Below, one piece after another: positions 1 through 64,000 of a DNA stretch of 64,000 nucleotides. Numbering within the stretch: the first letter of the stretch is position 1; each line of letters starts with the position of its first letter. This DNA comes from Cyclobacteriaceae bacterium. GTDB taxonomy: Bacteria > Bacteroidota > Bacteroidia > Cytophagales > Cyclobacteriaceae. The stretch covers positions 62,001 through 126,000 of the forward strand of contig JAPZUF010000002.1 in assembly GCA_027533395.1 (NCBI GenBank), given 5' to 3'. The position numbers and the translations under genes are program-made. The notes beneath the pieces are model-generated. The model saw only the letters and a program-made list of their open reading frames with translations, had not been told where the DNA came from and ran no database searches.

Positions 1-1422
1 AAATTCCCTGGCAAGATTGAATTCGAAGGTTTGAGAACTATTGATAGCACCGATAACGATGGCAACAAAGTGCAAATCGTTATGGGTCGTACAGGTGAAA
101 TCAGAATTGTTGATAAGGAAGGAAGAGTGTTGATAACCAATAACGTTCCTTATGGCGCATTCTTAAAAGTAAAAGAAGGAGATACAGTAGAGAAAGGTCA
201 GGAACTTTGCTTCTGGGATCCTTACAACGCGGTAATTCTTTCTGAGTTTGATGGTGAAATCGCTTATGAATCCATCATCGAAGGCGTTACTTACAAAGAA
301 GAATCTGATGAACAGACAGGACACAGAGAAAAAGTAATTACTGATACACGCGATAAAACTAAGAACCCTGCTATCATTGTAAAAGGTAAAAACGAAACCA
401 AGGGATATAACATTCCTGTGGGCGCTCACTTAGCAGTTGATGAAGGCGATAAAATTAAAGCTGGTCAAGTGTTAGCAAAGATTCCTCGTACAATGGGTAA
501 GTCTCGCGACATTACTGGTGGTCTTCCTCGAGTAACAGAATTGTTCGAAGCGCGTAACCCTTCTAACCCTGCGGTAGTAAGCGAGATTGATGGTGTAGTA
601 ACGTATGGAGGCATCAAGCGTGGTAACAGAGAAATCTTTATCGAATCACGTGATGGTGTACAGAAGCGTTATTTAGTACCTCTTTCTAAACACATTCTTG
701 TTCAGGATAATGACTTTGTAAAAGCAGGTCAGCCATTATCTGATGGTTCTATCACACCTTCTGATATTTTGGCGATAAAGGGTCCTACAGCAGTGCAAGA
801 ATACTTAGTGAATGAAATTCAGGAAGTATATCGTTTGCAAGGTGTGAAGATCAATGACAAACACATCGAATGTATTGTGAGCCAAATGATGCAAAAAGTT
901 GAAATCATTGATTCAGGAGACACAAGCTTCTTGCCTGGTGAAATGGTTGATAAACTTAACTTCAGAGAAGAGAATGATTTAATTCTTGATAAGAAAGTGG
1001 TAATGGAGCCAGGAAGTTCGGATAAGTTTAAGCCTGGTCAAATTATTACAGCAAGAGAGTTAAGAGACGAAAATTCTCAATTGAAGCGTAAAGATTTAAA
1101 ACTTGTAGAGGTACGTGATGCGCAAGCTGCAGTGTCTCGTCCAACTTTGCAAGGTATTACGCAGGCGTCATTGAAAACTGAAAGCTGGTTGTCTGCTGCA
1201 TCGTTCCAGGAAACAACTAAAGTATTAAGCGAAGCAGCGATTCGTGGTAAGGCAGATCAATTAAATGGTTTGAAAGAAAACGTAATCGTAGGTCACTTAA
1301 TACCTGCTGGTACAGGTCAGCGTAAATTCAATGATTTAATCGTAACACATAAAGACGAATACGAAGCATTGAGAACAGCTCCTGAAAGAACTTCTCGCAA
1401 AGAGAAAGAGCTACAAGACTAA
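1..1422 (+). CDS. rpoC: RNA polymerase beta' subunit, C-terminal part (5' end outside window)
   Basis: The frame is open from base 1, so this is the last 473 codons of a gene that begins upstream. It encodes the C-terminal part of the beta' subunit, which forms the active-site cleft of RNA polymerase with beta. Visible hallmarks are [14 protein letters not shown] near residue 170, and [14 protein letters not shown] followed by [13 protein letters not shown] near the C-terminus. Both are strongly conserved in bacterial beta'. The gene ends in a basic tail and is followed 18 bases later by a perfect hairpin that looks like its terminator. The rest of the rpoBC operon should lie just outside the window. 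Confidence 0.97.
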
Positions 1423-1439
1423 TTTATAAATGAATAATT

Positions 1440-1479
1440 ATGAAAAGTGCTGATGAATAAATTCGTCAGCACTTTTCAT
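1440..1479 (+). terminator. Intrinsic terminator after rpoC
   Basis: A perfect 14-bp inverted repeat (1440-1453 with 1466-1479, loop of 12) contains AAAAGTGCTGA and its complement TCAGCACTTTT. The T-run is part of the right arm. It separates rpoC from the DUF3467 gene. Confidence 0.8.
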
Positions 1480-1576
1480 TTAAGGCCTCACCCTGACACT
1501 TTACAAAGGAGAAGGAGTGATTGTTTAAATTATAAACAATTTTGAATTTTGAGTTTAATAATTTTGAATAAAATTT

Positions 1577-1906
1577 ATGTCAGACGAAAAAAATAAACCG
1601 AATCCTAACCAACAACAAATCAATATTGAATTGACTGAAGAAGTTGCAGAAGGAATTTATTCAAATCTAGCTATGATAGCACATTCTAATTCTGAATTTG
1701 TTATCGATTTTATTCGCTTGATGCCGGGTGTGCCAAAGGCAAAAGTGAAATCAAGAATTGTGATTACACCAGAGCACGCTATACGCTTATTGGCTGCTTT
1801 ACGCGATAACATTGATAAGTACGAAGACTCATTCGGGCCGATTAAGCAAACACAAGATGCACCTAAATTCCCAATCAATTTTGGTGGAACAATGGGGCAA
1901 GCGTAA
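1577..1906 (+). CDS. DUF3467 domain protein
   Basis: A small soluble protein of 109 residues. Nearly all of it matches the DUF3467 pattern as I know it: an N-terminal stretch of charged and Gln residues, then INIELTEEVAEGIYSNLAMI, SEFVIDFIRLMPGVPKAKV and a C-terminal region ending in an EDSFGPI-like motif. The biochemical role of the family is not known to me. The gene usually sits next to rpoC in Bacteroidota, as here, which suggests a role tied to transcription or translation. Its own terminator follows at 1926-1953. No clear Shine-Dalgarno sequence is seen, which is normal for this phylum. Confidence 0.88.
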   Translation: MSDEKNKPNPNQQQINIELTEEVAEGIYSNLAMIAHSNSEFVIDFIRLMPGVPKAKVKSRIVITPEHAIRLLAALRDNIDKYEDSFGPIKQTQDAPKFPINFGGTMGQA

Positions 1907-1925
1907 TTTTTAACTATCCTCATTT

Positions 1926-1953
1926 AAAGTCCGCGATTTATATCTTGGACTTT
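1926..1953 (+). terminator. Terminator after the DUF3467 gene (AAAGTCC family)
   Basis: AAAGTCC (1926-1932) pairs with GGACTTT (1947-1953). The inner bases GAT/ATC also pair around the loop TTAT, and five more T follow. The stem sequence recurs in the terminators at 19511 and 31216. Confidence 0.75.
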
Positions 1954-2006
1954 TTTTATAGGATGAGTGTTAAACTTAACATCTTGTTATTTTTTTCAAT
2001 AAAAAA

Positions 2007-2033
2007 AGGAGAGGCACCCCTTGCACCTCTCCT
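2007..2033 (-). terminator. Intrinsic terminator of pckG
   Basis: AGGAGAGG (2007-2014) pairs with CCTCTCCT (2026-2033). Read on the minus strand, the GC-rich stem is followed directly by a run of T. It lies 24 bases past the pckG stop codon. Confidence 0.8.
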
Positions 2034-2057
2034 GCGAATTAAAACGAGTTTAATTCA

Positions 2058-3887
2058 CTAAACTGTTTCAGGTTCCAATTTCCATTGCGCTGCTGATCTC
2101 CATAGAGAAGACAACATCAGCTCGCGCATGAAAATATATTCCTTTGGTAATTTATCGTACATGCGTTCGAACAACTCAGCGTGTGATAACAATTCTTGTT
2201 TCCACGCTTCGCGGTCGATTGTCATCAGTTTATCAAAATCTTTTTTTGTGAAAGAATCTAATCCATTCCAATCAATGTCTTCATAGTGTGGCATCCAACC
2301 AATCGGACTTTCCACAGCACTTGCTCTTCCTTTAACACGTTGTATAATCCATTTCAAAATTCTGATGTTATCACCAAAGCCTGGCCACGCAAAATTTCCT
2401 TGTTCATCTTTTCTAAACCAATTCACATTAAAAATTCTTGGTGGTGAAGGTAAATCGCGACCAAACTGTAACCAATGATTGAAATAATCTGCGATGTGAT
2501 AACCACAGAAAGGCAACATAGCGAATGGATCTCGTCTTACTTTGCCTTGCTCACCAAACGCAGCAGCAGTAGTTTCAGAACCCATAGTGGAAGCTGCATA
2601 TACACCATAGGCCCAGTTGATTGATTGATAAACCAAAGGAACAGTTGTGCTTCTTCTGCCTCCGAAAATGAATGCAGCAATTGGAACGCCATTCGGATTT
2701 TCCCAATCAGGATCTAAACTTGGATTTTGTGAGGCAGCGACTGTAAAGCGAGAGTTAGCATGTGCTACAGGTTTACCACTGGTAGGATCCCATTTTTTTC
2801 CACTCCAATCGATGATATCTTTGGGTACTTCTTTGCTTAATCCTTCCCACCATACATCGCCATCAGGTGTAACGCCAACATTGGTAAAGATGGTATTTTT
2901 AGCAATCGTTTTAATGGCATTGGGATTTGTTTTTTCATTTGTGCCTGGTGCAACACCAAAATATCCTGCTTCGGGGTTGATAGCATATAGCTGACCGTCT
3001 TTTCCAGGTTTTATCCAAGCGATATCATCACCAACTGTTGTGATCTTCCAATCGGAAAATTCTTTTGGGGGTATGAGCATAGCAAAATTTGTTTTTCCAC
3101 ATGCGCTTGGAAAAGCAGCCGCTAAGTATGTTTTTTCTTTTTCAGGACTTTCAACACCCATAATCAACATGTGTTCTGCGAGCCAACCTTCTTCTTGCGC
3201 CATGTTCGATGCGATGCGGAGCGCAAAACATTTTTTACCTAATAAGGCATTACCACCATAACCACTACCATAACTTACAATTGATTTCTCTTCAGGATAG
3301 TGAACAATATATTTGAGCGTTGGATTGCACGGCCATTTCACGTCTTGTTGTCCGGCTAGTAGTGGTGCACCAACTGTGTGTAAGCATTTAACAAAATTTC
3401 CATCATCACCTAAAATTTCTAAAACTCGTGTGCCTACACGCGTCATGATGTGCATGTTTACTACAACATATTCAGAGTCTGTAATTTCCACACCAATTTG
3501 CGACATAGGTGAACCTACTGGCCCCATGCTGAAAGGGATAACATACATCGTGCGGCCCTTCATGGCTCCAGCCATTACTTTATTTAATTCTGCTTTCATA
3601 GTTACAGGATCCATCCAATTGTTGGTAGGGCCTGCGTTTTCTTTTTTACGAGAACAGATAAAAGTTCTGTCTTCCACACGTGCTACATCGCTAGGGTCAG
3701 AGAAACAAGCAAATGAATTGGGTCTTTTTTGTTCATTCAGTTTAATGAAGGTTCCTTTTTGAACAAGCATATTACACATTTCATCGTACTCGGTTTTAGA
3801 ACCATCACACCATTTTACTTGGTCAGGGTTCACTAATGCTTTTACTTCATCAATCCATTTTAAGAGAGCAGCGTTGTTCGTTTTCAT
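2058..3887 (-). CDS. pckG: Phosphoenolpyruvate carboxykinase (GTP)
   Basis: Converts oxaloacetate and GTP to phosphoenolpyruvate, CO2 and GDP, the entry step of gluconeogenesis, in the cytosol. The 609-residue length and the P-loop [11 protein letters not shown] (about residues 258-268) mark the GTP-dependent class, not the shorter ATP-dependent class. [16 protein letters not shown] and [18 protein letters not shown] are further family blocks. An ATG nine codons upstream (3914) lies inside the -7 box of a good promoter (3908-3936), so I place the start at 3887. The gene is divergent from a dicarboxylate transporter operon, which fits growth on C4 acids. It has its own terminator. Confidence 0.96.
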
Positions 3888-3907
3888 AATTTTCGCTTTT
3901 GTTGCCC

Positions 3908-3936
3908 CAAACATATATGCAGAATTGTATATGCAA
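3908..3936 (-). promoter_or_regulatory. Promoter of pckG (TTG-N18-TATGTTTG)
   Basis: On the minus strand TTG (3936-3934) is followed after 18 bases by TATGTTTG (3915-3908), an exact match to the Bacteroidota -33/-7 form. The predicted start of transcription is near 3902, leaving a leader of about 15 bases before the ATG at 3887. The upstream ATG at 3914 would not be transcribed from this promoter. Confidence 0.65.
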
Positions 3937-4009
3937 CATGAGATTTGTCAGTCTTAATTTTTCTTGTGTTAAAGTTTGATTATAAAAAAAATTCCTGACT
4001 TTAAAAATC

Positions 4010-4021
4010 TTCGAATTCGAA
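4010..4021. promoter_or_regulatory. 12-bp perfect palindrome between pckG and the transporter operon
   Basis: TTCGAATTCGAA is a perfect palindrome in the 261-bp gap between divergent genes. It lies upstream of both promoters (3908-3936 and 4093-4126), a position suited to a shared regulator. No regulator is identified. Confidence 0.35.
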
Positions 4022-4092
4022 TTAGTCTATCGTTTGCGGAAATTTTATTTCATTAACCATCTGATAAATATCAAAATAAGAAGTGATAATGA

Positions 4093-4126
4093 TTGGTAAG
4101 CATAACTGTTTGACTGAGTACGTTTG
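4093..4126 (+). promoter_or_regulatory. Promoter of the SLC13/histidine kinase operon
   Basis: TTG (4093-4095) and TACGTTTG (4119-4126) are separated by 23 bases, the upper end of the accepted spacing. The -7 box matches TAnnTTTG exactly and lies 22 bases before the ATG at 4149. Confidence 0.5.
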
Positions 4127-4148
4127 ATACAGATTAAACAATTTTTAT

Positions 4149-5585
4149 ATGCGCACCTTGCGTTCTTTGCAATCGGCAAAAAGATTAAAGTTGATTATTG
4201 CTCTGGTTATCCCTTCGATTATTTTGATTTTACCAACGAGTGTTTTTCCATTTGATGGTTTAACCATCATTCAACAAAGAGTTATCGCGCTTTTCTTTTT
4301 GGCTGCTTTATTTTGGGTGTTAGAACCGATTCCTATTTTTGCAACATCAGTTTTACTGATAACACTCGAGTTAATTCTATTATCAGATAGTGGCTTATCA
4401 TTGTTACAACATCCTGCTGATGCTTCATTTGGAAACATGCTTTCTTATAAAGAAATCATGGCAACTTTTGCATCACCAGTAATATTGTTATTCCTAGGTG
4501 GATTTTTTTTAGCTGAAGCAGCGAGTAAGTATAGATTAGACCAAAACATAGCCGGATTGTTATTGCCCAAGTTTGGTAAGAATCCAAAAATAGTTTTGTT
4601 GGGACTTATGAGTTTATCTGCGGTGTTTTCCATGTTCATGAGTAACACTGCTACAACAGCCATGATGTTGGCGATCATCATTCCTTTACTTAAAACATTT
4701 CCTGCAGAGGATAAATCGAAGATTGCATTTATTTTGGGAATTCCCTTCGCTGCTAATCTGGGAGGTTTAGGAACACCCATAGGTACTCCACCTAACGCAA
4801 TTGCTTTAAAATTTTTATCTGATGCGCACCTTACTTTTGGTAAATGGATGGCTTTTGGTGTGCCTATTGTTTTAGTGATGTTGGTATTGTGTTGGTTATT
4901 GATGATTGCATTTTTTCCTGCATCTTCCAAAGAAGTTAACTTATCTATTAAAGTCGATTTTCTCAAAACACCGAAAGCTAAACTAGTTTACCTGACATTT
5001 ATCATTACCATTTTGCTTTGGCTTTTAGATTTTGCACACGGCATGAACAGTTACGTAGTGGCTATGATTCCAGTATGTGTTTTTATTACTACTGGTGTAA
5101 TCAACAAAGAAGATCTAAAAGGAATTTCATGGGATGTGTTATGGTTAGTGTCGGGAGGTATTGCATTAGGTTTAGCATTAGAAAAAACAGGTTTAGCAAC
5201 TCTGGTCATTCAATCTATTCCATTTGATCAATTTCATCCTTATGCTGTCTTTACTTTTTGTTCTTTAATCGGTCTAATCATGGCTAACTTTATGTCGCAT
5301 ACTGCTACTGCTAACTTGTTGTTACCCTTAATGGCAACTATCGGAACTAGTATCGCCAACATGCAACAAGTTGGAGGTTCAGTTTATATGGTGGTAGCTA
5401 CAACTTTTTGTATTTCATTAGGGATGTCGTTACCAATTAGTTCTCCGCCAAATGCATTGGCAAATGCAACGGGTTTGGTACAAACAAAAGATATGGCAAA
5501 GGTTGGCGTTTTGGTTGGCATAATAGGATGGCTTTTAGTTTTAGGAATGATGATAATTTTATACCTGATTGATTTTCTTTCATGA
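4149..5585 (+). CDS. SLC13/DASS family sodium-coupled dicarboxylate (anion) transporter
   Basis: An inner-membrane carrier of 478 residues with about 11-12 hydrophobic segments. The two family signatures are present once in each half: SNTATTAMM near residue 163 and SHTATANLLLP near residue 381. These form the substrate and sodium sites in this family. GLGTPIGTPPNAIAL follows the first signature, and SLPISSPPNALANATG the second. Likely substrates are succinate, malate, fumarate or a related anion, but the sequence alone does not fix them. The stop codon overlaps the start of the next gene (ATGA at 5582-5585), so the transporter and the kinase are translationally coupled. The position facing pckG supports a C4-acid substrate. 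Confidence 0.9.
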   Translation: MRTLRSLQSAKRLKLIIALVIPSIILILPTSVFPFDGLTIIQQRVIALFFLAALFWVLEPIPIFATSVLLITLELILLSDSGLSLLQHPADASFGNMLSYKEIMATFASPVILLFLGGFFLAEAASKYRLDQNIAGLLLPKFGKNPKIVLLGLMSLSAVFSMFMSNTATTAMMLAIIIPLLKTFPAEDKSKIAFILGIPFAANLGGLGTPIGTPPNAIALKFLSDAHLTFGKWMAFGVPIVLVMLVLCWLLMIAFFPASSKEVNLSIKVDFLKTPKAKLVYLTFIITILLWLLDFAHGMNSYVVAMIPVCVFITTGVINKEDLKGISWDVLWLVSGGIALGLALEKTGLATLVIQSIPFDQFHPYAVFTFCSLIGLIMANFMSHTATANLLLPLMATIGTSIANMQQVGGSVYMVVATTFCISLGMSLPISSPPNALANATGLVQTKDMAKVGVLVGIIGWLLVLGMMIILYLIDFLS

Positions 5586-6919
5586 GCAATGCCTTTCAAA
5601 CAGCCAGAAAATTGGCAGAATTAAAAACAAGATATTTCTCTAATGAGAAGAGGATATTGGTATTGAAACAAGGAGATTTTTTGCTTAAAGGAGAAGAGCA
5701 CAACGACAAATTGTTTTTGATTCTGGATGGAACGTTAAGTTGTTATTTAAAAAATGAAGAAGGTAAGAATTATGAAGTAATGAAAAGTACACGTAATATG
5801 TTTCTAGGGGTGTACAGTTTTTTTAGTTATGAGCAAAAATCATATCTCACCGTTATTGCAGATACTAACGTGCGCTTGTCTTATATAGAAAGAAGTGATC
5901 CGGTTGTTGAAAATGATATGTTTGCTACCGATTTTCTTCCTGTTATTGTAAACGAAATTTATTTGCGACAGACTTTAACACAACAAATGAGTCGTGAAAA
6001 ACAAGCAGCCATCCAAAAATTATATGAATCAGAAAAAATGATTTTACTCGGTCAGTTGGCAGCGGGGCTTGCACATGAGTTAAATAATGCCATAGGAATA
6101 TTAGAAAGAAACACTTCTTGGTTAATGGAAAGGATTTCAAACAATTGGATACCGGAAAGTTTACAATCAATTTTTAACACAACCATTGTGGGCGGACTAT
6201 CATTCAATTCACAACAAATAAGAGAACGTGCACATTGGTTGGAAGAAAAGTATAAGTTGTCTCCCAAACTCTCTAAACAACTGGCTAAAACTAATTTAAC
6301 GGAAAAGGAATTAAAAATTGTGATACAGGGTGGTGCTAAAACATATGAGTTGATAAACGACACAACAGAACTAGCAGGTGTATTGCATGATATGCAAATT
6401 GCAGCACAGCAAGCAACGCACGTAGTAAAGTCTGTAAAAGATTTAGGTGCTAATAGAAAAGTAGAAAAGGCCGAAGTGTTATTGGTAGATACTATTCAAC
6501 GAGCTTTGGTTCTATTGAAATCAGTTACAAAATCAGTTTCCCTTAATTTGGATATACGAACACAAGGAAAGATACTGGCAACTTCTGGAGATTGGGTACA
6601 GGTTTGGATTAACTTGATTAAAAATGCTTGCGAAAGTATGCTGCAAGCCAATCAAGTTTATCCTAAAATCAACATCAGTTTGTTTGAAACTGATAATCAT
6701 TATCAGGTAGAAATTACAGATAATGGAACAGGAATATCAACTGAAATTAGAGATAAAATTTTTCAACCAAGCTTCACCACTAAAGTAAGTGGTTTGTCTT
6801 TCGGGTTAGGATTGGGTTTATCTATCGTAAAAAGAATAGTTGATTCTTATAACGGTGGTATACAAGTAAATAGTAAACAAGGAGAAACAACATTTATCAT
6901 CACCATACCAAAAAATTAA
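5582..6919 (+). CDS. Cytosolic histidine kinase with N-terminal cNMP-binding-like domain
   Basis: A 445-residue kinase without membrane segments. Residues about 25-120 look like a cyclic-nucleotide-binding (Crp-like) beta barrel (VLKQGDFLLKGEE, LFLILDGTLSCYL). The phospho-acceptor helix is LAAGLAHELNNAIG near residue 160. It is followed by an unusually long helical insert of about 100 residues before the second DHp helix. The ATPase domain has an N box (WINLIKNACESM), a G1 box (ITDNGTGIS) and a glycine-rich GLGLGLSIVKRIV. With no sensor in the membrane, the signal is probably intracellular or comes from the upstream transporter. The cognate regulator starts 2 bases downstream. Confidence 0.88.
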   Translation: MSNAFQTARKLAELKTRYFSNEKRILVLKQGDFLLKGEEHNDKLFLILDGTLSCYLKNEEGKNYEVMKSTRNMFLGVYSFFSYEQKSYLTVIADTNVRLSYIERSDPVVENDMFATDFLPVIVNEIYLRQTLTQQMSREKQAAIQKLYESEKMILLGQLAAGLAHELNNAIGILERNTSWLMERISNNWIPESLQSIFNTTIVGGLSFNSQQIRERAHWLEEKYKLSPKLSKQLAKTNLTEKELKIVIQGGAKTYELINDTTELAGVLHDMQIAAQQATHVVKSVKDLGANRKVEKAEVLLVDTIQRALVLLKSVTKSVSLNLDIRTQGKILATSGDWVQVWINLIKNACESMLQANQVYPKINISLFETDNHYQVEITDNGTGISTEIRDKIFQPSFTTKVSGLSFGLGLGLSIVKRIVDSYNGGIQVNSKQGETTFIITIPKN

Positions 6920-6921
6920 TT

Positions 6922-7410
6922 ATGGAAAATTTAACAATCATTTTGGTGGAAGATCAACGCGAAGTGCTTCAAGCAATTGCAAAAGATTTAGAAAAATTTG
7001 AAGAATTAATTCGCATAGAAGAATGCGAATCAGCAGCAGAAGCTGAATCGGTAATGAAGCAAATCATAGATAGAGGTGATTATGTTGCGGTTATTGTATC
7101 TGACCATGTAATGCCCAACAAAAATGGAGTTGATTTTTTGATTGAAGTGAATACCAATCCAACTTTTAAAAGAACAAGAAAAATCTTATTAACTGCATTG
7201 GCCACCCATCAAGATACCATTCAAGCTATTAACAAAGCCAACATCGATTTGTATTTAGAGAAACCTTGGAAGAAAGAAGAGTTGGTTTTGGCAGTTAGCA
7301 CAATGTTAACTCATTTTATCCTCGATTCAGGACTAGCTTATACACCCTACGTAAGTTTACTCAACAGCGAAATCTTATTCACTAAATTAAGAAACGCAAG
7401 TGATGTTTAA
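6922..7410 (+). CDS. Single-domain response regulator
   Basis: A 162-residue receiver protein. The acidic pocket (VEDQ), phospho-acceptor Asp61 in VSDHVMPNKNGVDFL, the switch Thr in ILLTALA and the Lys in YLEKPW are all present. About 35 residues follow the receiver and form no recognised DNA-binding domain. Output must therefore be by protein contact, or by onward phosphotransfer. It is almost certainly the partner of the kinase 2 bases upstream. Its last bases overlap the start of the DUF2490 gene. Confidence 0.9.
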   Translation: MENLTIILVEDQREVLQAIAKDLEKFEELIRIEECESAAEAESVMKQIIDRGDYVAVIVSDHVMPNKNGVDFLIEVNTNPTFKRTRKILLTALATHQDTIQAINKANIDLYLEKPWKKEELVLAVSTMLTHFILDSGLAYTPYVSLLNSEILFTKLRNASDV

Positions 7411-8137
7411 GTTGCGAAATACAATAGTGCTTTATTTCTTTTTGGTAAGTTTAGTTTCATTAGCACAAACAAACAAGTCGATTAAAGCCAACAAACAAAT
7501 ATGGTTTGGGTACATGACATCAGCTCCAATAAATTCTCACTATTCGCTATGGAACGATTTTCATTTTGTACTTAAAGGATTTTGGGTAGCGCGAACCGGC
7601 TTAACGAGACATTGGGATAATGTGGCAGTAACCGGAGGTTTTGCCTATCTCGGCCTGCCTGTTTCATCAAACAATAGATCATTAAAAAGAAATGAGTATC
7701 GTCCGTGGGCACAAATCACCTGGAATACTACAACTCGTTCTCATCTATCTTTTAATACACGCATTCGGTACGATGCCAGATTCAGGCAAAAAGTATCAGA
7801 AGGTGAGTTAACAGATGATTACCCTTTTACCAACCGACTTCGTTTTGCATTTTCTGTGCGTTATACCTTCAATCCTGATGCTAAAAATTTGCCTTTATTT
7901 ACCCAGATTGGTTCCGAGTTCTTATTGAATTTTGGTAAAGAAGTTACTTACAATACCTTCGACCAGTTCCGTATCAATGCTACTATTGGTATAAGAATGA
8001 AAAGAATAACCATTCAAAGTGGTTATATGTATCGATTGGTACAAATTGGTCCGTATGCTTTTACAGGAAACCACACTTTATTGTGCTGGGTGAACCACCA
8101 AATCGATTGGTTTCATTCGGAAGTCACCCAGAAATAA
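7403..8137 (+). CDS. DUF2490 family outer-membrane or periplasmic protein
   Basis: 244 residues with a signal peptide (LYFFLVSLVSLAQ). Alternating aromatic and polar strands, such as IWFGYMTSAPINSHYSLWNDFHF in outline, suggest a small beta barrel. The pattern fits DUF2490, whose function is unknown. A GTG at 7400 is possible, but the ATG at 7403 is preferred. It overlaps the end of the response regulator by 8 bases and is the last gene of the transporter/kinase/regulator operon. It may be the outer-membrane partner of the transporter (inference). Confidence 0.75.
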   Translation: MFKLRNTIVLYFFLVSLVSLAQTNKSIKANKQIWFGYMTSAPINSHYSLWNDFHFVLKGFWVARTGLTRHWDNVAVTGGFAYLGLPVSSNNRSLKRNEYRPWAQITWNTTTRSHLSFNTRIRYDARFRQKVSEGELTDDYPFTNRLRFAFSVRYTFNPDAKNLPLFTQIGSEFLLNFGKEVTYNTFDQFRINATIGIRMKRITIQSGYMYRLVQIGPYAFTGNHTLLCWVNHQIDWFHSEVTQK

Positions 8138-8220
8138 CAAATTAAAGACCATCGGAAATAAAATTGGTAATTTTACCCCTTGTTTTTCAAGGAATTAACC
8201 TAAAATTCTTGGATTAATGT

Positions 8221-8250
8221 TTGCACCTTAAAAGGTTCTTAATACCTTTG
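8221..8250 (+). promoter_or_regulatory. Promoter of the rpsL-rpsG-fusA-rpsJ operon
   Basis: TTG (8221-8223), 19-base spacer, TACCTTTG (8243-8250): a consensus Bacteroidota promoter. Transcription should start near 8256, giving a leader of about 35 bases to the rpsL ATG at 8291. Confidence 0.75.
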
Positions 8251-8290
8251 CAGTCCTATTTTTGAACAGGTCTATAAAAACAAAGCATAA

Positions 8291-8713
8291 ATGCCTACCA
8301 TTCAGCAACTTGTGAGAAAAGGACGGACAAAGTTGACTTTCAAGTCGAAGTCACCCGCCCTTGATTCGAACCCGCAACGCAGAGGTGTTTGTACACGCGT
8401 GTACACAACAACACCTAAAAAGCCTAACTCAGCCATGAGAAAAGTGGCTCGTGTTCGCTTAACTAATCAAAAAGAAGTTAACGCCTATATCATGGGCGAA
8501 GGTCACAACCTACAAGAGCACTCAATCGTGTTGGTGCGTGGTGGTCGTGTGAAAGATTTACCGGGTGTTCGCTATCACATCGTGCGTGGCGCTCTCGATA
8601 CAGCCGGTGTTAACGGCCGTAAGCAGAGCCGATCTAAATATGGTGCAAAACGTCCTAAACCAGGTGCAGCAGCTCCAGCAGCAAAAGGTGCTCCGGCAAA
8701 AGGAAAAAAATAA
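8291..8713 (+). CDS. rpsL: 30S ribosomal protein S12
   Basis: S12 lies at the decoding centre and controls accuracy. [34 protein letters not shown] and [21 protein letters not shown] are diagnostic. The two lysines whose change gives streptomycin resistance (in TPKKPNS and in RVKDLPG) are wild type, so no resistance allele is seen. The C-terminus carries an Ala/Pro/Lys/Gly-rich extension of about 20 residues after KYGAKRPK, longer than in E. coli. First gene of the str operon. rpsG starts 11 bases after its stop. Confidence 0.98.
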
Positions 8714-8724
8714 TTCAGTAAGTC

Positions 8725-9192
8725 ATGAGAAAAGCAAAACCTAAAAAAAGATATCTTCTTCCTGACCCTAAATTTCAGGATACATTGGTAACTAAGTTTG
8801 TTAATTACCTTATGTATGATGGTAAGAAAAGTGTTTCATACAATATTTTCTATGATGCTGTTGCGCTAATAGAAAAGAAAACCAGTGAGAATGGACTGGA
8901 AGTATGGAAACGCGCATTAAACAATTTAATGCCAACTGTTGAGGTAAAATCAAGAAGAGTAGGGGGAGCCACTTTCCAGGTTCCAGTTGAAATCCGTCCT
9001 GAACGCAGAGTAAACTTAGGTATCAAATGGTTAATTGATTACTCTCGCTTACGCGGAGAAAAAACCATGACAGATAAATTAGCTGCTGAAATCATCGCAG
9101 CTTCTAAAGGTGAAGGCGCGGCCATCAAGAAAAAAGATGATACGCACCGCATGGCAGAAGCTAACAAAGCATTCTCACACTTCAGATTCTAA
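8725..9192 (+). CDS. rpsG: 30S ribosomal protein S7
   Basis: 155 residues, a normal length for S7, the primary binder of the 3' major domain of 16S rRNA. Family blocks seen: [46 protein letters not shown], and the C-terminal [16 protein letters not shown]. The stop codon is followed 10 bases later by a long hairpin that could reduce read-through into fusA. Confidence 0.97.
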
Positions 9193-9202
9193 CAAATAAA
9201 GT

Positions 9203-9237
9203 AAAAAGCTTTGGGTCTCTCAGACTCAAAGCTTTTT
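9203..9237 (+). terminator. Terminator-like hairpin between rpsG and fusA (possible attenuator or processing site)
   Basis: The left arm AAAAAGCTTTGGGTCT (9203-9218) and right arm AGACTCAAAGCTTTTT (9222-9237) form a 16-bp stem with one G-U pair and a 3-base loop. It has the A-run/stem/T-run form of the true terminators in this window, yet lies inside the operon, 18 bases before the fusA ATG. It may cause partial termination or mark an RNA cleavage site. Confidence 0.7.
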
Positions 9238-9255
9238 GCTCAACATAAGAGACAA

Positions 9256-11364
9256 ATGGCTAGAGATCTTAAATTCACCAGAAACATCGGTATCGCAGCA
9301 CACATTGATGCCGGAAAAACAACAACTACCGAGCGTATTCTTTATTATGCCGGTGTAAACCACAAGATTGGTGAGGTGCACGATGGTGCAGCCACTATGG
9401 ACTGGATGGCGCAAGAGCAAGAGCGTGGTATCACCATTACCTCTGCCGCTACAACTGTTTATTGGAATTACAGAAATAACAAATACCACGTTAACATTAT
9501 CGATACGCCTGGTCACGTAGATTTTACGGTTGAAGTAAACCGTTCTTTGCGTGTACTAGATGGTTTGGTTTTCTTGTTTAGCGCGGTGGATGGTGTTGAG
9601 CCACAATCTGAAACAAACTGGAGATTAGCCGACAATTACAAAGTCGCTCGTATCGGTTTCGTAAACAAAATGGACCGCCAAGGTTCTGACTTCCTTGCTG
9701 TTTGTAAGCAAGTAAAAGAAAGATTAGGCAGCAATGCAGTTCCTCTTCAATTACCCATAGGTGCTGAAGAAAACTTTAAAGGTGTTGTTGATCTTGTAAA
9801 CAACCGCGGTATCATTTGGAATGAAAGTGATAAAGGTATGACGTATGAAGTTGTGCCAATTCCTGCCGACATGGTTGAAGAGGCCAACGAATACAGAGAA
9901 AAATTATTAGAAGCTGTCGCTGAATATGACGAAACATTGATGGAGAAATTCTTCAATGACCCAAGTTCAATATCAGAAGCAGAAATATTAAAAGCATTAC
10001 GTGCGGCAACAATCGATATGAAGATTGTGCCAATGGTTTGTGGTTCATCTTTCAAAAATAAAGGTGTACAAACCATGTTGGATTACGTGATGGAGTTATT
10101 GCCTTCTCCTATGGATAAGGATAACATCATCGGTAAAAATCCGGATAACGATGCAGATGTAGTAATTAAGCCAGAAGCAAGCGGACCATTTGTTGGTTTA
10201 GCTTTCAAAATTGCAACTGACCCATTTGTTGGTCGCTTATGTTTTGTTCGTGCTTACTCTGGTGTGTTAGATTCTGGTTCTTATGTGTTTAATACACGTT
10301 CAGAACAGAAAGAGCGTATCTCTCGTGTGTTCCAAATGCACGCTAACAAGCAAAACCAAATTGAAAGATTAGAAGCAGGAGATATCGGTGCAGTTGTAGG
10401 TTTTAAAGACATTAAAACAGGCGATACTTTATGTGATGAAAAGAATAAAGTTATTCTTGAGTCAATGGTATTCCCTGAACCCGTTATTGGTTATGCCATC
10501 GAACCTAAGAAACAAGCCGATGTTGATAAATTAGGTATGGCGATTTCTAAGTTAGTAGAAGAAGATCCTACCCTTAGAGTAAATACAGACCAAGAAACAG
10601 GCCAGACCATTTTACGTGGTATGGGTGAATTGCACTTGGAAATTATTATCGATCGCTTAAAGCGCGAGTTTAAAGTTGAGATTAACCAAGGCGCGCCACA
10701 AGTTGCTTACAAAGAAACGCTTACAGGTTCAGTAGAACACAAAGAAGTTTACAAGAAGCAGACTGGTGGTCGTGGTAAATTTGCTGACATCGTATTCGAA
10801 ATCGGTCCGCGCGAAGATGGTAAAGAAGGATTAGAGTTTGTGAACGACATCGTAGGTGGTGTTATCCCTCGTGAATTTATTCCTGCCATACAGAAAGGAT
10901 TTGAACAATCAATGGTTAACGGTCCTTTGGCTGGTTATCCTATCGATTCAATGAAAGTGAGATTATTCCACGGTTCTTACCATGATGTTGACTCTGATTC
11001 ATTGTCGTTTGAATTAGCAGCTCGTATTGGTTTCAAAGAAGCAGCAGCTAAAGCTAGCCCAATCTTATTGGAACCTATCATGGGTGTTGAAGTAGTAACA
11101 CCAGATGAATACACTGGTTCTGTAACCGGTGACTTGAATAGAAGACGTGGTGTGATGAAAGGTATGGATAACCGCAATAACGCTCAGGTATTGAAAGCAG
11201 ATGTACCTTTGAAAGAATTGTTTGGTTACATTACCGATTTGAGAACGTTAACATCTGGCCGTGCGGCTGCAACGTTAACATTCTCTCACTATGCTCCGGT
11301 TCCTAAGAACTTATCAGAAAAAGTAATTGAAGAAGTAAAAGGTGCCGCAATGGCGAAAAACTAA
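9256..11364 (+). CDS. fusA: Elongation factor G
   Basis: The translocase GTPase of protein synthesis, 702 residues. GTPase motifs: G1 [18 protein letters not shown]2 region [13 protein letters not shown]3 [13 protein letters not shown]4 [10 protein letters not shown]. The C-terminal domains contain the EF-G blocks [19 protein letters not shown] and [14 protein letters not shown]. The ORF can be extended upstream to a TTG at 9211, but that lies within the 9203-9237 hairpin. The ATG at 9256 gives the usual [20 protein letters not shown] start. Third gene of the str operon. Confidence 0.97.
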
Positions 11365-11394
11365 ACAGGATTTAGGCGATATCCTACAAACAGT

Positions 11395-11700
11395 ATGAAC
11401 CAAAAAATCAGAATCAAACTTAAGTCGTACGATCACAACCTCGTTGACAAGTCTTCAGAGAAAATCGTGCGCGCTGTAAAAGCTACAGGTGCAGTAGTAA
11501 GCGGACCTATTCCACTTCCTACCGAAAAAGAAAAGTTCACAGTGTTGCGTTCTCCGCACGTTAACAAAAAAGCGCGTGAGCAGTTCCAACTTTGCACATA
11601 CAAGCGTTTAGTAGATATCTACTCTAACAGCGCTAAAACGGTAGATGCTTTGATGAAGCTTGAACTTCCTAGCGGTGTTGATGTGGAGATTAAAGTGTAG
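11395..11700 (+). CDS. rpsJ: 30S ribosomal protein S10 (NusE)
   Basis: 101 residues, full length for S10, which acts in the 30S head and in transcription antitermination with NusB. Diagnostic blocks are [44 protein letters not shown] and the C-terminal [13 protein letters not shown]. It begins 30 bases after fusA. It is followed by a perfect terminator and then by unrelated genes, so rplC and the rest of the usual S10 operon are not downstream here. Confidence 0.97.
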
Positions 11701-11723
11701 TGATTAAAAATTATTTTATAAGG

Positions 11724-11749
11724 AAAGCCTTTCAGAGATGAAAGGCTTT
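11724..11749 (+). terminator. Intrinsic terminator after rpsJ
   Basis: A perfect 11-bp stem, AAAGCCTTTCA (11724-11734) with TGAAAGGCTTT (11739-11749), loop GAGA, then a T-rich tail. It ends the str operon. Confidence 0.85.
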
Positions 11750-11851
11750 TTTGTTTTTTCTGATTTGTAGATAAACTGTTTTTGCATGTCAAAGATTGAA
11801 TCATATAATATCTAGGTCGATTCCTAAAATTGACTTCGAGTAGAGAAACTT

Positions 11852-12034
11852 TCACGTCTTTTTGCTACGATAGATAACAAGTTTTTTGTATAAGACTTTT
11901 ATTTCGACATACTCATTACTCTCAAATCCAGCTTTTTGAAGCCAATAACCTTCTAACCTAATTGAAGGATAAATCCTTAATCCATATTTATTGTTCCTGT
12001 ATTTTGACTGTATTTTGATTCTTCTCTTTTGCAT
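11852..12034 (-). CDS. SymE-like toxin-family protein
   Basis: A basic protein of 60 residues from the ATG at 12034 (MQKRRIK...). The segment YPSIRLEGYWLQKAGFESNE followed by VEIKVLYKKLVIY matches the SymE toxin fold as I know it from E. coli SymE (PAITLKGQWLEAAGF, then VDVKVMEGCIVL). SymE proteins are AbrB-like; E. coli SymE is an SOS-induced toxin controlled by an antisense RNA. Here the gene is divergent from an XRE-type regulator at 12094, and two similar palindromes flank its -7 box. Upstream in-frame codons to 12070 exist, but they lie in the promoter region. Toxicity is inferred, not shown. Confidence 0.75.
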   Translation of the reverse strand: MQKRRIKIQSKYRNNKYGLRIYPSIRLEGYWLQKAGFESNEYVEIKVLYKKLVIYRSKKT

Positions 12035-12042
12035 CTTAACTG

Positions 12043-12060
12043 TGTTCGGAATAGCGAACA
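12043..12060. promoter_or_regulatory. Operator 1 of the SymE-like/XRE pair
   Basis: TGTTCG-GAATAG-CGAACA is a perfect inverted repeat with 6-bp arms. It lies 8 bases beyond the SymE-side start codon and just downstream of the -7 box at 12068-12075, so binding would block transcription of the SymE-like gene. Its core TTCG-N6-CGAA is the same as operator 2. Confidence 0.6.
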
Positions 12061-12067
12061 ATATGCA

Positions 12068-12075
12068 CAAATATA
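12068..12075 (-). promoter_or_regulatory. -7 element for the SymE-like gene
   Basis: The minus strand reads TATATTTG, an exact TAnnTTTG box, 33 bases before the ATG at 12034. No TTG is found at the expected -33 position, where operator 2 lies instead. This is compatible with a weak or regulated promoter. Confidence 0.45.
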
Positions 12076-12089
12076 TTTTAGAAATTCGT

Positions 12090-12105
12090 TTTCGTGAATG
12101 CGAAA
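12090..12105. promoter_or_regulatory. Operator 2, overlapping the start codon of the XRE gene
   Basis: TTTCG-TGAATG-CGAAA repeats the TTCG-N6-CGAA core of operator 1, with centres 46 bp apart. It covers the GTG start of the regulator gene (12094) and the -33 zone of the SymE-side promoter. This fits autoregulation plus repression of the neighbour. Confidence 0.5.
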
Positions 12106-12324
12106 GAAGAAAAATATCTTAAGAAATTAGGTCTTAAAATAAAAAACCTGAGAGAGTCTAAAAGTATCGACCAGAAAGCCTTTGCATTTGATTGCGAAAT
12201 TGCGAGAACGCAATTGTATATGATTGAGAATGGAAAAACTAATCCAAGGATAACTACATTAATTAAAATCGCGAACACTTTAGAAATCACTCTTTCTGAT
12301 TTATTGCTTATTGAAGGTAAATAG
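12094..12324 (+). CDS. XRE-family helix-turn-helix regulator
   Basis: 76 residues, almost entirely one HTH_3 domain: LGLKIKNLRESKSIDQKAFAF, recognition-helix region IARTQLYMIENGKTNPRITT, then LIKIANTLEITLSDLL. An in-frame TAG lies a few codons upstream and no ATG occurs early, so the GTG at 12094 is the only reasonable start. The gene is divergent from the SymE-like gene, and both share the intergenic region holding two TTCG-N6-CGAA palindromes. It is probably the repressor of both genes and could act as the antitoxin side of the pair (inference). A weak inverted repeat (12336-12363) follows. Confidence 0.85.
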   Translation: MNAKEEKYLKKLGLKIKNLRESKSIDQKAFAFDCEIARTQLYMIENGKTNPRITTLIKIANTLEITLSDLLLIEGK

Positions 12325-12427
12325 AAACTATGATAAGCTATTTTCTAAAACAATTAAATAGCTGTATGGCTTAAATGCTTATTACAAAAAACCAAACAAT
12401 ATCATTACAAAAAAATGAAGAACTAAA

Positions 12428-12453
12428 AAAGGTGACTCTCTCGAATCACCTTT
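12428..12453 (-). terminator. Terminator of the BNR/sortilin-type gene
   Basis: AAAGGTGA (12428-12435) pairs with TCACCTTT (12446-12453). On the minus strand it is followed by six T. It lies 28 bases past the stop of the 12481-15612 gene. Confidence 0.75.
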
Positions 12454-12480
12454 AGCTATATGTTTATGTATCTATTATCC

Positions 12481-15400
12481 TTAATCTTTTAATACAACTG
12501 CATCAACATTTTTCTGTTTAATGAGTGTGTTTAACTTAGATAGTTCTTCATTTAAAATTTTATTCAAAGCTGTGAGTTGTACATCTATTTTACCTGCAAT
12601 TTCCTTGTACACAGCTTTTACTTGTTCGGTTGGTGCGTAATCGCTTCCGGTTGCTTCGCTTCCTAATCCTGCCAATTTATTATTTAATCGGATTGGATAG
12701 TTAAGTGGATCTTGGTTACTTCTGTTTTTAGTTTGATACAAAGCTTCTTCAATTTTCTTCATATCATCCAAGATTGTTTTAGCCAACGAGGTAACATCTT
12801 TCATGTCGTCTTTTCCTTTCATCGGTTCGGTAACGCGGTTAATTTGTTCGCGAGCCGAACGTATTTTTTTAACGGCTAAATTGGTTTCACTTAGCTTATC
12901 GCGTACTTGTAACAAGAAATCGAATTGTGCCTGTATATCAGCTTGCGTTCCACTGGTACGTGGGTCTTTTACAATTTCGAAGCTCACTTCTTGTACCTGA
13001 CCGTTAACAGTTAACTTGGCTTTGTACGTGCCGGGCACTGCTTTGGGCCCGGTTAATCCACCGCCCCATAAAATCATACCATCAAATCCTTCTGCATTAG
13101 GATAACGCATGTTCCAATTAAAGCGATTGAAACCAACTTTTACTTTTAATTCTTCTTCTTTAGCTTTCTTATCTGGTTTGGTGGCATATTTCTTAATCAA
13201 TTTGCCTGAGTTTTCGAAAATCTCTAAGGAAGCAGAAAGTTTTGCTGTGTCTTTTACATAGTAGTGAATGAGTACACCATTAGGATGATTTTTTCCTTCT
13301 GTTTTAGATTCGCCTCTCCAACCGCCTTGTCCGCCATTCATGCGATAGCTCGGCATCGGTTTAAACAAATGAAAATCTGCTTTTGCAACTTGTTCATTCA
13401 ATTGATGCAGAGGTGTTACATCATCGATCATCCAAAAACTTCTTCCTTGTGTAGCTGCAATCAGATTATCATTTTTAAGGGTTAAATCTGTAATCGGAAC
13501 TTTCGGTAAATTCAATTGGAAAGGTTTCCAGCTTGCGCCATCATCAAAAGAAATATACATACCAAATTCAGTTCCAGCATAGAGTAAACCTGCACGCTTT
13601 GGGTCTACGCGCAACACGCGTGTAAAGTGTGGCGCTTTGATGCCATCTGTAATTTTAGTCCACGTTTTGCCATAATCTTTCGATTTGTACAAATAAGGTT
13701 CGTAATCCCCTGCCTTATATTTTGTTCCGGCTACATACAAACCTCCTTTTGTATGTGGATCAAATTCGATGCTATTGAACATCACCCATTCTGGCATTCC
13801 GGTTGGTGGAATCTTCTCCCACGACTTGCCACCATCTTTAGTAATGTGTAACAAGCCATCATCTGAACCGGTTACGATTACATCTTTTTCATAAGGAGAT
13901 TCTGCCGCAGCGAAAATGGTACAATAATATTCTACGCTTGTATTATCCTTAGTGATGGGTCCACCGCTAGGTCCAAGTTTAGTTGGGTCGTTGCGTGTTA
14001 AATCAGGACTAATGATTTCCCAGCTTTGACCTCCGTTATAGGTAACATGCAACACATTAGATGCTGCATATAATTTTTGTTTGTTGTGAGGGGAAAAGAA
14101 AATCGGGAAGTTCCATTGAAAGCGATACTTGGCACCTTCGGCACCACTACCCATTGGGTTATCGGGCCAAGCGTTAATGCTTCTTTCTTCTTTTGTTCTG
14201 TGATTTAGTCTGGTTAAATAACCATCGTAAGATCCGCCATATACAACATCGTTATCAGTAGGGTCTACTGCAATATGTCCACTTTCGCCACCGGCAGTTT
14301 CCTCCCAATCACGCTCACCTATACTAGAACCATCGGTTCTGTGGTAAATGCGAATGGTTGAGTTATCTTGCTGGGCGCCATAAATTCTGTAAGGAAAATG
14401 ATTATCAGTTATAACGCGATAGAATTGCGCGGTAGGTTGATTGTGATAGGTTGACCAATTTAATCCGCCATCATACGAAATGCTCCCACCACCATCATCG
14501 GCCATGATCATGCGTTGGTTATCTTCCGGTGCAATCCACAAATCATGGTGGTCGCCATGGGCAGCATTAAAAGCCTGAAAAGTTTTGCCACCATCTTTAG
14601 AGCGATGATACGATACATTTACCACATACACCATGTCTTCTTCTTTTGTATCGGCATAAATGCGCGAGTAATACCAGGCACGTTGGCGCAAAGCTCGGTC
14701 CTCATTTGTTTTTCTCCAAGTCTTACCAGCATCATCAGAACGATATACTCCACCATTATCGTTTTCGATGATGGCATACACACGATTAGAATTGACGGGT
14801 GATACAGTTACCCCGGAAATACCCCACAAACCTTTAGGCATTCCCTCATTCTTAGTTAAGTTAGTCCAAGTTTCGCCAGCATCAGTTGATTTCCAAAGGG
14901 CAGAACCTTCTCCACCACTTTCTAAAGAATAAGGCGTTCTTCTGATTCGCCAGGTAGAAGCGTATAACACGCGTGGGTTGTTAGGATCCATGCACAAATC
15001 AGTAGCACCAGCATCTGCGTTGGCAAATAATACACGCTTCCAATTTTTACCACCATCTTCACTTTTATATACACCTCTTTCTTCGGATGATTTGAATAAG
15101 TCTCCTAAAACTGCGGCATATACTACATCAGGATTTTTAGGATGAATGCTGATTTTTACTATGTGTTTCGAATCTTTTAAGCCGATGTGTGTCCAGGTTT
15201 TTCCTGCATCTACAGATTTGTACATGCCATCACCAAATGAAACATTTCCGCGCACTGTTACTTCACCGGTGCCAACATACAGAACATTGTTGTCCCAAGT
15301 GCTAACAGCTACTGAACCAATCGAACCGCCAAAAAATCCATCCGAAATATTTTCCCATGTTCCGCCACCATCTGTAGTTCTCCACACGCCACCACCAGTG

Positions 15401-15612
15401 CTACCCATGTAAAACAAAGTTGGTTTGCCAGGAACACCTGTTACAGCAGCTGAGCGGCCACCTCGGTACGGACCAATGTTACGCCACTCCATGCCGGCAT
15501 AGAGTTTATCATCATAAGTTGTAGTATTTTTTGTCGGAGTAGACTTCTTTTGCGCTAAAGCAAAAAGCGAAAGCAACAAAAGAAAGAAAACTGTGGAAGT
15601 AAACTTTCTCAT
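12481..15612 (-). CDS. Secreted BNR/VPS10 (sortilin-like) beta-propeller protein
   Basis: 1043 residues with an N-terminal signal peptide (FFLLLLSLFALAQ). About 700 residues of BNR/sortilin-type repeats follow, with many SxDxGxTW motifs such as KSVDAGKTWTHIG, KSEDGGKNWKRV, RSDDAGKTWRKT and ITKDGGKSWEKI. These predict one or two large beta-propellers. The region from about residue 760 looks like an Ig-like segment (GTYKAKLTVNGQVQEVSFEIV). The last 130 residues are helical and Lys-rich. Such proteins are common in Cytophagales and are often called glycosyl hydrolases, but no catalytic residues can be assigned, so I do not claim enzyme activity. No type IX sorting domain is seen. It is monocistronic, with its own terminator. 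Confidence 0.8.
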   Translation of the reverse strand: MRKFTSTVFFLLLLSLFALAQKKSTPTKNTTTYDDKLYAGMEWRNIGPYRGGRSAAVTGVPGKPTLFYMGSTGGGVWRTTDGGGTWENISDGFFGGSIGSVAVSTWDNNVLYVGTGEVTVRGNVSFGDGMYKSVDAGKTWTHIGLKDSKHIVKISIHPKNPDVVYAAVLGDLFKSSEERGVYKSEDGGKNWKRVLFANADAGATDLCMDPNNPRVLYASTWRIRRTPYSLESGGEGSALWKSTDAGETWTNLTKNEGMPKGLWGISGVTVSPVNSNRVYAIIENDNGGVYRSDDAGKTWRKTNEDRALRQRAWYYSRIYADTKEEDMVYVVNVSYHRSKDGGKTFQAFNAAHGDHHDLWIAPEDNQRMIMADDGGGSISYDGGLNWSTYHNQPTAQFYRVITDNHFPYRIYGAQQDNSTIRIYHRTDGSSIGERDWEETAGGESGHIAVDPTDNDVVYGGSYDGYLTRLNHRTKEERSINAWPDNPMGSGAEGAKYRFQWNFPIFFSPHNKQKLYAASNVLHVTYNGGQSWEIISPDLTRNDPTKLGPSGGPITKDNTSVEYYCTIFAAAESPYEKDVIVTGSDDGLLHITKDGGKSWEKIPPTGMPEWVMFNSIEFDPHTKGGLYVAGTKYKAGDYEPYLYKSKDYGKTWTKITDGIKAPHFTRVLRVDPKRAGLLYAGTEFGMYISFDDGASWKPFQLNLPKVPITDLTLKNDNLIAATQGRSFWMIDDVTPLHQLNEQVAKADFHLFKPMPSYRMNGGQGGWRGESKTEGKNHPNGVLIHYYVKDTAKLSASLEIFENSGKLIKKYATKPDKKAKEEELKVKVGFNRFNWNMRYPNAEGFDGMILWGGGLTGPKAVPGTYKAKLTVNGQVQEVSFEIVKDPRTSGTQADIQAQFDFLLQVRDKLSETNLAVKKIRSAREQINRVTEPMKGKDDMKDVTSLAKTILDDMKKIEEALYQTKNRSNQDPLNYPIRLNNKLAGLGSEATGSDYAPTEQVKAVYKEIAGKIDVQLTALNKILNEELSKLNTLIKQKNVDAVVLKD

Positions 15613-15769
15613 AGGTTAAGAATTTGGTAAATCGATTCATTGAATAATCAGAATTTAATTTACTTATTTTATTGAGATAAAATTGGTGTGTTTTGATTTT
15701 TAGAAGCAAAACGCACCGGCTTTTTTATGAGTGGTCAAAATTGATTTTTACATTTCTTATCTTGCTTAC

Positions 15770-16993
15770 ATGCATAAAGATTATCGTTCCTTATACAGCA
15801 TTCCGGTAGTAGTAGCGGCACTGGGTTACTTCGTAGATATTTATGACTTGTTATTGTTCAGTATTGTGCGGGTTAGCAGTTTAAGAAGCTTAGGTGTAGC
15901 TGAAGAAAACCTATTGACAGAAGGAGAGTTTCTGATTCAGGCACAAATGTTTGGGATGTTGATAGGCGGAATTGTTTGGGGTGTGATGGGTGATAAGAAA
16001 GGAAGATTATCTGTTTTGTTTGGCTCGATTCTTTTATATTCACTTGCCAATATCGCGAATGGATTTGTTGTGAATGTAGATCAATATGCGTGGCTTCGGT
16101 TTATTGCCGGTATTGGTTTAGCAGGTGAATTAGGTGCAGGTATTACTTTGGTTGCAGAAGTGTTGCCAAAAGAATTAAGAGGATATGGTACCACAATCGT
16201 TGCATCAGTTGGGTTGATGGGTGCAGTGCTGGCCAACATCATTGCCAGTTTTTTTACTTGGGAAATTTGTTATTGGATTGGTGGTGGGTTAGGGTTAACC
16301 TTATTGTTATTGCGCATAGGTATTTTTGAATCCGGTTTGTATAATCAAGTAAAAGCAAGTCATGCATCGAGAGGAAATTTCTTTCAACTCTTCACAAATG
16401 CCTATCGCTTTCAACGCTTCTTATCCTGTGTGTTTATTGGCTTACCCATATGGTTTGCCATTGGCATTCTGATTAGTTTCTCACCAGAGTTTGCGAAGGT
16501 ATTAGGTATTAAAGAACCCATTGCGGCAGGTGATGCTGTGATGTATAGTTACATCGGTTTAGCAGTAGGCGATTTAGCCAGCGGATTTATCAGTCAGTAT
16601 TGGCAATCGAGAAAGAAAGTAGTGTTGTTATACATCACCATCACATTTGTTTTTATTGTGATGTATTTGTTAAACCCGATTGATTCAGCATTTCTATTCT
16701 ATTGTATTTGTTTTGGGTTAGGAGTTGGTGTTGGGTATTGGGCTTTGTTCGTTACGATTGCAGCCGAACAATTTGGCACTAATCTACGTGCAACCGTTAC
16801 CACATCTGTACCGAATTTTATTCGCGGAACTGTTGTTCCACTTGTTTGGATTTTCGGATTGCTGCGCGAAAATCTAGGTATATTATGGTCGGCATTTTGG
16901 GTCGGTACCGGAACGATTGTTATTGCCTTAGTAGCCTTGTATTATCTTTCAGAATCCTTTTCTCGTGATATGGATTTTTTGGAAACGGATTAA
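15770..16993 (+). CDS. MFS transporter (sugar/organic-acid porter type)
   Basis: 407 residues with about 12 membrane segments. The loop 2-3 signature is GGIVWGVMGDKKGRLSVLFGS, and the segment LRFIAGIGLAGELGAGITLVAEVLPKELRG matches the metabolite:proton symporter branch of the superfamily. The ORF extends to a GTG at 15731, but the ATG at 15770 gives the normal short cytosolic N-terminus. Its substrate cannot be told from the sequence. No operon partner is visible, because the next gene encodes a TPR kinase with its own start 47 bases away. Confidence 0.85.
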   Translation: MHKDYRSLYSIPVVVAALGYFVDIYDLLLFSIVRVSSLRSLGVAEENLLTEGEFLIQAQMFGMLIGGIVWGVMGDKKGRLSVLFGSILLYSLANIANGFVVNVDQYAWLRFIAGIGLAGELGAGITLVAEVLPKELRGYGTTIVASVGLMGAVLANIIASFFTWEICYWIGGGLGLTLLLLRIGIFESGLYNQVKASHASRGNFFQLFTNAYRFQRFLSCVFIGLPIWFAIGILISFSPEFAKVLGIKEPIAAGDAVMYSYIGLAVGDLASGFISQYWQSRKKVVLLYITITFVFIVMYLLNPIDSAFLFYCICFGLGVGVGYWALFVTIAAEQFGTNLRATVTTSVPNFIRGTVVPLVWIFGLLRENLGILWSAFWVGTGTIVIALVALYYLSESFSRDMDFLETD

Positions 16994-17040
16994 CAAATTT
17001 CATTCGACTTACGTAAGTAAATTTTGGTAAATTGCCTTTA

Positions 17041-18312
17041 ATGACCAACAAGAAATACCTCTTAATTCTTCTTTTTTTGCCTTTATCACTATTTGCTCAA
17101 AATCAAAAGAGGATTGCTGCATTCAAAAAGAATTTAGTTCTGGCTAATGACCAAAACCGATACGATTTATTAAGCGATTTAGCCTGGGAGTATCGATTTG
17201 CAAACCCAGACTCTACTTTGTTTTACTGTAAAGAAGCAATTGCTTTAGGAGAAAAATTAAAATTGGGTTTAGGTATTGCCAGGCCTTATAATTTTGCCGG
17301 TGTTGCTTATCAATATAAAGGAGATAAACTCAACGCTTATCAATATTATAATAAGGCTTTGGATATTTCAACCAACCAAGTTGATAGCATTCAAATTGCA
17401 CATGCCAAAAATAATTTAGGAAGATTATTTTTTGATCAGGGGTTATTGCAACGTGCATATCCCAACTTTGTTGAGGCATTAAAACTATTTGAGCTGATGA
17501 AAGATTCATCGGGTATGGCTTATGCTTATCAGAGTATCGCCAACTTGTATCGAGTGCAAAAGGATTATGTTCAAGCGGAGGTGAATTACAAAAAGGCATT
17601 AGCAATTCGAATAGCAGAGAATGATACAAGAAACATACAATCTGCTTATACGTACTTAGGAAGACTATACCAGGAAGCAGGAGATTTAAAAAAATCAACA
17701 CAGTTTTTATTGAAGGCAGATTCTGCTAGTCAGGTGATTAATGACAAAATCAATCAGGCTGAAGTAAAAACATTTATTGCTGAAAATTTTCTATTAGAGA
17801 ATAAATTGCTAGACGCACAAAGAATTTTTTTAGAAGCGTTTGATGTAATTAAAAAATTAGGAAATATTCGTTTACTGCCGCGTTGTCATAATTTATATGG
17901 ACAAATTCTGTTAGGTAAAGACAGTGTTTTAGAAGCAAAAACACAATTTGAAAAAGCTTTGTACTGGGCAAAATCGATTAAAGAGTTAGAATCGCAAATG
18001 GAAGCCTATTTGTATTTGTCGCAGGCAGCCAAAAAGCTTTCTAATAAAGAATTGGAATTAACTAATTATAACCTTTATCTCATCATCAGAGATTCTATCA
18101 ATGATTTGGATGTTGCGCGAAAAGTAGAGCGACTTCAATTCGAATTAAGAATACAACAAGAAGAACAAGAAAATGAAGCATTAAAATTAGCACAGGCAAA
18201 AAATGAAGCCATCATATCAGCACAGCGTGCACAAAATATTGCACTACTTGTAGTTGCTTTAGCCTTATTAGGTGGGGGTATCTTTTTTTATGCCAATAGT
18301 AAAAAAAGATAA
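17041..18312 (+). CDS. TPR sensor half of an interrupted histidine kinase
   Basis: 423 residues: signal peptide (LLILLFLPLSLFAQ), about six TPR units (for example AYQYYNKALDIS and AEVNYKKALAIR), a coiled coil (RLQFELRIQQEEQENEALKLAQ) and one membrane helix (IALLVVALALLGGGIFFYA). It stops at a TAA (18310-18312) just past the helix. The same frame then continues without a break as a coiled coil and histidine kinase to 19095. The whole has the architecture of a periplasmic TPR sensor kinase split by one stop codon between an A7 run and an A5 run. A TTG at 17032 is an alternative start. Confidence 0.85.
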   Translation: MTNKKYLLILLFLPLSLFAQNQKRIAAFKKNLVLANDQNRYDLLSDLAWEYRFANPDSTLFYCKEAIALGEKLKLGLGIARPYNFAGVAYQYKGDKLNAYQYYNKALDISTNQVDSIQIAHAKNNLGRLFFDQGLLQRAYPNFVEALKLFELMKDSSGMAYAYQSIANLYRVQKDYVQAEVNYKKALAIRIAENDTRNIQSAYTYLGRLYQEAGDLKKSTQFLLKADSASQVINDKINQAEVKTFIAENFLLENKLLDAQRIFLEAFDVIKKLGNIRLLPRCHNLYGQILLGKDSVLEAKTQFEKALYWAKSIKELESQMEAYLYLSQAAKKLSNKELELTNYNLYLIIRDSINDLDVARKVERLQFELRIQQEEQENEALKLAQAKNEAIISAQRAQNIALLVVALALLGGGIFFYANSKKR

Positions 18313-18441
18313 AAAGCTAATTTACATCTTGAACGAAAGAATATCGAAATTCTAAAGCAAAGACAAGAAATCCTCAATCAAAACACTGAACTCGCAAAGA
18401 CTAATCAATTACTTTCAGAGTTAAATCATGAAAAGGATACT

Positions 18442-19095
18442 TTGATGAGTATCGTTGCACATGATTTGAAATCTCCTTTAAATAGAATTAGAGGTTTGAT
18501 AGAAGTAATACGACTAGAAGGTGGTGTTGATGAAAATAAAACAAAATTAATTAAGATGATTGAGGATGCTGCTAACGGTGGACTATACTTAATTACAGAC
18601 TTGCTTGATGTACATGAAATCGAAGAAAATAAAAGTACACATCTTGAAACAGTTGAAATAAACGCCATCTTTACTAGAATAAATTCTACCTTTAAAGGGT
18701 TGGCCCAAGCCAAAGAAATAAAATTGATTTTTCAAACAAATCAATCCTTAGTAGTTCATAGCAATACTGATTACCTAACCAGAATTTTAGATAATCTTGT
18801 TTCAAATGCTGTTAAATTTTCTAAGCGAGGTTCAGTAGTAGAAATTACAGCTGTAAATACCGACACAGATTTTAGGCTTAGTGTAAAGGATAATGGCCCT
18901 GGTTTTACTGAGCAAGACAAGTCATTTGTATTTCAAAAGTTTAGAAGACTTTCAGCCAGACCTACCGGTGGCGAAAGTTCCAATGGTTTAGGTTTAGCTA
19001 TTGTGAAAACATTGGTAGACAGATTAAAAGGTGAGATCATTTTAGAATCTGAAGTTGGAAAAGGATCTGTTTTTACAATTATTTTGAAGAAATAG
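18442..19095 (+). CDS. Histidine kinase half of the interrupted sensor kinase
   Basis: Coding similarity begins right after the stop at 18312 (KANLHLERKNIEILKQRQEI, still in the same frame). The first usable ATG is 18442, at the H box itself: MSIVAHDLKSPLNRIRGLIEV. The ATPase domain is intact: LDNLVSNAVKFSKRG (N box), VKDNGPGFTEQD (G1) and SNGLGLAIVKTLVDRLKG (G2). Translated from 18442 it would lack the coiled-coil signal helix and any membrane anchor. The true gene is probably 17041-19095, disrupted by the TAA at 18310. Alternatives are read-through, or two compensating run-length errors in the flanking A runs. Confidence 0.8.
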   Translation: MMSIVAHDLKSPLNRIRGLIEVIRLEGGVDENKTKLIKMIEDAANGGLYLITDLLDVHEIEENKSTHLETVEINAIFTRINSTFKGLAQAKEIKLIFQTNQSLVVHSNTDYLTRILDNLVSNAVKFSKRGSVVEITAVNTDTDFRLSVKDNGPGFTEQDKSFVFQKFRRLSARPTGGESSNGLGLAIVKTLVDRLKGEIILESEVGKGSVFTIILKK

Positions 19096-19151
19096 TAAAC
19101 AGCATTAAACCTTTTCTATCAGCTTTAATCTAAGTGTAAAATAATAATTAT

Positions 19152-19469
19152 ATGAAACAGGTATTTTCAATTGCTATTTTATTGATGCTTACATTAGCCG
19201 TGCAAGCACAAACTCAGACTAAACGTGCCGATACTAGACAAAGAGCTCAACGCGTAAGAATTGCTGAAGGAAGGCAAGACGGTGATTTAACTAATCAAGA
19301 AACTGCGGCTTTAAATAAGCAACAGAGGCATATTCGGAGAACAGAACGCAGAGCAAAAGCAGATGGTGTTGTTACACCACGAGAGAAAATGAAGTTAGAA
19401 AGAAAACAAGATCGAGCGAACAGAAATATCAGACGCGCAAAAAATAATCAGGTTGAAAAGCCGCAGTGA
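19152..19469 (+). CDS. Small secreted basic protein, function unknown
   Basis: 105 residues with a signal peptide (SIAILLMLTLAVQAQ). The mature part is rich in Arg, Lys, Glu and Gln and contains two related helical motifs: IAEGRQDGDLTNQETAALNK and AKADGVVTPREKMKLERKQ. I recognise this as a type of short secreted protein frequent in Bacteroidota, with no known function. It has some resemblance to helical metal-binding or TerB-like repeats, but I cannot support that. A terminator of the AAAGTCC family follows. Confidence 0.75.
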   Translation: MKQVFSIAILLMLTLAVQAQTQTKRADTRQRAQRVRIAEGRQDGDLTNQETAALNKQQRHIRRTERRAKADGVVTPREKMKLERKQDRANRNIRRAKNNQVEKPQ

Positions 19470-19510
19470 TTTTCTGAGAACAAAAACAAATTATTTTAAT
19501 TTAAAAGTCT

Positions 19511-19542
19511 AAAAAGTCCACGATTTAGATCGTGGACTTTTT
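19511..19542. terminator. Bidirectional terminator (AAAAAGTCCACGAT family)
   Basis: A perfect 14-bp stem: AAAAAGTCCACGAT (19511-19524) with ATCGTGGACTTTTT (19529-19542), loop TTAG. A-run and T-run flanks let it act on both strands. It lies between the gene at 19152 (+) and the metB-type gene (-). Confidence 0.85.
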
Positions 19543-19622
19543 AATTGAAATCAGCATTTAGTTAAAATAAAAAGGCACGAATTCTTGGCGTACTTCTTTT
19601 TATTTTTTCAGCATTTCAAATT

Positions 19623-20768
19623 TTAAACTTTCTCTAAAGCTTGCTTTAAATCTGCTATTAAATCTTCTCCATCTTCTACACCTATACTCAAACGGATAAG
19701 AGAATCTGATAATCCGCTTTTAGTTCTTTCTTCCTTTGGTATAGAGGCGTGCGTCATTGAGGCCGGATGATTGATGAGAGATTCAACTCCTCCCAAAGAT
19801 TCTGCCAACGAAAACAACTCAACACTTTTCATCAGTGTGTGTGCTTTTTCAATACTATCATCTTTCAAAGTAAAAGATAACATACCACCAAAATCGCGCA
19901 TTTGTTTTTTGGCAATTGCATGATTGGTGTGTTCTTCAAAACCTGGCCAATATACTTTACCAACTTTAGGATGGTTCTTTAAAAAGTGAGCAATTAATTT
20001 ACCATTGATGCAATGGCGTTCCATGCGCAAGTGCAAAGTTTTAATCCCGCGTAATACTAAAAAAGAATCTTGCGGACCTGATACAGCTCCACACGAATTG
20101 TGAATGAAGGCTAACTCTTGATGTAAAGCATCATCGTTTACTACCAGCGCGCCCATAATCACATCAGAATGTCCGCCCAGATATTTGGTAACAGAATGCA
20201 TTACAATATCTGCACCTAAGTCTAATGGATTTTGTAAGTAAGGCGAAGCGAAAGTGTTATCAACAGCTACTTTTATTTTTTTAGATTTTGCCATTTCAAC
20301 AAAAGCAGAGATGTCAACAATATTCATCAAAGGATTAGTAGGAGTTTCTAACCAAATCAATTTTGTTTTATCGTTGATAAATGGTTTAGCGTTTTCAGCA
20401 TTTGTTAAATCAATGAAATGAAATTTGATGCCAAACTTTTCATAGATGCGTTTAAACATACGGTAAGTTCCACCATACAAATCGTTGCTGGTGATTACTT
20501 CATCGCCCGGTTGCAGAAGTTTTATTACCGCATCAGTTGCCCCCATACCGGATGAAAAACACAAAGCATGTTTTCCATTTTCTAAAGCAGCAATACTTTT
20601 TTGTAAGGCTGCTCTTGTAGGGTTTGCACCACGCGCGTAAGCAAAACCTTTGTGTTGAGCAGGTGCATCTTGAACGTAAGTAGAAGTTTGAAAAATGGGA
20701 GTCATGATTGCACCAGTTGATGGGTCGGGTGCAACACCTGCGTGAACTGCTTTAGTAGCAAATTTCAT
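19623..20768 (-). CDS. metB: Cystathionine gamma-synthase / Cys-Met metabolism PLP enzyme
   Basis: 381 residues, a full-length member of the trans-sulfuration PLP family. The cofactor lysine is K195 in MHSVTKYLGGHSDVIMGA. SSGMGATDAVIKLL binds the cofactor phosphate, YARGANPTRAALQ is near the N-terminus, and SLGGVESLINHPASMTHAS is the C-terminal signature. The family includes cystathionine gamma-synthase, cystathionine beta- or gamma-lyase, and O-acetylhomoserine enzymes. MetB-type is most likely, but beta-lyase activity is possible. It starts 25 bases after the DECR-type reductase and is probably cotranscribed with it. Confidence 0.87.
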   Translation of the reverse strand: MKFATKAVHAGVAPDPSTGAIMTPIFQTSTYVQDAPAQHKGFAYARGANPTRAALQKSIAALENGKHALCFSSGMGATDAVIKLLQPGDEVITSNDLYGGTYRMFKRIYEKFGIKFHFIDLTNAENAKPFINDKTKLIWLETPTNPLMNIVDISAFVEMAKSKKIKVAVDNTFASPYLQNPLDLGADIVMHSVTKYLGGHSDVIMGALVVNDDALHQELAFIHNSCGAVSGPQDSFLVLRGIKTLHLRMERHCINGKLIAHFLKNHPKVGKVYWPGFEEHTNHAIAKKQMRDFGGMLSFTLKDDSIEKAHTLMKSVELFSLAESLGGVESLINHPASMTHASIPKEERTKSGLSDSLIRLSIGVEDGEDLIADLKQALEKV

Positions 20769-20793
20769 ATTAGTTGATTCTTATTTGTTTAAA

Positions 20794-21639
20794 TTACTTT
20801 CTAGTTTTTTCAATCATGTCCCACATTGATTCTGGAATACTTTCTAAGTGAGAAAACTCACCGCCATTGCGCAACCATTCCCCACCATCGATGGTGATCA
20901 CCTCACCATTGATGTAAGCAGAATAATCAGATAATAAATAAGCTGCGAGGTTAGCTAACTCTTGGTGATCCCCAACTCTTTTTAATGGAACGCGTTCAGC
21001 CGGGTCAAACTTTTTCACTAATTCTCCCGGTAATAATCTGCTCCATGCACCTTCTGTTGGAAAGGGTCCTGGGGCAATGGCATTGCTGCGGATGTTATAC
21101 TTGGCCCACTCAACTGCGAGCGAACGCGTTAATGCTAGAACGCCTGCTTTACCACAAGCAGATGGTACCACATAGCCCGAGCCAGTCCAAGCGTAGGTAG
21201 TAACGATATTTAAAAATGTTCCTGATTGTTTGTTATTGATCCAATGTTTACCAGCTGCCAGAGTTGTGTAGTAAGTTCCTTTCAAAACGATATCGACTAC
21301 GATATCGAAGGCGCGATGAGAAAGCCTTTCCGTTGGGCTGATAAAATTTCCTGCTGCGTTGTTAAGTACGGCATCTAACCTACCAAATGTTGAAACACTT
21401 TGGTTGATGGCGTTTTCAATTTCCTCGTATTTGCGCACATCAGCGGTAATAGCTAACACTTTGCCTCCTGTTTCTTTCATTAATTCATCGGCAGTTTTTT
21501 CTATTACCTCTTTTTTTCTAGAAGAGATAACCAGGTTAGCTCCTAGTTCTAAACAATATTTGCCTATCGATTTTCCCAGGCCAGTACCACCACCTGTTAT
21601 TAAAATTGTTTTGCCTGCTAATGCATTGGCTTGTAGCAT
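20794..21639 (-). CDS. SDR reductase, 2,4-dienoyl-CoA reductase (DECR) type
   Basis: 281 residues from the ATG at 21639 (MLQANALAGKT). The Rossmann motif is TGGGTGLGKSIG. Instead of the usual YxxxK the active site reads VPSACGK, a SxxxK pattern, with an upstream Tyr in TTYAWTGSGY. This arrangement is known in mammalian-type 2,4-dienoyl-CoA reductases. The C-terminal INGEVITIDGGEWLRNGGEF also resembles that group. It would reduce 2,4-dienoyl-CoA with NADPH during beta-oxidation of unsaturated fatty acids. Other short starts (TTG 21666, ATG 21648) are possible. No other beta-oxidation genes are nearby. Confidence 0.82.
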   Translation of the reverse strand: MLQANALAGKTILITGGGTGLGKSIGKYCLELGANLVISSRKKEVIEKTADELMKETGGKVLAITADVRKYEEIENAINQSVSTFGRLDAVLNNAAGNFISPTERLSHRAFDIVVDIVLKGTYYTTLAAGKHWINNKQSGTFLNIVTTYAWTGSGYVVPSACGKAGVLALTRSLAVEWAKYNIRSNAIAPGPFPTEGAWSRLLPGELVKKFDPAERVPLKRVGDHQELANLAAYLLSDYSAYINGEVITIDGGEWLRNGGEFSHLESIPESMWDMIEKTRK

Positions 21640-21722
21640 CCCTTTCATACAATTAGTTTGGTGCAAGTTAATGGTTTGAGCAGAACAGTTGATTACCCTT
21701 AAAAGAATAAAAATGGCATAAA

Positions 21723-21749
21723 AAAAGGGTCGTTTTAGCCGACCCTTTT
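21723..21749 (-). terminator. Terminator of the lipoprotein gene
   Basis: AAAAGGGTCG (21723-21732) pairs with CGACCCTTTT (21740-21749). On the minus strand a run of seven T follows. It lies 22 bases past the stop of the 21772-22824 gene. Confidence 0.8.
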
Positions 21750-21771
21750 AAGTTCATTGCAATTGATTATT

Positions 21772-22824
21772 TTATAACTCAAGCGAGTTAAAAACTTCTT
21801 CTACAGCTACAAATATGTCTGCTAGAAGAACACGGCTTCCATCAGTAAACTCTACATAAGGTTCGCCATCTTCGCCTATCACGACACGACCAGCATCTGC
21901 TCCATCAACGGTAATGGTAATATTAATTACTTCATTGATATCTTCAACCGGGCCGGTTGGTTGGGTGGCAGAAATATTAAATCTCACATTCATGATTTGG
22001 AAAAATCCTTCGATACTTTTCAAATCATCTTCAATTTTTTCAGCACTATTATAAACAGCGGTAATTCCCCAACCTAAGAGAGTGGTATTGCCTTCGCGAA
22101 GCACTTGTGAAAATGAAGTTGAATTGGTGTTTTTGTCGTTAAAATCTAAATCAACACTAAATACACCTACAGTGTAAGTAATGTCAGCAAACGTTGGTGT
22201 ATCAGTTCCATCACTTACATATTCTGCAATAGCGTCCAAAGCTGCTACTTGTGTGCCGTCAATGGCTAAGGTCGCGTCAATTAAAGTTGGGCTGTAAGCC
22301 TCATCTCCTTCTGGTGTTGCAACTTCATCATAATCAAAAAGTTTAAAAGTTGCATTATTAGTTGAGCTACCTTCTGTTGGGAACCTTAGTTCGATGATTG
22401 AAGAATTTCCTGATTGAACAAAATCGCCCACATTAGGATTCCAATCATAGATGCCTTTATTTTCTTCAAAGTCAAAGGCTTCATCTCCTTGGGTTCTAGC
22501 ATTGTTGGTTGAACCTGCTGTGGCAATATTTTTAAGAGATGCAATAATTTGACGGGCTAAAACACGTGGATCTTTTTTTGTAGCCGTAGTCTGTCTAAAA
22601 GGTAAAACCGAACTTGATCCGGCAAGCGAATTTAAGTTTTCGAGTGCAGTAAAGCCCGGATTGGATTGTATTCTTTCTAAAGCTCCTGCAAAATCTGTAT
22701 TTGCGGATGAAAAAGCTTCTTGAGCCTGTTCTTTATTGAGCGTTTCTTTGTCATCATCGCAGCTAGTTGCGATGAATGTTAACGCCAGTAAAAGCGCAAC
22801 TAGTTTGTTTGTGAGGTTTTTCAT
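21772..22824 (-). CDS. Lipoprotein of unknown function
   Basis: 350 residues. The signal sequence LVALLLALTFIATSC ends in a lipobox, and the mature N-terminus CDDDKETLNKEQ is acidic. The N-terminal part is helical, with a Thr/Ser/Asn-rich middle. The rest is predicted beta-rich, with acidic loops (GTYDWNP-like, PEGDEAY, DGTDTPTFADITY) and a C-terminal helix. I do not recognise a family. It was probably anchored to the outer membrane. It is divergent from an OmpA-family lipoprotein with a gap of 95 bp. Confidence 0.75.
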   Translation of the reverse strand: MKNLTNKLVALLLALTFIATSCDDDKETLNKEQAQEAFSSANTDFAGALERIQSNPGFTALENLNSLAGSSSVLPFRQTTATKKDPRVLARQIIASLKNIATAGSTNNARTQGDEAFDFEENKGIYDWNPNVGDFVQSGNSSIIELRFPTEGSSTNNATFKLFDYDEVATPEGDEAYSPTLIDATLAIDGTQVAALDAIAEYVSDGTDTPTFADITYTVGVFSVDLDFNDKNTNSTSFSQVLREGNTTLLGWGITAVYNSAEKIEDDLKSIEGFFQIMNVRFNISATQPTGPVEDINEVINITITVDGADAGRVVIGEDGEPYVEFTDGSRVLLADIFVAVEEVFNSLEL

Positions 22825-22919
22825 AGATGTTATTTGTTGGAAGTAATACGAAAATAGAAAGATTTAGTTTCTATTTTTGCAGTATATTCTATACATACAA
22901 TTAAGTAACCAATTTAACT

Positions 22920-23867
22920 ATGAAATTCGGCTTAACCTCTATTTTTTTAACTTTTGTATTGAGCAGTTGCGTTGTTTCTAAAAAGAAGTTTGATGACATG
23001 TTGGCGCAAAAAGTAAAAACAGATGCCGATTTGCAAGAAAAATCAGATAAACTGGCTTCACTTGAAGATAGCTTTTCCAAGCTAGAAGAGAATTATAAAA
23101 AATCTATTCAAGACACCGCACGTTTAAGTGCTGATTTATCGCTCAATAAAAAGAAGTTAGCAGAGCTCGATGCTAACTATCAGCAGTTGAATAACTCCTA
23201 TAAAAATTTATTAGCTAATAGTGGTAAACTCAATCGTGATTTAAATCAGCAACAACAGCAGTTATTGACCATACAACAAAATTTAGAGAAGACAAGGAGA
23301 GAGAATGATTCTCTGAGTACGAGTTTAGCAGAAAGAGAGAAAAAGGTGACCGAATTAGAAAAAGTATTGGCAAATAAAGATAAGGCAGTACAAGATTTAA
23401 GAACTAAAATTACTAACGCTCTGCTTAACTTTAAAGAAAACGACTTAACCGTTAAAGTGAAAAACGGTAAGGTATATGTTTCGTTAGCAGAACAGTTATT
23501 GTTTGGTTCAGGTAGCATTGATGTAGATAACAAAGGAGTTGGAGCTTTACAACAATTAGCTAAAGCTTTGAAAGACCAAAAGGATATACAGGTGATGATT
23601 GAAGGCCATACAGACAATGTTCCTATTTCCAGAAAATCACAATACATGCAAGACAATTGGGATTTGAGTGTGATGCGCGCCACCTCTATCGCCAGAATTT
23701 TAATTAACGGTGGCGTTGCTCCTCAGCAGATAATTGCTGCGGGGAAAGGTGAGTTTTCTCCTTTGTTGGCAAATGATAATAGTGTAAACAAACAAAAAAA
23801 CAGAAGGACAGAAATTATTATTACACCAAACTTGGATCAACTCTTTAAGATTTTAGAAAACAACTGA
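22920..23867 (+). CDS. OmpA-family peptidoglycan-binding lipoprotein
   Basis: 315 residues. The lipobox is FVLSSC. Residues about 25-180 form a long coiled coil with Asp/Glu/Lys/Gln heptads and a DSLSTSLAEREKKVTELEKVL-type pattern. The C-terminal 130 residues are an OmpA/MotB domain with the peptidoglycan-binding motif GHTDNVPIS, then NWDLSVMRATSIARILI and NRRTEIIITPN. It probably tethers the outer membrane to the cell wall. A possible -7 box TATTTTTG lies at 22872-22879. A tiny membrane protein gene follows after 1 base. Confidence 0.9.
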   Translation: MKFGLTSIFLTFVLSSCVVSKKKFDDMLAQKVKTDADLQEKSDKLASLEDSFSKLEENYKKSIQDTARLSADLSLNKKKLAELDANYQQLNNSYKNLLANSGKLNRDLNQQQQQLLTIQQNLEKTRRENDSLSTSLAEREKKVTELEKVLANKDKAVQDLRTKITNALLNFKENDLTVKVKNGKVYVSLAEQLLFGSGSIDVDNKGVGALQQLAKALKDQKDIQVMIEGHTDNVPISRKSQYMQDNWDLSVMRATSIARILINGGVAPQQIIAAGKGEFSPLLANDNSVNKQKNRRTEIIITPNLDQLFKILENN

Positions 23868-23868
23868 T

Positions 23869-24048
23869 ATGATTCGTTTCTTATTGGGCGCCTTGCACCT
23901 AGTATTGGTATTATGGTGCTTATATGATTTATTGAAAAGCAAGCGAACACTTGAGCAGAAAATTTTATGGGCTATTGTCATTCTTATTTTTCCTTTGGCA
24001 GGTCCTGTTATCTATTTTCTGATTTCCAGAAAGATAATTCAGATGTGA
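23869..24048 (+). CDS. Small membrane protein with PLDc_N-like hairpin
   Basis: A 59-residue ORF starting 1 base after the preceding stop codon. It begins MIRFLLGALHLVLVLWCLYD, then a polar loop (LLKSKRTLEQKILW), a second helix with the sequence LIFPLAGPVIYFLISRK, and ends at a TGA. Two helices with a W...FPxxGxxxYF pattern are typical of the N-terminal membrane hairpin of cardiolipin synthases, which also occurs as a free-standing small protein in Bacteroidota. It has no catalytic HKD motif. The next gene on the minus strand ends directly against it (24049). Confidence 0.75.
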   Translation: MIRFLLGALHLVLVLWCLYDLLKSKRTLEQKILWAIVILIFPLAGPVIYFLISRKIIQM

Positions 24049-24639
24049 TTAAACCCCTAATTTAATCCATTTGAGTTTAATTGCGAGCGCAATCAGTTCA
24101 GTAGAACTGGTTGTGTTGTATCTGTTCATTAAATTCTTTCTGTGTGTTTGTACTGTATGTTCGCTCAAGTTTAAACTTTGAGCGATTTGTTTGGAAGTAT
24201 TTCCTTTTGCTAACCAATTCAAAATTTCTTTTTCTCTTGGACTTGGTTCAGGTACTACGATATTTTTATCTGGTTCTGAAGTGGTAACTAACTGCAGGGT
24301 AGCTACTAATTGTTTATCTGTAAATGGTTTCACTAGGTATGCTACCGGTTGAGCAGCAGAAGCTCGTTTGATGGTGTGTGTATCGGCAAACGCTGTTAGA
24401 AAAACGATTGGAATATCTAATGAAGAATTTAAAATATATTCCGCAAAATCAATTCCGGTTTCAGTTCCTTTTAAGTAGATATCACAAAGAATAACATCTG
24501 GCCTTTTGTGAGCAATAAGATTTTTAGCCGAAGTAACTTCTGTAGCAATTCCCGTTACAATAAATCCATTATCTTCTAAAATAGCTTCAATATTTTGAGC
24601 TACTAATAATTCATCTTCAATAATTAAAACACTTTTCAT
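24049..24639 (-). CDS. LuxR/NarL-type response regulator
   Basis: 196 residues: an N-terminal receiver (IIEDELLVAQNIEAIL; phospho-acceptor Asp in VILCDIYLKGTETG; Lys in AYLVKPFTD), then a GerE-type HTH (SPREKEILNWLAKGNTSKQI and SLNLSEHTVQTHRKNLM). The start overlaps the stop of the upstream kinase gene by 4 bases (ATGA), so the two are translationally coupled and form a pair. It should bind DNA when phosphorylated. Its targets are unknown. Confidence 0.93.
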   Translation of the reverse strand: MKSVLIIEDELLVAQNIEAILEDNGFIVTGIATEVTSAKNLIAHKRPDVILCDIYLKGTETGIDFAEYILNSSLDIPIVFLTAFADTHTIKRASAAQPVAYLVKPFTDKQLVATLQLVTTSEPDKNIVVPEPSPREKEILNWLAKGNTSKQIAQSLNLSEHTVQTHRKNLMNRYNTTSSTELIALAIKLKWIKLGV

Positions 24640-26777
24640 TTAGCAGTTAAAGGTAGAGTTATCAAAAAAGAGGTACCATTATTGTTTTTAGCTATAAGGG
24701 TAGCCTTTAATTGTTGGACTAATGTATTTACTAATTTAAAACCGAAAGATTTGCTTTGAAGATTTTCCGGATCTTTAAGACCAATACCATTATCGGCAAT
24801 GTTTACTTCTAACTGATTGTTATTTTCTTCAATTCGAACTAATAATGCTGGATGACTAATATGATGAAAAGCATGTTTAAATGAGTTAATCACTAATTCA
24901 TTTATAATTAGGCCGAGAGGAATTGCTAAATCAACATCCAGCGTTTTGCTTTTCATATTGATTTGTTGTGTTACTATTTCTGTTTTGTAGCCATGCGCAC
25001 TGGCAAGGCTTGCAATCAAGGCCTGCAAATATTCTTCCATGTCAACACCTCTTAAATCGTCATCTATATACAATTTTTGGTGAATGAGTGCCATCGCATC
25101 CACACGTGATTGCCCTTCTTTTAAAGCAGCCTTTGCGCGGTCATCTTCTACCTTGATGCTCTGTAAACTCAGTAGACTTGAAATTGTTTGCAAATTGTTT
25201 TTTACTCGGTGATGTAATTCTCTAATCAGTAACTCAATCTGTTTATTCTTTTCATTTAACCAAATGGTCTGCTTTTCTTTTTGTCGATAAGTTTTATAAA
25301 GAATAAATAATATGATAACAACTACAAGCAAACTAATCAGTAGAATGATAATGCTGTTTTGCTTGCTGACAATTTCATTTTTTTGTGACTGAGCTACTTG
25401 ATTGAGAAGCTTTAAATCATTTTCTTTTTCATTAACTTTAAACCTAGTTTCTGCCTCCTTCAATGTATAATAGCGTGAGGCTTGTGTTAAAGAATCTTTT
25501 ATTGTGTAGTGCTTTAACAACAAATCAATTGCATAGTTTGTGTTTCCTTTTTTCTTTTCTAGTTCGCTGCGTAGTTTGAGTAGTTGAATGCTGAAGGTTT
25601 TTGGATAAACATTCTGAAAGTTAACTAAAGATCTTACCAATGAATCAGCTCCAGTTAAATCATTTGATGCAATAGCAATATCCAATAATCCCAATAAACT
25701 GGGGTAATGTGCAGGTTGTTGGTTTTGTATGGCTTTTTTGAAATTACTTTTTGCCTGTTCAAATTTCTTTTCTCTTAGCTTGATCCATCCTTCTGTAAAA
25801 TAAAAGGGATAGAAAGGTAATTCAGGTTTACCAAACATCTTGTTGGCCATTGTTTTAACAGAATCGTGTAAGGCAACAATCCTCTCATATTCATTACGGT
25901 TTGTTAGAGCTTCCGTTAAATAGCTATACACATAGGGTAAGTATGCATAATTTTTTTCTTGCTTGTAAGATTCAACAACTCGCTCAACATATGCGATACC
26001 ATTATCATAATCCCCTACATCGCCTAAAACGGTCGCGAGTAAAAAGTATATAGTTGTTTTGGATTTACGGAAATGGAAAGGCATTCTTTCGTAAGCCTTG
26101 GTTGTAACTTTGTCCAAAGTAGGATCATCAATGTAACTCTGCGTATTTAAGAGTATATCAATTGCTTTTTTATAATCTCTGTTTTTTTCTTCTTGTAAGT
26201 AACCAAAATGATTGGAAGCTGCCATTACATCATCATGCCTGCTTTCAGTGAAAGTAGCCAGATACGCAGCTGAATCGAAAACTGGATTAAGATCAAAGTC
26301 TACTTTTTTCCATGCAAAGTGTAAAGCCTTTAAGGTTAATAAAATGCTCAGGTTAAATGTATCTTTTTCTAGTTTGGCGAGCAGAAATCCACGGTCAACT
26401 ATAAGTTTAGCACTATCGTATAATCCTGCATATATATAACACAAGGCAAGATTTGACAAAGCATCTCTGTAAATTACCTTTTTATCGAGTTTACTTTTTT
26501 GAGCAAATTGAACGGCTTCGTTTGCTATTTGTAGTGCATCATCAAATTGATTTTGTTGCTGTTTGACAAAGGACCTGAATTGCAAAAGTGGCACAGCCAT
26601 TTCTGGTGCATGTTTTTTCGCCTTTATTATTGATAACTGCAAGAAACTGTCTTGCTTAATAAAACTATAAACGTTAAAGATAGATTGATCATACAATTGG
26701 ATAATTTCCTTTTGATGAGTTTGTCCTGAACAAAGCAATGAAGAAAATAAGAGTTGTAGGAGGGCTAGGTAGCGCAT
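24636..26777 (-). CDS. TPR histidine kinase (HisKA_2 type)
   Basis: 713 residues: signal peptide, a periplasmic region of about 450 residues with TPR units (for example AKSNFKKAIQN), then a coiled coil and one membrane helix (IIILLISLLVVVIILFILY, about residue 485). The phospho-acceptor motif is LIRELHHRVKNNLQTISSLL, the HisKA_2/HWE-like class. The ATPase domain has LGLIINELVINSFKHAF and IADNGIGL. The signal is probably sensed in the periplasm through TPR protein contacts. It is paired with the LuxR-type regulator overlapping its 3' end. Confidence 0.92.
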   Translation of the reverse strand: MRYLALLQLLFSSLLCSGQTHQKEIIQLYDQSIFNVYSFIKQDSFLQLSIIKAKKHAPEMAVPLLQFRSFVKQQQNQFDDALQIANEAVQFAQKSKLDKKVIYRDALSNLALCYIYAGLYDSAKLIVDRGFLLAKLEKDTFNLSILLTLKALHFAWKKVDFDLNPVFDSAAYLATFTESRHDDVMAASNHFGYLQEEKNRDYKKAIDILLNTQSYIDDPTLDKVTTKAYERMPFHFRKSKTTIYFLLATVLGDVGDYDNGIAYVERVVESYKQEKNYAYLPYVYSYLTEALTNRNEYERIVALHDSVKTMANKMFGKPELPFYPFYFTEGWIKLREKKFEQAKSNFKKAIQNQQPAHYPSLLGLLDIAIASNDLTGADSLVRSLVNFQNVYPKTFSIQLLKLRSELEKKKGNTNYAIDLLLKHYTIKDSLTQASRYYTLKEAETRFKVNEKENDLKLLNQVAQSQKNEIVSKQNSIIILLISLLVVVIILFILYKTYRQKEKQTIWLNEKNKQIELLIRELHHRVKNNLQTISSLLSLQSIKVEDDRAKAALKEGQSRVDAMALIHQKLYIDDDLRGVDMEEYLQALIASLASAHGYKTEIVTQQINMKSKTLDVDLAIPLGLIINELVINSFKHAFHHISHPALLVRIEENNNQLEVNIADNGIGLKDPENLQSKSFGFKLVNTLVQQLKATLIAKNNNGTSFLITLPLTAK

Positions 26778-26982
26778 GCTTTAATATACTATCACCGGAT
26801 TTAGCAATAATGATTAAAGGTCAAAAATTTGGGATTTGAGTCAAAATGAGTTCTATAAAAGACAAAATGGCATATTTATTCATTGATTAAAATATAAAAA
26901 CAGTCATTATGACTTATTTTTTAACATGGCACATTTTTCAAGAGTTGATGACTAAACATGTTAAACTAAAATTTAAAAACAT

Positions 26983-27423
26983 ATGAGCATCATCAAGTAT
27001 AATTCAGCATTAAATGATTTTGTGCCCACAACTTTCAGCAACATCATCGACAGATTTTTTAATGAATCTGTGGCAAGAAGCGGAGGTTCAGTTTATGCCT
27101 TCACACCGAGAGTCGATATCATTGAAAATGAAAAGAACTTCGAAATTTTGGTAGCTGTGCCAGGTATGAACAAAGAAGATTTTTCGATTGATATCAACGA
27201 AAATTATCTGACTGTTAGCGGAGAAAGAAAATTTACCAAAGAAAGAAAAGAAAATGCTTTCCGATCTATCGAAACACAGTATGGTTCTTTCAGCCGATCT
27301 TTTTCTTTACCTGATAACATCAATATTAACAGCATCGAGGCTGAATATAAAAATGGCATTTTGGAAATTGTTTTGCCTAAAGACGAAAAGAAAATGTTGC
27401 GCACCAACATTAAAGTAAAATAA
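26983..27423 (+). CDS. Hsp20/alpha-crystallin small heat shock protein
   Basis: 146 residues, an ATP-independent holdase that binds unfolding proteins. The alpha-crystallin domain spans about residues 38-140: FTPRVDIIENEKNFEILVAV, PGMNKEDFSIDINENYLTVSGER, GSFSRSFSLPDNI and the conserved YKNGILEIVLPK. The short C-terminal extension has IKVK and no clear IxI motif. It stands alone with a terminator 28 bases downstream. I find no HrcA CIRCE element or other heat-shock operator in the 205 bp upstream. Confidence 0.94.
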   Translation: MSIIKYNSALNDFVPTTFSNIIDRFFNESVARSGGSVYAFTPRVDIIENEKNFEILVAVPGMNKEDFSIDINENYLTVSGERKFTKERKENAFRSIETQYGSFSRSFSLPDNININSIEAEYKNGILEIVLPKDEKKMLRTNIKVK

Positions 27424-27451
27424 GTTTTGTAGAGGGTTAGGTTGATGGCGC

Positions 27452-27478
27452 GAGCATCCTGAATTTTTCGGGATGCTC
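27452..27478 (+). terminator. Intrinsic terminator after hsp20
   Basis: GAGCATCCTGAA (27452-27463) pairs with TTCGGGATGCTC (27467-27478), 12 bp with one G-U pair and a 3-base loop, followed by a run of T. Confidence 0.85.
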
Positions 27479-27521
27479 TTTTTTTATTAACTGTTTTCGG
27501 CTTTTGACGTTATCTTTAGTA

Positions 27522-28955
27522 ATGAAAAAATATGTATTGCTTATTTTAATTGTATTGGCCAGTGGTGTAGGTGGTACAGTGGGTGCATTATTCTCGATTA
27601 ACTATCTATATCAAGATGAGGTATCATATAATTCAATTGAGCAGCGCCAGCAATCTGTTTTGGTGAACTACAAGCGTGATACAACTTACAACGTTCCTGC
27701 CGAAAAAGATTTTCTCCAAACAGCAAAAAAAGCAACTGCAGGAGTTGTACACATTCGCACTTCTTATGGTGCAGGCAACTTCAGCATCAATCCTTTAGAA
27801 TTCCGACACGATTGGAATGCACATTCATCCGGGTCTGGTGTCATCATTTCTGATGATGGCTACATCCTTACCAATTATCATGTAATTGAAGATGCATCAA
27901 ATATTGAAGTAGTGATGAACAACAACCAACGCTTTTTTGCTAAAGTGATTGGTGTTGACGCCAGTACCGATTTGGCACTTCTTAAAGTAAAGGCAGGCAA
28001 CTTGCCTTTTATACCTTACGGAGATTCGGATCGTTTGCAATTGGGAGAATGGGTTTTAGCGATTGGTAATCCTTTCGATTTAAATTCTACGGTAACCGCA
28101 GGCATTGTAAGCGCTAAAGCGCGTAACATTGGTATTTTGCGAGATCGCAACAATCTACAAATCGAATCTTTTATTCAAACGGATGCTGCGGTTAATCCTG
28201 GTAACAGTGGTGGTGCATTGGTAAACACACGTGGAGAGTTAATCGGTATTAATTCTGCTATTGCTACTTCTAACGGAAGTTACCAAGGGTATTCTTTCGC
28301 CATTCCAATCAGTTTAGCAAAAAAAGTTGCTGATGACTTATTAGAGTTTGGTACCGTTCAGCGTGGTTTGTTGGGCATTCAGATCTCTGATGTGAATGCA
28401 GCAGTTTCAGAAGCTTTAAGTTTATCCGTTAACCAAGGCGTTTTAATTGAAAGAGTTAATGAAAACTCTGCAGCGTTAGAAGCAGGATTGCAAGATGGTG
28501 ATGTTATTACGGCCATTGAAGAAAAACCAGTTAATAGTGTTTCTGAACTGCAAGAAACTGTAGCACGTAATAGACCAGGAAAAAAATTGCAAGTCACTTA
28601 TCTTCGAAGTGGAAGAAAGAACGAAACAAATGTTATCCTGCGCAACCAAGAAGGGAAAGTTAAATTGGCAGGCAAACCCATTGCATCCGAATTTGATGGA
28701 GCATCTTTAGCCGATATTCCTTACCAAACATTGGTAGATGTTGGATTAGAAGGAGGCGTTCAAATCATTCGACTTAAAGCGGGGAAATGGCAAGAAGCAG
28801 GCATAAAAGAAAAATTCATCATTGGTTTTATTGATAAACTACCGGTTAATAATCTCGAAGACTTTAACCGCATCATGGCGTTTAAAAAAGATGGTGTATT
28901 GATTGAAGGATTTTACCCGGATGGTACCAAAGGAACTTACGGTTTAGCATGGTAA
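27522..28955 (+). CDS. DegP/DegQ-type periplasmic serine protease with PDZ domains
   Basis: 477 residues from the ATG at 27522. An N-terminal signal or anchor helix (YVLLILIVLASGVGGTVGALF) is followed by a trypsin-like domain with the complete triad: His120 in LTNYHVIED, Asp150 in ASTDLALLK and Ser229 in NPGNSGGALV. The first PDZ domain (about residues 275-365) has RGLLGIQISDVN and GLQDGDVITAIEEKPV. The second PDZ-like domain at the C-terminus is degenerate. It handles envelope protein quality control in the periplasm. A TTG at 27504 is a less likely start. The neighbouring Hsp20 suggests a stress locus, although each gene has its own promoter region. Confidence 0.93.
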   Translation: MKKYVLLILIVLASGVGGTVGALFSINYLYQDEVSYNSIEQRQQSVLVNYKRDTTYNVPAEKDFLQTAKKATAGVVHIRTSYGAGNFSINPLEFRHDWNAHSSGSGVIISDDGYILTNYHVIEDASNIEVVMNNNQRFFAKVIGVDASTDLALLKVKAGNLPFIPYGDSDRLQLGEWVLAIGNPFDLNSTVTAGIVSAKARNIGILRDRNNLQIESFIQTDAAVNPGNSGGALVNTRGELIGINSAIATSNGSYQGYSFAIPISLAKKVADDLLEFGTVQRGLLGIQISDVNAAVSEALSLSVNQGVLIERVNENSAALEAGLQDGDVITAIEEKPVNSVSELQETVARNRPGKKLQVTYLRSGRKNETNVILRNQEGKVKLAGKPIASEFDGASLADIPYQTLVDVGLEGGVQIIRLKAGKWQEAGIKEKFIIGFIDKLPVNNLEDFNRIMAFKKDGVLIEGFYPDGTKGTYGLAW

Positions 28956-28970
28956 GCTTTTAAATTCCAT

Positions 28971-28978
28971 TACCTTTG
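28971..28978 (+). promoter_or_regulatory. -7 element upstream of the ALDH7-type gene
   Basis: TACCTTTG matches TAnnTTTG exactly, but no TTG stands at the -33 position. It lies 40 bases before a short leader ORF (29018) and 120 bases before the dehydrogenase ATG. Confidence 0.4.
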
Positions 28979-29017
28979 TAGGAAGAAGTTTGGTATCATT
29001 TTTTACCTAGTCCAACC

Positions 29018-29101
29018 ATGAAAAATTTATTTCCATGCCTCGCAAGCAAATGCTTTCATGAGTTGACCTTCGCTTTAACTCAGAAAGAAAAATCATCATG
29101 A
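29018..29101 (+). CDS. Possible 27-residue leader ORF before the ALDH7-type gene
   Basis: An ATG at 29018 opens 27 codons (MKNLFPCLASKCFHELTF...) ending in a TGA that overlaps the dehydrogenase start as ATGA. Its length, position after a -7 box and stop-start overlap suggest translational coupling. There is no codon-bias or homology evidence, so it may be chance. Confidence 0.3.
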   Translation: MKNLFPCLASKCFHELTFALTQKEKSS

Positions 29102-30639
29102 AAAAATTTGGCATTCAGCAAGCCCTACAAACACTTGGTGTTAAAAAAACAAATCAAGGTACATCAACAGGAAGCAAATGGTTGCGCTCAAGTGGTGCTG
29201 CTATCGAATCTTTTTCTCCTGCAGATGGAAAACTTATTGGTTCGGTTATAGCCACAGATGAAAAAGGATATGCACAAGTTGTGGCAGAAGCACAAAAAGC
29301 TTTTGAAGTGTGGCGTTTATGGCCTGCACCAAAGCGTGGAGAAGTAGTAAGACAAATAGGTGAAGCATTAAGAAATTACAAAGAACCATTAGGGAAACTT
29401 GTTTCTTATGAAATGGGTAAATCTTACCAAGAAGGTTTAGGCGAAGTGCAAGAAATGATAGACATCTGCGATTTTGCAGTTGGTTTATCAAGGCAATTGC
29501 ATGGTTTAACCATGCATTCGGAGCGCCCCAGCCATCGTATGTACGAACAATATCACCCTCTGGGCCTTGTTGGAATTATTTCCGCATTTAACTTTCCAGT
29601 AGCGGTGTGGTCGTGGAATACGATGTTGGCGTGGGTTTGTGGCGATGTTTGTATTTGGAAACCATCAGAAAAAACACCATTGTGTAGCATAGCTTGTCAA
29701 AATATAATCTCGCAAGTATTCGAGAAAAATAATGTGCCTGAAGGTGTAAGCTGTATCATCAATGGAGATTACAAAGTTGGGCAATGGCTAAGCATTGATG
29801 AACGAATTCCATTGGTTTCAGCAACTGGTTCAGTGCGCATGGGCAAAGCAGTTGGCAAAGCAGTTGGCGAACGATTAGGCAGAGCATTACTTGAATTAGG
29901 AGGTAACAATGCCATTATCATTTCAGAACATGCCAATTTAGATGTAGCCATTCGAGGTGCCTTATTTGGCGCTGTTGGTACAGCCGGACAACGATGCACA
30001 ACCACACGAAGGTTAATCATCCACGAAAGTGTATATGAAGAAGTAAAAAACCGATTGAAGAATGCTTATACCAAACTTAAAATCGGAAACCCATTAGATG
30101 CAGAAAACCATGTTGGTCCACTTATCGATAAGCTTGCTGTAAAAGCCTACACCGATGCGCTGAAAAAAGTGAAAGCTGAAGGCGGAAAGATGGTGGTTGA
30201 AGGAGGCGTGTTAAAAGGAGATGGATACGAATCAGGTTGTTATGTAAAGCCAGCCATTGCAGAAGCAAAAAATAGTTTTCAGATTGTACAGCATGAAACT
30301 TTCGCGCCCATTTTATACATCATGCCTTATCGAACTATAGAGGAAGCCATTGCTTTGCAGAATGGTGTGAAGCAAGGATTGTCATCAGCTATTATGACCA
30401 ACCACATGCAGGAGATGGAAAAATTCTTGTCTCATGCCGGTTCGGATTGTGGCATTGCCAATGTTAATATTGGAACGAGTGGTGCCGAAATAGGTGGAGC
30501 ATTTGGAGGTGAAAAGGAAACCGGAGGAGGCCGTGAGTCTGGTTCTGATGCTTGGAAAGTTTACATGCGCAGGCAGACGAACACCATCAATTATGGTACT
30601 ACTTTACCTTTGGCACAAGGGATTAAGTTTGATATTTAA
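29098..30639 (+). CDS. amaB: Aldehyde dehydrogenase, ALDH7 (aminoadipic semialdehyde dehydrogenase) type
   Basis: 513 residues. The catalytic Cys near residue 300 is in GTAGQRCTTTRRLIIH, the form typical of ALDH7/antiquitin. The general base Glu is in LLELGGNNA. ISAFNFPVAVWSWNTMLAW and AFGGEKETGGGRESGSDAWK are also ALDH7-like. The predicted reaction is NAD-dependent oxidation of alpha-aminoadipic semialdehyde to aminoadipate, in lysine catabolism, although ALDH7 enzymes also accept betaine and lipid aldehydes. No other lysine-degradation genes lie beside it. Confidence 0.88.
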   Translation: MKKFGIQQALQTLGVKKTNQGTSTGSKWLRSSGAAIESFSPADGKLIGSVIATDEKGYAQVVAEAQKAFEVWRLWPAPKRGEVVRQIGEALRNYKEPLGKLVSYEMGKSYQEGLGEVQEMIDICDFAVGLSRQLHGLTMHSERPSHRMYEQYHPLGLVGIISAFNFPVAVWSWNTMLAWVCGDVCIWKPSEKTPLCSIACQNIISQVFEKNNVPEGVSCIINGDYKVGQWLSIDERIPLVSATGSVRMGKAVGKAVGERLGRALLELGGNNAIIISEHANLDVAIRGALFGAVGTAGQRCTTTRRLIIHESVYEEVKNRLKNAYTKLKIGNPLDAENHVGPLIDKLAVKAYTDALKKVKAEGGKMVVEGGVLKGDGYESGCYVKPAIAEAKNSFQIVQHETFAPILYIMPYRTIEEAIALQNGVKQGLSSAIMTNHMQEMEKFLSHAGSDCGIANVNIGTSGAEIGGAFGGEKETGGGRESGSDAWKVYMRRQTNTINYGTTLPLAQGIKFDI

Positions 30640-30696
30640 ATTGATTAAAGCATAATTGATAATTAAGAAAAGTGCTGCGAATAAATTATTTATGAT

Positions 30697-30727
30697 TTGA
30701 TGATGATAGTTTTACATGCTAGGTTTG
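30697..30727 (+). promoter_or_regulatory. Promoter of the lone receiver gene
   Basis: TTG (30697-30699), 20-base spacer, TAGGTTTG (30720-30727). It predicts a leader of about 42 bases to the ATG at 30775. Confidence 0.55.
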
Positions 30728-30774
30728 TCAAATAGTATATCATTCTATATTTTTAACATGAAATAAAATCAGGT

Positions 30775-31179
30775 ATGGCAAAGAAATACAAAACTGTAAT
30801 GTTGATTGATGACAATGAAATTGATAACCTCATCAACCAAAAAATGATTGAGGCGGCTGCCATTACCGATACCATTTACACCCACACGGGAGCAAAAAGT
30901 GCTATCGAATTTTTAAAAAACATGGAGAAAACAGGCGTGGCCGACCAAGTATTACCCGATGTTATCTTCTTGGATATTGATATGCCGTTAATGGATGGTT
31001 TTCAATTTTTAGATGAATTCGAAAAATTAAGTCCGGTGGCAAAAAAGAAAGGCAGAATTGTGATGCTCACCTCCAGCATTAATCCACAAGACTTCAATCG
31101 TTCTAAAAAATATGAGAATGTGAAATTGTATTTAAACAAACCTCTCTCGCACGACAGCATCATCAAATTAGATATTTGA
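30775..31179 (+). CDS. Stand-alone response regulator (CheY/Rcp1-like)
   Basis: 134 residues, a receiver domain only: VMLIDDNEIDNLINQKM, phospho-acceptor Asp in VIFLDIDMPLMDGFQFL, Thr/Ser in IVMLTSSI, Lys in YLNKPLS. The DDNxIDNxI pattern and the insert before the Asp are typical of Rcp1-like receivers that are widespread in Bacteroidota. No kinase gene is adjacent, so its partner is encoded elsewhere. It is monocistronic between its own promoter and terminator. Confidence 0.92.
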   Translation: MAKKYKTVMLIDDNEIDNLINQKMIEAAAITDTIYTHTGAKSAIEFLKNMEKTGVADQVLPDVIFLDIDMPLMDGFQFLDEFEKLSPVAKKKGRIVMLTSSINPQDFNRSKKYENVKLYLNKPLSHDSIIKLDI

Positions 31180-31215
31180 TTTGAAATAAATCTTAAGTTC
31201 AGCACATTCAAATTA

Positions 31216-31246
31216 AAAAAGTCCGCAACCTAATTGTGGACTTTTT
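31216..31246 (+). terminator. Terminator after the lone receiver (AAAGTCC family)
   Basis: AAAAAGTCCGCAA (31216-31228) pairs with TTGTGGACTTTTT (31234-31246), 13 bp with one G-U pair and a 5-base loop. The stem core equals that at 1926 and 19511. Confidence 0.85.
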
Positions 31247-31358
31247 GTTTGATGATGATTGAAATTAAAACACTATTCAATTAGAATAATTTGAAGTTTC
31301 ATTATAAAAAATGTAGGCAACCCTTATCATTACAGATGTCAAATCCGTTATAATGGTG

Positions 31359-32819
31359 TTAATCTGTTACCGGTTCCATTTCAGTTAGTTGCTTCACAAA
31401 CTTATCATCAAAGCGAATCAATAAAGTTGGAGCGAAGTATTTTACTTCCAGAGATTTTAAACGAGGTAAAATCGCATTGATTTTTTTTGCTTTTTCTTTT
31501 TTGGCTTCGCTTGTTGTGATTTTTAAAATCTTCAAGAATAATAAAATATTTTCACAACTATCTTTGCCCAACATGCGGATTTGCCTTTGAATACTATTGC
31601 TCAACTGATTAAACAATTCGTAGTCCTGCAACATTACATATTGTAACGAAAGCAAAGCCTTCACTTCCATGTAGGTAATAGGAAATTTCTTCAAACTAAC
31701 TTCATTCAATAAATTATTCAACACTTTGGCGGCTTCATCATATTTACCAGCATAGTAACAAGCCAGTGCGCGATAACAAATGTAGATGGTGTGTTTCGGA
31801 ACATCCAGTGCGTCTACTTCGTAATCGATAAATAAGTTTTCGTTCTCAGCGTAAAGTTCAGCTTCATTTCCCAAGCGAAGATGCCTTTGAATCTTTGTTA
31901 TTAGAAATTGTGCCGGAAAGGAATAAGTAGTATAATTAACTAAAAGGTTGGTTGCGGCATCGTTTACTTCTTCAAAATACTTTTCAGATTCTCTGTAAAC
32001 TTTATAGTGTGTGTAATATTCTAAACGTAAAAACTCGAAGACAAGATTAAGGTGATAGTAGATGGCATCTAGGTTGTAGGTTTCAAAGATCTTCTGAACT
32101 TTAGTAAAAATATCTTCAATCGATTCAAGGTCTGGTCTGTACGAATCATCCGGTTCAACAAACAAGCGATGAAAAATATTCAAACAACTTCTATATACAA
32201 ACAATCGGTGCGATTCATATAAATTCGCCACGTTGTCCATTTCCTTTTGCAATAAGCCGAGGCTTAGCTTTTCTACATCTCCTCCTGTAAATAAATACTC
32301 ACCATACTTCTTAAAATAATCGGCCAATAAATCTTCTGCTTTATCTAAAGCCAACATATAAGCAACGTGGCGGTTATACAATTGTGAGTATTGGAAGTAA
32401 TCAGGAGAATTAACGTTTAATTTTTTGAGTGATTTATAAATAGTGGTTAACTCGTTAGCCAAATCGTAATCGAGTAATTCTTTTTCTAACTTTTTAAGTG
32501 TAGCAATGGAGATGGCTTTCTTTTTGGTGAAAAGCACCTCGTTGATATTGGCTAGTTTCTTTAATACATCTGTGCGCGGGCTTTCTAGCTGCGCCATCAG
32601 ATATTCTTCAATTTTTAAGTTAAGGCGCGAACGCAAAGTGTAGTAGGCGTTGGCATTTACCTCTAACTCTGCCATTATTTTGTTATCCGACAATTGTCTT
32701 TCGCGTAGGGAGCGCAAGAGATAAGCAGATTTTTCTGCATTACTTTCAACCAGGCTGTCGTAAATAGCCTGAAAGTCTTTTTCAGAAAGTTGTTTGACTA
32801 TATTCTTAAGCTTAGCCAT
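31359..32819 (-). CDS. Conserved helical protein of unknown function
   Basis: 486 residues, no signal peptide and no membrane segment. The whole sequence is predicted alpha-helical, with TPR-like helix pairs (for example TIYICYRALACYYAGKYDEA, then KVLNNLLNEV). The N-terminus (LRSLRERQLSDNKIMAELEV) could be a small helical domain. I do not recognise a named family. Long helical cytosolic proteins of this kind are common in Cytophagales. It is divergent from the secreted 829-residue protein gene with a gap of 105 bp. Confidence 0.75.
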   Translation of the reverse strand: MAKLKNIVKQLSEKDFQAIYDSLVESNAEKSAYLLRSLRERQLSDNKIMAELEVNANAYYTLRSRLNLKIEEYLMAQLESPRTDVLKKLANINEVLFTKKKAISIATLKKLEKELLDYDLANELTTIYKSLKKLNVNSPDYFQYSQLYNRHVAYMLALDKAEDLLADYFKKYGEYLFTGGDVEKLSLGLLQKEMDNVANLYESHRLFVYRSCLNIFHRLFVEPDDSYRPDLESIEDIFTKVQKIFETYNLDAIYYHLNLVFEFLRLEYYTHYKVYRESEKYFEEVNDAATNLLVNYTTYSFPAQFLITKIQRHLRLGNEAELYAENENLFIDYEVDALDVPKHTIYICYRALACYYAGKYDEAAKVLNNLLNEVSLKKFPITYMEVKALLSLQYVMLQDYELFNQLSNSIQRQIRMLGKDSCENILLFLKILKITTSEAKKEKAKKINAILPRLKSLEVKYFAPTLLIRFDDKFVKQLTEMEPVTD

Positions 32820-32924
32820 TGGATAGCATTTCAGCGTTTAAGTTAAAAAATAATTTTCCATGCACAAGGTTACTTATCAGCTTCTGTTTAAAATAATCGC
32901 AAACTTTGTTACATTTTTACAATA

Positions 32925-35414
32925 ATGAGAAAAACTGGTATTATACTTTCTTTTCTTTTGGCAAGTCAACTCGCAAGTGCGCAACTGGCAAATGAAAAAG
33001 CAGCTTGGAATAACCTTGGGCGCGAGCGCTGGATAAAAGTTAGGCAATACCTAGATAAAGCGTTAAAGAAGGACTCAACTAACGTGGGTGCCAACTTCAC
33101 CTATAGTTGGTATTTCTTCACACAGGGAAATCCACAATTTCATCTCGATTCTTCCTACGTTTATCTGCAAAAGGTAAAGCGCGATTTTGCCTTGCTTTCA
33201 AAATCGGAAAAGCAAAAGTTAGACTGGTATCCAATTAATGAAAAAGAAATTAATAGACTTCAATCTTACCAAGACAGCGCAGCTTTTGAGCGAGCCTTTG
33301 TTGCCAATACCGAGATGGCTTATGGTTATTTTACACAAAAGTTCCCGTGGGCTAAGCAAGTAGCGCGTGCAAGAGAATTACAAATTGAAGTTGGATTTTT
33401 AATGGCCTTGCGCAGAAACACACACGAAGCCTTTTCAGAATTTTTACAAAAATATCCTGACAGTTACCGCACTGCGGAAGCAAAAAACAGATTCGAAAAG
33501 TCTTTATACGAGTTCGAAACGGCCAGTGGTCGCTTGCAGGCTTATGAAATTTTTTATGATCGCTACAAAGACAGTCCGTACAGAAAAGAGGCAGCTCAAA
33601 AAATATTTATTTTATCAACCTTGGCAGGCGACTCCATCAGTTTTGCAAAGTTCATTAATCGATGGAAGCAAGGTGAACATGTTGAGTTTGCAGGAGAAAT
33701 CATCCAAAATTTAAAAGTAAAAGATGAAACAGAAGAAATAATTTTACCGGTTTGGAAAAAACAGCGATACACGTTGTTAAAAGCAGATGGAACACTTTTG
33801 GATTCCACTGGTCTAACAACAATAGAAAACGATTTAAGGTGCGATGGTATATCAACCTATTTTTTTCTTTCAGGCGATAAAGTGTTTACCATAGATGGAA
33901 AATTTCTTACAAAAGATGCGAAAGCCATTGAACCGATGGAAGCTGGTTTTGTAATAGTTGAAAAAGAAAAAGTAAATGAAGTTTGGCATGTAGCTAGTCA
34001 TAAAATTTTTGAAAGCAATGGATCTCTTAACTTGTTAGAAGGAAAATGGTGGATAGAAAAGAAAGATGGAAAATATATAATATATAGTCTTTTGGGTCAT
34101 CCTTTGCTTACAGGAAGTTGGAGAAAAATAATAGCTTTTGATGGATGGTTGGCATTGCAAACAGAAACGAATTGGCAATTAGTTTCATTTAACGATGTTG
34201 CCGATGTAAACAATCAATATAAAAAAATGATTGCTGCAGAAGAAGTAAAACCTTTCAAGCAAGGAATTTGGTACAAAGTTGGCAATCAAGAAGCTTTACT
34301 GTCTTCCAATGGAAAATATTTGGTGGCACAACAAGCTGCAAAAATTGATTTGTATGATGGTGGAATAGTTGTAACCCGCGATTCACTTTCAACTTTATTG
34401 ATTGGAAACAATGAAATTGAAAAAGAGATGAAGAATATAAAATGGCTGAAGCCATTTTGGGTTTTTCAAAAAGATAAACGCTTTGCCTTTGTAGATAAAA
34501 AGCAAACATCTCTTTATTACGATACTATTCAGGTATTCGGACAAACACTTCTTGGCTTTTCTCAAGATAGTTTGTTGGTAGTTCGAAATGAAAAGAAAAT
34601 TACATTAGCCAGCAACGTCATCAAAGAAATCATCACAAAAAATGATTCTGTTTTTTTTGTCATGAAGCGAGCAGATAAATTATACATAACAAATGTTTTA
34701 GGACAAAATCTCTTTGTCAATGATGCAGATAGAATAAGTTATGTAGGAGGTAACTTTTTTTTAAAATCAAAAAAAGACAAGCAATGGTTTATCAATAGAA
34801 AGGGCCAAGTTTTAATGGAACTTACTCCTGATTTACAATCAAGTGTTCGAGGTAATTTTATTGTGCTTGTGCAGAAAAATAAATTTGGTTTACTGGGTGA
34901 TGCTATGGGTCAATTAATTAAGCCAAAATTTGATAAAGGAATTATTCCACTGCTTCATCAGCAATTGTTAGTGTTTCAATCCAACAAATATTACATCGTC
35001 ACTTGGAATTATAAAAATCTTCCAACTCAATTTTGGGATGATTACGAAATCATCAACGAACAATACCTTTGGTTAAAAAAGGGATTCTATTGGAACTTGT
35101 TTGATTTAAGAAAATCGAAAGTAGTGTTATCTAACATCAGTGAATACAAACTTGCTAAGCAAATCGGGCACGATGCTTATTTCATTATTAAACAAGATGG
35201 TCAACTCGGTATGTGGCACACACAAAGAGGAATTTTGTTAGAACCACTCTTCACCAATATTCAGATAAAAGGCAGTGAAGCACAATTTATGGTAGCTCAA
35301 AAAGAAGTGGAAGAAGCAGGATTAATCCTACTTTTTATTTACGACCATACTGGTAAACAAATACTCAAAGAAGTGTACGAAGAAAAAGATTTTGAAAAAG
35401 CAATCTGTGATTAA
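32925..35414 (+). CDS. Secreted TPR-like / WG-repeat-like protein
   Basis: 829 residues with a signal peptide (IILSFLLASQLASAQ). The first 270 residues are helical and TPR-like (FLQKYPDSYRTAEAKNRFEK, YEIFYDRYKDSPYRKEAAQK). The remainder is beta-rich, with irregular repeats such as KNKFGLLGDAMGQLIKPKFD and DGQLGMWHTQRGILLEPLF. These resemble WG repeats, in which G-x-x-G-L/W and a proline follow a fixed pattern. It is probably exported to the periplasm or surface. Function is unknown. pafA starts 44 bases downstream, so the two may form an operon. Confidence 0.75.
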   Translation: MRKTGIILSFLLASQLASAQLANEKAAWNNLGRERWIKVRQYLDKALKKDSTNVGANFTYSWYFFTQGNPQFHLDSSYVYLQKVKRDFALLSKSEKQKLDWYPINEKEINRLQSYQDSAAFERAFVANTEMAYGYFTQKFPWAKQVARARELQIEVGFLMALRRNTHEAFSEFLQKYPDSYRTAEAKNRFEKSLYEFETASGRLQAYEIFYDRYKDSPYRKEAAQKIFILSTLAGDSISFAKFINRWKQGEHVEFAGEIIQNLKVKDETEEIILPVWKKQRYTLLKADGTLLDSTGLTTIENDLRCDGISTYFFLSGDKVFTIDGKFLTKDAKAIEPMEAGFVIVEKEKVNEVWHVASHKIFESNGSLNLLEGKWWIEKKDGKYIIYSLLGHPLLTGSWRKIIAFDGWLALQTETNWQLVSFNDVADVNNQYKKMIAAEEVKPFKQGIWYKVGNQEALLSSNGKYLVAQQAAKIDLYDGGIVVTRDSLSTLLIGNNEIEKEMKNIKWLKPFWVFQKDKRFAFVDKKQTSLYYDTIQVFGQTLLGFSQDSLLVVRNEKKITLASNVIKEIITKNDSVFFVMKRADKLYITNVLGQNLFVNDADRISYVGGNFFLKSKKDKQWFINRKGQVLMELTPDLQSSVRGNFIVLVQKNKFGLLGDAMGQLIKPKFDKGIIPLLHQQLLVFQSNKYYIVTWNYKNLPTQFWDDYEIINEQYLWLKKGFYWNLFDLRKSKVVLSNISEYKLAKQIGHDAYFIIKQDGQLGMWHTQRGILLEPLFTNIQIKGSEAQFMVAQKEVEEAGLILLFIYDHTGKQILKEVYEEKDFEKAICD

Positions 35415-35458
35415 AATTAACGCAGTGTTTACACAGGCGGAAAACAGAAATCTGAATA

Positions 35459-37138
35459 ATGATTAGCTTTGTAAAAAAATGTGCTATGCTTCGCTTTTGT
35501 TTTATTTTCATTTGCATTGTTCAGTTGGGTTTTGCACAAGTAAAATCACCGCAGCCAAATACGCCACCCAAGTTAGTGGTAGGTATTGTGGTTGACCAGA
35601 TGAGACAAGAATACTTGTATAGATTTTACGACACTTACGGAGAAGGCGGATTTAAACGAATGATGTCTCAAGGCTTTATGGCCACCAATATGCATTACAA
35701 CTATGCACCAACTTATACAGGGCCAGGCCATGCATCCATATACACGGGAACAACACCGGCTATCCATGGCATCATTGCCAATGATTATTACGATAAAGAA
35801 GAAAAGAAAGTAGTGAACTGTGTGGAAGACTTATCGCAGGCTTTAATTGGTGCAACACAATCAGGTAAAGGAGTCTCACCCAAACGCTTGCAAACAACTA
35901 CTATAACAGACGAGTTAAAATTATTTACACAAAACAGATCAAAAGTAATTGGAGTATCTATTAAAGACAGAGGAGCCATTTTACCTGCCGGTCATTTAGC
36001 AGACGGTGCGTATTTTCCAGAAGGTAGAGGAGGAAAATTTATCACCAGTGCTTTTTATAAAAATCAACTCCCCGATTGGGTGAACAAATTCAATGAAAAA
36101 AATTTAATCAATACTTATTACAAACAAACCTGGACTCCACTTTTACCTATAGAGAAATATACAGCATCCGGTCCGGACGAATCACCGTACGAAAGAAAAC
36201 TTGACGCAAAAACTAAAATGGTCTTCCCTTATCCTACGCAAGAGTTGATCAACAAAGTAGGAGCAGATTATTTTTCTTACACACCATTCGCAAATGACTA
36301 CATCACTGAATTTTCCAAAGCAGCTATTCAAGGCGAACAAATGGGAAAAGACGAGATAACAGATTTTCTGGCAATATCTTATTCAACACCTGATATCATG
36401 GGGCATGCGGTAGGACCACGCGCTATCGAATTGCAAGACATGTACCTTCGCTTGGATAGAAATATGGCAGATTTATTTTCAACATTAGATAAAGAAGTAG
36501 GTAAAGGAAATTATGTTGTGTTCATTACAGCCGATCATGGCGTTGCAGAAGTGCCACAATATTTAAAAGATAAGAAGATACCCGCTGGTTATTTTAACGA
36601 AGAATATGCTACCGCTAAAGTAAATGAATATTTATCAACTTTTTATCCCGGTAAAAAATTGGTAGAAAGAATCAGTAACGCTCAGGTATATTTAAATCAC
36701 CAGGCTTTTGAGGGTTCACCAAAAAGTACGGGATTAGATTTTTTTGTAGTGGCCGAACTGGCCGGCAAATTTCTAATGACCATAGATGGCGTAGCGAATT
36801 ATTACACCGAAGCGGTAATTAAACAAAGTGATTTTAACGAAGGTGGCATAAAAGGAAAAATTATTCGTGGTTTTCATGCTAAACGCTCAGGCGACATTGC
36901 CCTTGTTTTAGAACCTGCTTGGTTCGAAGGAAATTCAGTGCAAGGCACTACACACGGTTCTCCTTATGCGTATGATACAAATGTTCCTCTCTTGATGATG
37001 GGAAAAGGAATCAAGCCAGGACAATCACATCTTCCTTACGATATTACAGATATTACACCTACTTTATCTGTGCTCATGAAAGTAATGTTTCCTAATGGCT
37101 GCACAGGCAAGCCGATAGTAGCAGCTATCGAACCCTGA
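35459..37138 (+). CDS. pafA: PafA-type alkaline phosphatase
   Basis: 559 residues, exported (FCFIFICIVQLGFAQ). The alkaline phosphatase superfamily fold shows metal ligand Asp46 in GIVVDQMRQ, the nucleophile Thr87 in YAPTYTGPGHAS, an Asn in IIANDYYD, and a KDR triad (SIKDRGAIL) that matches the Lys and Arg of the monoesterase PafA from Elizabethkingia. Later metal ligands are in STPDIMGHAVG, ITADHGV and GTTHGSPYAYDTNVPLLMMG. The Thr nucleophile, instead of Ser, is characteristic. Expected activity is hydrolysis of phosphate monoesters in the periplasm, giving phosphate. An alternative start is the internal Met10. Confidence 0.92.
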   Translation: MISFVKKCAMLRFCFIFICIVQLGFAQVKSPQPNTPPKLVVGIVVDQMRQEYLYRFYDTYGEGGFKRMMSQGFMATNMHYNYAPTYTGPGHASIYTGTTPAIHGIIANDYYDKEEKKVVNCVEDLSQALIGATQSGKGVSPKRLQTTTITDELKLFTQNRSKVIGVSIKDRGAILPAGHLADGAYFPEGRGGKFITSAFYKNQLPDWVNKFNEKNLINTYYKQTWTPLLPIEKYTASGPDESPYERKLDAKTKMVFPYPTQELINKVGADYFSYTPFANDYITEFSKAAIQGEQMGKDEITDFLAISYSTPDIMGHAVGPRAIELQDMYLRLDRNMADLFSTLDKEVGKGNYVVFITADHGVAEVPQYLKDKKIPAGYFNEEYATAKVNEYLSTFYPGKKLVERISNAQVYLNHQAFEGSPKSTGLDFFVVAELAGKFLMTIDGVANYYTEAVIKQSDFNEGGIKGKIIRGFHAKRSGDIALVLEPAWFEGNSVQGTTHGSPYAYDTNVPLLMMGKGIKPGQSHLPYDITDITPTLSVLMKVMFPNGCTGKPIVAAIEP

Positions 37139-37202
37139 TGGCTATCTTTCTTCCTTATTTTTTTATTAGCACTATTTCTTATCTTTCCGCATAATCTTAT
37201 TT

Positions 37203-38618
37203 ATGGCTGAGCAACAATTTAAACCTGTATTGTCACTTTGGGATGCTACCATGATTGTAGCAGGATCGATGATTGGTTCCGGTATTTTTATTGTAAGTGC
37301 TAACATCTCTATGAACGTTGGCAGTGCAGGTTGGTTAATTGCTGTATGGTTGTTAACCGGATTCATGACAGTTACCGCAGCCGTAAGTTATGGCGAGTTA
37401 AGTGGTATGTTTCCTAAAGCAGGTGGACAATACACCTATTTAAAAGAAGCGTATAATCCTTTAATTGCTTTTTTATACGGCTGGAGTTTTTTCGCAGTTA
37501 TACAAACAGGAACCATCGCAGCGGTAGGGGTAGCCTTTTCAAAATTTACAGCCTATCTCATTCCAGCTGTAAGCGAAAACATTGTGTTATTTGATGCAGG
37601 CTTCATTAAAATTTCTCCCGCACAACTTTTAGCTATACTAACCATTATCTTACTTACCTACATCAACACAAGAGGAGTCAAGGAAGGAAAATGGATTCAA
37701 TCTGTTCTCACTACAGTAAAGTTGCTAAGCTTATTCGGTTTAATTGTTGCCGGATTTTTCGCCTTTAAACCCGAAGTGTGGCAAGCGAATTGGCAAGATG
37801 CATGGAGCATGAAAAAACTTTTACCCGATGGAAACATAGAAACGTATTTGACTATTGGAGCATTTGGTGCTATTGCCAGCGCAATGGTAGGTTCCATTTT
37901 CAGCAGCGATGCCTGGAACAACGTAACGTTTATTGCGGGTGAAATTAAAAATCCACAGCGCAATATCGGCTTGAGTTTATTTTTAGGAACGCTCATCGTA
38001 ACTGTCATTTATGTCAGCGCTAATTTTATGTACACAGGTATTCTACCCATGAATGAAATTGCATTCGCAGAAAATGATAGAGTAGGTGTGGCTGCATCTA
38101 CAGTTATTTTTGGTGCTGCCGGTACCATTGTTATCGCCATCATGATTATGATTTCAACTTTTGGTTGTAACAACGGTTTGATATTATCAGGCGCGCGCGT
38201 GTATTATACAATGGCAAAAGATGGATTATTCTTTAAGCAAGCTGGAGAATTGAATCACTCATCAGTACCACAAAAAGCTTTATGGATGCAAGGTGTTCTG
38301 GCTTCGGTTTGGTGTTTAAGTGGGCGATATGGCGATTTGCTTGATATGATTTCTTTTGTGGTTGTATTATTCTATATGCTTACCATTGCTGGTATTTTTA
38401 TTTTACGAAAGAAACAACCCAATATAGCGAGACCCTATAAGGCATTTGGATATCCCATTTTACCATTTATTTATATGTTGATGGGCACAGCTTTTTGCGT
38501 GCTTTTAATCGTGTATAAACCTCAATATACTTGGCCCGGATTCATCATCACTTTATTGGGTATTCCACTTTATTACCTGGCATTAAGGAACAAGCAATCC
38601 AAAGGTGTTGTAAAATAA
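37203..38618 (+). CDS. APC-family amino acid permease
   Basis: 471 residues, 12 membrane segments. The first helix has AGSMIGSGIFIVSANISMN, the substrate-binding unwound segment of APC carriers. The second block is YGELSGMFPKAGGQYTYLKEAYN, and PQRNIGLSLFLGTLIV follows later. The family moves amino acids (exchange or proton symport). The LAT-like features, such as GNNGLILSGARVYYTMAKDG in outline, suggest neutral amino acids, but specificity is not certain. It stands alone, 64 bases after pafA. Confidence 0.9.
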   Translation: MAEQQFKPVLSLWDATMIVAGSMIGSGIFIVSANISMNVGSAGWLIAVWLLTGFMTVTAAVSYGELSGMFPKAGGQYTYLKEAYNPLIAFLYGWSFFAVIQTGTIAAVGVAFSKFTAYLIPAVSENIVLFDAGFIKISPAQLLAILTIILLTYINTRGVKEGKWIQSVLTTVKLLSLFGLIVAGFFAFKPEVWQANWQDAWSMKKLLPDGNIETYLTIGAFGAIASAMVGSIFSSDAWNNVTFIAGEIKNPQRNIGLSLFLGTLIVTVIYVSANFMYTGILPMNEIAFAENDRVGVAASTVIFGAAGTIVIAIMIMISTFGCNNGLILSGARVYYTMAKDGLFFKQAGELNHSSVPQKALWMQGVLASVWCLSGRYGDLLDMISFVVVLFYMLTIAGIFILRKKQPNIARPYKAFGYPILPFIYMLMGTAFCVLLIVYKPQYTWPGFIITLLGIPLYYLALRNKQSKGVVK

Positions 38619-38669
38619 CCATTTGTAAGAATTTGTTTATTGTTACGCGTTCAATGCTTATATTGAACC

Positions 38670-41600
38670 ATGACTCGCCCTGGTCTGTTTCTAACTTTTT
38701 TATTTTTCGTTACACTTGTTGCATTCAATAGTGTAAAGGCACAACCACTAGTTGAGATTCAATTCAATCCTCAACAAAGTTTACAAGAATTAAGCGTTAC
38801 CAATTGGTCAACCGATGCCGGCCTCTCGTCTAACAATGTTACCTCTGTTTTTCAAGATAGTCGAGGACTAATCTGGTTAACTTCCTTTAATGGCTTCATG
38901 AGTTTTGATGGCCGCTCTTTTGATATTTATGATCGCAACAGTTTAAAGTTTATTGAAATAGATGGATTTTATTCAGTGTTAGAATTAGAAGATGGTTCAC
39001 TTTTATTTGGCTCGCAAGGCTCCGGTATTGTGTTACTAAAAGATGGCGTATTTAAGCCTTACACCATTAAGAAAGGAAAAATACCTTTATCTACCAGAAA
39101 ACTATTACTGACTAGAAAAGGTGAGATTGTTGTAGGCACAACCAACTTGGGAGCATATTTAATAAGGAATCAAGAGGTAATTAAGTTGCAACACGAAGCA
39201 TTAACGAACTCTACCATTATGAGTTTAGTTGAAGATAAGGCTGGAAATGTTTGGATGGCAACCGATGGAGAAGGTGTATTTAAATGGGATGGCAACACAG
39301 TTATTCACTATAACCAACAAGACGGATTAATCAGTAATAATGTTGAAGCATTAGCAGTTGATAAGGCAGGACGTGTTTTAGCAGGCACAACAAAAGGTTT
39401 GCATGTTTTCGATAACCAACAATTTACATGGATTAAAGAAGTAGGAGAAAACCAAATCAATGCCTTATGGGTAGATGTTACCAATCAAGTTTGGATTGGC
39501 TTAGAAAAAGGTTTAGTAAGATTTAATCAAGTAAACAAAACACAAGAAATTTTATTGGCAAAGCGAGGAATAGATTTTGTGCGTATCACTTCCATTATGC
39601 CAGATAAAGAAGGAAATCTTTGGTTGACTTCTAACCGATCAGGTTTAATCAAATTACGAGAAACCAGTATTACCAATCTAACAAAACCGAATATTCCTAG
39701 TGACAGGGTGAATATCATCAAAGAAGTAGATGGTGAAATATACATCGGTACCGATACAAATATTCTTTCTGTATGTAATAAGAATGTTTGTAAATCAATG
39801 CTGATAAAAAGTTTAAGCGATGCAAGTGGTATTCGTGATGTATGGGTTGAATCAGAACAATCTATTTGGCTTGCTACTTACTCAGGGATTATTCACCTTG
39901 ATCGAGGACAAGAAAAAGTTTATAATAAAAAATGGGGAATGCCCGCTGAGGATTTTAGAGTTATACACAAAGATAAAGCAGGTAATTTCTGGTTTGGAAG
40001 CCGTTCAGGAGGCTTGATAAAATTTAATAACGGCAAAATACTTACTGTGCTCGATCATTTAAATGGATTGGAGTCTAATTATGTGATGGCATTATCTGAA
40101 TCTAATAACGGTGATATATATGTTGGAACACATAGTGGTGGATTATCTATTATAAAGAAAAATGGCAGCATTCGTACCTATCACTTTAAAAATGACGATT
40201 CAGGAGTATTATTATTCAATATTGATATAGACAAAGAAGGAAAAGTTTGGGTAATGGCTAATCAAGGTCCGCTTTATTTTGCGGGAGATTCTCTTCACTC
40301 CATCCAATTGAGTAGCGATAGTAGGAGTAAAACATATTTTGATTGGGTCGATGATGGGAAGGGTACTATGTATATCACCACTAATGTTGGTATACTTCAA
40401 ATTAAAAAAGAAGATTTGCTAGCCCATATTTCCGGTAAAATGGATAAAGTACCTTTTTTTATTTTAGATGATGCAGATGGTATGAATAATAAGGAGTGTA
40501 CAGGAGCAACATCCTCTACACTTTCATCTAACGGTTTAGTATATGTGCCAACTTTAGGTGGGGTTTGTGTTATTGACAATACACTCAGAAAGGAAAATAC
40601 TGTGAAGCCTCCTTTGCGCATTGCACAATTTAAAACGGATACGCTATCCCATGTCATCAGTAATTCAGTAATTACAATTCCCCCCGGAACTTTACGTTAC
40701 TCTTTTAGGTACAGTGTGCTGAGTTACTCAGCACCAACTCGCAATTTGTTTCGGTATAAATTAGATGGATTAGATAATGACTGGAGTGAAGCAACAACAG
40801 TAAATGAAGTAGAGTATACCAATCTTAGGCCTGGTACTTATACTTTTCGTATAAGTGGGTGCAATGATAATCAAGTATGGAATACTGATGGTGCTTCTTT
40901 GACTTTTATCGTTCAACCTTATTTTTATCAAACCATTTGGTTTTACATAACCATCATATTCGCAGTAATGCTTTTATTTTATTTAGTTTATAAATGGAGA
41001 ATTTCCATTATCAACAAACAAAATGAAGCCTTGCGAAAAGTAAATGCAGAGCTGGATCGTTTTGTTTATAGTGCTTCTCATGATTTAAGATCTCCTCTAT
41101 CTTCATTATTGGGATTGATAAACTTAGCTAAAGACGATGAGAAATGGGATAAAAAAGAATACTTAAGCTTAATGGAAAAAAGTGTTAAACGTTTAGATAC
41201 TTTTATTAAAGACATCATTGATTTTTCGCGGAATGCCAGATTAGATATAACTGCTGAACCCATCAACTTTAAAAAAATTGTAGAGGATATTTTAGAAGAC
41301 TTGTCGTACATGGAAAATTTTGCTTCCATTGAAAAGCGGCTAATGATAGATGAAAACATAGATTGTTTATCTGATGAAAAAAGAATCAGAATAATTTTAA
41401 GCAACATCATTGCTAATGCCATCAAGCACCATTGGCCAGGAAGAATTGAAAAGCCTTTTGTTGAAATAAAAATAACTGAACAAAATAAATCAGTTGCTAT
41501 TTCAGTATCGGATAATGGACCGGGTATTCCGAAAGAACATCAGCAAAATATTTTTAAAATGTTTTTCAGAGCTACCAACAGAACACCGGGTTCAGGTTTG

Positions 41601-41717
41601 GGTTTATATATTGTGCAAGAAACTGTTTTAAGATTGAATGGAACCGTGTCCGTTCAATCCGAAGTTGATAAAGGAACTTTGTTTGTTGTATACTTGCCTA
41701 AAGAAATTAAGAATTAA
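38670..41717 (+). CDS. Propeller-sensor histidine kinase (Reg_prop/Y_Y_Y/HisKA/HATPase)
   Basis: 1015 residues. After a signal peptide come about 12-14 regulator-propeller repeats forming two periplasmic beta-propellers (motifs like EDKAGNVWMATDGEGVFKWDG and DKEGNLWLTSNRSGLIKL), then a Y_Y_Y domain (FRYKLDGLDNDWSEATT, LRPGTYTFRISG). A membrane helix follows near residue 760, then HisKA (FVYSASHDLRSPLSSLLGLI) and HATPase (LSNIIANAIKHHWPG, VSDNGPGIPKEH, GSGLGLYIVQETV). There is no receiver or AraC domain, so this is not the full hybrid form common in Bacteroides. The 3' end overlaps the convergent SDR gene by 11 bases. No response regulator is adjacent. Confidence 0.92.
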   Translation: MTRPGLFLTFLFFVTLVAFNSVKAQPLVEIQFNPQQSLQELSVTNWSTDAGLSSNNVTSVFQDSRGLIWLTSFNGFMSFDGRSFDIYDRNSLKFIEIDGFYSVLELEDGSLLFGSQGSGIVLLKDGVFKPYTIKKGKIPLSTRKLLLTRKGEIVVGTTNLGAYLIRNQEVIKLQHEALTNSTIMSLVEDKAGNVWMATDGEGVFKWDGNTVIHYNQQDGLISNNVEALAVDKAGRVLAGTTKGLHVFDNQQFTWIKEVGENQINALWVDVTNQVWIGLEKGLVRFNQVNKTQEILLAKRGIDFVRITSIMPDKEGNLWLTSNRSGLIKLRETSITNLTKPNIPSDRVNIIKEVDGEIYIGTDTNILSVCNKNVCKSMLIKSLSDASGIRDVWVESEQSIWLATYSGIIHLDRGQEKVYNKKWGMPAEDFRVIHKDKAGNFWFGSRSGGLIKFNNGKILTVLDHLNGLESNYVMALSESNNGDIYVGTHSGGLSIIKKNGSIRTYHFKNDDSGVLLFNIDIDKEGKVWVMANQGPLYFAGDSLHSIQLSSDSRSKTYFDWVDDGKGTMYITTNVGILQIKKEDLLAHISGKMDKVPFFILDDADGMNNKECTGATSSTLSSNGLVYVPTLGGVCVIDNTLRKENTVKPPLRIAQFKTDTLSHVISNSVITIPPGTLRYSFRYSVLSYSAPTRNLFRYKLDGLDNDWSEATTVNEVEYTNLRPGTYTFRISGCNDNQVWNTDGASLTFIVQPYFYQTIWFYITIIFAVMLLFYLVYKWRISIINKQNEALRKVNAELDRFVYSASHDLRSPLSSLLGLINLAKDDEKWDKKEYLSLMEKSVKRLDTFIKDIIDFSRNARLDITAEPINFKKIVEDILEDLSYMENFASIEKRLMIDENIDCLSDEKRIRIILSNIIANAIKHHWPGRIEKPFVEIKITEQNKSVAISVSDNGPGIPKEHQQNIFKMFFRATNRTPGSGLGLYIVQETVLRLNGTVSVQSEVDKGTLFVVYLPKEIKN

Positions 41718-42603
41718 TCTGACTAGCCAACAAAGCAATACCTTCTGCCAAGCTATGTGGCTGATAACCCAACTCTTTTTCAGCTTTAGAAATGTTAAAA
41801 CCAGTAATCAAAGGTCGCTGTGCTGTTTGCTTAAACTGTGTTGAATCTGTTTTTTGAATAAGCGAAGCATCTAAATTAAAATGTTTGGCTGTGGCTATAG
41901 CAATGTCGTAGGGTGTTACAAAATCTTTTCCAGAAATATGATAAATGCCTTTTGCTTTTTGCTTAGCTGCTAAATAACAACCCATGGCTAAATCTTCAGC
42001 CAATGTTGGTGTTCTAAATTGGTCGCTAACAACTTTGATTGCTTTGCCTTGCTCTAAAGAATTTTTTACCCACAACACAATGTTCGATCTACTCATATCT
42101 TGTGTGATGCCGTACACTAAAACAGTGCGCAAGATAGCCCAGGAGATTGTGCTTGCTTGAATGATTTTCTCAGCTTCCCATTTGCTCATACCATAGTAAT
42201 TCACAGGATTAGACGCTGCGTCTTCAGTTAATGGACCCTTGCTTCCATCGAAAATAAAATCAGTTGAAACATGCACCAAATGTGTTTGATACCACTCACA
42301 CGCTTCAGTCAGGTATTGTACAGCTGTTGCATTTTGTAACCAGCAAGCTTCGCGTTGCACTTCGCAATCATCAACTTGTGTCATAGCTGCTGTATGAATC
42401 ACCACTTCTGGTTGATGTTTTTCAAAAACAGTAAGTATATCTTCTCGGTTGGTTACATCTAGTTTTTCATAAGTACCTTTAAATGGAAAAACCAATGGAC
42501 TTCGGGCTGTTACAATCAATTCTTCTGAGTCATTTTTTGAAATGAACAAGGAGACTAATTTCTGACCTAATAAACCGTTTGCACCAGTAATAAGAATTTT
42601 CAT
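41707..42603 (-). CDS. NAD(P)-dependent extended SDR, RmlD-like sugar dehydrogenase/reductase
   Basis: 298 residues. N-terminal dinucleotide motif ITGANGLLGQKLVSLF. The catalytic YxxxK is present in NYYGMSKWEAEKI. The blocks EVVIHTAAMTQVDDCE and VHVSTDFIFDGSKGPLTED are typical of dTDP-4-dehydrorhamnose reductase (RmlD) and related epimerases. No rmlA, rmlB or rmlC is nearby, so substrate and pathway are unknown. It is convergent and overlapping with the preceding kinase gene and divergent from a membrane protein gene. Confidence 0.85.
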   Translation of the reverse strand: MKILITGANGLLGQKLVSLFISKNDSEELIVTARSPLVFPFKGTYEKLDVTNREDILTVFEKHQPEVVIHTAAMTQVDDCEVQREACWLQNATAVQYLTEACEWYQTHLVHVSTDFIFDGSKGPLTEDAASNPVNYYGMSKWEAEKIIQASTISWAILRTVLVYGITQDMSRSNIVLWVKNSLEQGKAIKVVSDQFRTPTLAEDLAMGCYLAAKQKAKGIYHISGKDFVTPYDIAIATAKHFNLDASLIQKTDSTQFKQTAQRPLITGFNISKAEKELGYQPHSLAEGIALLASQINS

Positions 42604-42663
42604 GTTGCAAATTACACTTTATAAAAAAACCGATTTAAGTTTTTTACTGGATATTTGCATCCC

Positions 42664-43632
42664 ATGAAAGAAACAAAAGATGACCATGTTTTGCACTTAG
42701 CCTTAGTTTGGGGTTTTGCTGAAAGTGGATTGGGTGGAATTTTTCATGCGTTTAAGTTACCCTTTACCGCTTTTGTTTTGGTAGCCATCAGCTTAGCTGC
42801 TATGGCCCGCATCGCCATCAATAGTCAGCGTCCTTTTGTATCGATTATGAAAGCCTTGTTTTGGGTTTTAACAATAAAGTTTGCAGGAAGTCCTCATAGC
42901 CCGTTTACTGCTTATGTGGCTGTTGCTTTCCAAGGATTAGTGGGTGCACTCATTTTTAGTTGGCGCGTTAATACATTGAGTTGTATGCTTGCCGGTTTGC
43001 TGATGATGGCTGAGAGTGCTATACAGAAACCGTTGATGGCTACTTTGCTTTTTGGAGATTCAATTTGGATTGCCATTGATAACTGGTGCGAAAAAATTGC
43101 TGCTTTTTTCGGATTGAAAGCAATGAAACAATTTTCATACAAATTGATAATCTCTTATGTTATGCTTTACTCCATTTGGGGTTTGTGTTGGGGTTGGATG
43201 ACGGCCAAGTTTTTAAGAACAATACAAGAACGAAAAAATGCGATTTCAAGATTGTTAAGCATAATTAGTGTGCGTCATTTCTATGTGATTGAAGAAAAGC
43301 GAAGAAAACGTTTTCGGATGATGGTATGGTTAATTATTGGCGTGGCAGGCTTATTGTCTTTTTGGCAATCCGATTGGAAAATTTTATTTAGAGTTACCTT
43401 CTTACTGTTTGTATTATATGCAGTTGTTTTACCTCTATTGTATTTCTTTTTAAAAAGATATACGAATGCCACTATTTTGAATCAATACTTTGAACGATTA
43501 CCCATCTATCAAAAAAGATTAGCTGTTACCTTTGCTTATATAAAAACAAAGAAAAATGCTTGGCAATCTTTTCTGGCATTTGTTTTCTTTATTCAAGCTT
43601 TTATGTTTTTACCTATTGAAAATCAGAAATAA
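42664..43632 (+). CDS. Polytopic membrane protein of unknown function
   Basis: 322 residues from the ATG at 42664 (the ORF extends to a TTG at 42655). About eight hydrophobic helices: five or six in the first 190 residues, two near residue 220-260 and one at the C-terminus. The N-terminal block LALVWGFAESGLGGIFHAFKLPFTAF has an AExGxGG pattern. The first half looks like a small integral membrane carrier or substrate-binding (S-component-like) protein. I cannot name a family. The loop between helices is Arg/Lys-rich (RHFYVIEEKRRKRFRMM). Confidence 0.7.
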   Translation: MKETKDDHVLHLALVWGFAESGLGGIFHAFKLPFTAFVLVAISLAAMARIAINSQRPFVSIMKALFWVLTIKFAGSPHSPFTAYVAVAFQGLVGALIFSWRVNTLSCMLAGLLMMAESAIQKPLMATLLFGDSIWIAIDNWCEKIAAFFGLKAMKQFSYKLIISYVMLYSIWGLCWGWMTAKFLRTIQERKNAISRLLSIISVRHFYVIEEKRRKRFRMMVWLIIGVAGLLSFWQSDWKILFRVTFLLFVLYAVVLPLLYFFLKRYTNATILNQYFERLPIYQKRLAVTFAYIKTKKNAWQSFLAFVFFIQAFMFLPIENQK

Positions 43633-43709
43633 TAAGCAACATTTTTTATCCAAGTGTGTTTGTTACATAGATTTTTGCAAACTTGGATAATAATTGGTAA
43701 TCCCTCTCT

Positions 43710-45206
43710 ATGACTAAAACCATCAAACCCCTTGTTCCATATTCAGACGTTGTGTTAATGGGCGCTGGTATTATGAGCGCAACATTAGGTTTATTATTAA
43801 AAGAATTAAGCCCTGATATCAGCATTCAAATATTTGAAAGGATGGATGAAGCTGGCACCGAAAGTTCTGATGCATGGCACAATGCCGGAACTGGTCACGC
43901 AGCTTTTTGTGAATTAAATTATACACCGCAGCGATTAAACGGAAATGTAGATATCAGCAAAGCCATTAAAATATCAGAACAGTTTGAATTGTCTAGAGAA
44001 TTTTGGGCGTACCTGGTAGAAAAAAATTGTATCGGTAATCCAAAAGAATTTATCACCAAAGTGCCTCACATTTCTTTTGTGTGGGGAGATGACAACGTAA
44101 ACTTTTTAAAGACACGTTATCAATTGATGAATGAAAGTCCACTCTTCAAAGGCATGCAATTTACACAAGACGAAAGTGTGTTAACAGACTGGGCGCCCAT
44201 TGTGATGCAGGGCAGAAAAGGAAATTTACCTTTAGCCGGGACAAAAATGGATATTGGAACGGATATTAACTTTGGTACACTTACCCGTGCCATGATGAAA
44301 AAGTTAACTGCCATGCCAGGTGTAACTATGCATTACCACACAGAAGCTTTGGATTTAGATCCGGATGGCAAAGGCGGCTGGGTTGTGAAAGTAAAAAGTC
44401 TTCTGACTGACGAAAAGTATAAAAGCAAAACCAAATTTGTTTTTATTGGCGCTGGAGGAGCAACACTTCATTTATTGAAAAGAGCGGAGATAGAAGAAAG
44501 AGACGGTTATGGCGGATTCCCGGTAGGTGGTTTATGGTTAAAATGCCACAACAAAAAATTAATTGAATTGCATAACGCTAAGGTATATGGTAAAGCTTCG
44601 GTTGGATCACCTCCTATGTCTGTTCCGCATATAGATACCCGTTATATTGATGGAAGAAAAGAATTATTGTTCGGTCCGTTTGCCAGTTTTTCTACAAAAT
44701 TTTTAAAGAATGGTTCTTTGATGGATTTACCCAAATCCATCAAATTCGATAATGCCATACCGATGATTTTTGCCGGATTGAAGAATATTCCACTTACAAA
44801 ATATTTGATTGAACAACTGAGATTGAAACCGGAAGACAGACTAGAATCGCTTCGCGATTATGTACCGTTGGCAGAGTTAGGCGATTGGGAATTAAAAGAA
44901 GCCGGGCAACGCGTGCAAGTCATTAAGAAAGACAAAAAAGAAAAAGGTATTCTCGAGTTTGGTACCGAAGTAGTTGTATCAGAAGACGGAACAGTTGCTG
45001 CGTTGTTAGGTGCATCGCCTGGCGCATCAACCTCGGCAGCTGTGATGCTGGATATTGTTAAAAAGTGTTTCAAAAGAGAAATACATACTAAGGCGTGGCA
45101 GGAAAAACTGCACGAAATTTTTCCTACCTATGGGCATGCTTTAGCAAAAGAAGAAAAGTTATTACAGGCTACGCGCGAAAGAACAGCCAAAGTACTCAAC
45201 TTATAG
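43710..45206 (+). CDS. mqo: Malate:quinone oxidoreductase
   Basis: 498 residues. A membrane-peripheral FAD enzyme that oxidises malate to oxaloacetate and passes electrons to the quinone pool. The FAD-binding motif is VLMGAGIMSATLGLLLKEL. ERMDEAGTESSDAWHNAGTGHAAFCELNYTP in outline is diagnostic of Mqo, as are FVFIGAGGATLHLLK and SPGASTSAAVMLDI at the C-terminus. The length is normal. Together with PEP carboxykinase elsewhere in the window it supports growth on C4 acids. The 3' end is 3 bases from the convergent pirin gene, with no terminator between. Confidence 0.95.
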   Translation: MTKTIKPLVPYSDVVLMGAGIMSATLGLLLKELSPDISIQIFERMDEAGTESSDAWHNAGTGHAAFCELNYTPQRLNGNVDISKAIKISEQFELSREFWAYLVEKNCIGNPKEFITKVPHISFVWGDDNVNFLKTRYQLMNESPLFKGMQFTQDESVLTDWAPIVMQGRKGNLPLAGTKMDIGTDINFGTLTRAMMKKLTAMPGVTMHYHTEALDLDPDGKGGWVVKVKSLLTDEKYKSKTKFVFIGAGGATLHLLKRAEIEERDGYGGFPVGGLWLKCHNKKLIELHNAKVYGKASVGSPPMSVPHIDTRYIDGRKELLFGPFASFSTKFLKNGSLMDLPKSIKFDNAIPMIFAGLKNIPLTKYLIEQLRLKPEDRLESLRDYVPLAELGDWELKEAGQRVQVIKKDKKEKGILEFGTEVVVSEDGTVAALLGASPGASTSAAVMLDIVKKCFKREIHTKAWQEKLHEIFPTYGHALAKEEKLLQATRERTAKVLNL

Positions 45207-45209
45207 AAT

Positions 45210-46253
45210 TTACAAAGTGATTAGAGCAGGATCTGTTTCAGGTCTTTCTTCTTTTTTACCATCCGGATAGAGAGCGAAACCATTTTTAGCTTCTTTATGA
45301 ACATGCTCATAACTTGACCATGGCCATCCGCCAAATTGTGTTTGTTGGTATTCGGCAAAAGCTTGCATAATTTCTTGTTGAGAATTCATCACGAAGGGTC
45401 CGTGTTGCGCAACAGGTTCTGCAATAGGTTTACCTTGCAAAAGTAAGAAAGAAGCTGGAGCATTTCCGTTTTCAAACTCAAATGATGTAGTAGCCTCTAA
45501 TTCCAAACCTGTTTTTACTTTTATCAACTTTCCATCAGCTTTAATTTCATTTCCTTCATAAAAATAAAGCGAACGATTTGCTTTGCTTGATGCAGGTGGT
45601 AAAGTAACTATTGTACCAGCTTCAGCCTTTATCAGCCATATAGCTACATCGTTATTTGGGTCGTTTGCCCAAGAATTAGGTGGTGGTGCTTGGTGTTGCT
45701 GTATGTTTCCTGCTACTAGCTTAATGGTGTATTTTTTTCCTTGCTTATCAGCTAATGCTAAAACAGGAATATCACTATTCCATAGCATTTTAAATTGAGG
45801 ATTAGTCAATTTATCTTTCTTAGGAAGATTCAACCAAATCTGAAATAACTCTAAGGGATTATCTTCATTTTGTTTCAGCAAAGGAAACATCTCACAATGT
45901 TGCACACCTTTTCCTGCAGTCATCCATTGCACATCTCCATTTCCAAATCTTCCCGCTGCGCCTAATGAATCTGAATGATCAATAAAACCTTTTGTAGCAA
46001 TCGTTACTGTTTCAAAACCTCGGTGCGGATGAGCAGGAAAGCCTGGAACTTTTTCGCCATGATACATGCGCCACGGCAATTGAGGATCAAAATCTTGACC
46101 AATGTTTCTGCCAGCTAGAGAGGTGGCAGGACCAAAATCCGCATTTCCTTTCGGATAAAAATCTTCGTGGTGAACACAGAATAGAAAGGGATCTTGTGTT
46201 TTCCAAGGGAAACCGAGTGGGAATTGCTTTAGTATCATAATCTTATTTTCCAT
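45210..46253 (-). CDS. Pirin-family protein
   Basis: 347 residues from the ATG at 46253 (MENKIMILKQFP). The N-terminal cupin carries the pirin metal-site pattern HPHRGFETVTIATKGFIDHSDSLG and QWMTAGKGVQHCEMF, giving two His, a further His and a Glu. The C-terminal cupin is degenerate (AQHGPFVMNSQQEIMQAFAEYQ). Pirins are metal-binding cupins, and some act as quercetin 2,3-dioxygenases. The biological substrate is unknown. The ORF extends to 46283, but the extra residues are low-quality hydrophobic sequence. Confidence 0.88.
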   Translation of the reverse strand: MENKIMILKQFPLGFPWKTQDPFLFCVHHEDFYPKGNADFGPATSLAGRNIGQDFDPQLPWRMYHGEKVPGFPAHPHRGFETVTIATKGFIDHSDSLGAAGRFGNGDVQWMTAGKGVQHCEMFPLLKQNEDNPLELFQIWLNLPKKDKLTNPQFKMLWNSDIPVLALADKQGKKYTIKLVAGNIQQHQAPPPNSWANDPNNDVAIWLIKAEAGTIVTLPPASSKANRSLYFYEGNEIKADGKLIKVKTGLELEATTSFEFENGNAPASFLLLQGKPIAEPVAQHGPFVMNSQQEIMQAFAEYQQTQFGGWPWSSYEHVHKEAKNGFALYPDGKKEERPETDPALITL

Positions 46254-46308
46254 GTAGAACATGAATAGATAAAAAAAGTTCAATTGTATTTTGAATTTAG
46301 CACAAACA

Positions 46309-46336
46309 AAAAAGCCTTCAGTAATGAAGGCTTTTT
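46309..46336 (-). terminator. Intrinsic terminator (perfect 12-bp stem)
   Basis: AAAAAGCCTTCA (46309-46320) pairs with TGAAGGCTTTTT (46325-46336), loop GTAA. It has A-run and T-run flanks and could work both ways. It sits just past the remnant ORF at 46358-46612. Confidence 0.8.
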
Positions 46337-46357
46337 ATTTTTAATCAACGAGGAGAA

Positions 46358-46612
46358 TTATTGAAGTTTGAAGTTAAATGAGCCAGCAGTTAACGAAAGA
46401 CTAGTTGGGCCGGGGCCTGTGCTTGTGGCGCTTTTGTTCAAAGTAACTCCATTTATTGTTCCAGTGTATCCGGTTGGTCCACCACTTATTGTTGCGGTAA
46501 CTGTTGTACTATTGTTATAAGAAGTACTTAGAAAGTTACCTACTCCATCTAGGTAAAACACGGTGATGCCTACATTAACGCTGCCACTCCCGATATTGAT
46601 TGTTTCAAAGTA
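46358..46612 (-). pseudogene. C-terminal remnant of an unknown exported or repeat protein
   Basis: An 84-codon open frame on the minus strand (YFETINIGSGSVNVGITVFY...) that is Thr/Ser/Gly-rich and ends ...SLTAGSFNFKLQ, followed by a terminator. It has no good start codon (a GTG at 46561 is inside the open frame), and the frame begins right after a stop at the point where another gene fragment starts. The composition is that of a beta-rich C-terminus of a larger protein. I read it as the tail of a lost gene. Confidence 0.5.
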
Positions 46613-46623
46613 TTATGCGATGA

Positions 46624-46791
46624 GAACATTACTTTATTCTCAATCCGATTAATGAACAAACCACGTTGTTTGTACATGGAGAAAATTTTTCAGGCCTTTT
46701 AATTACGCTATTCACAAAGATTTTCGATAACACAAAAACCGGATTTGAATTGATGAATGAAGCCTTGAAACAGCGATGCGAAAAAACTTAA
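46624..46791 (+). pseudogene. C-terminal remnant of an SRPBCC-domain protein
   Basis: Plus-strand open frame of 55 codons without a start codon (a TGA at 46621 precedes it). It reads EHYFILNPINEQTTLFVHGE, then NFSGLLITLFTKIF and GFELMNEALKQRCEKT. This matches the last third of SRPBCC (polyketide cyclase-like) domain proteins. The upstream two thirds are missing. It begins 11 bases from the start of the minus-strand remnant, so both appear cut at the same point. Confidence 0.6.
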
Positions 46792-46919
46792 TTTAAGTTC
46801 AATTTCTTTTTAATTTGAATAGGAGACTTCCTATGTTGTTCATTTATGACTGTTAATAAAAAAAGTAAATCATTTGATGGAAATTGTTTAACTTCGCTAG
46901 TTAATAATTACCAAAGAAA

Positions 46920-49169
46920 ATGAAAACCCTCCCTAGCTTCATTCTTCTGGTGTTGTGTTTGCTATTTGCGCAAACAACCCAAGCTCAAGTAGGTATCGGA
47001 ACAGAAAATCCTAATGCGAAAGCCGTACTCGATTTGCGCTCACCAACTAATAACCAAGGCTTACTAGTTCCTAGGCTAAGCACTGCACAAAGAACGGCCA
47101 CAGCTTTTATTTCTTCACTTACAGCGGCAGAAAAAGGATTATTAGTATTCGACACGGATATCAATAAGTTTTGCTTTTGGACCGGAACTGCTTGGATTGT
47201 AATTGAAGACAGCACCGGCACAGATTCTCAAACTCTTGGATTTAATCCTTCTACAGGAACACTAACCATAAGTGGTGGAAATGCTATCTCTATCAATGGG
47301 GCAATACCTGGTGGAAATGCAGGTGGTGATTTAATAGGAACATATCCCAACCCAACCTTAAACAATAATGTTGTTACTTCAGCAAAATTAGCTGACGGAA
47401 CAGTGGCAACTATAGATGTAGCTGACGGAGCGATAACTAATGTTAAGATTGCCAATGGAGTTGCCGTGAATAAACTAACTGCCGGAACTAACGGTCAGAT
47501 ACTAGCAACCAATGCTGGTGTTCCCACTTGGACTACCCCAAGCTTTGGAACCATCACCAATATTGCAACCGGAACAGGTTTGTCAGGTGGACCGATTACC
47601 AATACGGGTACAATAAGTTTAGCAAACACTGCAGTTACTGCGGGTACGTATGGTACGGCTACACAAGTGCCCAATTTTACTGTAGATGCGCAAGGAAGAA
47701 TTACCAATGCAGGCAATTTAACCATCACAGGCGTAGCACCTGGAGGAGCAGCAGCAGGAGATTTAGCTGGCACTTATCCTAATCCAACCATTGCAACAAC
47801 ATCAGGTAATAACATTGCAGCCGCAATAAACAATACTGGCACAACGAATACAATTAACACAAATAGATTAAATACAGCTGTTGTATTAGAAACTGAAAAC
47901 CCAGCAGCGGGAGATATCAGTGGAACATACGGAACAGGTTTCCAAATAGGAAGTGGTACGGTAACAACAACTGAAATTGCTGACCTAACCATTGCTACAA
48001 CAGACCTCGCTGCCAATGCAGTTACCGATGCAAAAATTGCAAGTGGTATTACCGCCAGTAAAATCACACCATCTGCAACTAACAATCAAATTTTAACAAC
48101 TATAGCTGGTGTAGCAACCTGGGCAAATGCACCATCTCCAACAGGAGCAGCTGCAGGAGATTTAGCTGGTACTTATCCTAATCCAACCATAGCGACAACA
48201 TCAGGTAATAACATTGCAGCCGCGATAAACAATACAGGTACAACGAATACTATTAATACAAATAGATTAAATGCAGCCGTAGTATTAGAAACTGAAAATC
48301 CAGCAGCCGGAGATATCAGTGGAACATACGGAACTGGTTTCCAAATAGGAAGTGGTACGGTAACAACAACTGAGATTGCCGACCTAACCATTGCAACAAC
48401 AGACCTCGCTGCTAATGCAGTTACCGATGCAAAAATTGCCAATGGTATTGCAGTCAGTAAGCTAACACCAACAACTATTCCCAATGCGATGCTTACCACT
48501 GTTGCTGGAGTTGTAACATGGGCTGCTGCACCAACAGCAAGCGGAACTGCGGGAGGTGATTTAAGCGGAACTTATCCCAACCCAACTGTCGATGGTTTGC
48601 AAGGTAGACCAATTGCAGCAACAGCTCCCACTACTGGTCAAGTATTAGAATGGAATGGAACAGCTTGGGCTCCTGCAACTGATGATAGTGGAGGAGGAGG
48701 AATTAGCGGAAGTGGTGTCATTAACCAAGTAACATATTGGACAGGGACATCAGCCATCAACGGTGATAACAACATGGTGTATGATAACAAGAACGGTTAT
48801 TTAGGTTTGGCAACCACAGCGCCAAAAGGAAATCTTCATGTGAATGGATCTCAATACGTAAAAAGCGATGTAGTTGATTTATTGAATGGTAACTATACGG
48901 TTGGCAATACAGAATATTTCATGATAGTATTAGCAAGCGGTTCGCAAAGAATTACACTCCCTCCGATTGCTAACTCTGATGGACGCATCCTTATCATTAA
49001 AACAAAATCAATAGAAGGTTTTGATCTGGTTCCATTCGATCCAAAAGATGAAAGAATTGAAGGAGCAACAGGTATTAAAATGGCAGACAATGCTAAGGAT
49101 ATCTCCAGCCTTACCCTAGTTTGTAATGCTGAAGCTAAGCAATGGTTTGTTGTTAGCTTTATAAGATAA
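46920..49169 (+). CDS. Repeat-rich surface protein, tail-fibre/adhesin-like
   Basis: 749 residues. Signal peptide (FILLVLCLLFAQTTQAQ), an N-terminal domain (VGIGTENPNAKAVLDLRS, FWTGTAWIVIEDS), then a long Gly/Thr/Ala/Asn-rich region with repeats of the type GGDLxGTYPNPT (at least four). Two copies of a 102-codon unit (47745-48050 and 48144-48449) differ by two residues. The C-terminus (VTYWTGTSAINGDNNMVYD, LHVNGSQYVKSDVV) resembles receptor-binding or trimeric surface-fibre heads. This type is common in Bacteroidota. It lacks a clear type IX sorting domain but starts a cluster with a T9SS-sorted protein and a PorP/SprF protein. Confidence 0.8.
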   Translation: MKTLPSFILLVLCLLFAQTTQAQVGIGTENPNAKAVLDLRSPTNNQGLLVPRLSTAQRTATAFISSLTAAEKGLLVFDTDINKFCFWTGTAWIVIEDSTGTDSQTLGFNPSTGTLTISGGNAISINGAIPGGNAGGDLIGTYPNPTLNNNVVTSAKLADGTVATIDVADGAITNVKIANGVAVNKLTAGTNGQILATNAGVPTWTTPSFGTITNIATGTGLSGGPITNTGTISLANTAVTAGTYGTATQVPNFTVDAQGRITNAGNLTITGVAPGGAAAGDLAGTYPNPTIATTSGNNIAAAINNTGTTNTINTNRLNTAVVLETENPAAGDISGTYGTGFQIGSGTVTTTEIADLTIATTDLAANAVTDAKIASGITASKITPSATNNQILTTIAGVATWANAPSPTGAAAGDLAGTYPNPTIATTSGNNIAAAINNTGTTNTINTNRLNAAVVLETENPAAGDISGTYGTGFQIGSGTVTTTEIADLTIATTDLAANAVTDAKIANGIAVSKLTPTTIPNAMLTTVAGVVTWAAAPTASGTAGGDLSGTYPNPTVDGLQGRPIAATAPTTGQVLEWNGTAWAPATDDSGGGGISGSGVINQVTYWTGTSAINGDNNMVYDNKNGYLGLATTAPKGNLHVNGSQYVKSDVVDLLNGNYTVGNTEYFMIVLASGSQRITLPPIANSDGRILIIKTKSIEGFDLVPFDPKDERIEGATGIKMADNAKDISSLTLVCNAEAKQWFVVSFIR
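47745..48050 (+). repeat. Copy A of the 306-bp repeat in the surface protein
   Basis: In-frame unit of 102 codons (GAAAGDLAGTYPNPT... to ...AKIASGI). Copy B starts 399 bp later (48144-48449). I count 21 base differences between copies by eye: 19 silent, 2 changing the residue. Confidence 0.85.
48144..48449 (+). repeat. Copy B of the 306-bp repeat in the surface protein
   Basis: Second copy of the same 102-codon unit, 100 of 102 residues identical to copy A (Thr to Ala after NRLN, and Ser to Asn near the end). A 93-bp unrelated linker separates the copies. Confidence 0.85.
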
Positions 49170-49175
49170 ATTAAG

Positions 49176-50321
49176 ATGAAGATATTAGTTTATTTCCTTT
49201 TTATATTATATAGCTCAACGTTATGTTTAGCTCAAAGTTTTTATAATAAAGGAGGGATAGTGTCCATTCAAGCCGGCACTATTTTTACCACAAAGGACAG
49301 TTTGGTCAATACTGGAACTCTTACCAACAATGGCAACATGGTGATGGGTGGTGTTTGGTTTAACCAGGGTAATTATAACCCAGGTAATGGAGAAATTACT
49401 TTCAATAGTATTGCAGGTGCTCCTTCACAAGTAATCAATCATAATAATCAAACTTTTAAAAAGTTAACAATAAGTGGAGGTGGAGAGAAGGTAATGTTAG
49501 CTGATATGACCATCGATGGAGAATTGATTCTGGAAAATGGGATTATTACAGGAGAGAATGATTCCAAAATAAAATTTTCTTCTTCTGCAACTATTTCAGG
49601 TGGAGGAAATAACGCTCATATTAAGGCTCCTGTTGTACATAGTGGAAGCGGACAGAAAGTTTTCCCTATAGGGGATGGAACACAATATCTACCAGTTACC
49701 ATTAGTGATATAAACAATTCAGAGATTGAAATTGCAATGTTGCAAGAACCTTTTAATGCCAATTTTAATTTAGAATTACAAAGTATTGTAAACGACCGCT
49801 ATTGGCAAGTAAATGCTATCTCAGGCTCTCTCTCCAACACATTAATTACATTGCCAGTTTTTCAATTACCGTCACAAATTGACCAGGAGAAATTAGTGGT
49901 TGCTCAATCGGCATCAATAAATGATGAATTCTTCAATCTTGATAAAACAAATTTCAGTGGCTCACTGGCAAATGGTTCAATCTCTGCAAGAATTAACGAA
50001 GCGGATAACGCCATTTTTTCTTTAGCAGTAGCCAGTGAATTATCAGGTGAAGTTTTGGTTTACAATGCGGTTTCAGCGAATGAAGACGGTTTAAATGATT
50101 ACCTAGAAATCGCTAACATTACCAATTATCCTAATAATAAATTACTTGTTTTTAATAGATGGGGCGATGTGGTTTTCGAAATTAACGGGTACAACAACAC
50201 CGATAGAGTTTTTAAAGGTGTTAATAACAGTGGCAGTTTATTGCCTAAAGGAACTTACTTCTATCGTTTAGATTTAGGTGATGGTTCGCTAGTAAAATCA
50301 GGTTATATCTCAGTGAAATAG
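49176..50321 (+). CDS. Surface protein with gliding-motility-type C-terminal domain (T9SS sorting)
   Basis: 381 residues, with signal peptide (LVYFLFILYSSTLCLAQ). A middle region of Gly/Asn/Thr-rich beta strands (NTGTLTNNGNMVMGGVWFN) is followed by a C-terminal type B sorting domain of about 90 residues: YNAVSANEDGLNDYLEIANI, KLLVFNRWGDVVFEINGYNN, then LPKGTYFYRLDLGDG and SGYISVK. This domain is the signal for type IX secretion to the cell surface. The gene starts 6 bases after the adhesin-like gene and ends 2 bases before the PorP/SprF gene. Confidence 0.9.
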   Translation: MKILVYFLFILYSSTLCLAQSFYNKGGIVSIQAGTIFTTKDSLVNTGTLTNNGNMVMGGVWFNQGNYNPGNGEITFNSIAGAPSQVINHNNQTFKKLTISGGGEKVMLADMTIDGELILENGIITGENDSKIKFSSSATISGGGNNAHIKAPVVHSGSGQKVFPIGDGTQYLPVTISDINNSEIEIAMLQEPFNANFNLELQSIVNDRYWQVNAISGSLSNTLITLPVFQLPSQIDQEKLVVAQSASINDEFFNLDKTNFSGSLANGSISARINEADNAIFSLAVASELSGEVLVYNAVSANEDGLNDYLEIANITNYPNNKLLVFNRWGDVVFEINGYNNTDRVFKGVNNSGSLLPKGTYFYRLDLGDGSLVKSGYISVK

Positions 50322-50323
50322 CC

Positions 50324-51226
50324 ATGAAGAAAATTTTAACCTTAAGTTTTTTATTGCTTTTTGGCAAAACAACTTTTGCTCAGCAAGATCCTTTGTATAG
50401 TTTATACATTACTAATCCGATCACTATTAATCCAGCCTATACTGGTATCAATGATCGTTTTACAGGTTATGTAAATTCAAGATTACAATGGGCTGGTTTC
50501 GATGGTAATCCTAAAACTCACGCATTTGGTGCCCATACTTCAATTAGAAACAACAGAATGGGTTTGGGTGTACAGTTTGTACAGGATAACATTGGTGAGA
50601 ATAGTAATACAGCTTTTGGTATGTCTTATGCATATAGATTACCGTTAGGTGAAGGTTCATTAGCTTTTGGTATGCAAGCTGGAATGATTAACTATAAAAA
50701 TGATAACAGCGAATTGCGCATCAGGCAGCCTAACGATCCTCTGTTTAATAACTTTAGCGAGATGAAGTTTAACGCAGGCGCTGGTTTTATGTTCAAAAGC
50801 GAAAGAATGTTAATAGGTATATCTGTACCACGTTTAATCAATAACGCAGTGAGCATTGGTGGACAAGATATTTCTGTTTATGAACAACACTATTATCTTT
50901 TCGCTTCTCGTTTGTTTTATATTAATGAACATGTTTCTTTAAAGCCTTCTGTATTAATTAAAGCCGTGAAGAATTCTCCTATATCTACAGATGTAAATGT
51001 TAACTTTCTTTTCAATCAAAAGTTTACGGCTGGGCTTTTTACCAGAAACCTGAATGCATATGGTTTACTCGCACAAGTTGACTTTCTTGAATCTTATCGA
51101 TTGGCTTACATCTTCGAAATTCCTTCTGGTAATACTTTAGAAAGCCGTTTTACGACTCATGAACTCATGCTAAGCATCAATTTGGCACTTTTCGATTTTC
51201 ATGATAAGAGTATGTCTAATTTTTAA
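50324..51226 (+). CDS. Type IX secretion system membrane protein, PorP/SprF family
   Basis: 300 residues, an outer-membrane beta barrel. The signal peptide is LTLSFLLLFGKTTFAQQ. DPLYSLYITNPITINPAYTGIND and SRLQWAGFDGNPKTHAFGAHTSIRNNRMGLG match the PorP/SprF family. These proteins help deliver or anchor particular T9SS cargo, usually the one encoded next to them. Here the neighbour is the type B sorted protein 2 bases upstream. Confidence 0.93.
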   Translation: MKKILTLSFLLLFGKTTFAQQDPLYSLYITNPITINPAYTGINDRFTGYVNSRLQWAGFDGNPKTHAFGAHTSIRNNRMGLGVQFVQDNIGENSNTAFGMSYAYRLPLGEGSLAFGMQAGMINYKNDNSELRIRQPNDPLFNNFSEMKFNAGAGFMFKSERMLIGISVPRLINNAVSIGGQDISVYEQHYYLFASRLFYINEHVSLKPSVLIKAVKNSPISTDVNVNFLFNQKFTAGLFTRNLNAYGLLAQVDFLESYRLAYIFEIPSGNTLESRFTTHELMLSINLALFDFHDKSMSNF

Positions 51227-51256
51227 ATCTATTTTTTTGAAACTTTAAAAATTATC

Positions 51257-51274
51257 TATCGTAATAATACGATA
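51257..51274. promoter_or_regulatory. Operator 1 upstream of the ars operon
   Basis: TATCGTA-ATAA-TACGATA, a perfect inverted repeat with 7-bp arms. The half-site ATCGTA recurs in operator 2, and its form fits ArsR-family repressors. It lies 123 bases before the arsM start. Confidence 0.55.
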
Positions 51275-51347
51275 ATTGAAGTATTTTATGTAATCTTGTG
51301 ACGTTAAGTATTAAGAGTGACGATTGTCATTTTTTTTGGTTATTGAT

Positions 51348-51363
51348 ATCGCAATATTACGAT
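51348..51363. promoter_or_regulatory. Operator 2 upstream of the ars operon
   Basis: ATCGCAAT/ATTACGAT, a 16-bp palindrome with one mismatch, 90 bp from operator 1 (centre to centre). It overlaps a weak promoter (TTG 51336-51338, spacer 19, TACGATTA 51358-51365), so a bound repressor would block transcription. Confidence 0.55.
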
Positions 51364-51396
51364 TAATTAATCAGAAAGAAATTTAAATTTAATGAT

Positions 51397-52242
51397 ATGG
51401 AAACTGTAACCACCTCCGAGCAATTGAAACAATTAGTGAAAGAAAAATACAGCCAGATTGCTGAGCAAAGCAAAGATCAAAATGAATCAAGTTGCTGTGG
51501 AGCTACCTGCGGTTGCGCTACAATTGATTACACCATCATGGCCGATGATTATACATCATTACAAGGCTATAACAAAGATGCAGACTTAGGTTTAGGTTGT
51601 GGTTTACCTACAGAGCATGCATTAATCAAAGAAGGAGACATCGTGGTCGATCTTGGTTCTGGTGCAGGCAACGATGCTTTTGTAGCTCGCTCTATAGTAG
51701 GAGAGAAAGGAAAGGTTATCGGTGTTGATTTTACAGAAAAGATGATTGAGAAGGCACGTATCAATGCTGAAAAACTAAATTATCATAACGTAGAATTCAG
51801 ATTAGGTGATATTGAGAAAATGCCTTTGAGTGCTAACGTTGCAGATGTAGTTGTAAGCAATTGTGTGCTTAACTTAGTTCCTAATAAAGAAAAGGCTTTC
51901 GCAGAAACATTTCGCATTTTAAAACCGGGTGGTCACTTCAGCGTTTCCGATATTGTTTTATCAGGTAATCTTCCTTTAGGTTTGCAACAAAGCGCAGAAA
52001 TGTACGCAGGTTGTGTGTCTGGCGCTATTCAGAAAAACGATTACCTATCAATTATAAAAGAAACAGGATTTATAAACATTAAAATTCAAAAGGAGAAAAG
52101 AATTGTTTTACCAGATGAGATTCTCACTCAATATCTATCTGAAAATGATATCGAAGAATTTAAAAATGGTAATGCAGGAATTTTTAGTGTTACAGTATAT
52201 GCAGAGAAACCAAAAGATTGTTCTCAACCAGGTTGTTGCTAA
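51397..52242 (+). CDS. arsM: Arsenite S-adenosylmethionine methyltransferase
   Basis: 281 residues. Methylates As(III) to volatile or less toxic methylarsenicals. The SAM site is VVDLGSGAGNDAFVARS. The conserved cysteines are in LGCGLP, SNCVLNLVP and YAGCVSGAIQ. There is also a Cys-rich N-terminal stretch (SSCCGATCGCA) and a C-terminal pair (PGCC) typical of the bacterial enzyme. First gene of the operon arsM-arsC-acr3, with the arsC ATG 36 bases after its stop. Confidence 0.93.
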   Translation: METVTTSEQLKQLVKEKYSQIAEQSKDQNESSCCGATCGCATIDYTIMADDYTSLQGYNKDADLGLGCGLPTEHALIKEGDIVVDLGSGAGNDAFVARSIVGEKGKVIGVDFTEKMIEKARINAEKLNYHNVEFRLGDIEKMPLSANVADVVVSNCVLNLVPNKEKAFAETFRILKPGGHFSVSDIVLSGNLPLGLQQSAEMYAGCVSGAIQKNDYLSIIKETGFINIKIQKEKRIVLPDEILTQYLSENDIEEFKNGNAGIFSVTVYAEKPKDCSQPGCC

Positions 52243-52277
52243 TCAATATTTATCAACTTATTATTCTTAAACAGTAT

Positions 52278-52907
52278 ATGCATAATTTACTTTTACCGAG
52301 TTTGCAAAAAAAAGTAGAACAACTTGTTCAACAATTTGATGCGATTGATGAAGAACGTCATCAACCTTTATTAAGTATGACGAATTACATCCAATCTAAG
52401 ATCAATAAGCAGCAAGCTATTCAATTGAATTTTATCTGCACACACAATTCCAGAAGAAGTCATATATCGCAATTGTGGGCACAAGCAGCTGCCCACTATT
52501 ATCAAATTCCGAATGTGTTTTGTTTTTCGGGCGGAACAGAAGCAACATCGTTTAACCCACGTGCTGTGTTGGCTATGCAAAATGCAGGTTTTGCTATTGA
52601 AGCATCAAATAAAACAAACAATCCTATTTATGATGTAAAATTTGCCAACGATGCCATGGCATTGCAAGTTTTTTCTAAAAAGTACGATGATGCCGTTAAT
52701 CCAGTCAACTCTTTTGCTGCTGTAATGACGTGCTCACATGCTGATGAAAATTGTCCGTTTATACCAGGAGCTGAAAAAAGATTCGCATTGACTTATGATG
52801 ATCCAAAAGCTTTTGATGATACGTCATTAGAAAAGGAAAAATACAAAGAAAGAGTAGAGCAAATCGGTAGAGAAATACTTTTCATATTTTCTAACATCAA
52901 AAAATAA
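52278..52907 (+). CDS. arsC: Arsenate reductase, low-molecular-weight phosphatase family
   Basis: 209 residues from the ATG at 52278 (the ORF begins earlier, within arsM). The phosphate loop Cx5R is CTHNSRR. The Asp-containing [20 protein letters not shown] and [21 protein letters not shown] are typical of the Bacteroidota thioredoxin-type arsenate reductases. It would reduce arsenate to arsenite for export. The stop codon overlaps the start of acr3 by 1 base, giving translational coupling. Confidence 0.87.
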
Positions 52908-53959
52908 TGCAACCATCACCTAAACTTTCATTCGTAGATAGATACTTAACTCTTTGGATATTCCTTGCCATGTTACTTGGCATAGCTATCGGTAATTTGT
53001 TGGAAGTAGAAAAAGTTTTGTCTGTATTTCAAGTTGGAACAACCAATTTACTTATTGCTGTAGGATTAATTGTGATGATGTATCCACCGCTAGCAAAGGT
53101 TAAATATGAACAATTGAATAAAGTATTTAAGAATATAAAACTAATAGGTTTGTCGTTGATTCTAAATTGGATCATCGGTCCGATTTTAATGTTTGTGTTA
53201 GCCATTTTGTTTTTGCAAGATCAACCTGCCTATATGGTAGGTTTGATTTTGATTGGTTTAGCAAGATGCATTGCGATGGTTTTAGTTTGGAACGACTTAG
53301 CCAACGGTGATAAAGAGTATGCAGCTGGTTTGGTTGCGTTGAATAGTATTTTTCAATTATTGTTTTATAGTTTATTTGCTTGGCTATTTATAACTGTATT
53401 ACCACCCTATTTTGGTTTGCCATCCTTCGACATACATGTAAGCATGATGGATGTAGCGCAAAGTGTTTTGGTATATCTGGGAATTCCTTTTTTGGCAGGA
53501 TATGCATCGCGTAAATTTTTGTTAAATAGAAATGGAGAGCAATGGTACAAGGAAAAGTATATACCAAAAGTTAGTCCATTTACATTATACGCTTTGTTGT
53601 TTACCATTGTAGTAATGTTTAGTTTAAAAGGAAAGGAAATAGTTAGCATTCCATTAGATATAGTGCGCATAGCCATTCCATTGGTGTTGTATTTTGTGCT
53701 GATGTTCCTCTTTAGTTTTTTTCTTTCTAAAAAACTGGGTGCTGGATATGCAGAAAACACAGCAGTTTCATTTACAGCAACCGGTAATAATTTTGAATTA
53801 GCGATTGCGGTAGCAGTAGGTGTTTTTGGAATTAATTCTGGTCAGGCTTTTGCTGGAGTTATAGGTCCGTTGATTGAAGTGCCAGCTTTAATATTGATGG
53901 TTCGTTTAGCATTTTTATTAAAGAAGAAATTGTATTCATCTTCTATAGAAAGCAAATAG
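52907..53959 (+). CDS. acr3: ACR3-type arsenite efflux permease
   Basis: 350 residues with about 10 membrane segments. Family blocks: [62 protein letters not shown] in outline, which holds the conserved Cys in ARCIAMV, and [25 protein letters not shown]. It exports arsenite using the membrane potential. Last gene of the operon. No arsR, arsA or arsD follows. Confidence 0.94.
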
Positions 53960-53998
53960 AATAAATTTGTGAAACATATTACGAAGAAGAATAGCTTT

Positions 53999-54982
53999 CT
54001 ACTCAGAAACAATTTTCTGAATTTCTTTAATGATTAAATCTAAATCGTCTAATTCTTGTTGAATCATTAAATTAAGTTGATGTTGTTCCTCAGGTTTTGA
54101 GATAGATTTTAATTGAAACAATCCTTTTATCCTACAATAAGGAGCACGCAACTTATGCGCATTATAAAAAGCGTATTCTGTTAAACGTTCATTTTTTTGT
54201 GCTAACTCTTGTGTTCTTTTCTGTATAATCGTTTCCAAGTTATGATTGAGAGATTTTACTTCATCGTTCAGCTTGGTTAATGCGTTATTACTTTGCACTA
54301 ATTCTTCATTGATAGCAGTAACTTCTTCTTTTTGTTCTTGTATTACTCTATTGGCTTGTGATAATTCTGAAAATAGATTTTCTACTGACTGCATCAACAA
54401 GAAAATCAACAAAGAAAATAGTAAGTAATACAGAATGACAACTAGAAAGAAATATTTGTTATTCACCACGCTCAATAGTTCAGTAGATATTTCATCATCT
54501 TGACTAATTAAAAATTGGATAGAAGTTAATACAAGAATAAAATTGAAAAGAAATAAAGTCCAGAAATACGCAGGTTCAGTTCTTCTGGAGAACATCAGGT
54601 GAATTAGCAAGGCATGAAAAATCAAACCAACCGGATAAGCCAAATAATAATCAGGTGGTGTCTGCTGATACCAAATCGGAATAATATGCATCAGCAAGGG
54701 CCAAGTGATAATGAATATCAATCTTCCAATTCTTGATTTACCTTTTTTATTGAGATAAAGAGCCAAGAAGCAGATTGCAATTTCAAAAAGGAAAATGAAT
54801 TGATCCCATTTTAATTCTTGAATAGGTCTTAAGTATGCTTCAATATCAATGATTACAAATAATGTATAAACAAACGGCAGCGTTATGTAAATGATATTAG
54901 TGTAGATAAGTCTTCTATTAAAACTATCATTATAGCTGGCTTGCGTGCCTTGGTGAATTAGAGGTTGTAGAAAGGTAACCAT
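53999..54982 (-). CDS. Membrane kinase-like protein with DHp-like helix but no ATPase domain
   Basis: 327 residues from the ATG at 54982. About six to seven membrane helices come first (IIYITLPFVYTLFVII, FLFEIAICFLALYL, and others). A long coiled coil follows (VIQEQKEEVTAINEELVQSN, LNHNLETIIQKRTQELAQ). The last 60 residues match the phospho-acceptor part of histidine kinases (LTEYAFYNAHKLRAPYCRI), with a His at the expected place. The gene then ends at a stop codon, with no N, G1 or G2 box. Either it is a naturally ATPase-less adaptor, as found elsewhere in Bacteroidota, or it is a truncated kinase. Upstream in-frame residues to 55090 look non-coding. Confidence 0.75.
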   Translation of the reverse strand: MVTFLQPLIHQGTQASYNDSFNRRLIYTNIIYITLPFVYTLFVIIDIEAYLRPIQELKWDQFIFLFEIAICFLALYLNKKGKSRIGRLIFIITWPLLMHIIPIWYQQTPPDYYLAYPVGLIFHALLIHLMFSRRTEPAYFWTLFLFNFILVLTSIQFLISQDDEISTELLSVVNNKYFFLVVILYYLLFSLLIFLLMQSVENLFSELSQANRVIQEQKEEVTAINEELVQSNNALTKLNDEVKSLNHNLETIIQKRTQELAQKNERLTEYAFYNAHKLRAPYCRIKGLFQLKSISKPEEQHQLNLMIQQELDDLDLIIKEIQKIVSE

Positions 54983-55199
54983 AGAAACTTCTTTGGTTAA
55001 GGATTGGATAAAAGAACTATAGCATAATTTAGGTAAAAAAGTTGAATTGTATTTTAGAATCCAAGACTTGTCAGACAAACAATTAATCAAACATGTATAT
55101 TCTTATTATATAAAATTGATTAAAAAAGATTATCCATTAAATATTTTTTCGATTTTTACAATCTAATCTGTCTCTTAGTATAAACTTAATACAGGCAAA

Positions 55200-58196
55200 A
55201 TGCGCTTCCTTCTACTTTTATGCTTCGTGTTTGTAAGTATAGTCTTACCAGCACAAACAATACCCCAACATCCTAATAAAACAGAAAATGGATTGCGCCA
55301 AGGTAATTGGGCGATTTGGTATGATAAAGATTGGAATGAAACAAAGAATAAGGATAGTGTTGCCTTTTACCGATTAATAGAATACAAAGATGATATTCCC
55401 GTTGGCTTAACAAGCGATTACTACAGCAATGGTAAACTTCAAATGCAGGGTAAATTACTGGCAGAAAAACCGAAAGAAATTTGGGATGGTAAAGTCACCT
55501 ATTACTTTCCTAGTGGTAATAAGGAAAAAGAAGAATACTATGAAAAGGGTAAACTTCAAGCTGATGCACTACTTTTTAAGGAAGATGGAACAATAGATAG
55601 TATAGCGCTAGCAGACTATTTTTACAATAATAGTTTTTATGAAAGGGCTGAGCCATTATTACTTCATAATAAAAAATCTATAGAGAAAACGGTTGGCAAG
55701 TGGAACCGCGATTATGCCCTAGCCTGCACGAAGCTCGGTTTTTTGTATAGAACAATAGTACTATTTTCAAAAGCAGAGCTGTATTACTTAGAGGCTCGGG
55801 AAGTTTATGAAAGAATAAGTGGAAAAGAAAGCATAGAATATGCTCGTGCAAATGGAAATTTAGGAGAATTATACTACACACAAGGCTATTATTCAAAAGC
55901 TGAACCCTTACAAGTAAATTCAAAAAATACATTTGAGAAAATACATGGTAAATTTTCATCTCCTTATGCAAACGCATGTGTTAATATGGGCAATTTATTT
56001 GCACGTTTAGGCCGTTTTACCGAAGCTGAAAATTTGCTGATTGAAGCAAAAGAGATTCAAGAGAAAATTGCTAGTAAAAATAGTTATGGGTATGCTCGTG
56101 CATGTAGTAATCTCGCTGTTTTATACAGCACTTACAAATTTTATCTGAAAGCATTGCCTTTGTATGAAGAAGCCAAAGCAATTAGGCAAATGCTAGAGCC
56201 ATACAGCTTAGAATACATTAATACTTGCATGAGTTTAGGTATTACTTACATGTATCTGCAACGTTATGATGATGCTGAAAAATTATTGATAGAAGCGCTA
56301 AACTTAACAAAGCAAGTAGTTGGCGAAAAACACCTAACTTTTGCTATTGCCTGTAATAACCTTAGTGCATTTTATAACAATTGTAAATTGTATAAAAAAG
56401 CAGAGCTTTTGCAAATTGATGCGAATAAAGTAATTGAGCAGGTTTTGGGTACTCAGCATTTTAGTTATGCCAATGGATGTAACAACTTGGCAGAAATTTA
56501 TATTAACCAAAAAAAATACGACAAAGCTGAATCGTTTTTATTGAAAGCCTATCAAACTTACTATTCAATAATAGAAAATCAACTTTCATACATGTCTGAG
56601 AGGGAGAAAGAAGCTTTTCTAAATACATTTAAACAAGAGTTCGAAGCATTTAATTCATTTGTTCTATTACGCCAAAAAGATAATCCTGCAGTCGTTGGGA
56701 ACATGTACAATAATTTATTGGCTACGAAAGCACTTCTGTTTAATACCCAAAATGCAATGCGAAAACACATAATAGGGAGCGGGAAGATGGAGTTAATAGC
56801 ATTGTTAAATGATTGGCAGGAAAAAAGAGAGAATTTGGCAAAGGCTTTTAAAATGTCGATAAGTGAAAGAGAAAAAAGAAAAATTAACCTTCAGGAATCA
56901 GAAAAAGAAATCAATTTAATTGAAAAGCAACTGTCGCAACAGACAGCCGTTTTTTCCAGATCGCGCACCAATAGCGTTACTTGGCAGGATGTACAAAAAA
57001 CAATAAAGCCAAAACAAGCAGCGATAGAAATGGTGAGGTTTAGGTATCATAACAAGAAATTTACTGATACAATTTATTATGCAGCACTAATCATCACACC
57101 AACAAGTAAGCAACCCGAATTGGTTGTATTAAACAACGGTAATGAACTTGAAAAAGCAATCAAGTACTATAAAAACAATATCAAGTTCGAAATTGAAGAT
57201 AAAACAAGTTATAACTTATTTTGGCGTTCAATTAGTGAGCGACTAAATAAGGTGGCGCCAAAAACAAAGAAGATTTATTTTTCTGCAGATGGTGTTTATC
57301 ATGCTCTTAACTTACAAACTTTACTTAACCCTCAATCAGGTAAATATGTAGCTGATGAATACGAGATACAGCTCTTAACAAACACAAAAGATTTAATTGG
57401 TGCGATTCAAAAAATAGACTCGAGAAATGAGGCTTTTCTTTTTGGTTATCCTGATTATACAAATACAATTAATGAAAACAACATTCCAGATTCAAACATC
57501 CTAAATTATGATTTAGATAGCTTGAAAAGAGAGTTTGTAAGGGGTCGCATTTCCATGTTACCAGGAACAGAAAAGGAAGTTAAAGGACTCTTTAATACGT
57601 TAGCAAAACAAAACTGGAAGACCGAGACGTTTATATTGGGTCAAGCAACTGAATCGAAATTAAAAGACTTACGAAGCCCAAAGGTTTTACACATAGCAAC
57701 ACATGGATTTTTTATGCAAGACGTAAATGTTAAGGATAATTCGAAAGGTTTTATAGGAATAGACAATCAAAAGATATTTGAAAATCCATTGTTGCGATCG
57801 GGGTTATTGCTCGCAGGCTCGCAGCAGTCCTTAGATGGTAAAAACAACTTTGATGAAGAGGATGGAATTTTAACCGCATACGAAGCGATGAACCTGGATT
57901 TAAGTAATACAGATTTAGTTGTTTTGTCTGCCTGTGAAACAGGTTTAGGAGAGATAAAAAATGGAGAAGGTGTATTTGGTTTACAAAGAGCATTTCAAAC
58001 AGCGGGCGCAAAAAGTATTATTATGAGTCTCTGGAAAGTGAATGATACAAGTACACAAGAATTGATGCAGCTATTCTACAACAATTGGTTATCATCTGGA
58101 GATAAAAGGAAGGCATTTATTCAAGCACAAGATTCTATGAGACGAAAATACAAGCATCCTTTTTTTTGGGGAGCTTTCGTCTTGGTTGGTGAATGA
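55200..58196 (+). CDS. Secreted YwqK/MORN-like, TPR and CHAT-protease protein
   Basis: 998 residues. Signal peptide (LLLLCFVFVSIVLPAQ). Residues about 25-130 hold YwqK/MORN-like repeats (GLRQGNWAIWYDKDW, YYSNGKLQMQGKLL, YYFPSGNKEKEEYYEKG). Seven or eight TPR_12-like units follow (pattern YARACSNLAVLY, YANGCNNLAEIYINQ), with a coiled-coil linker to about residue 600. The last 350 residues are a CHAT domain with the catalytic His near 835 (LHIATHGFF) and Cys near 912 (VLSACETGLGEIKNGEG), both intact. CHAT proteases cut partner proteins when the TPR part is engaged. The signal peptide makes this one periplasmic or surface-exposed, so its targets are unknown. Confidence 0.85.
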   Translation: MRFLLLLCFVFVSIVLPAQTIPQHPNKTENGLRQGNWAIWYDKDWNETKNKDSVAFYRLIEYKDDIPVGLTSDYYSNGKLQMQGKLLAEKPKEIWDGKVTYYFPSGNKEKEEYYEKGKLQADALLFKEDGTIDSIALADYFYNNSFYERAEPLLLHNKKSIEKTVGKWNRDYALACTKLGFLYRTIVLFSKAELYYLEAREVYERISGKESIEYARANGNLGELYYTQGYYSKAEPLQVNSKNTFEKIHGKFSSPYANACVNMGNLFARLGRFTEAENLLIEAKEIQEKIASKNSYGYARACSNLAVLYSTYKFYLKALPLYEEAKAIRQMLEPYSLEYINTCMSLGITYMYLQRYDDAEKLLIEALNLTKQVVGEKHLTFAIACNNLSAFYNNCKLYKKAELLQIDANKVIEQVLGTQHFSYANGCNNLAEIYINQKKYDKAESFLLKAYQTYYSIIENQLSYMSEREKEAFLNTFKQEFEAFNSFVLLRQKDNPAVVGNMYNNLLATKALLFNTQNAMRKHIIGSGKMELIALLNDWQEKRENLAKAFKMSISEREKRKINLQESEKEINLIEKQLSQQTAVFSRSRTNSVTWQDVQKTIKPKQAAIEMVRFRYHNKKFTDTIYYAALIITPTSKQPELVVLNNGNELEKAIKYYKNNIKFEIEDKTSYNLFWRSISERLNKVAPKTKKIYFSADGVYHALNLQTLLNPQSGKYVADEYEIQLLTNTKDLIGAIQKIDSRNEAFLFGYPDYTNTINENNIPDSNILNYDLDSLKREFVRGRISMLPGTEKEVKGLFNTLAKQNWKTETFILGQATESKLKDLRSPKVLHIATHGFFMQDVNVKDNSKGFIGIDNQKIFENPLLRSGLLLAGSQQSLDGKNNFDEEDGILTAYEAMNLDLSNTDLVVLSACETGLGEIKNGEGVFGLQRAFQTAGAKSIIMSLWKVNDTSTQELMQLFYNNWLSSGDKRKAFIQAQDSMRRKYKHPFFWGAFVLVGE

Positions 58197-58478
58197 AATG
58201 AAAAAACTGTTGACTTGTTCTAAGAAAAATTTAGGTTCTTTATGATGCTATTCTTACTGCAATAACTAAGAAGGCAAGTTGTAGCCAAATGCAAACTAAA
58301 ATTCGATTTATTTCAGTGGTTAGTTGTTTTTAAAATTTGTAGCCAATCGAAAGCATCCAAATTACTTTTTAGCCATTCAATTTTTAGAATGGTTTTCTAT
58401 ACTCAATCATAGTAAAATATTGAATTTTTAACTTGAAAATTGATAAATAAAAAAGCCTAACTAGAAGGTTAGGCTTTG
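58197..58478. other. Intergenic stretch before tRNA-Lys
   Basis: About 280 bases of AT-rich sequence with no ORF of note. The only structure is the terminator at 58452-58477. Two short copies of TTGTAGCCAA-like sequence occur near 58280 and 58340, too short to interpret. Confidence 0.5.
58452..58477 (-). terminator. Terminator of tRNA-Lys
   Basis: AAAGCCTAAC (58452-58461) pairs with GTTAGGCTTT (58468-58477), a perfect 10-bp stem. On the minus strand a T-run follows. It starts directly after the tRNA 3' end. Confidence 0.85.
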
Positions 58479-58551
58479 TGATCCCGCTGGGATTCGAACC
58501 CAGGACCCTTACATTAAAAGTGTAATGCTCTACCAACTGAGCTACGAGATC
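58479..58551 (-). tRNA. tRNA-Lys (anticodon UUU)
   Basis: Reads on the minus strand from GATCTCG to CGGGATC plus one discriminator base A; the acceptor stem pairs over 7 bp with one G-U. GCTCAGTTGGTAGAGC forms the D arm, the anticodon loop is CTTTTAA with anticodon TTT, and GGGTTCGAATCCC forms the T arm. The 73-nt gene has no encoded CCA. A terminator follows at once. Confidence 0.95.
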
Positions 58552-58640
58552 TTCCGTCAATCACCTAAAGCTTTAAAACATTGTCAATTTCGCCAGCTTT
58601 TCCGTAATTGAGGGCACAAAGGTAATAGGATAAAAAATAT

Positions 58641-59369
58641 ATGCAAAAAGCAGTCAAAAAAAATATAGTTTTCTTTTTCATACTTTTATCCGCATGGTCA
58701 GTTTATGGGCAAAATGCTCAACTAACTTTAAAAAAGGCTGACTCTCTTTTTTCTGCCAAACGGTATTCGCAAGCCATCAAGGTCTATGAATCTTTGCTTC
58801 AAAGTAAACAGATGAGTCCTTCGATGTTATTGAAAATGGCCTACATCTACGAGGCTAATAATGATTATACCCAAGCTCAATATTGTTTAACACATTATAC
58901 TCGATTAACAAACGATTTAACTGCATTGGATAAACAGAATAGTCTTGCTAAGAAGTATGGGTTAAAAGGTTACGATAATCCTGAAGAAGTGCAAATTTGG
59001 TTTTCTGTTTTGCCTTATATCCCATACATCGTTTTGTTAATTTTGTTGACGGCAGCAATTCTGGTTTTTGTTCAGTTTTGGTTCTCAAAACAGAATGTAA
59101 AGCGACTTGTATTTCCAATTCTTACAACTGTTTTCCTTTTGTTTGCGGTTTTCCTTCAAACAATATTTCAGCAGCCAAAATTTGGCATTGTTTCAGCAGA
59201 TAAAACGTATGCCATGTCAGGACCATCAGCGGCTGCTAACGTAAGCCAAATCATTCGAAAAGGAAGTCGTGTCGAAATTATGGATTACACCGATGTTTGG
59301 GTTAAAGTGAAGTTAAATGAAGATGTATATTTTGTAAGACAAGACGATTTGCTAACCATTGCACCTTAA
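58641..59369 (+). CDS. Membrane protein with TPR and SH3-like domains (BatE-like)
   Basis: 242 residues. Signal sequence (FFILLSAWSVYGQ), two or three TPR units (SAKRYSQAIKVYESLLQS, MLLKMAYIYEANNDYTQAQY), two membrane helices (VLPYIPYIVLLILLTAAILVF, VFPILTTVFLLFAVFLQ), then an SH3-like C-terminal domain (VEIMDYTDVWVKVKLNEDVY). This order matches the BatE-type proteins of Bacteroidota aerotolerance loci, but no batA-D genes are nearby, so the name is only a resemblance. ruvX starts 17 bases later. Confidence 0.75.
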   Translation: MQKAVKKNIVFFFILLSAWSVYGQNAQLTLKKADSLFSAKRYSQAIKVYESLLQSKQMSPSMLLKMAYIYEANNDYTQAQYCLTHYTRLTNDLTALDKQNSLAKKYGLKGYDNPEEVQIWFSVLPYIPYIVLLILLTAAILVFVQFWFSKQNVKRLVFPILTTVFLLFAVFLQTIFQQPKFGIVSADKTYAMSGPSAAANVSQIIRKGSRVEIMDYTDVWVKVKLNEDVYFVRQDDLLTIAP

Positions 59370-59386
59370 TATCCATACCTTTAAGC

Positions 59387-59806
59387 ATGGCAAGAATAAT
59401 GGCAATTGATTACGGAGTTAAAAGAACGGGTATTGCTGTAACCGATATCAACCAAATAATTGCCACTCCATTAGATACTGTTGCCACGCATCTTTGTTTA
59501 CAGTTTATCGAAAACTATTGTAAAAAAGAACTTGTTGAAACTTTTGTGGTAGGTATGCCTAAAACATTAAACAACGAAGATTCAGAAATTGCACCCTTAG
59601 TAAGAAAGTTTATCGATTCATTACAAAAGAAATTTCCCGATATAAAAATACATACTGCTGATGAACGCTTTACTTCATCTATGGCTAAACAAGCTTTGCT
59701 AGATGGAGGTATGAAAAAGAAAGATCGCCAGCAAAAAGGTAACATCGATAAAGTAAGTGCCACCCTTATTCTGCAAAGTTTTTTAGAAACAAATAGAAAT
59801 TTTTAG
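59387..59806 (+). CDS. ruvX: Holliday-junction-resolvase-like protein RuvX/YqgF
   Basis: 139 residues, complete RNase H-like fold. MAIDYGVKRTGIAVTDINQ holds the first acidic residue. VVGMPKTLNNEDSEIAPLVR and HTADERFTSSMAKQAL contain the conserved Glu/Asp positions, and KVSATLILQSFLE is the C-terminal helix. Its accepted role is in processing 16S rRNA precursor and possibly recombination intermediates. It follows the TPR/SH3 gene closely and may be cotranscribed with it. Confidence 0.95.
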   Translation: MARIMAIDYGVKRTGIAVTDINQIIATPLDTVATHLCLQFIENYCKKELVETFVVGMPKTLNNEDSEIAPLVRKFIDSLQKKFPDIKIHTADERFTSSMAKQALLDGGMKKKDRQQKGNIDKVSATLILQSFLETNRNF

Positions 59807-59896
59807 TGATAGAAGTCACTAAAGAAACATTGTTGATGGATTCATCCATTAAGTAAACACATTAATATTTAACTTTTTTAGGAATACACAACCAAC

Positions 59897-59941
59897 CGTG
59901 ACTCATGTCACAGTGTAGCCCTGACCGACATTCTACTTTTG
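59897..59941 (+). promoter_or_regulatory. Crp/Fnr-type site and promoter of the RND efflux operon
   Basis: CGTGA-CTCATG-TCACA (59897-59912) is one base from the TGTGA-N6-TCACA site of Crp/Fnr proteins. A -7 box TACTTTTG (59934-59941) follows after 21 bases, with no TTG at -33. The predicted start of transcription near 59946 puts the site centre at about -41.5, the position of a class II activator. The ATG is at 59958. Confidence 0.6.
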
Positions 59942-59957
59942 TGAAAAAAGTAAAGAT

Positions 59958-61265
59958 ATGCGGCAAAAAGTTTTTTTGATTTTACTACTAAGTTTTAGCA
60001 CAAGCTATTTTACACGAGCACAGGAAAAAGGAATTCCTATTTCACTAGAGGAAAGTGTGCAAGCTTCGCTTAAACACAATCCTATTTTAAAAATGGCAGA
60101 AGCAGACCTTCGCATGCGCGAAGCGAGTGTTACACAAACAAAAGCGTTTTTCTTACCCGGGCTAGATGTTTCGTATGGAGGTTTCTTCACCAATAATCCT
60201 TTGAATGCTTTTGGTTTTAAACTTCAGCAAGAAGCTATTACACAAAATGATTTCAATCCTTTATTATTAAACAATCCGGATGCGACTGAAAATTATTCTT
60301 TTAAAGTAAGTTTTACTCAACCATTATTTAATCCAGATTTATGGTTGAAAGCGAAAGCAGCTCGCTTAGCTTTAGAAGCAGAGACATTGTCAACCGAACG
60401 CAAGAAAGAGTTTGTAACCTATCAGGTAAAGTCTTTGTATTATCAGGTTTATCTGACTTACAAGAGTTTAGATGTTGCAGCAGCTTACAAACAAACCTTG
60501 CAAGAAGCTTTACAACAAGCAGAAGAAAGATTCAAAGGTGGATATTTACAACAAGCGGATGTGTTAAAAATTAAAGCTGAGTTGTTGCAGGCAGAAACTG
60601 AAGTAATTGCAGCCAATAAGAATTATGAAGGTATTTGCGATCAACTAAGTTTAGCAATGGGCAATAGTCTGGGTACATTGTATGCCCCCATATCCTTTGA
60701 AAAGGAATTAACTGGAAATGCGGATTCAATTTTAAGTAATCAAAACAGAAAAGATTTTTTAGCGATGCAGAAAGCTTTGCAGGCACAAGAGAAAATCTTT
60801 CTTGCTGAAAAAAATAATCTATTACCAAGCTTGAATGCTTTTGGTGATTGGCTAACGAACGATAATAGTCCGACTGGTTTTGGTGCCAATGCTTATCTGG
60901 CAGGTTTTCAACTTTCGTGGAAACCTTTTACCGGGTTGTATCGAAGTGGTAAAATCGAAGAAGAGAAAGCTAAACTAGCTAAACAAAAAGAACAGTATCA
61001 ACAATACGTGAACAACAGCGAACTCGAGCGAAGACAAACGCATTTATTATTCGTTCAATTGAGCCAAACAGAATTAGCAGCTAAACAAGGCGCTGAAGTT
61101 GCACAAGAAATTTTCCGTATCACATCTGATCGCTTTGCACAAGGCTTAACCAGTTCTACAGAGTTGTTAATGGCCGGAACAAAAAGCAAACAACAACAAC
61201 TCAACCTATTATACATTACTACAACTAAACTTAGTACGATTGCTTATCAAGAATTTTTAAAATAA
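59958..61265 (+). CDS. TolC-family outer-membrane efflux protein
   Basis: 435 residues with signal peptide (LILLLSFSTSYFTRAQ). The outer-membrane efflux protein repeats are seen twice: SVQASLKHNPILKMAEADL with VTQTKAFFLPGLDVSYGG, and later QALQAQEKIFLAEKNNLLP with LNAFGDW. The coiled-coil helices are typical of the TolC tunnel. It forms the outer-membrane channel of a tripartite pump with the two genes downstream; the adaptor starts 4 bases later. Confidence 0.93.
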   Translation: MRQKVFLILLLSFSTSYFTRAQEKGIPISLEESVQASLKHNPILKMAEADLRMREASVTQTKAFFLPGLDVSYGGFFTNNPLNAFGFKLQQEAITQNDFNPLLLNNPDATENYSFKVSFTQPLFNPDLWLKAKAARLALEAETLSTERKKEFVTYQVKSLYYQVYLTYKSLDVAAAYKQTLQEALQQAEERFKGGYLQQADVLKIKAELLQAETEVIAANKNYEGICDQLSLAMGNSLGTLYAPISFEKELTGNADSILSNQNRKDFLAMQKALQAQEKIFLAEKNNLLPSLNAFGDWLTNDNSPTGFGANAYLAGFQLSWKPFTGLYRSGKIEEEKAKLAKQKEQYQQYVNNSELERRQTHLLFVQLSQTELAAKQGAEVAQEIFRITSDRFAQGLTSSTELLMAGTKSKQQQLNLLYITTTKLSTIAYQEFLK

Positions 61266-61269
61266 AAAT

Positions 61270-62325
61270 ATGAAAATGAAATACAGTATCATTAGTTTAT
61301 CTCTCTTATCTCTCTTTGCCTGCTCAGAAGAAAACAAGCAAGACAAACCAACATCAATTGAAGTTGAAGCATCTGTTATACATCCCATTTCTCTTCAAGA
61401 GGAAAATCTGAAAGTAAGTGGTTTAGTTAAATCACAAGAGCGTGCTGTAATCACTACGCGCATTATGAGTGAAGTAAAACAAGTATTGGTGCAAGCCGGA
61501 GATCAGGTAAAACAAGGCGATAACTTACTCGTGTTGGATACACAAGAAATTCAAGCAAGAGTAAACCAAGCCAAAGCTATGGTTGCCGAAACACAAGCTG
61601 CCTTAACTGTTGCCGAGCAAGATGTTGCACGATACAAAGCGTTGCTGAAATCAAACAGTGTTTCAGTTAAAGAAAATGAAAACATTGTGTTGCATTATGA
61701 ATCTATAATAGCAAAACACGAGGCAGCTAAAGCCATGCAAACAGAAGCAGCCTATTGGTTAAAACATGCCATCATTAATGCACCCTTTTCAGGAACAATC
61801 GCTCAAGTTTTAATTGATGCCGGAAGTATAACCAATCCGGGTATGCCTTTGGTAGTCATAGAAAAAAATGGGGCCATAGCGATTCAGTGTTTTGTTGATG
61901 AATCAGTCATTAATAAAATTAAAGTAAATGAAACAGTTTACATAAGTGCAGGTGAAGGGATGAGTAAAGCAATTATCAACTCTAAATCAAACTCTTCTAC
62001 ATCTAACAGTGGTCTATATGAAGTAGAGCTAACCGTTGAAGGTAATCAACAAGCTTACTTACTCGGGCAATCAGTTACTGTATTATTCAATATAAAAAAT
62101 AGTCAGGCTTCTGTTTGGTTGCCAAAGCGTGCTTTGGTTTTTAAAGACGATCAAACTGGTGTTTTTGTGCAAGATGGTAATCAGCAAGCTGCTTTGCGTT
62201 GGGTTAAAACCGGATTAAGCAAGGATTCACTCACACAAATTTTATCAGGTGTGATGCCAACCGATAAAGTATTGCTTAGCTATAACAGATTAAGAAATGG
62301 TGTAAAAGTAAAATTGACTAAGTAA
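61270..62325 (+). CDS. RND efflux periplasmic adaptor (membrane fusion) lipoprotein
   Basis: 351 residues. The lipobox is LSLFAC, so it is anchored as a lipoprotein. The biotinyl-lipoyl hairpin motif is SEVKQVLVQAGDQVKQGDNLLVLDTQEIQARVNQAKA in outline, with helices VAETQAALTVAEQDVARYK. The second half (INAPFSGTIAQVLIDAGSIT) completes the lipoyl domain, followed by beta-barrel and membrane-proximal domains. It joins the inner-membrane pump to the TolC-type channel. The pump gene begins 4 bases downstream. Confidence 0.93.
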   Translation: MKMKYSIISLSLLSLFACSEENKQDKPTSIEVEASVIHPISLQEENLKVSGLVKSQERAVITTRIMSEVKQVLVQAGDQVKQGDNLLVLDTQEIQARVNQAKAMVAETQAALTVAEQDVARYKALLKSNSVSVKENENIVLHYESIIAKHEAAKAMQTEAAYWLKHAIINAPFSGTIAQVLIDAGSITNPGMPLVVIEKNGAIAIQCFVDESVINKIKVNETVYISAGEGMSKAIINSKSNSSTSNSGLYEVELTVEGNQQAYLLGQSVTVLFNIKNSQASVWLPKRALVFKDDQTGVFVQDGNQQAALRWVKTGLSKDSLTQILSGVMPTDKVLLSYNRLRNGVKVKLTK

Positions 62326-62329
62326 TAAA

Positions 62330-64000
62330 ATGAAAGAAGGATTATCCGGCTCAATAGCCAAAGCATTTATACAATCGAAGCTTACCATTTTATTAATGAT
62401 AGGTTTTCTGTTGGTTGGTGCATACAGCACCTTGCTCATTCCGCGTGAAGAGGAACCTCAGATTGATGTACCCATGGCCGATATTTTCATTCGGTATGAA
62501 GGTGCCAGCCCGAAGGAAGTAGAAGCGCGTATTGTTCAACCACTCGAAAAAATAGTTTCGAATATTCATGGAGTAGAATATGTGTATGCCACTGCTATGC
62601 AAGGTCAAGCCATGCTAATTGTGCAGTTTTATGTTGGCGAGGATATTGAACGTTCCATTGTAAAACTATACAATGAGTTGATGAAGAATATGGATAAGAT
62701 GCCGCAAGGTGCATCTATGCCATTGGTAAAAACAAGATCGATTGATGATGTTCCTGCATTAAGTTTAACGCTTTGGAGTGAAAATTATGGTGATGATCAG
62801 TTGCGACAAATAGCACAAAGCATTACGCATGAATTGAAGCAAATCAATCAGGTTGCAGAAGCAAAAATTATTGGTGGTCGCGCACAGCAGTTAATTGTTG
62901 AAGTGGATAAAACTAAACTCATCCAACATCAGTTAGATTTAGTTTCCTTACAGCAAGTATTAGCAGCTCAAAATCATCAGGTTAGTGCCGGTACTATCAT
63001 CAATCAAAATCAACAAATCAATGTATCTTCCGGATTCATCATCGAAAGTGAGACGGATGCAAAAAATTTAATCGTTGGCGTTAATAATAATCAACCTGTT
63101 TATCTTCATCAGATTGCTTCCATCAAGTTAGCGGCAGCGCAAGCTAACCAATATGTTTTTTATGGCGAAGGCGCTTTTAGTAAACCAAATGAATTCGATA
63201 ACGGTGTTGAATTTCCGGCAGTAACCATAGCTATCGCCAAAAAGAAAGGTGCCGATGCAATGGTGGTTGCAGAAACGATAACTGAGAAAATTGAATTATT
63301 AAAACAAGATTTAATTCCAAATGATGTTCAGCTAACGGTTACCAGAAATTATGGCGAAACTGCTTCAGAGAAAGTTTCGGAATTGCTGTTGCATTTAGTA
63401 GCTGCCATTGTTGCTGTTACAGCTTTTGTAATGTTAGCGATGGGTTGGCGCGGAGGTTTAGTTGTATTCTTATCAGTACCCGTAACTTTTGCATTAACCT
63501 TGTTCAGCTATTACTTTCTTGATTATACGCTCAATCGCATTACACTTTTTGCCTTAGTATTTATCACAGGTATTGTAGTAGATGATTCCATCATAATTGC
63601 AGAGAACATGCATCGTCATTTTAAAATGAAAAAATTACCTTTCTTGCAAGCTGCTATTTTCTCTATTAATGAGGTCGGCAATCCAACTATCCTGGCCACG
63701 TTCACTGTTATTGCAGCCGTATTGCCTATGGCATTTGTAACCGGAATGATGGGACCCTATATGAGTCCGATGCCAATTGGTGCTTCTATTGCTATGTTGC
63801 TTTCTTTGATAGTGGCTCTCACACTCACACCTTATTTAGGTTATCTTTTCTTGCGAGAAAAAGATGACAAAAAAGATGAGCATGAACATGTTTTGGAAAA
63901 ATCAGCTATATATAAACTCTATAAGAAGATTTTAGATCCGATGTTGCTCACCCGTTGGAAACGTTGGGCATTTATGATCGGTACTGTAGTTATTCTTTTG
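62330..64000 (+). CDS. RND efflux pump, inner-membrane transporter (3' end outside window)
   Basis: 557 codons are visible from the ATG at 62330, and the frame is still open at base 64000. A complete RND pump is about 1000-1040 residues, so roughly half is present. The first membrane helix (KLTILLMIGFLLVGAYSTLL) is followed by the periplasmic PN1/PN2 region (EEEPQIDVPMADIFIRYEGA, EVEARIVQPLEKIVSNIHGV). The proton-relay pair of Asp residues in helix 4 is present in FITGIVVDDSIIIAENMHRH. The sequence is closest in form to the AcrB-type and heavy-metal-type superfamily. Substrate is unknown. Confidence 0.94.
   Translation, partial: MKEGLSGSIAKAFIQSKLTILLMIGFLLVGAYSTLLIPREEEPQIDVPMADIFIRYEGASPKEVEARIVQPLEKIVSNIHGVEYVYATAMQGQAMLIVQFYVGEDIERSIVKLYNELMKNMDKMPQGASMPLVKTRSIDDVPALSLTLWSENYGDDQLRQIAQSITHELKQINQVAEAKIIGGRAQQLIVEVDKTKLIQHQLDLVSLQQVLAAQNHQVSAGTIINQNQQINVSSGFIIESETDAKNLIVGVNNNQPVYLHQIASIKLAAAQANQYVFYGEGAFSKPNEFDNGVEFPAVTIAIAKKKGADAMVVAETITEKIELLKQDLIPNDVQLTVTRNYGETASEKVSELLLHLVAAIVAVTAFVMLAMGWRGGLVVFLSVPVTFALTLFSYYFLDYTLNRITLFALVFITGIVVDDSIIIAENMHRHFKMKKLPFLQAAIFSINEVGNPTILATFTVIAAVLPMAFVTGMMGPYMSPMPIGASIAMLLSLIVALTLTPYLGYLFLREKDDKKDEHEHVLEKSAIYKLYKKILDPMLLTRWKRWAFMIGTVVILL

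Follow-up and report, generated by a model that had tools for sequence, protein, structure and literature searches.

Introduction

What might a CHAT protease do outside the cytosol, and how unusual is one that carries an export signal? The question is raised by a gene in a 64,000-nucleotide stretch of DNA from a Cyclobacteriaceae bacterium, analysed at full length and called the window here, whose predicted product joins a signal peptide and a YwqK-like module to tetratricopeptide repeats (TPRs) and a CHAT domain. Those CHAT proteases for which publications were found either act as switches inside the cell or are membrane-linked and of unclear role, and a search of the open-access literature returned no paper evidently on exported TPR-CHAT proteins of Bacteroidota, which is weak evidence of absence. 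One CHAT protein is described, in the available part of its source, as a hypermutated sensor target predicted to be cytoplasmic (PMC10907252), and the word CHAT is absent from a further paper (PMC7159879). The initial annotation had taken export as a departure from a cytosolic norm for CHAT proteins; this view has to be given up, as an exported CHAT-TPR protein is the usual form in both the order and the phylum sample.

Gene and Domain Organization

The gene is intact, starting with ATG and encoding 998 amino acids with no internal stop, and its product is laid out from N to C terminus as a signal peptide, a YwqK-like MORN_2 module, seven or eight kinesin-light-chain-type TPRs, and a CHAT domain whose end is the C terminus of the protein (Table 1). 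Pfam bears out the CHAT and TPR assignments of the initial annotation, with E 3.4e-62 for CHAT (a score of 211 against a curated PF12770 cut-off of 24 bits), 2.2e-31 for TPR_10 and 2.2e-29 for TPR_12. The YwqK/MORN-like N-terminus it had also named is confirmed more weakly: a whole-protein Pfam scan gives no MORN_2 match at E 0.01, while residues 1-137 scanned alone match PF07661 at E 1.1e-6, with 28.6 bits against a curated cut-off of 29.6. The AF2 model of the whole chain (mean pLDDT 87.0, pTM 0.78) follows the same layout, with a signal helix, beta strands as far as residue 124, eight TPR-like helix pairs that end near residue 464, a linker, and the CHAT domain. At 0.343, the GC content of the gene does not set it apart from the 41 window ORFs (mean 0.369, sd 0.029) and gives no sign of foreign origin by base composition. 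The window also holds PorP/SprF and CHU_C genes, a sign of Bacteroidota.

Table 1. Features of the exported MORN_2-TPR-CHAT gene, in window positions.
Feature	Position	Strand	Basis
Whole gene, exported MORN_2-TPR-CHAT protein	55200..58196	+	ORF and Pfam
Signal peptide, predicted cut A18/Q19	55200..55253	+	Rule-based; AF2 helix 2-14
YwqK-like MORN_2 module, aa 21-120	55260..55559	+	Profile; AF2 model mainly beta strands
Kinesin-light-chain-type TPR superhelix, aa 134-464	55599..56591	+	Pfam; eight modelled helix pairs, the first one short
Helical linker from TPRs to CHAT, aa 467-586	56598..56957	+	AF2 model
CHAT domain (separase/caspase-type), aa 593-998 as modelled alone	56976..58193	+	Pfam part is aa 671-998
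Codon of predicted catalytic His835	57702..57704	+	Alignment to relatives and Craspase TPR-CHAT
Codon of predicted catalytic Cys912	57933..57935	+	Alignment to relatives and Craspase TPR-CHAT

Export Signal and Likely Location

The N-terminus, MRFLLLLCFVFVSIVLPA followed after the predicted cut by QTIPQ, has Arg2, a strong core (hydropathy 3.45), Leu at -3, and Gln at +1, the last in agreement with the Bacteroidetes Q-rule for signal peptides as outlined in the available part of its source. Signal peptides were scored by two rules of our own, one loose and one strict, rather than by SignalP. The loose rule, which the window protein passes, discriminates poorly, accepting 75 of 80 CHAT ORFs and 147 of 273 neighbours. 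The strict rule, which demands a small residue or Val at -3, accepts 57/80 CHAT ORFs against 48/273 neighbours and 1/1152 internal Met starts; the window protein, with its Leu at -3, fails it, as do 22 other CHAT ORFs. The signal peptide first proposed for this protein is thus supported by the loose rule and the Gln at +1, though not by the strict rule. A cut on hydropathy (10-residue mean of at least 2.2 within the first 60 residues) is reached by 78 of the 80 CHAT ORFs, whereas of 1413 blocks taken from the interior of these proteins 25 reach it. It is also reached by 17 of 19 complete CHAT ORFs of the phylum sample (three more being cut by the region end), the exceptions being L173 and, at 1.67, L181.

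Neither a lipobox nor a second membrane segment was seen in the window protein (top 19-residue hydropathy past the signal, 1.16), and Pfam matched no C-terminal sorting domain of the type IX secretion system (T9SS). All 80 CHAT ORFs end 4-6 residues past a conserved W-G/A-x-F. Because the CHAT domain ends the chain, with neither sorting domain nor lipobox, the periplasm appears the likeliest location, ahead of the cell surface; of the earlier proposal of a periplasmic or surface protein, the export signal stands and the surface loses ground. A C-terminal hydrophobic segment (17-residue mean of at least 2.0) occurs in 7 of the 19 phylum-sample ORFs (L184 reaches 1.33), so that an anchored form seems also to exist in the phylum; the highest corresponding value among the 80 CHAT ORFs of the order is 1.08.

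Predicted Catalytic Dyad and Fold

The intact His-Cys pair claimed for the protein holds up. H835 and C912 align with H585 and C627 of Craspase TPR-CHAT in a profile alignment that is weak (best E 0.069) and has the HG and aCeT motifs in register, the partner residues having been found by counting along the 7x8a_D alignment. In Craspase this pair is the catalytic dyad, and C627 mutants are without activity (PMC9729208, available part). A profile from 24 CHAT tails matched, in the PDB, solely Craspase TPR-CHAT chains (five sequences, weakly), and a second sequence-profile comparison was likewise weak (E 0.17), so the likeness to Craspase is carried by fold comparison. Both residues are invariant in 40/40, 24/24, and 80/80 aligned relatives, a motif-filtered collection in which 80 ORF rows had either motif and 79 had both, the odd one (L117, 11465-14596) lacking the His motif. 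In a filter-free sample of the phylum (20 loci picked from the Pfam CHAT list, giving 22 CHAT ORFs in 19 loci, with no CHAT ORF found by the CHAT profile in L187), the Cys is kept in 22/22 and the His in 18/22, the remaining four being alignment gaps.

Modelling of the CHAT site, which the initial annotation had suggested as a check, gave a CHAT-only AF2 model (pLDDT 85.7, pTM 0.86) whose best match by VIA is Csx29 (7y9x_B; Z 25.4, rmsd 3.5, 310 residues aligned), then human separase (9hn5_A, Z 21.6), the DdvA anti-sigma factor (8rw5, Z 19.2), the gingipains RgpB (4ief_B, Z 17.3) and Kgp (Z 16.0), and caspases (Z near 13). For the whole chain, Foldseek places Csx29 first (8eey_B, E 1.3e-13) and DdvA structures at rank 9, with query-normalised TM-scores of just 0.16-0.42 among the 50 matches listed, whereas whole-model VIA is headed by TPR-only chains (8jal_A, Z 37.3), with Csx29 24th (Z 26.0). 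In its TPR part the protein is similar to KLC1 and Rap chains, of which several have, by their entry titles, been solved with bound peptide, and this makes a peptide-like ligand plausible by analogy. The loop that follows C912 (residues 913-921) has pLDDT below 50 in the whole-chain model and is poorly ordered in the CHAT-only model as well; loops 757-781 and 844-855 are equally poor in the whole chain, and low pLDDT in a model is no proof of latency.

Distribution and the MORN_2 Module

A protein search found matches in 51 of 59 genomes (the source genome included, some through TPRs alone), and of the 118 genomes sampled across the phylum, 61 have CHAT by Pfam, again counting the source genome; a genome-contig scan for relatives returned one locus, in a Rikenella MAG. 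Four CHAT genes occur in the source genome, and the five genomes of the genus have 4-9 Pfam CHAT matches each, some being two pieces of one gene. Exported CHAT-TPR proteins are, then, ordinary in the phylum, and the less ordinary point is the scarcity of literature found on them. The anatomy of the window gene is confirmed, and it is a member of a widespread exported TPR-CHAT branch with a recurrent extra module.

Homologous modules match MORN_2 at up to E 4.3e-28 (94.5 bits in L052, 75.8 in L059, 47.5 in L143); those of L139, L140, L145, and L152 lie under the PF07661 cut-off, and four of the eight module pieces scanned have E between 3.7e-4 and 4.4e-3. By profile the module is present in 16 of the 80 CHAT ORFs (the window protein and 15 other TPR-CHATs), a count enriched by sampling: 12 of 15 ORFs from module-fetched loci have it versus 3 of 64 from CHAT-fetched loci, and L153, one of the three module-less ORFs in module-fetched loci, is cut at its start. 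In L145 (genome G090), the module is a separate ORF of 181 aa with a signal-like N-terminus, 281 bp upstream of the CHAT gene and in the same orientation. The occurrence of the module fused to the protease in some genomes and next to it in another suggests a joint action of the two. On the CHAT tree, where the window gene is placed without starred support, the module label requires 5 changes, compared with 10.5 when shuffled, the label covering 11 rows found with a motif that missed five. Among congeners, the module was searched for and not found in G001 and G004; G003 has a 35% match within a different CHAT gene of about 2100 aa, and G002 two weak matches in other ORFs.

A Proposed Latent Periplasmic Protease

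The observations to be accommodated are an intact gene with its domain order, an aligned dyad, and a predicted fold, together with export signals in its relatives and the lack of the gene at the locus of one congener. The account that we favour, with a little better than an even chance of being right, is that the gene encodes a Sec-exported, soluble, latent periplasmic cysteine protease of the separase/Craspase type, in which a ligand bound by MORN_2 and TPRs orders a loop so that CHAT cuts an envelope substrate. The protein would be made latent and exported by Sec into the periplasm as a soluble protein, where the MORN_2 module and TPR superhelix would together act as sensor for a peptide or an envelope protein. 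Ligand binding there might be relayed by the helical linker to the active-site loop that follows C912 and order it, and the activated CHAT domain may then cut its envelope substrate at one or few sites. The switch through the linker is proposed by analogy with Craspase, where target binding is described as shifting the linker and exposing the dyad (PMC9729208, available part). The choice of periplasm over surface, the latency, the peptide-type ligand, the proteolysis, and the substrate are the parts that we infer.

Accessory Locus, Paralogue Sets, and a Possible Role in Envelope Conflict

In congener G001, the corresponding locus runs from a PorP/SprF-like gene through a kinase-like gene and tRNA-Lys to counterparts of window genes from 58641 on, and has neither a CHAT gene nor a counterpart of window 51397-53959. 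BLAST joins window and G001 at 54000-54969 and 58449-59499, on either side of the CHAT gene and not across it, the other three matches being just 17-27 bp. Since it is absent at this locus, and its module is patchy in congeners, the window CHAT gene is an accessory gene, and gain would be a simpler explanation than repeated loss. It adjoins tRNA-Lys, which in G003 and G004 flanks a phage-integrase-type gene; exact insertion ends were not found, and the tRNA stretch has no direct repeat of at least 14 bases in the window.

The kinase-like neighbour had been named as the sole candidate accessory gene and called ATPase-less. The latter is correct, neither Pfam nor NCBIfam giving an ATPase domain, and no dedicated neighbour was recognised beside the CHAT gene in the window. 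As a partner, the kinase-like gene is rejected: homologues of 327-329 aa occur in G001 (69%), G003 (65%), and G002 (51%), with no CHAT ORF found by motif in the 8-10 kb around each, and G001 keeps the kinase at the same locus.

Sets of paralogues elsewhere bear on what such proteins sense. The 15 fetched from G037 have TPR parts (293-429 aa) with 49% mean identity and CHAT tails (last 230 aa) with 92%, and five tandem paralogues of G056 have 49 and 84%, respectively; in G037 the pattern agrees with a diversification of sensors that share one effector. Over the final 540 codons, synonymous difference in G037 drops from 0.72 to 0.34-0.37, a fall that protein selection alone does not explain and that fits recombination between CHAT tails. 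In G056 it is 0.56-0.71 and falls solely in the last block, to 0.41. Five cross-genome pairs have no such fall, although four are near saturation, so that L036/L075 (0.44-0.78) is the sole fair control. Of 105 G037 pairs, 100 have saturated synonymous values in their TPR parts, where repeats may be misaligned, and median dN/dS of 0.23 and 0.30 gives no positive selection in TPR parts. A broader and rather doubtful extension is that exported TPR-CHATs form an envelope surveillance repertoire, with divergent TPR/MORN_2 sensors on a shared, recombination-homogenised protease tail that would carry out limited periplasmic proteolysis upon foreign or self ligands, the window gene being an accessory receptor and its YwqK-like module an integrated bait.

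Much of this evidence also bears on an envelope conflict effector, whose TPRs or MORN_2 module would recognise a phage, a contact-delivered toxin, or a protein of a rival cell, and whose CHAT domain would damage the envelope or kill the cell. The multigene sets with divergent TPRs on near-constant tails, the absence of the window gene from its place in G001, and a tRNA-Lys that adjoins integrase-type genes in two other congeners all speak for it, as does the antitoxin annotation that MORN_2/YwqK proteins bear elsewhere. We nevertheless regard it as unlikely: at a threshold of E 0.01 the CHAT protein matches no family of PADLOC-DB 2.0.0, inspection of the flanking genes brought out neither a toxin nor a phage gene, and of the three other CHAT genes in the source genome two are closely matched in G001 and seem to be stably maintained.

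OmpA-Type Neighbours in a Sister Clade

A search for conserved neighbours, suggested at the outset, succeeded in part: none recurs, by look, across the 13 listed loci of the window's own subgroup, and a sister clade has an OmpA-type one. When 366 neighbours from 67 loci were clustered, the largest family proved to be PD40-OmpA genes; it occurs at 13 loci and adjoins the CHAT gene in 12. Nine of the adjacent loci make up exactly one CHAT clade with support 97 (L051, L054, L056, L063, L065, L067, L072, L115, L116), and in seven of them the OmpA-type gene lies on the same strand, at most 95 bp away or overlapping, L067 and L072 being divergent. Outside the clade such a neighbour occurs in L074, L147, and L156, the last by clustering alone; L147 and L156, both of G179, carry the MORN_2 module. 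Pfam finds PD40 and OmpA in all four neighbours tested (L051, L056, L063, L147), OmpA matches lie inside those of L065, L067, L072, L074, L115, and L116, and the L054 gene is cut by the contig end. The likeness of the PD40-OmpA gene to PorE/PG1058 is architectural, going by the available part of the source. With 16-24 OmpA matches per genome in these genomes, we estimate chance adjacency at near 1% per locus, the nine loci sharing ancestry. Three other CHAT genes have a CHASE2-type gene at a distance of two or three genes (Pfam on one).

The association would suit a housekeeping protease of the space between outer membrane and peptidoglycan, tied to PorE-like OmpA proteins or to type IX secretion, and it extends from a whole clade to three loci beyond it, two with the module of the window protein. 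For the window gene this is a distinctly unlikely reading, as the gene has neither an OmpA-type nor a CHASE2-type neighbour and falls outside the nine-member clade, whose loci count less for their common ancestry and for the several such OmpA proteins in each genome.

Remaining Alternatives

A CHAT fold need not mean proteolysis, given the DdvA match, and the protein might be a non-proteolytic envelope sensor or scaffold retaining the fold, as part of that anti-sigma factor may. Its ninth rank in whole-chain Foldseek adds to this idea, which is nonetheless very unlikely: a dead scaffold would not need the His and Cys that are kept here, and past its signal the window protein has no further membrane segment. 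That the N-terminus is non-functional as a signal and the protein a cytosolic TPR-CHAT is barely credible, since against the unusual Leu at -3 stand Arg2, the strong core, the Gln at +1, and N-termini that are hydrophobic throughout relatives.

Relation to Known Proteins

The latent periplasmic protease proposed here has partial counterparts. Csx29, the TPR-CHAT of type III-E Craspase, shares TPRs followed by a C-terminal CHAT domain with the same His-Cys pair and fold, but is described as complexed with an RNA-guided nuclease and switched by target RNA (PMC9729208, available part); the window protein has a MORN_2 module and a signal peptide in addition, and a look through the window ORFs revealed no CRISPR gene, Cas7-11/gRAMP, or CRISPR array. 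Separase has the same protease fold, but is eukaryotic and kept inactive by securin (PMC9729208, same part). HetF of Anabaena combines CHAT and TPRs in one membrane-linked putative protease, with an N-terminal CHAT domain (aa 1-555) and a membrane segment (PMC8406250, available part), a layout not found in the window protein, whose CHAT domain is C-terminal and which has no membrane anchor. CHAT proteins in the variable region of the Bacteroides fragilis type VI secretion system are also from Bacteroidota, one being apparently transmembrane, but are proposed immunity proteins beside effectors, and the available part of the text does not mention TPRs (PMC11854122). Prokaryotic metacaspases have caspase-like domains, and some of them carry TPRs or a probable signal peptide (PMC3501461, available part), but are another family, the word CHAT being absent from that paper.

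Among proteins met in the fold comparison or through the module, the gingipains RgpB and Kgp are exported proteases of Bacteroidota with a caspase-like fold. They are not known to carry TPRs and are secreted by the T9SS with a sorting domain. DdvA, identified by its entry title as a transmembrane anti-sigma factor, has the matching fold in a membrane protein but, again by title, regulates a sigma factor. YwqK/MORN_2 repeat proteins share the MORN_2 repeats, whereas here the module is fused to TPR-CHAT or, once, encoded just upstream of it.

Outlook

The OmpA-type neighbours of the sister clade constitute a testable partner, and what is sensed could be approached directly through the sets of paralogues that differ in their TPRs. 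If the proposed reading is true, a large exported branch of TPR-CHAT proteins would bring ligand-switched proteolysis to the periplasm of Bacteroidota, a compartment for which the literature searches brought up no such studies.

Genomic surroundings of the CHAT gene

Upstream of the exported MORN_2-TPR-CHAT gene lies a kinase-like gene, whose product putatively contains a histidine-kinase-like dimerisation part, as suggested by visual reading and weak NCBIfam matches. Pfam and NCBIfam detect no ATPase domain in this protein, and PADLOC matches it weakly to LmuB (E 3e-4). The gene's identity as a truncated pseudogene is rejected because three congeners encode homologues of 327-329 aa.

Features flanking the CHAT gene (window positions)
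Feature	Position	Strand	Description
Type IX-related genes	49176-51226	+	gene pair: CHU_C type IX signal protein, then PorP/SprF
Three-gene stretch	51397-53959	+	methyltransferase, ORF without Pfam match, SBF-type transporter
Kinase-like gene	53999-55090	-	membrane protein with coiled coil
tRNA-Lys(ttt)	58478-58551	-	flanks variable within the genus

The middle ORF of the three-gene stretch appears phosphatase-like on visual reading (no Pfam match at 1e-4), by which the SBF-type transporter also appears arsenic-type; counterparts of these genes are missing at the corresponding position of the congener G001. The same genome holds counterparts of the type IX-related pair in unchanged order. The flanks of the tRNA-Lys gene differ among genomes of the genus, and an integrase-type gene adjoins it in the congeners G003 (locus L106) and G004 (L109).

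CHAT proteins in other genomes

Numerous TPR-CHAT paralogues, several as tandem copies, with near-identical CHAT ends and divergent TPRs, occur in genomes G037 (L041-L048, L110) and G056 (L039). The CHAT proteins of at least 2000 aa at L052, L059, L111 and L156 carry several N-terminal MORN_2-like repeats, and a 1400-aa type (L061, L062, L064) has two kinds of neighbour within three genes: a CHASE2-type protein (Pfam on L061) and an uncharacterised protein whose N-terminus is signal-like. Elsewhere in the phylum, some CHAT ORFs end in a hydrophobic C-terminal segment (L178, L180, L181, L182, L183, L185, L186; weaker in L184), and, judging from these sequences, a second, anchored topology of CHAT proteins seems to exist there.
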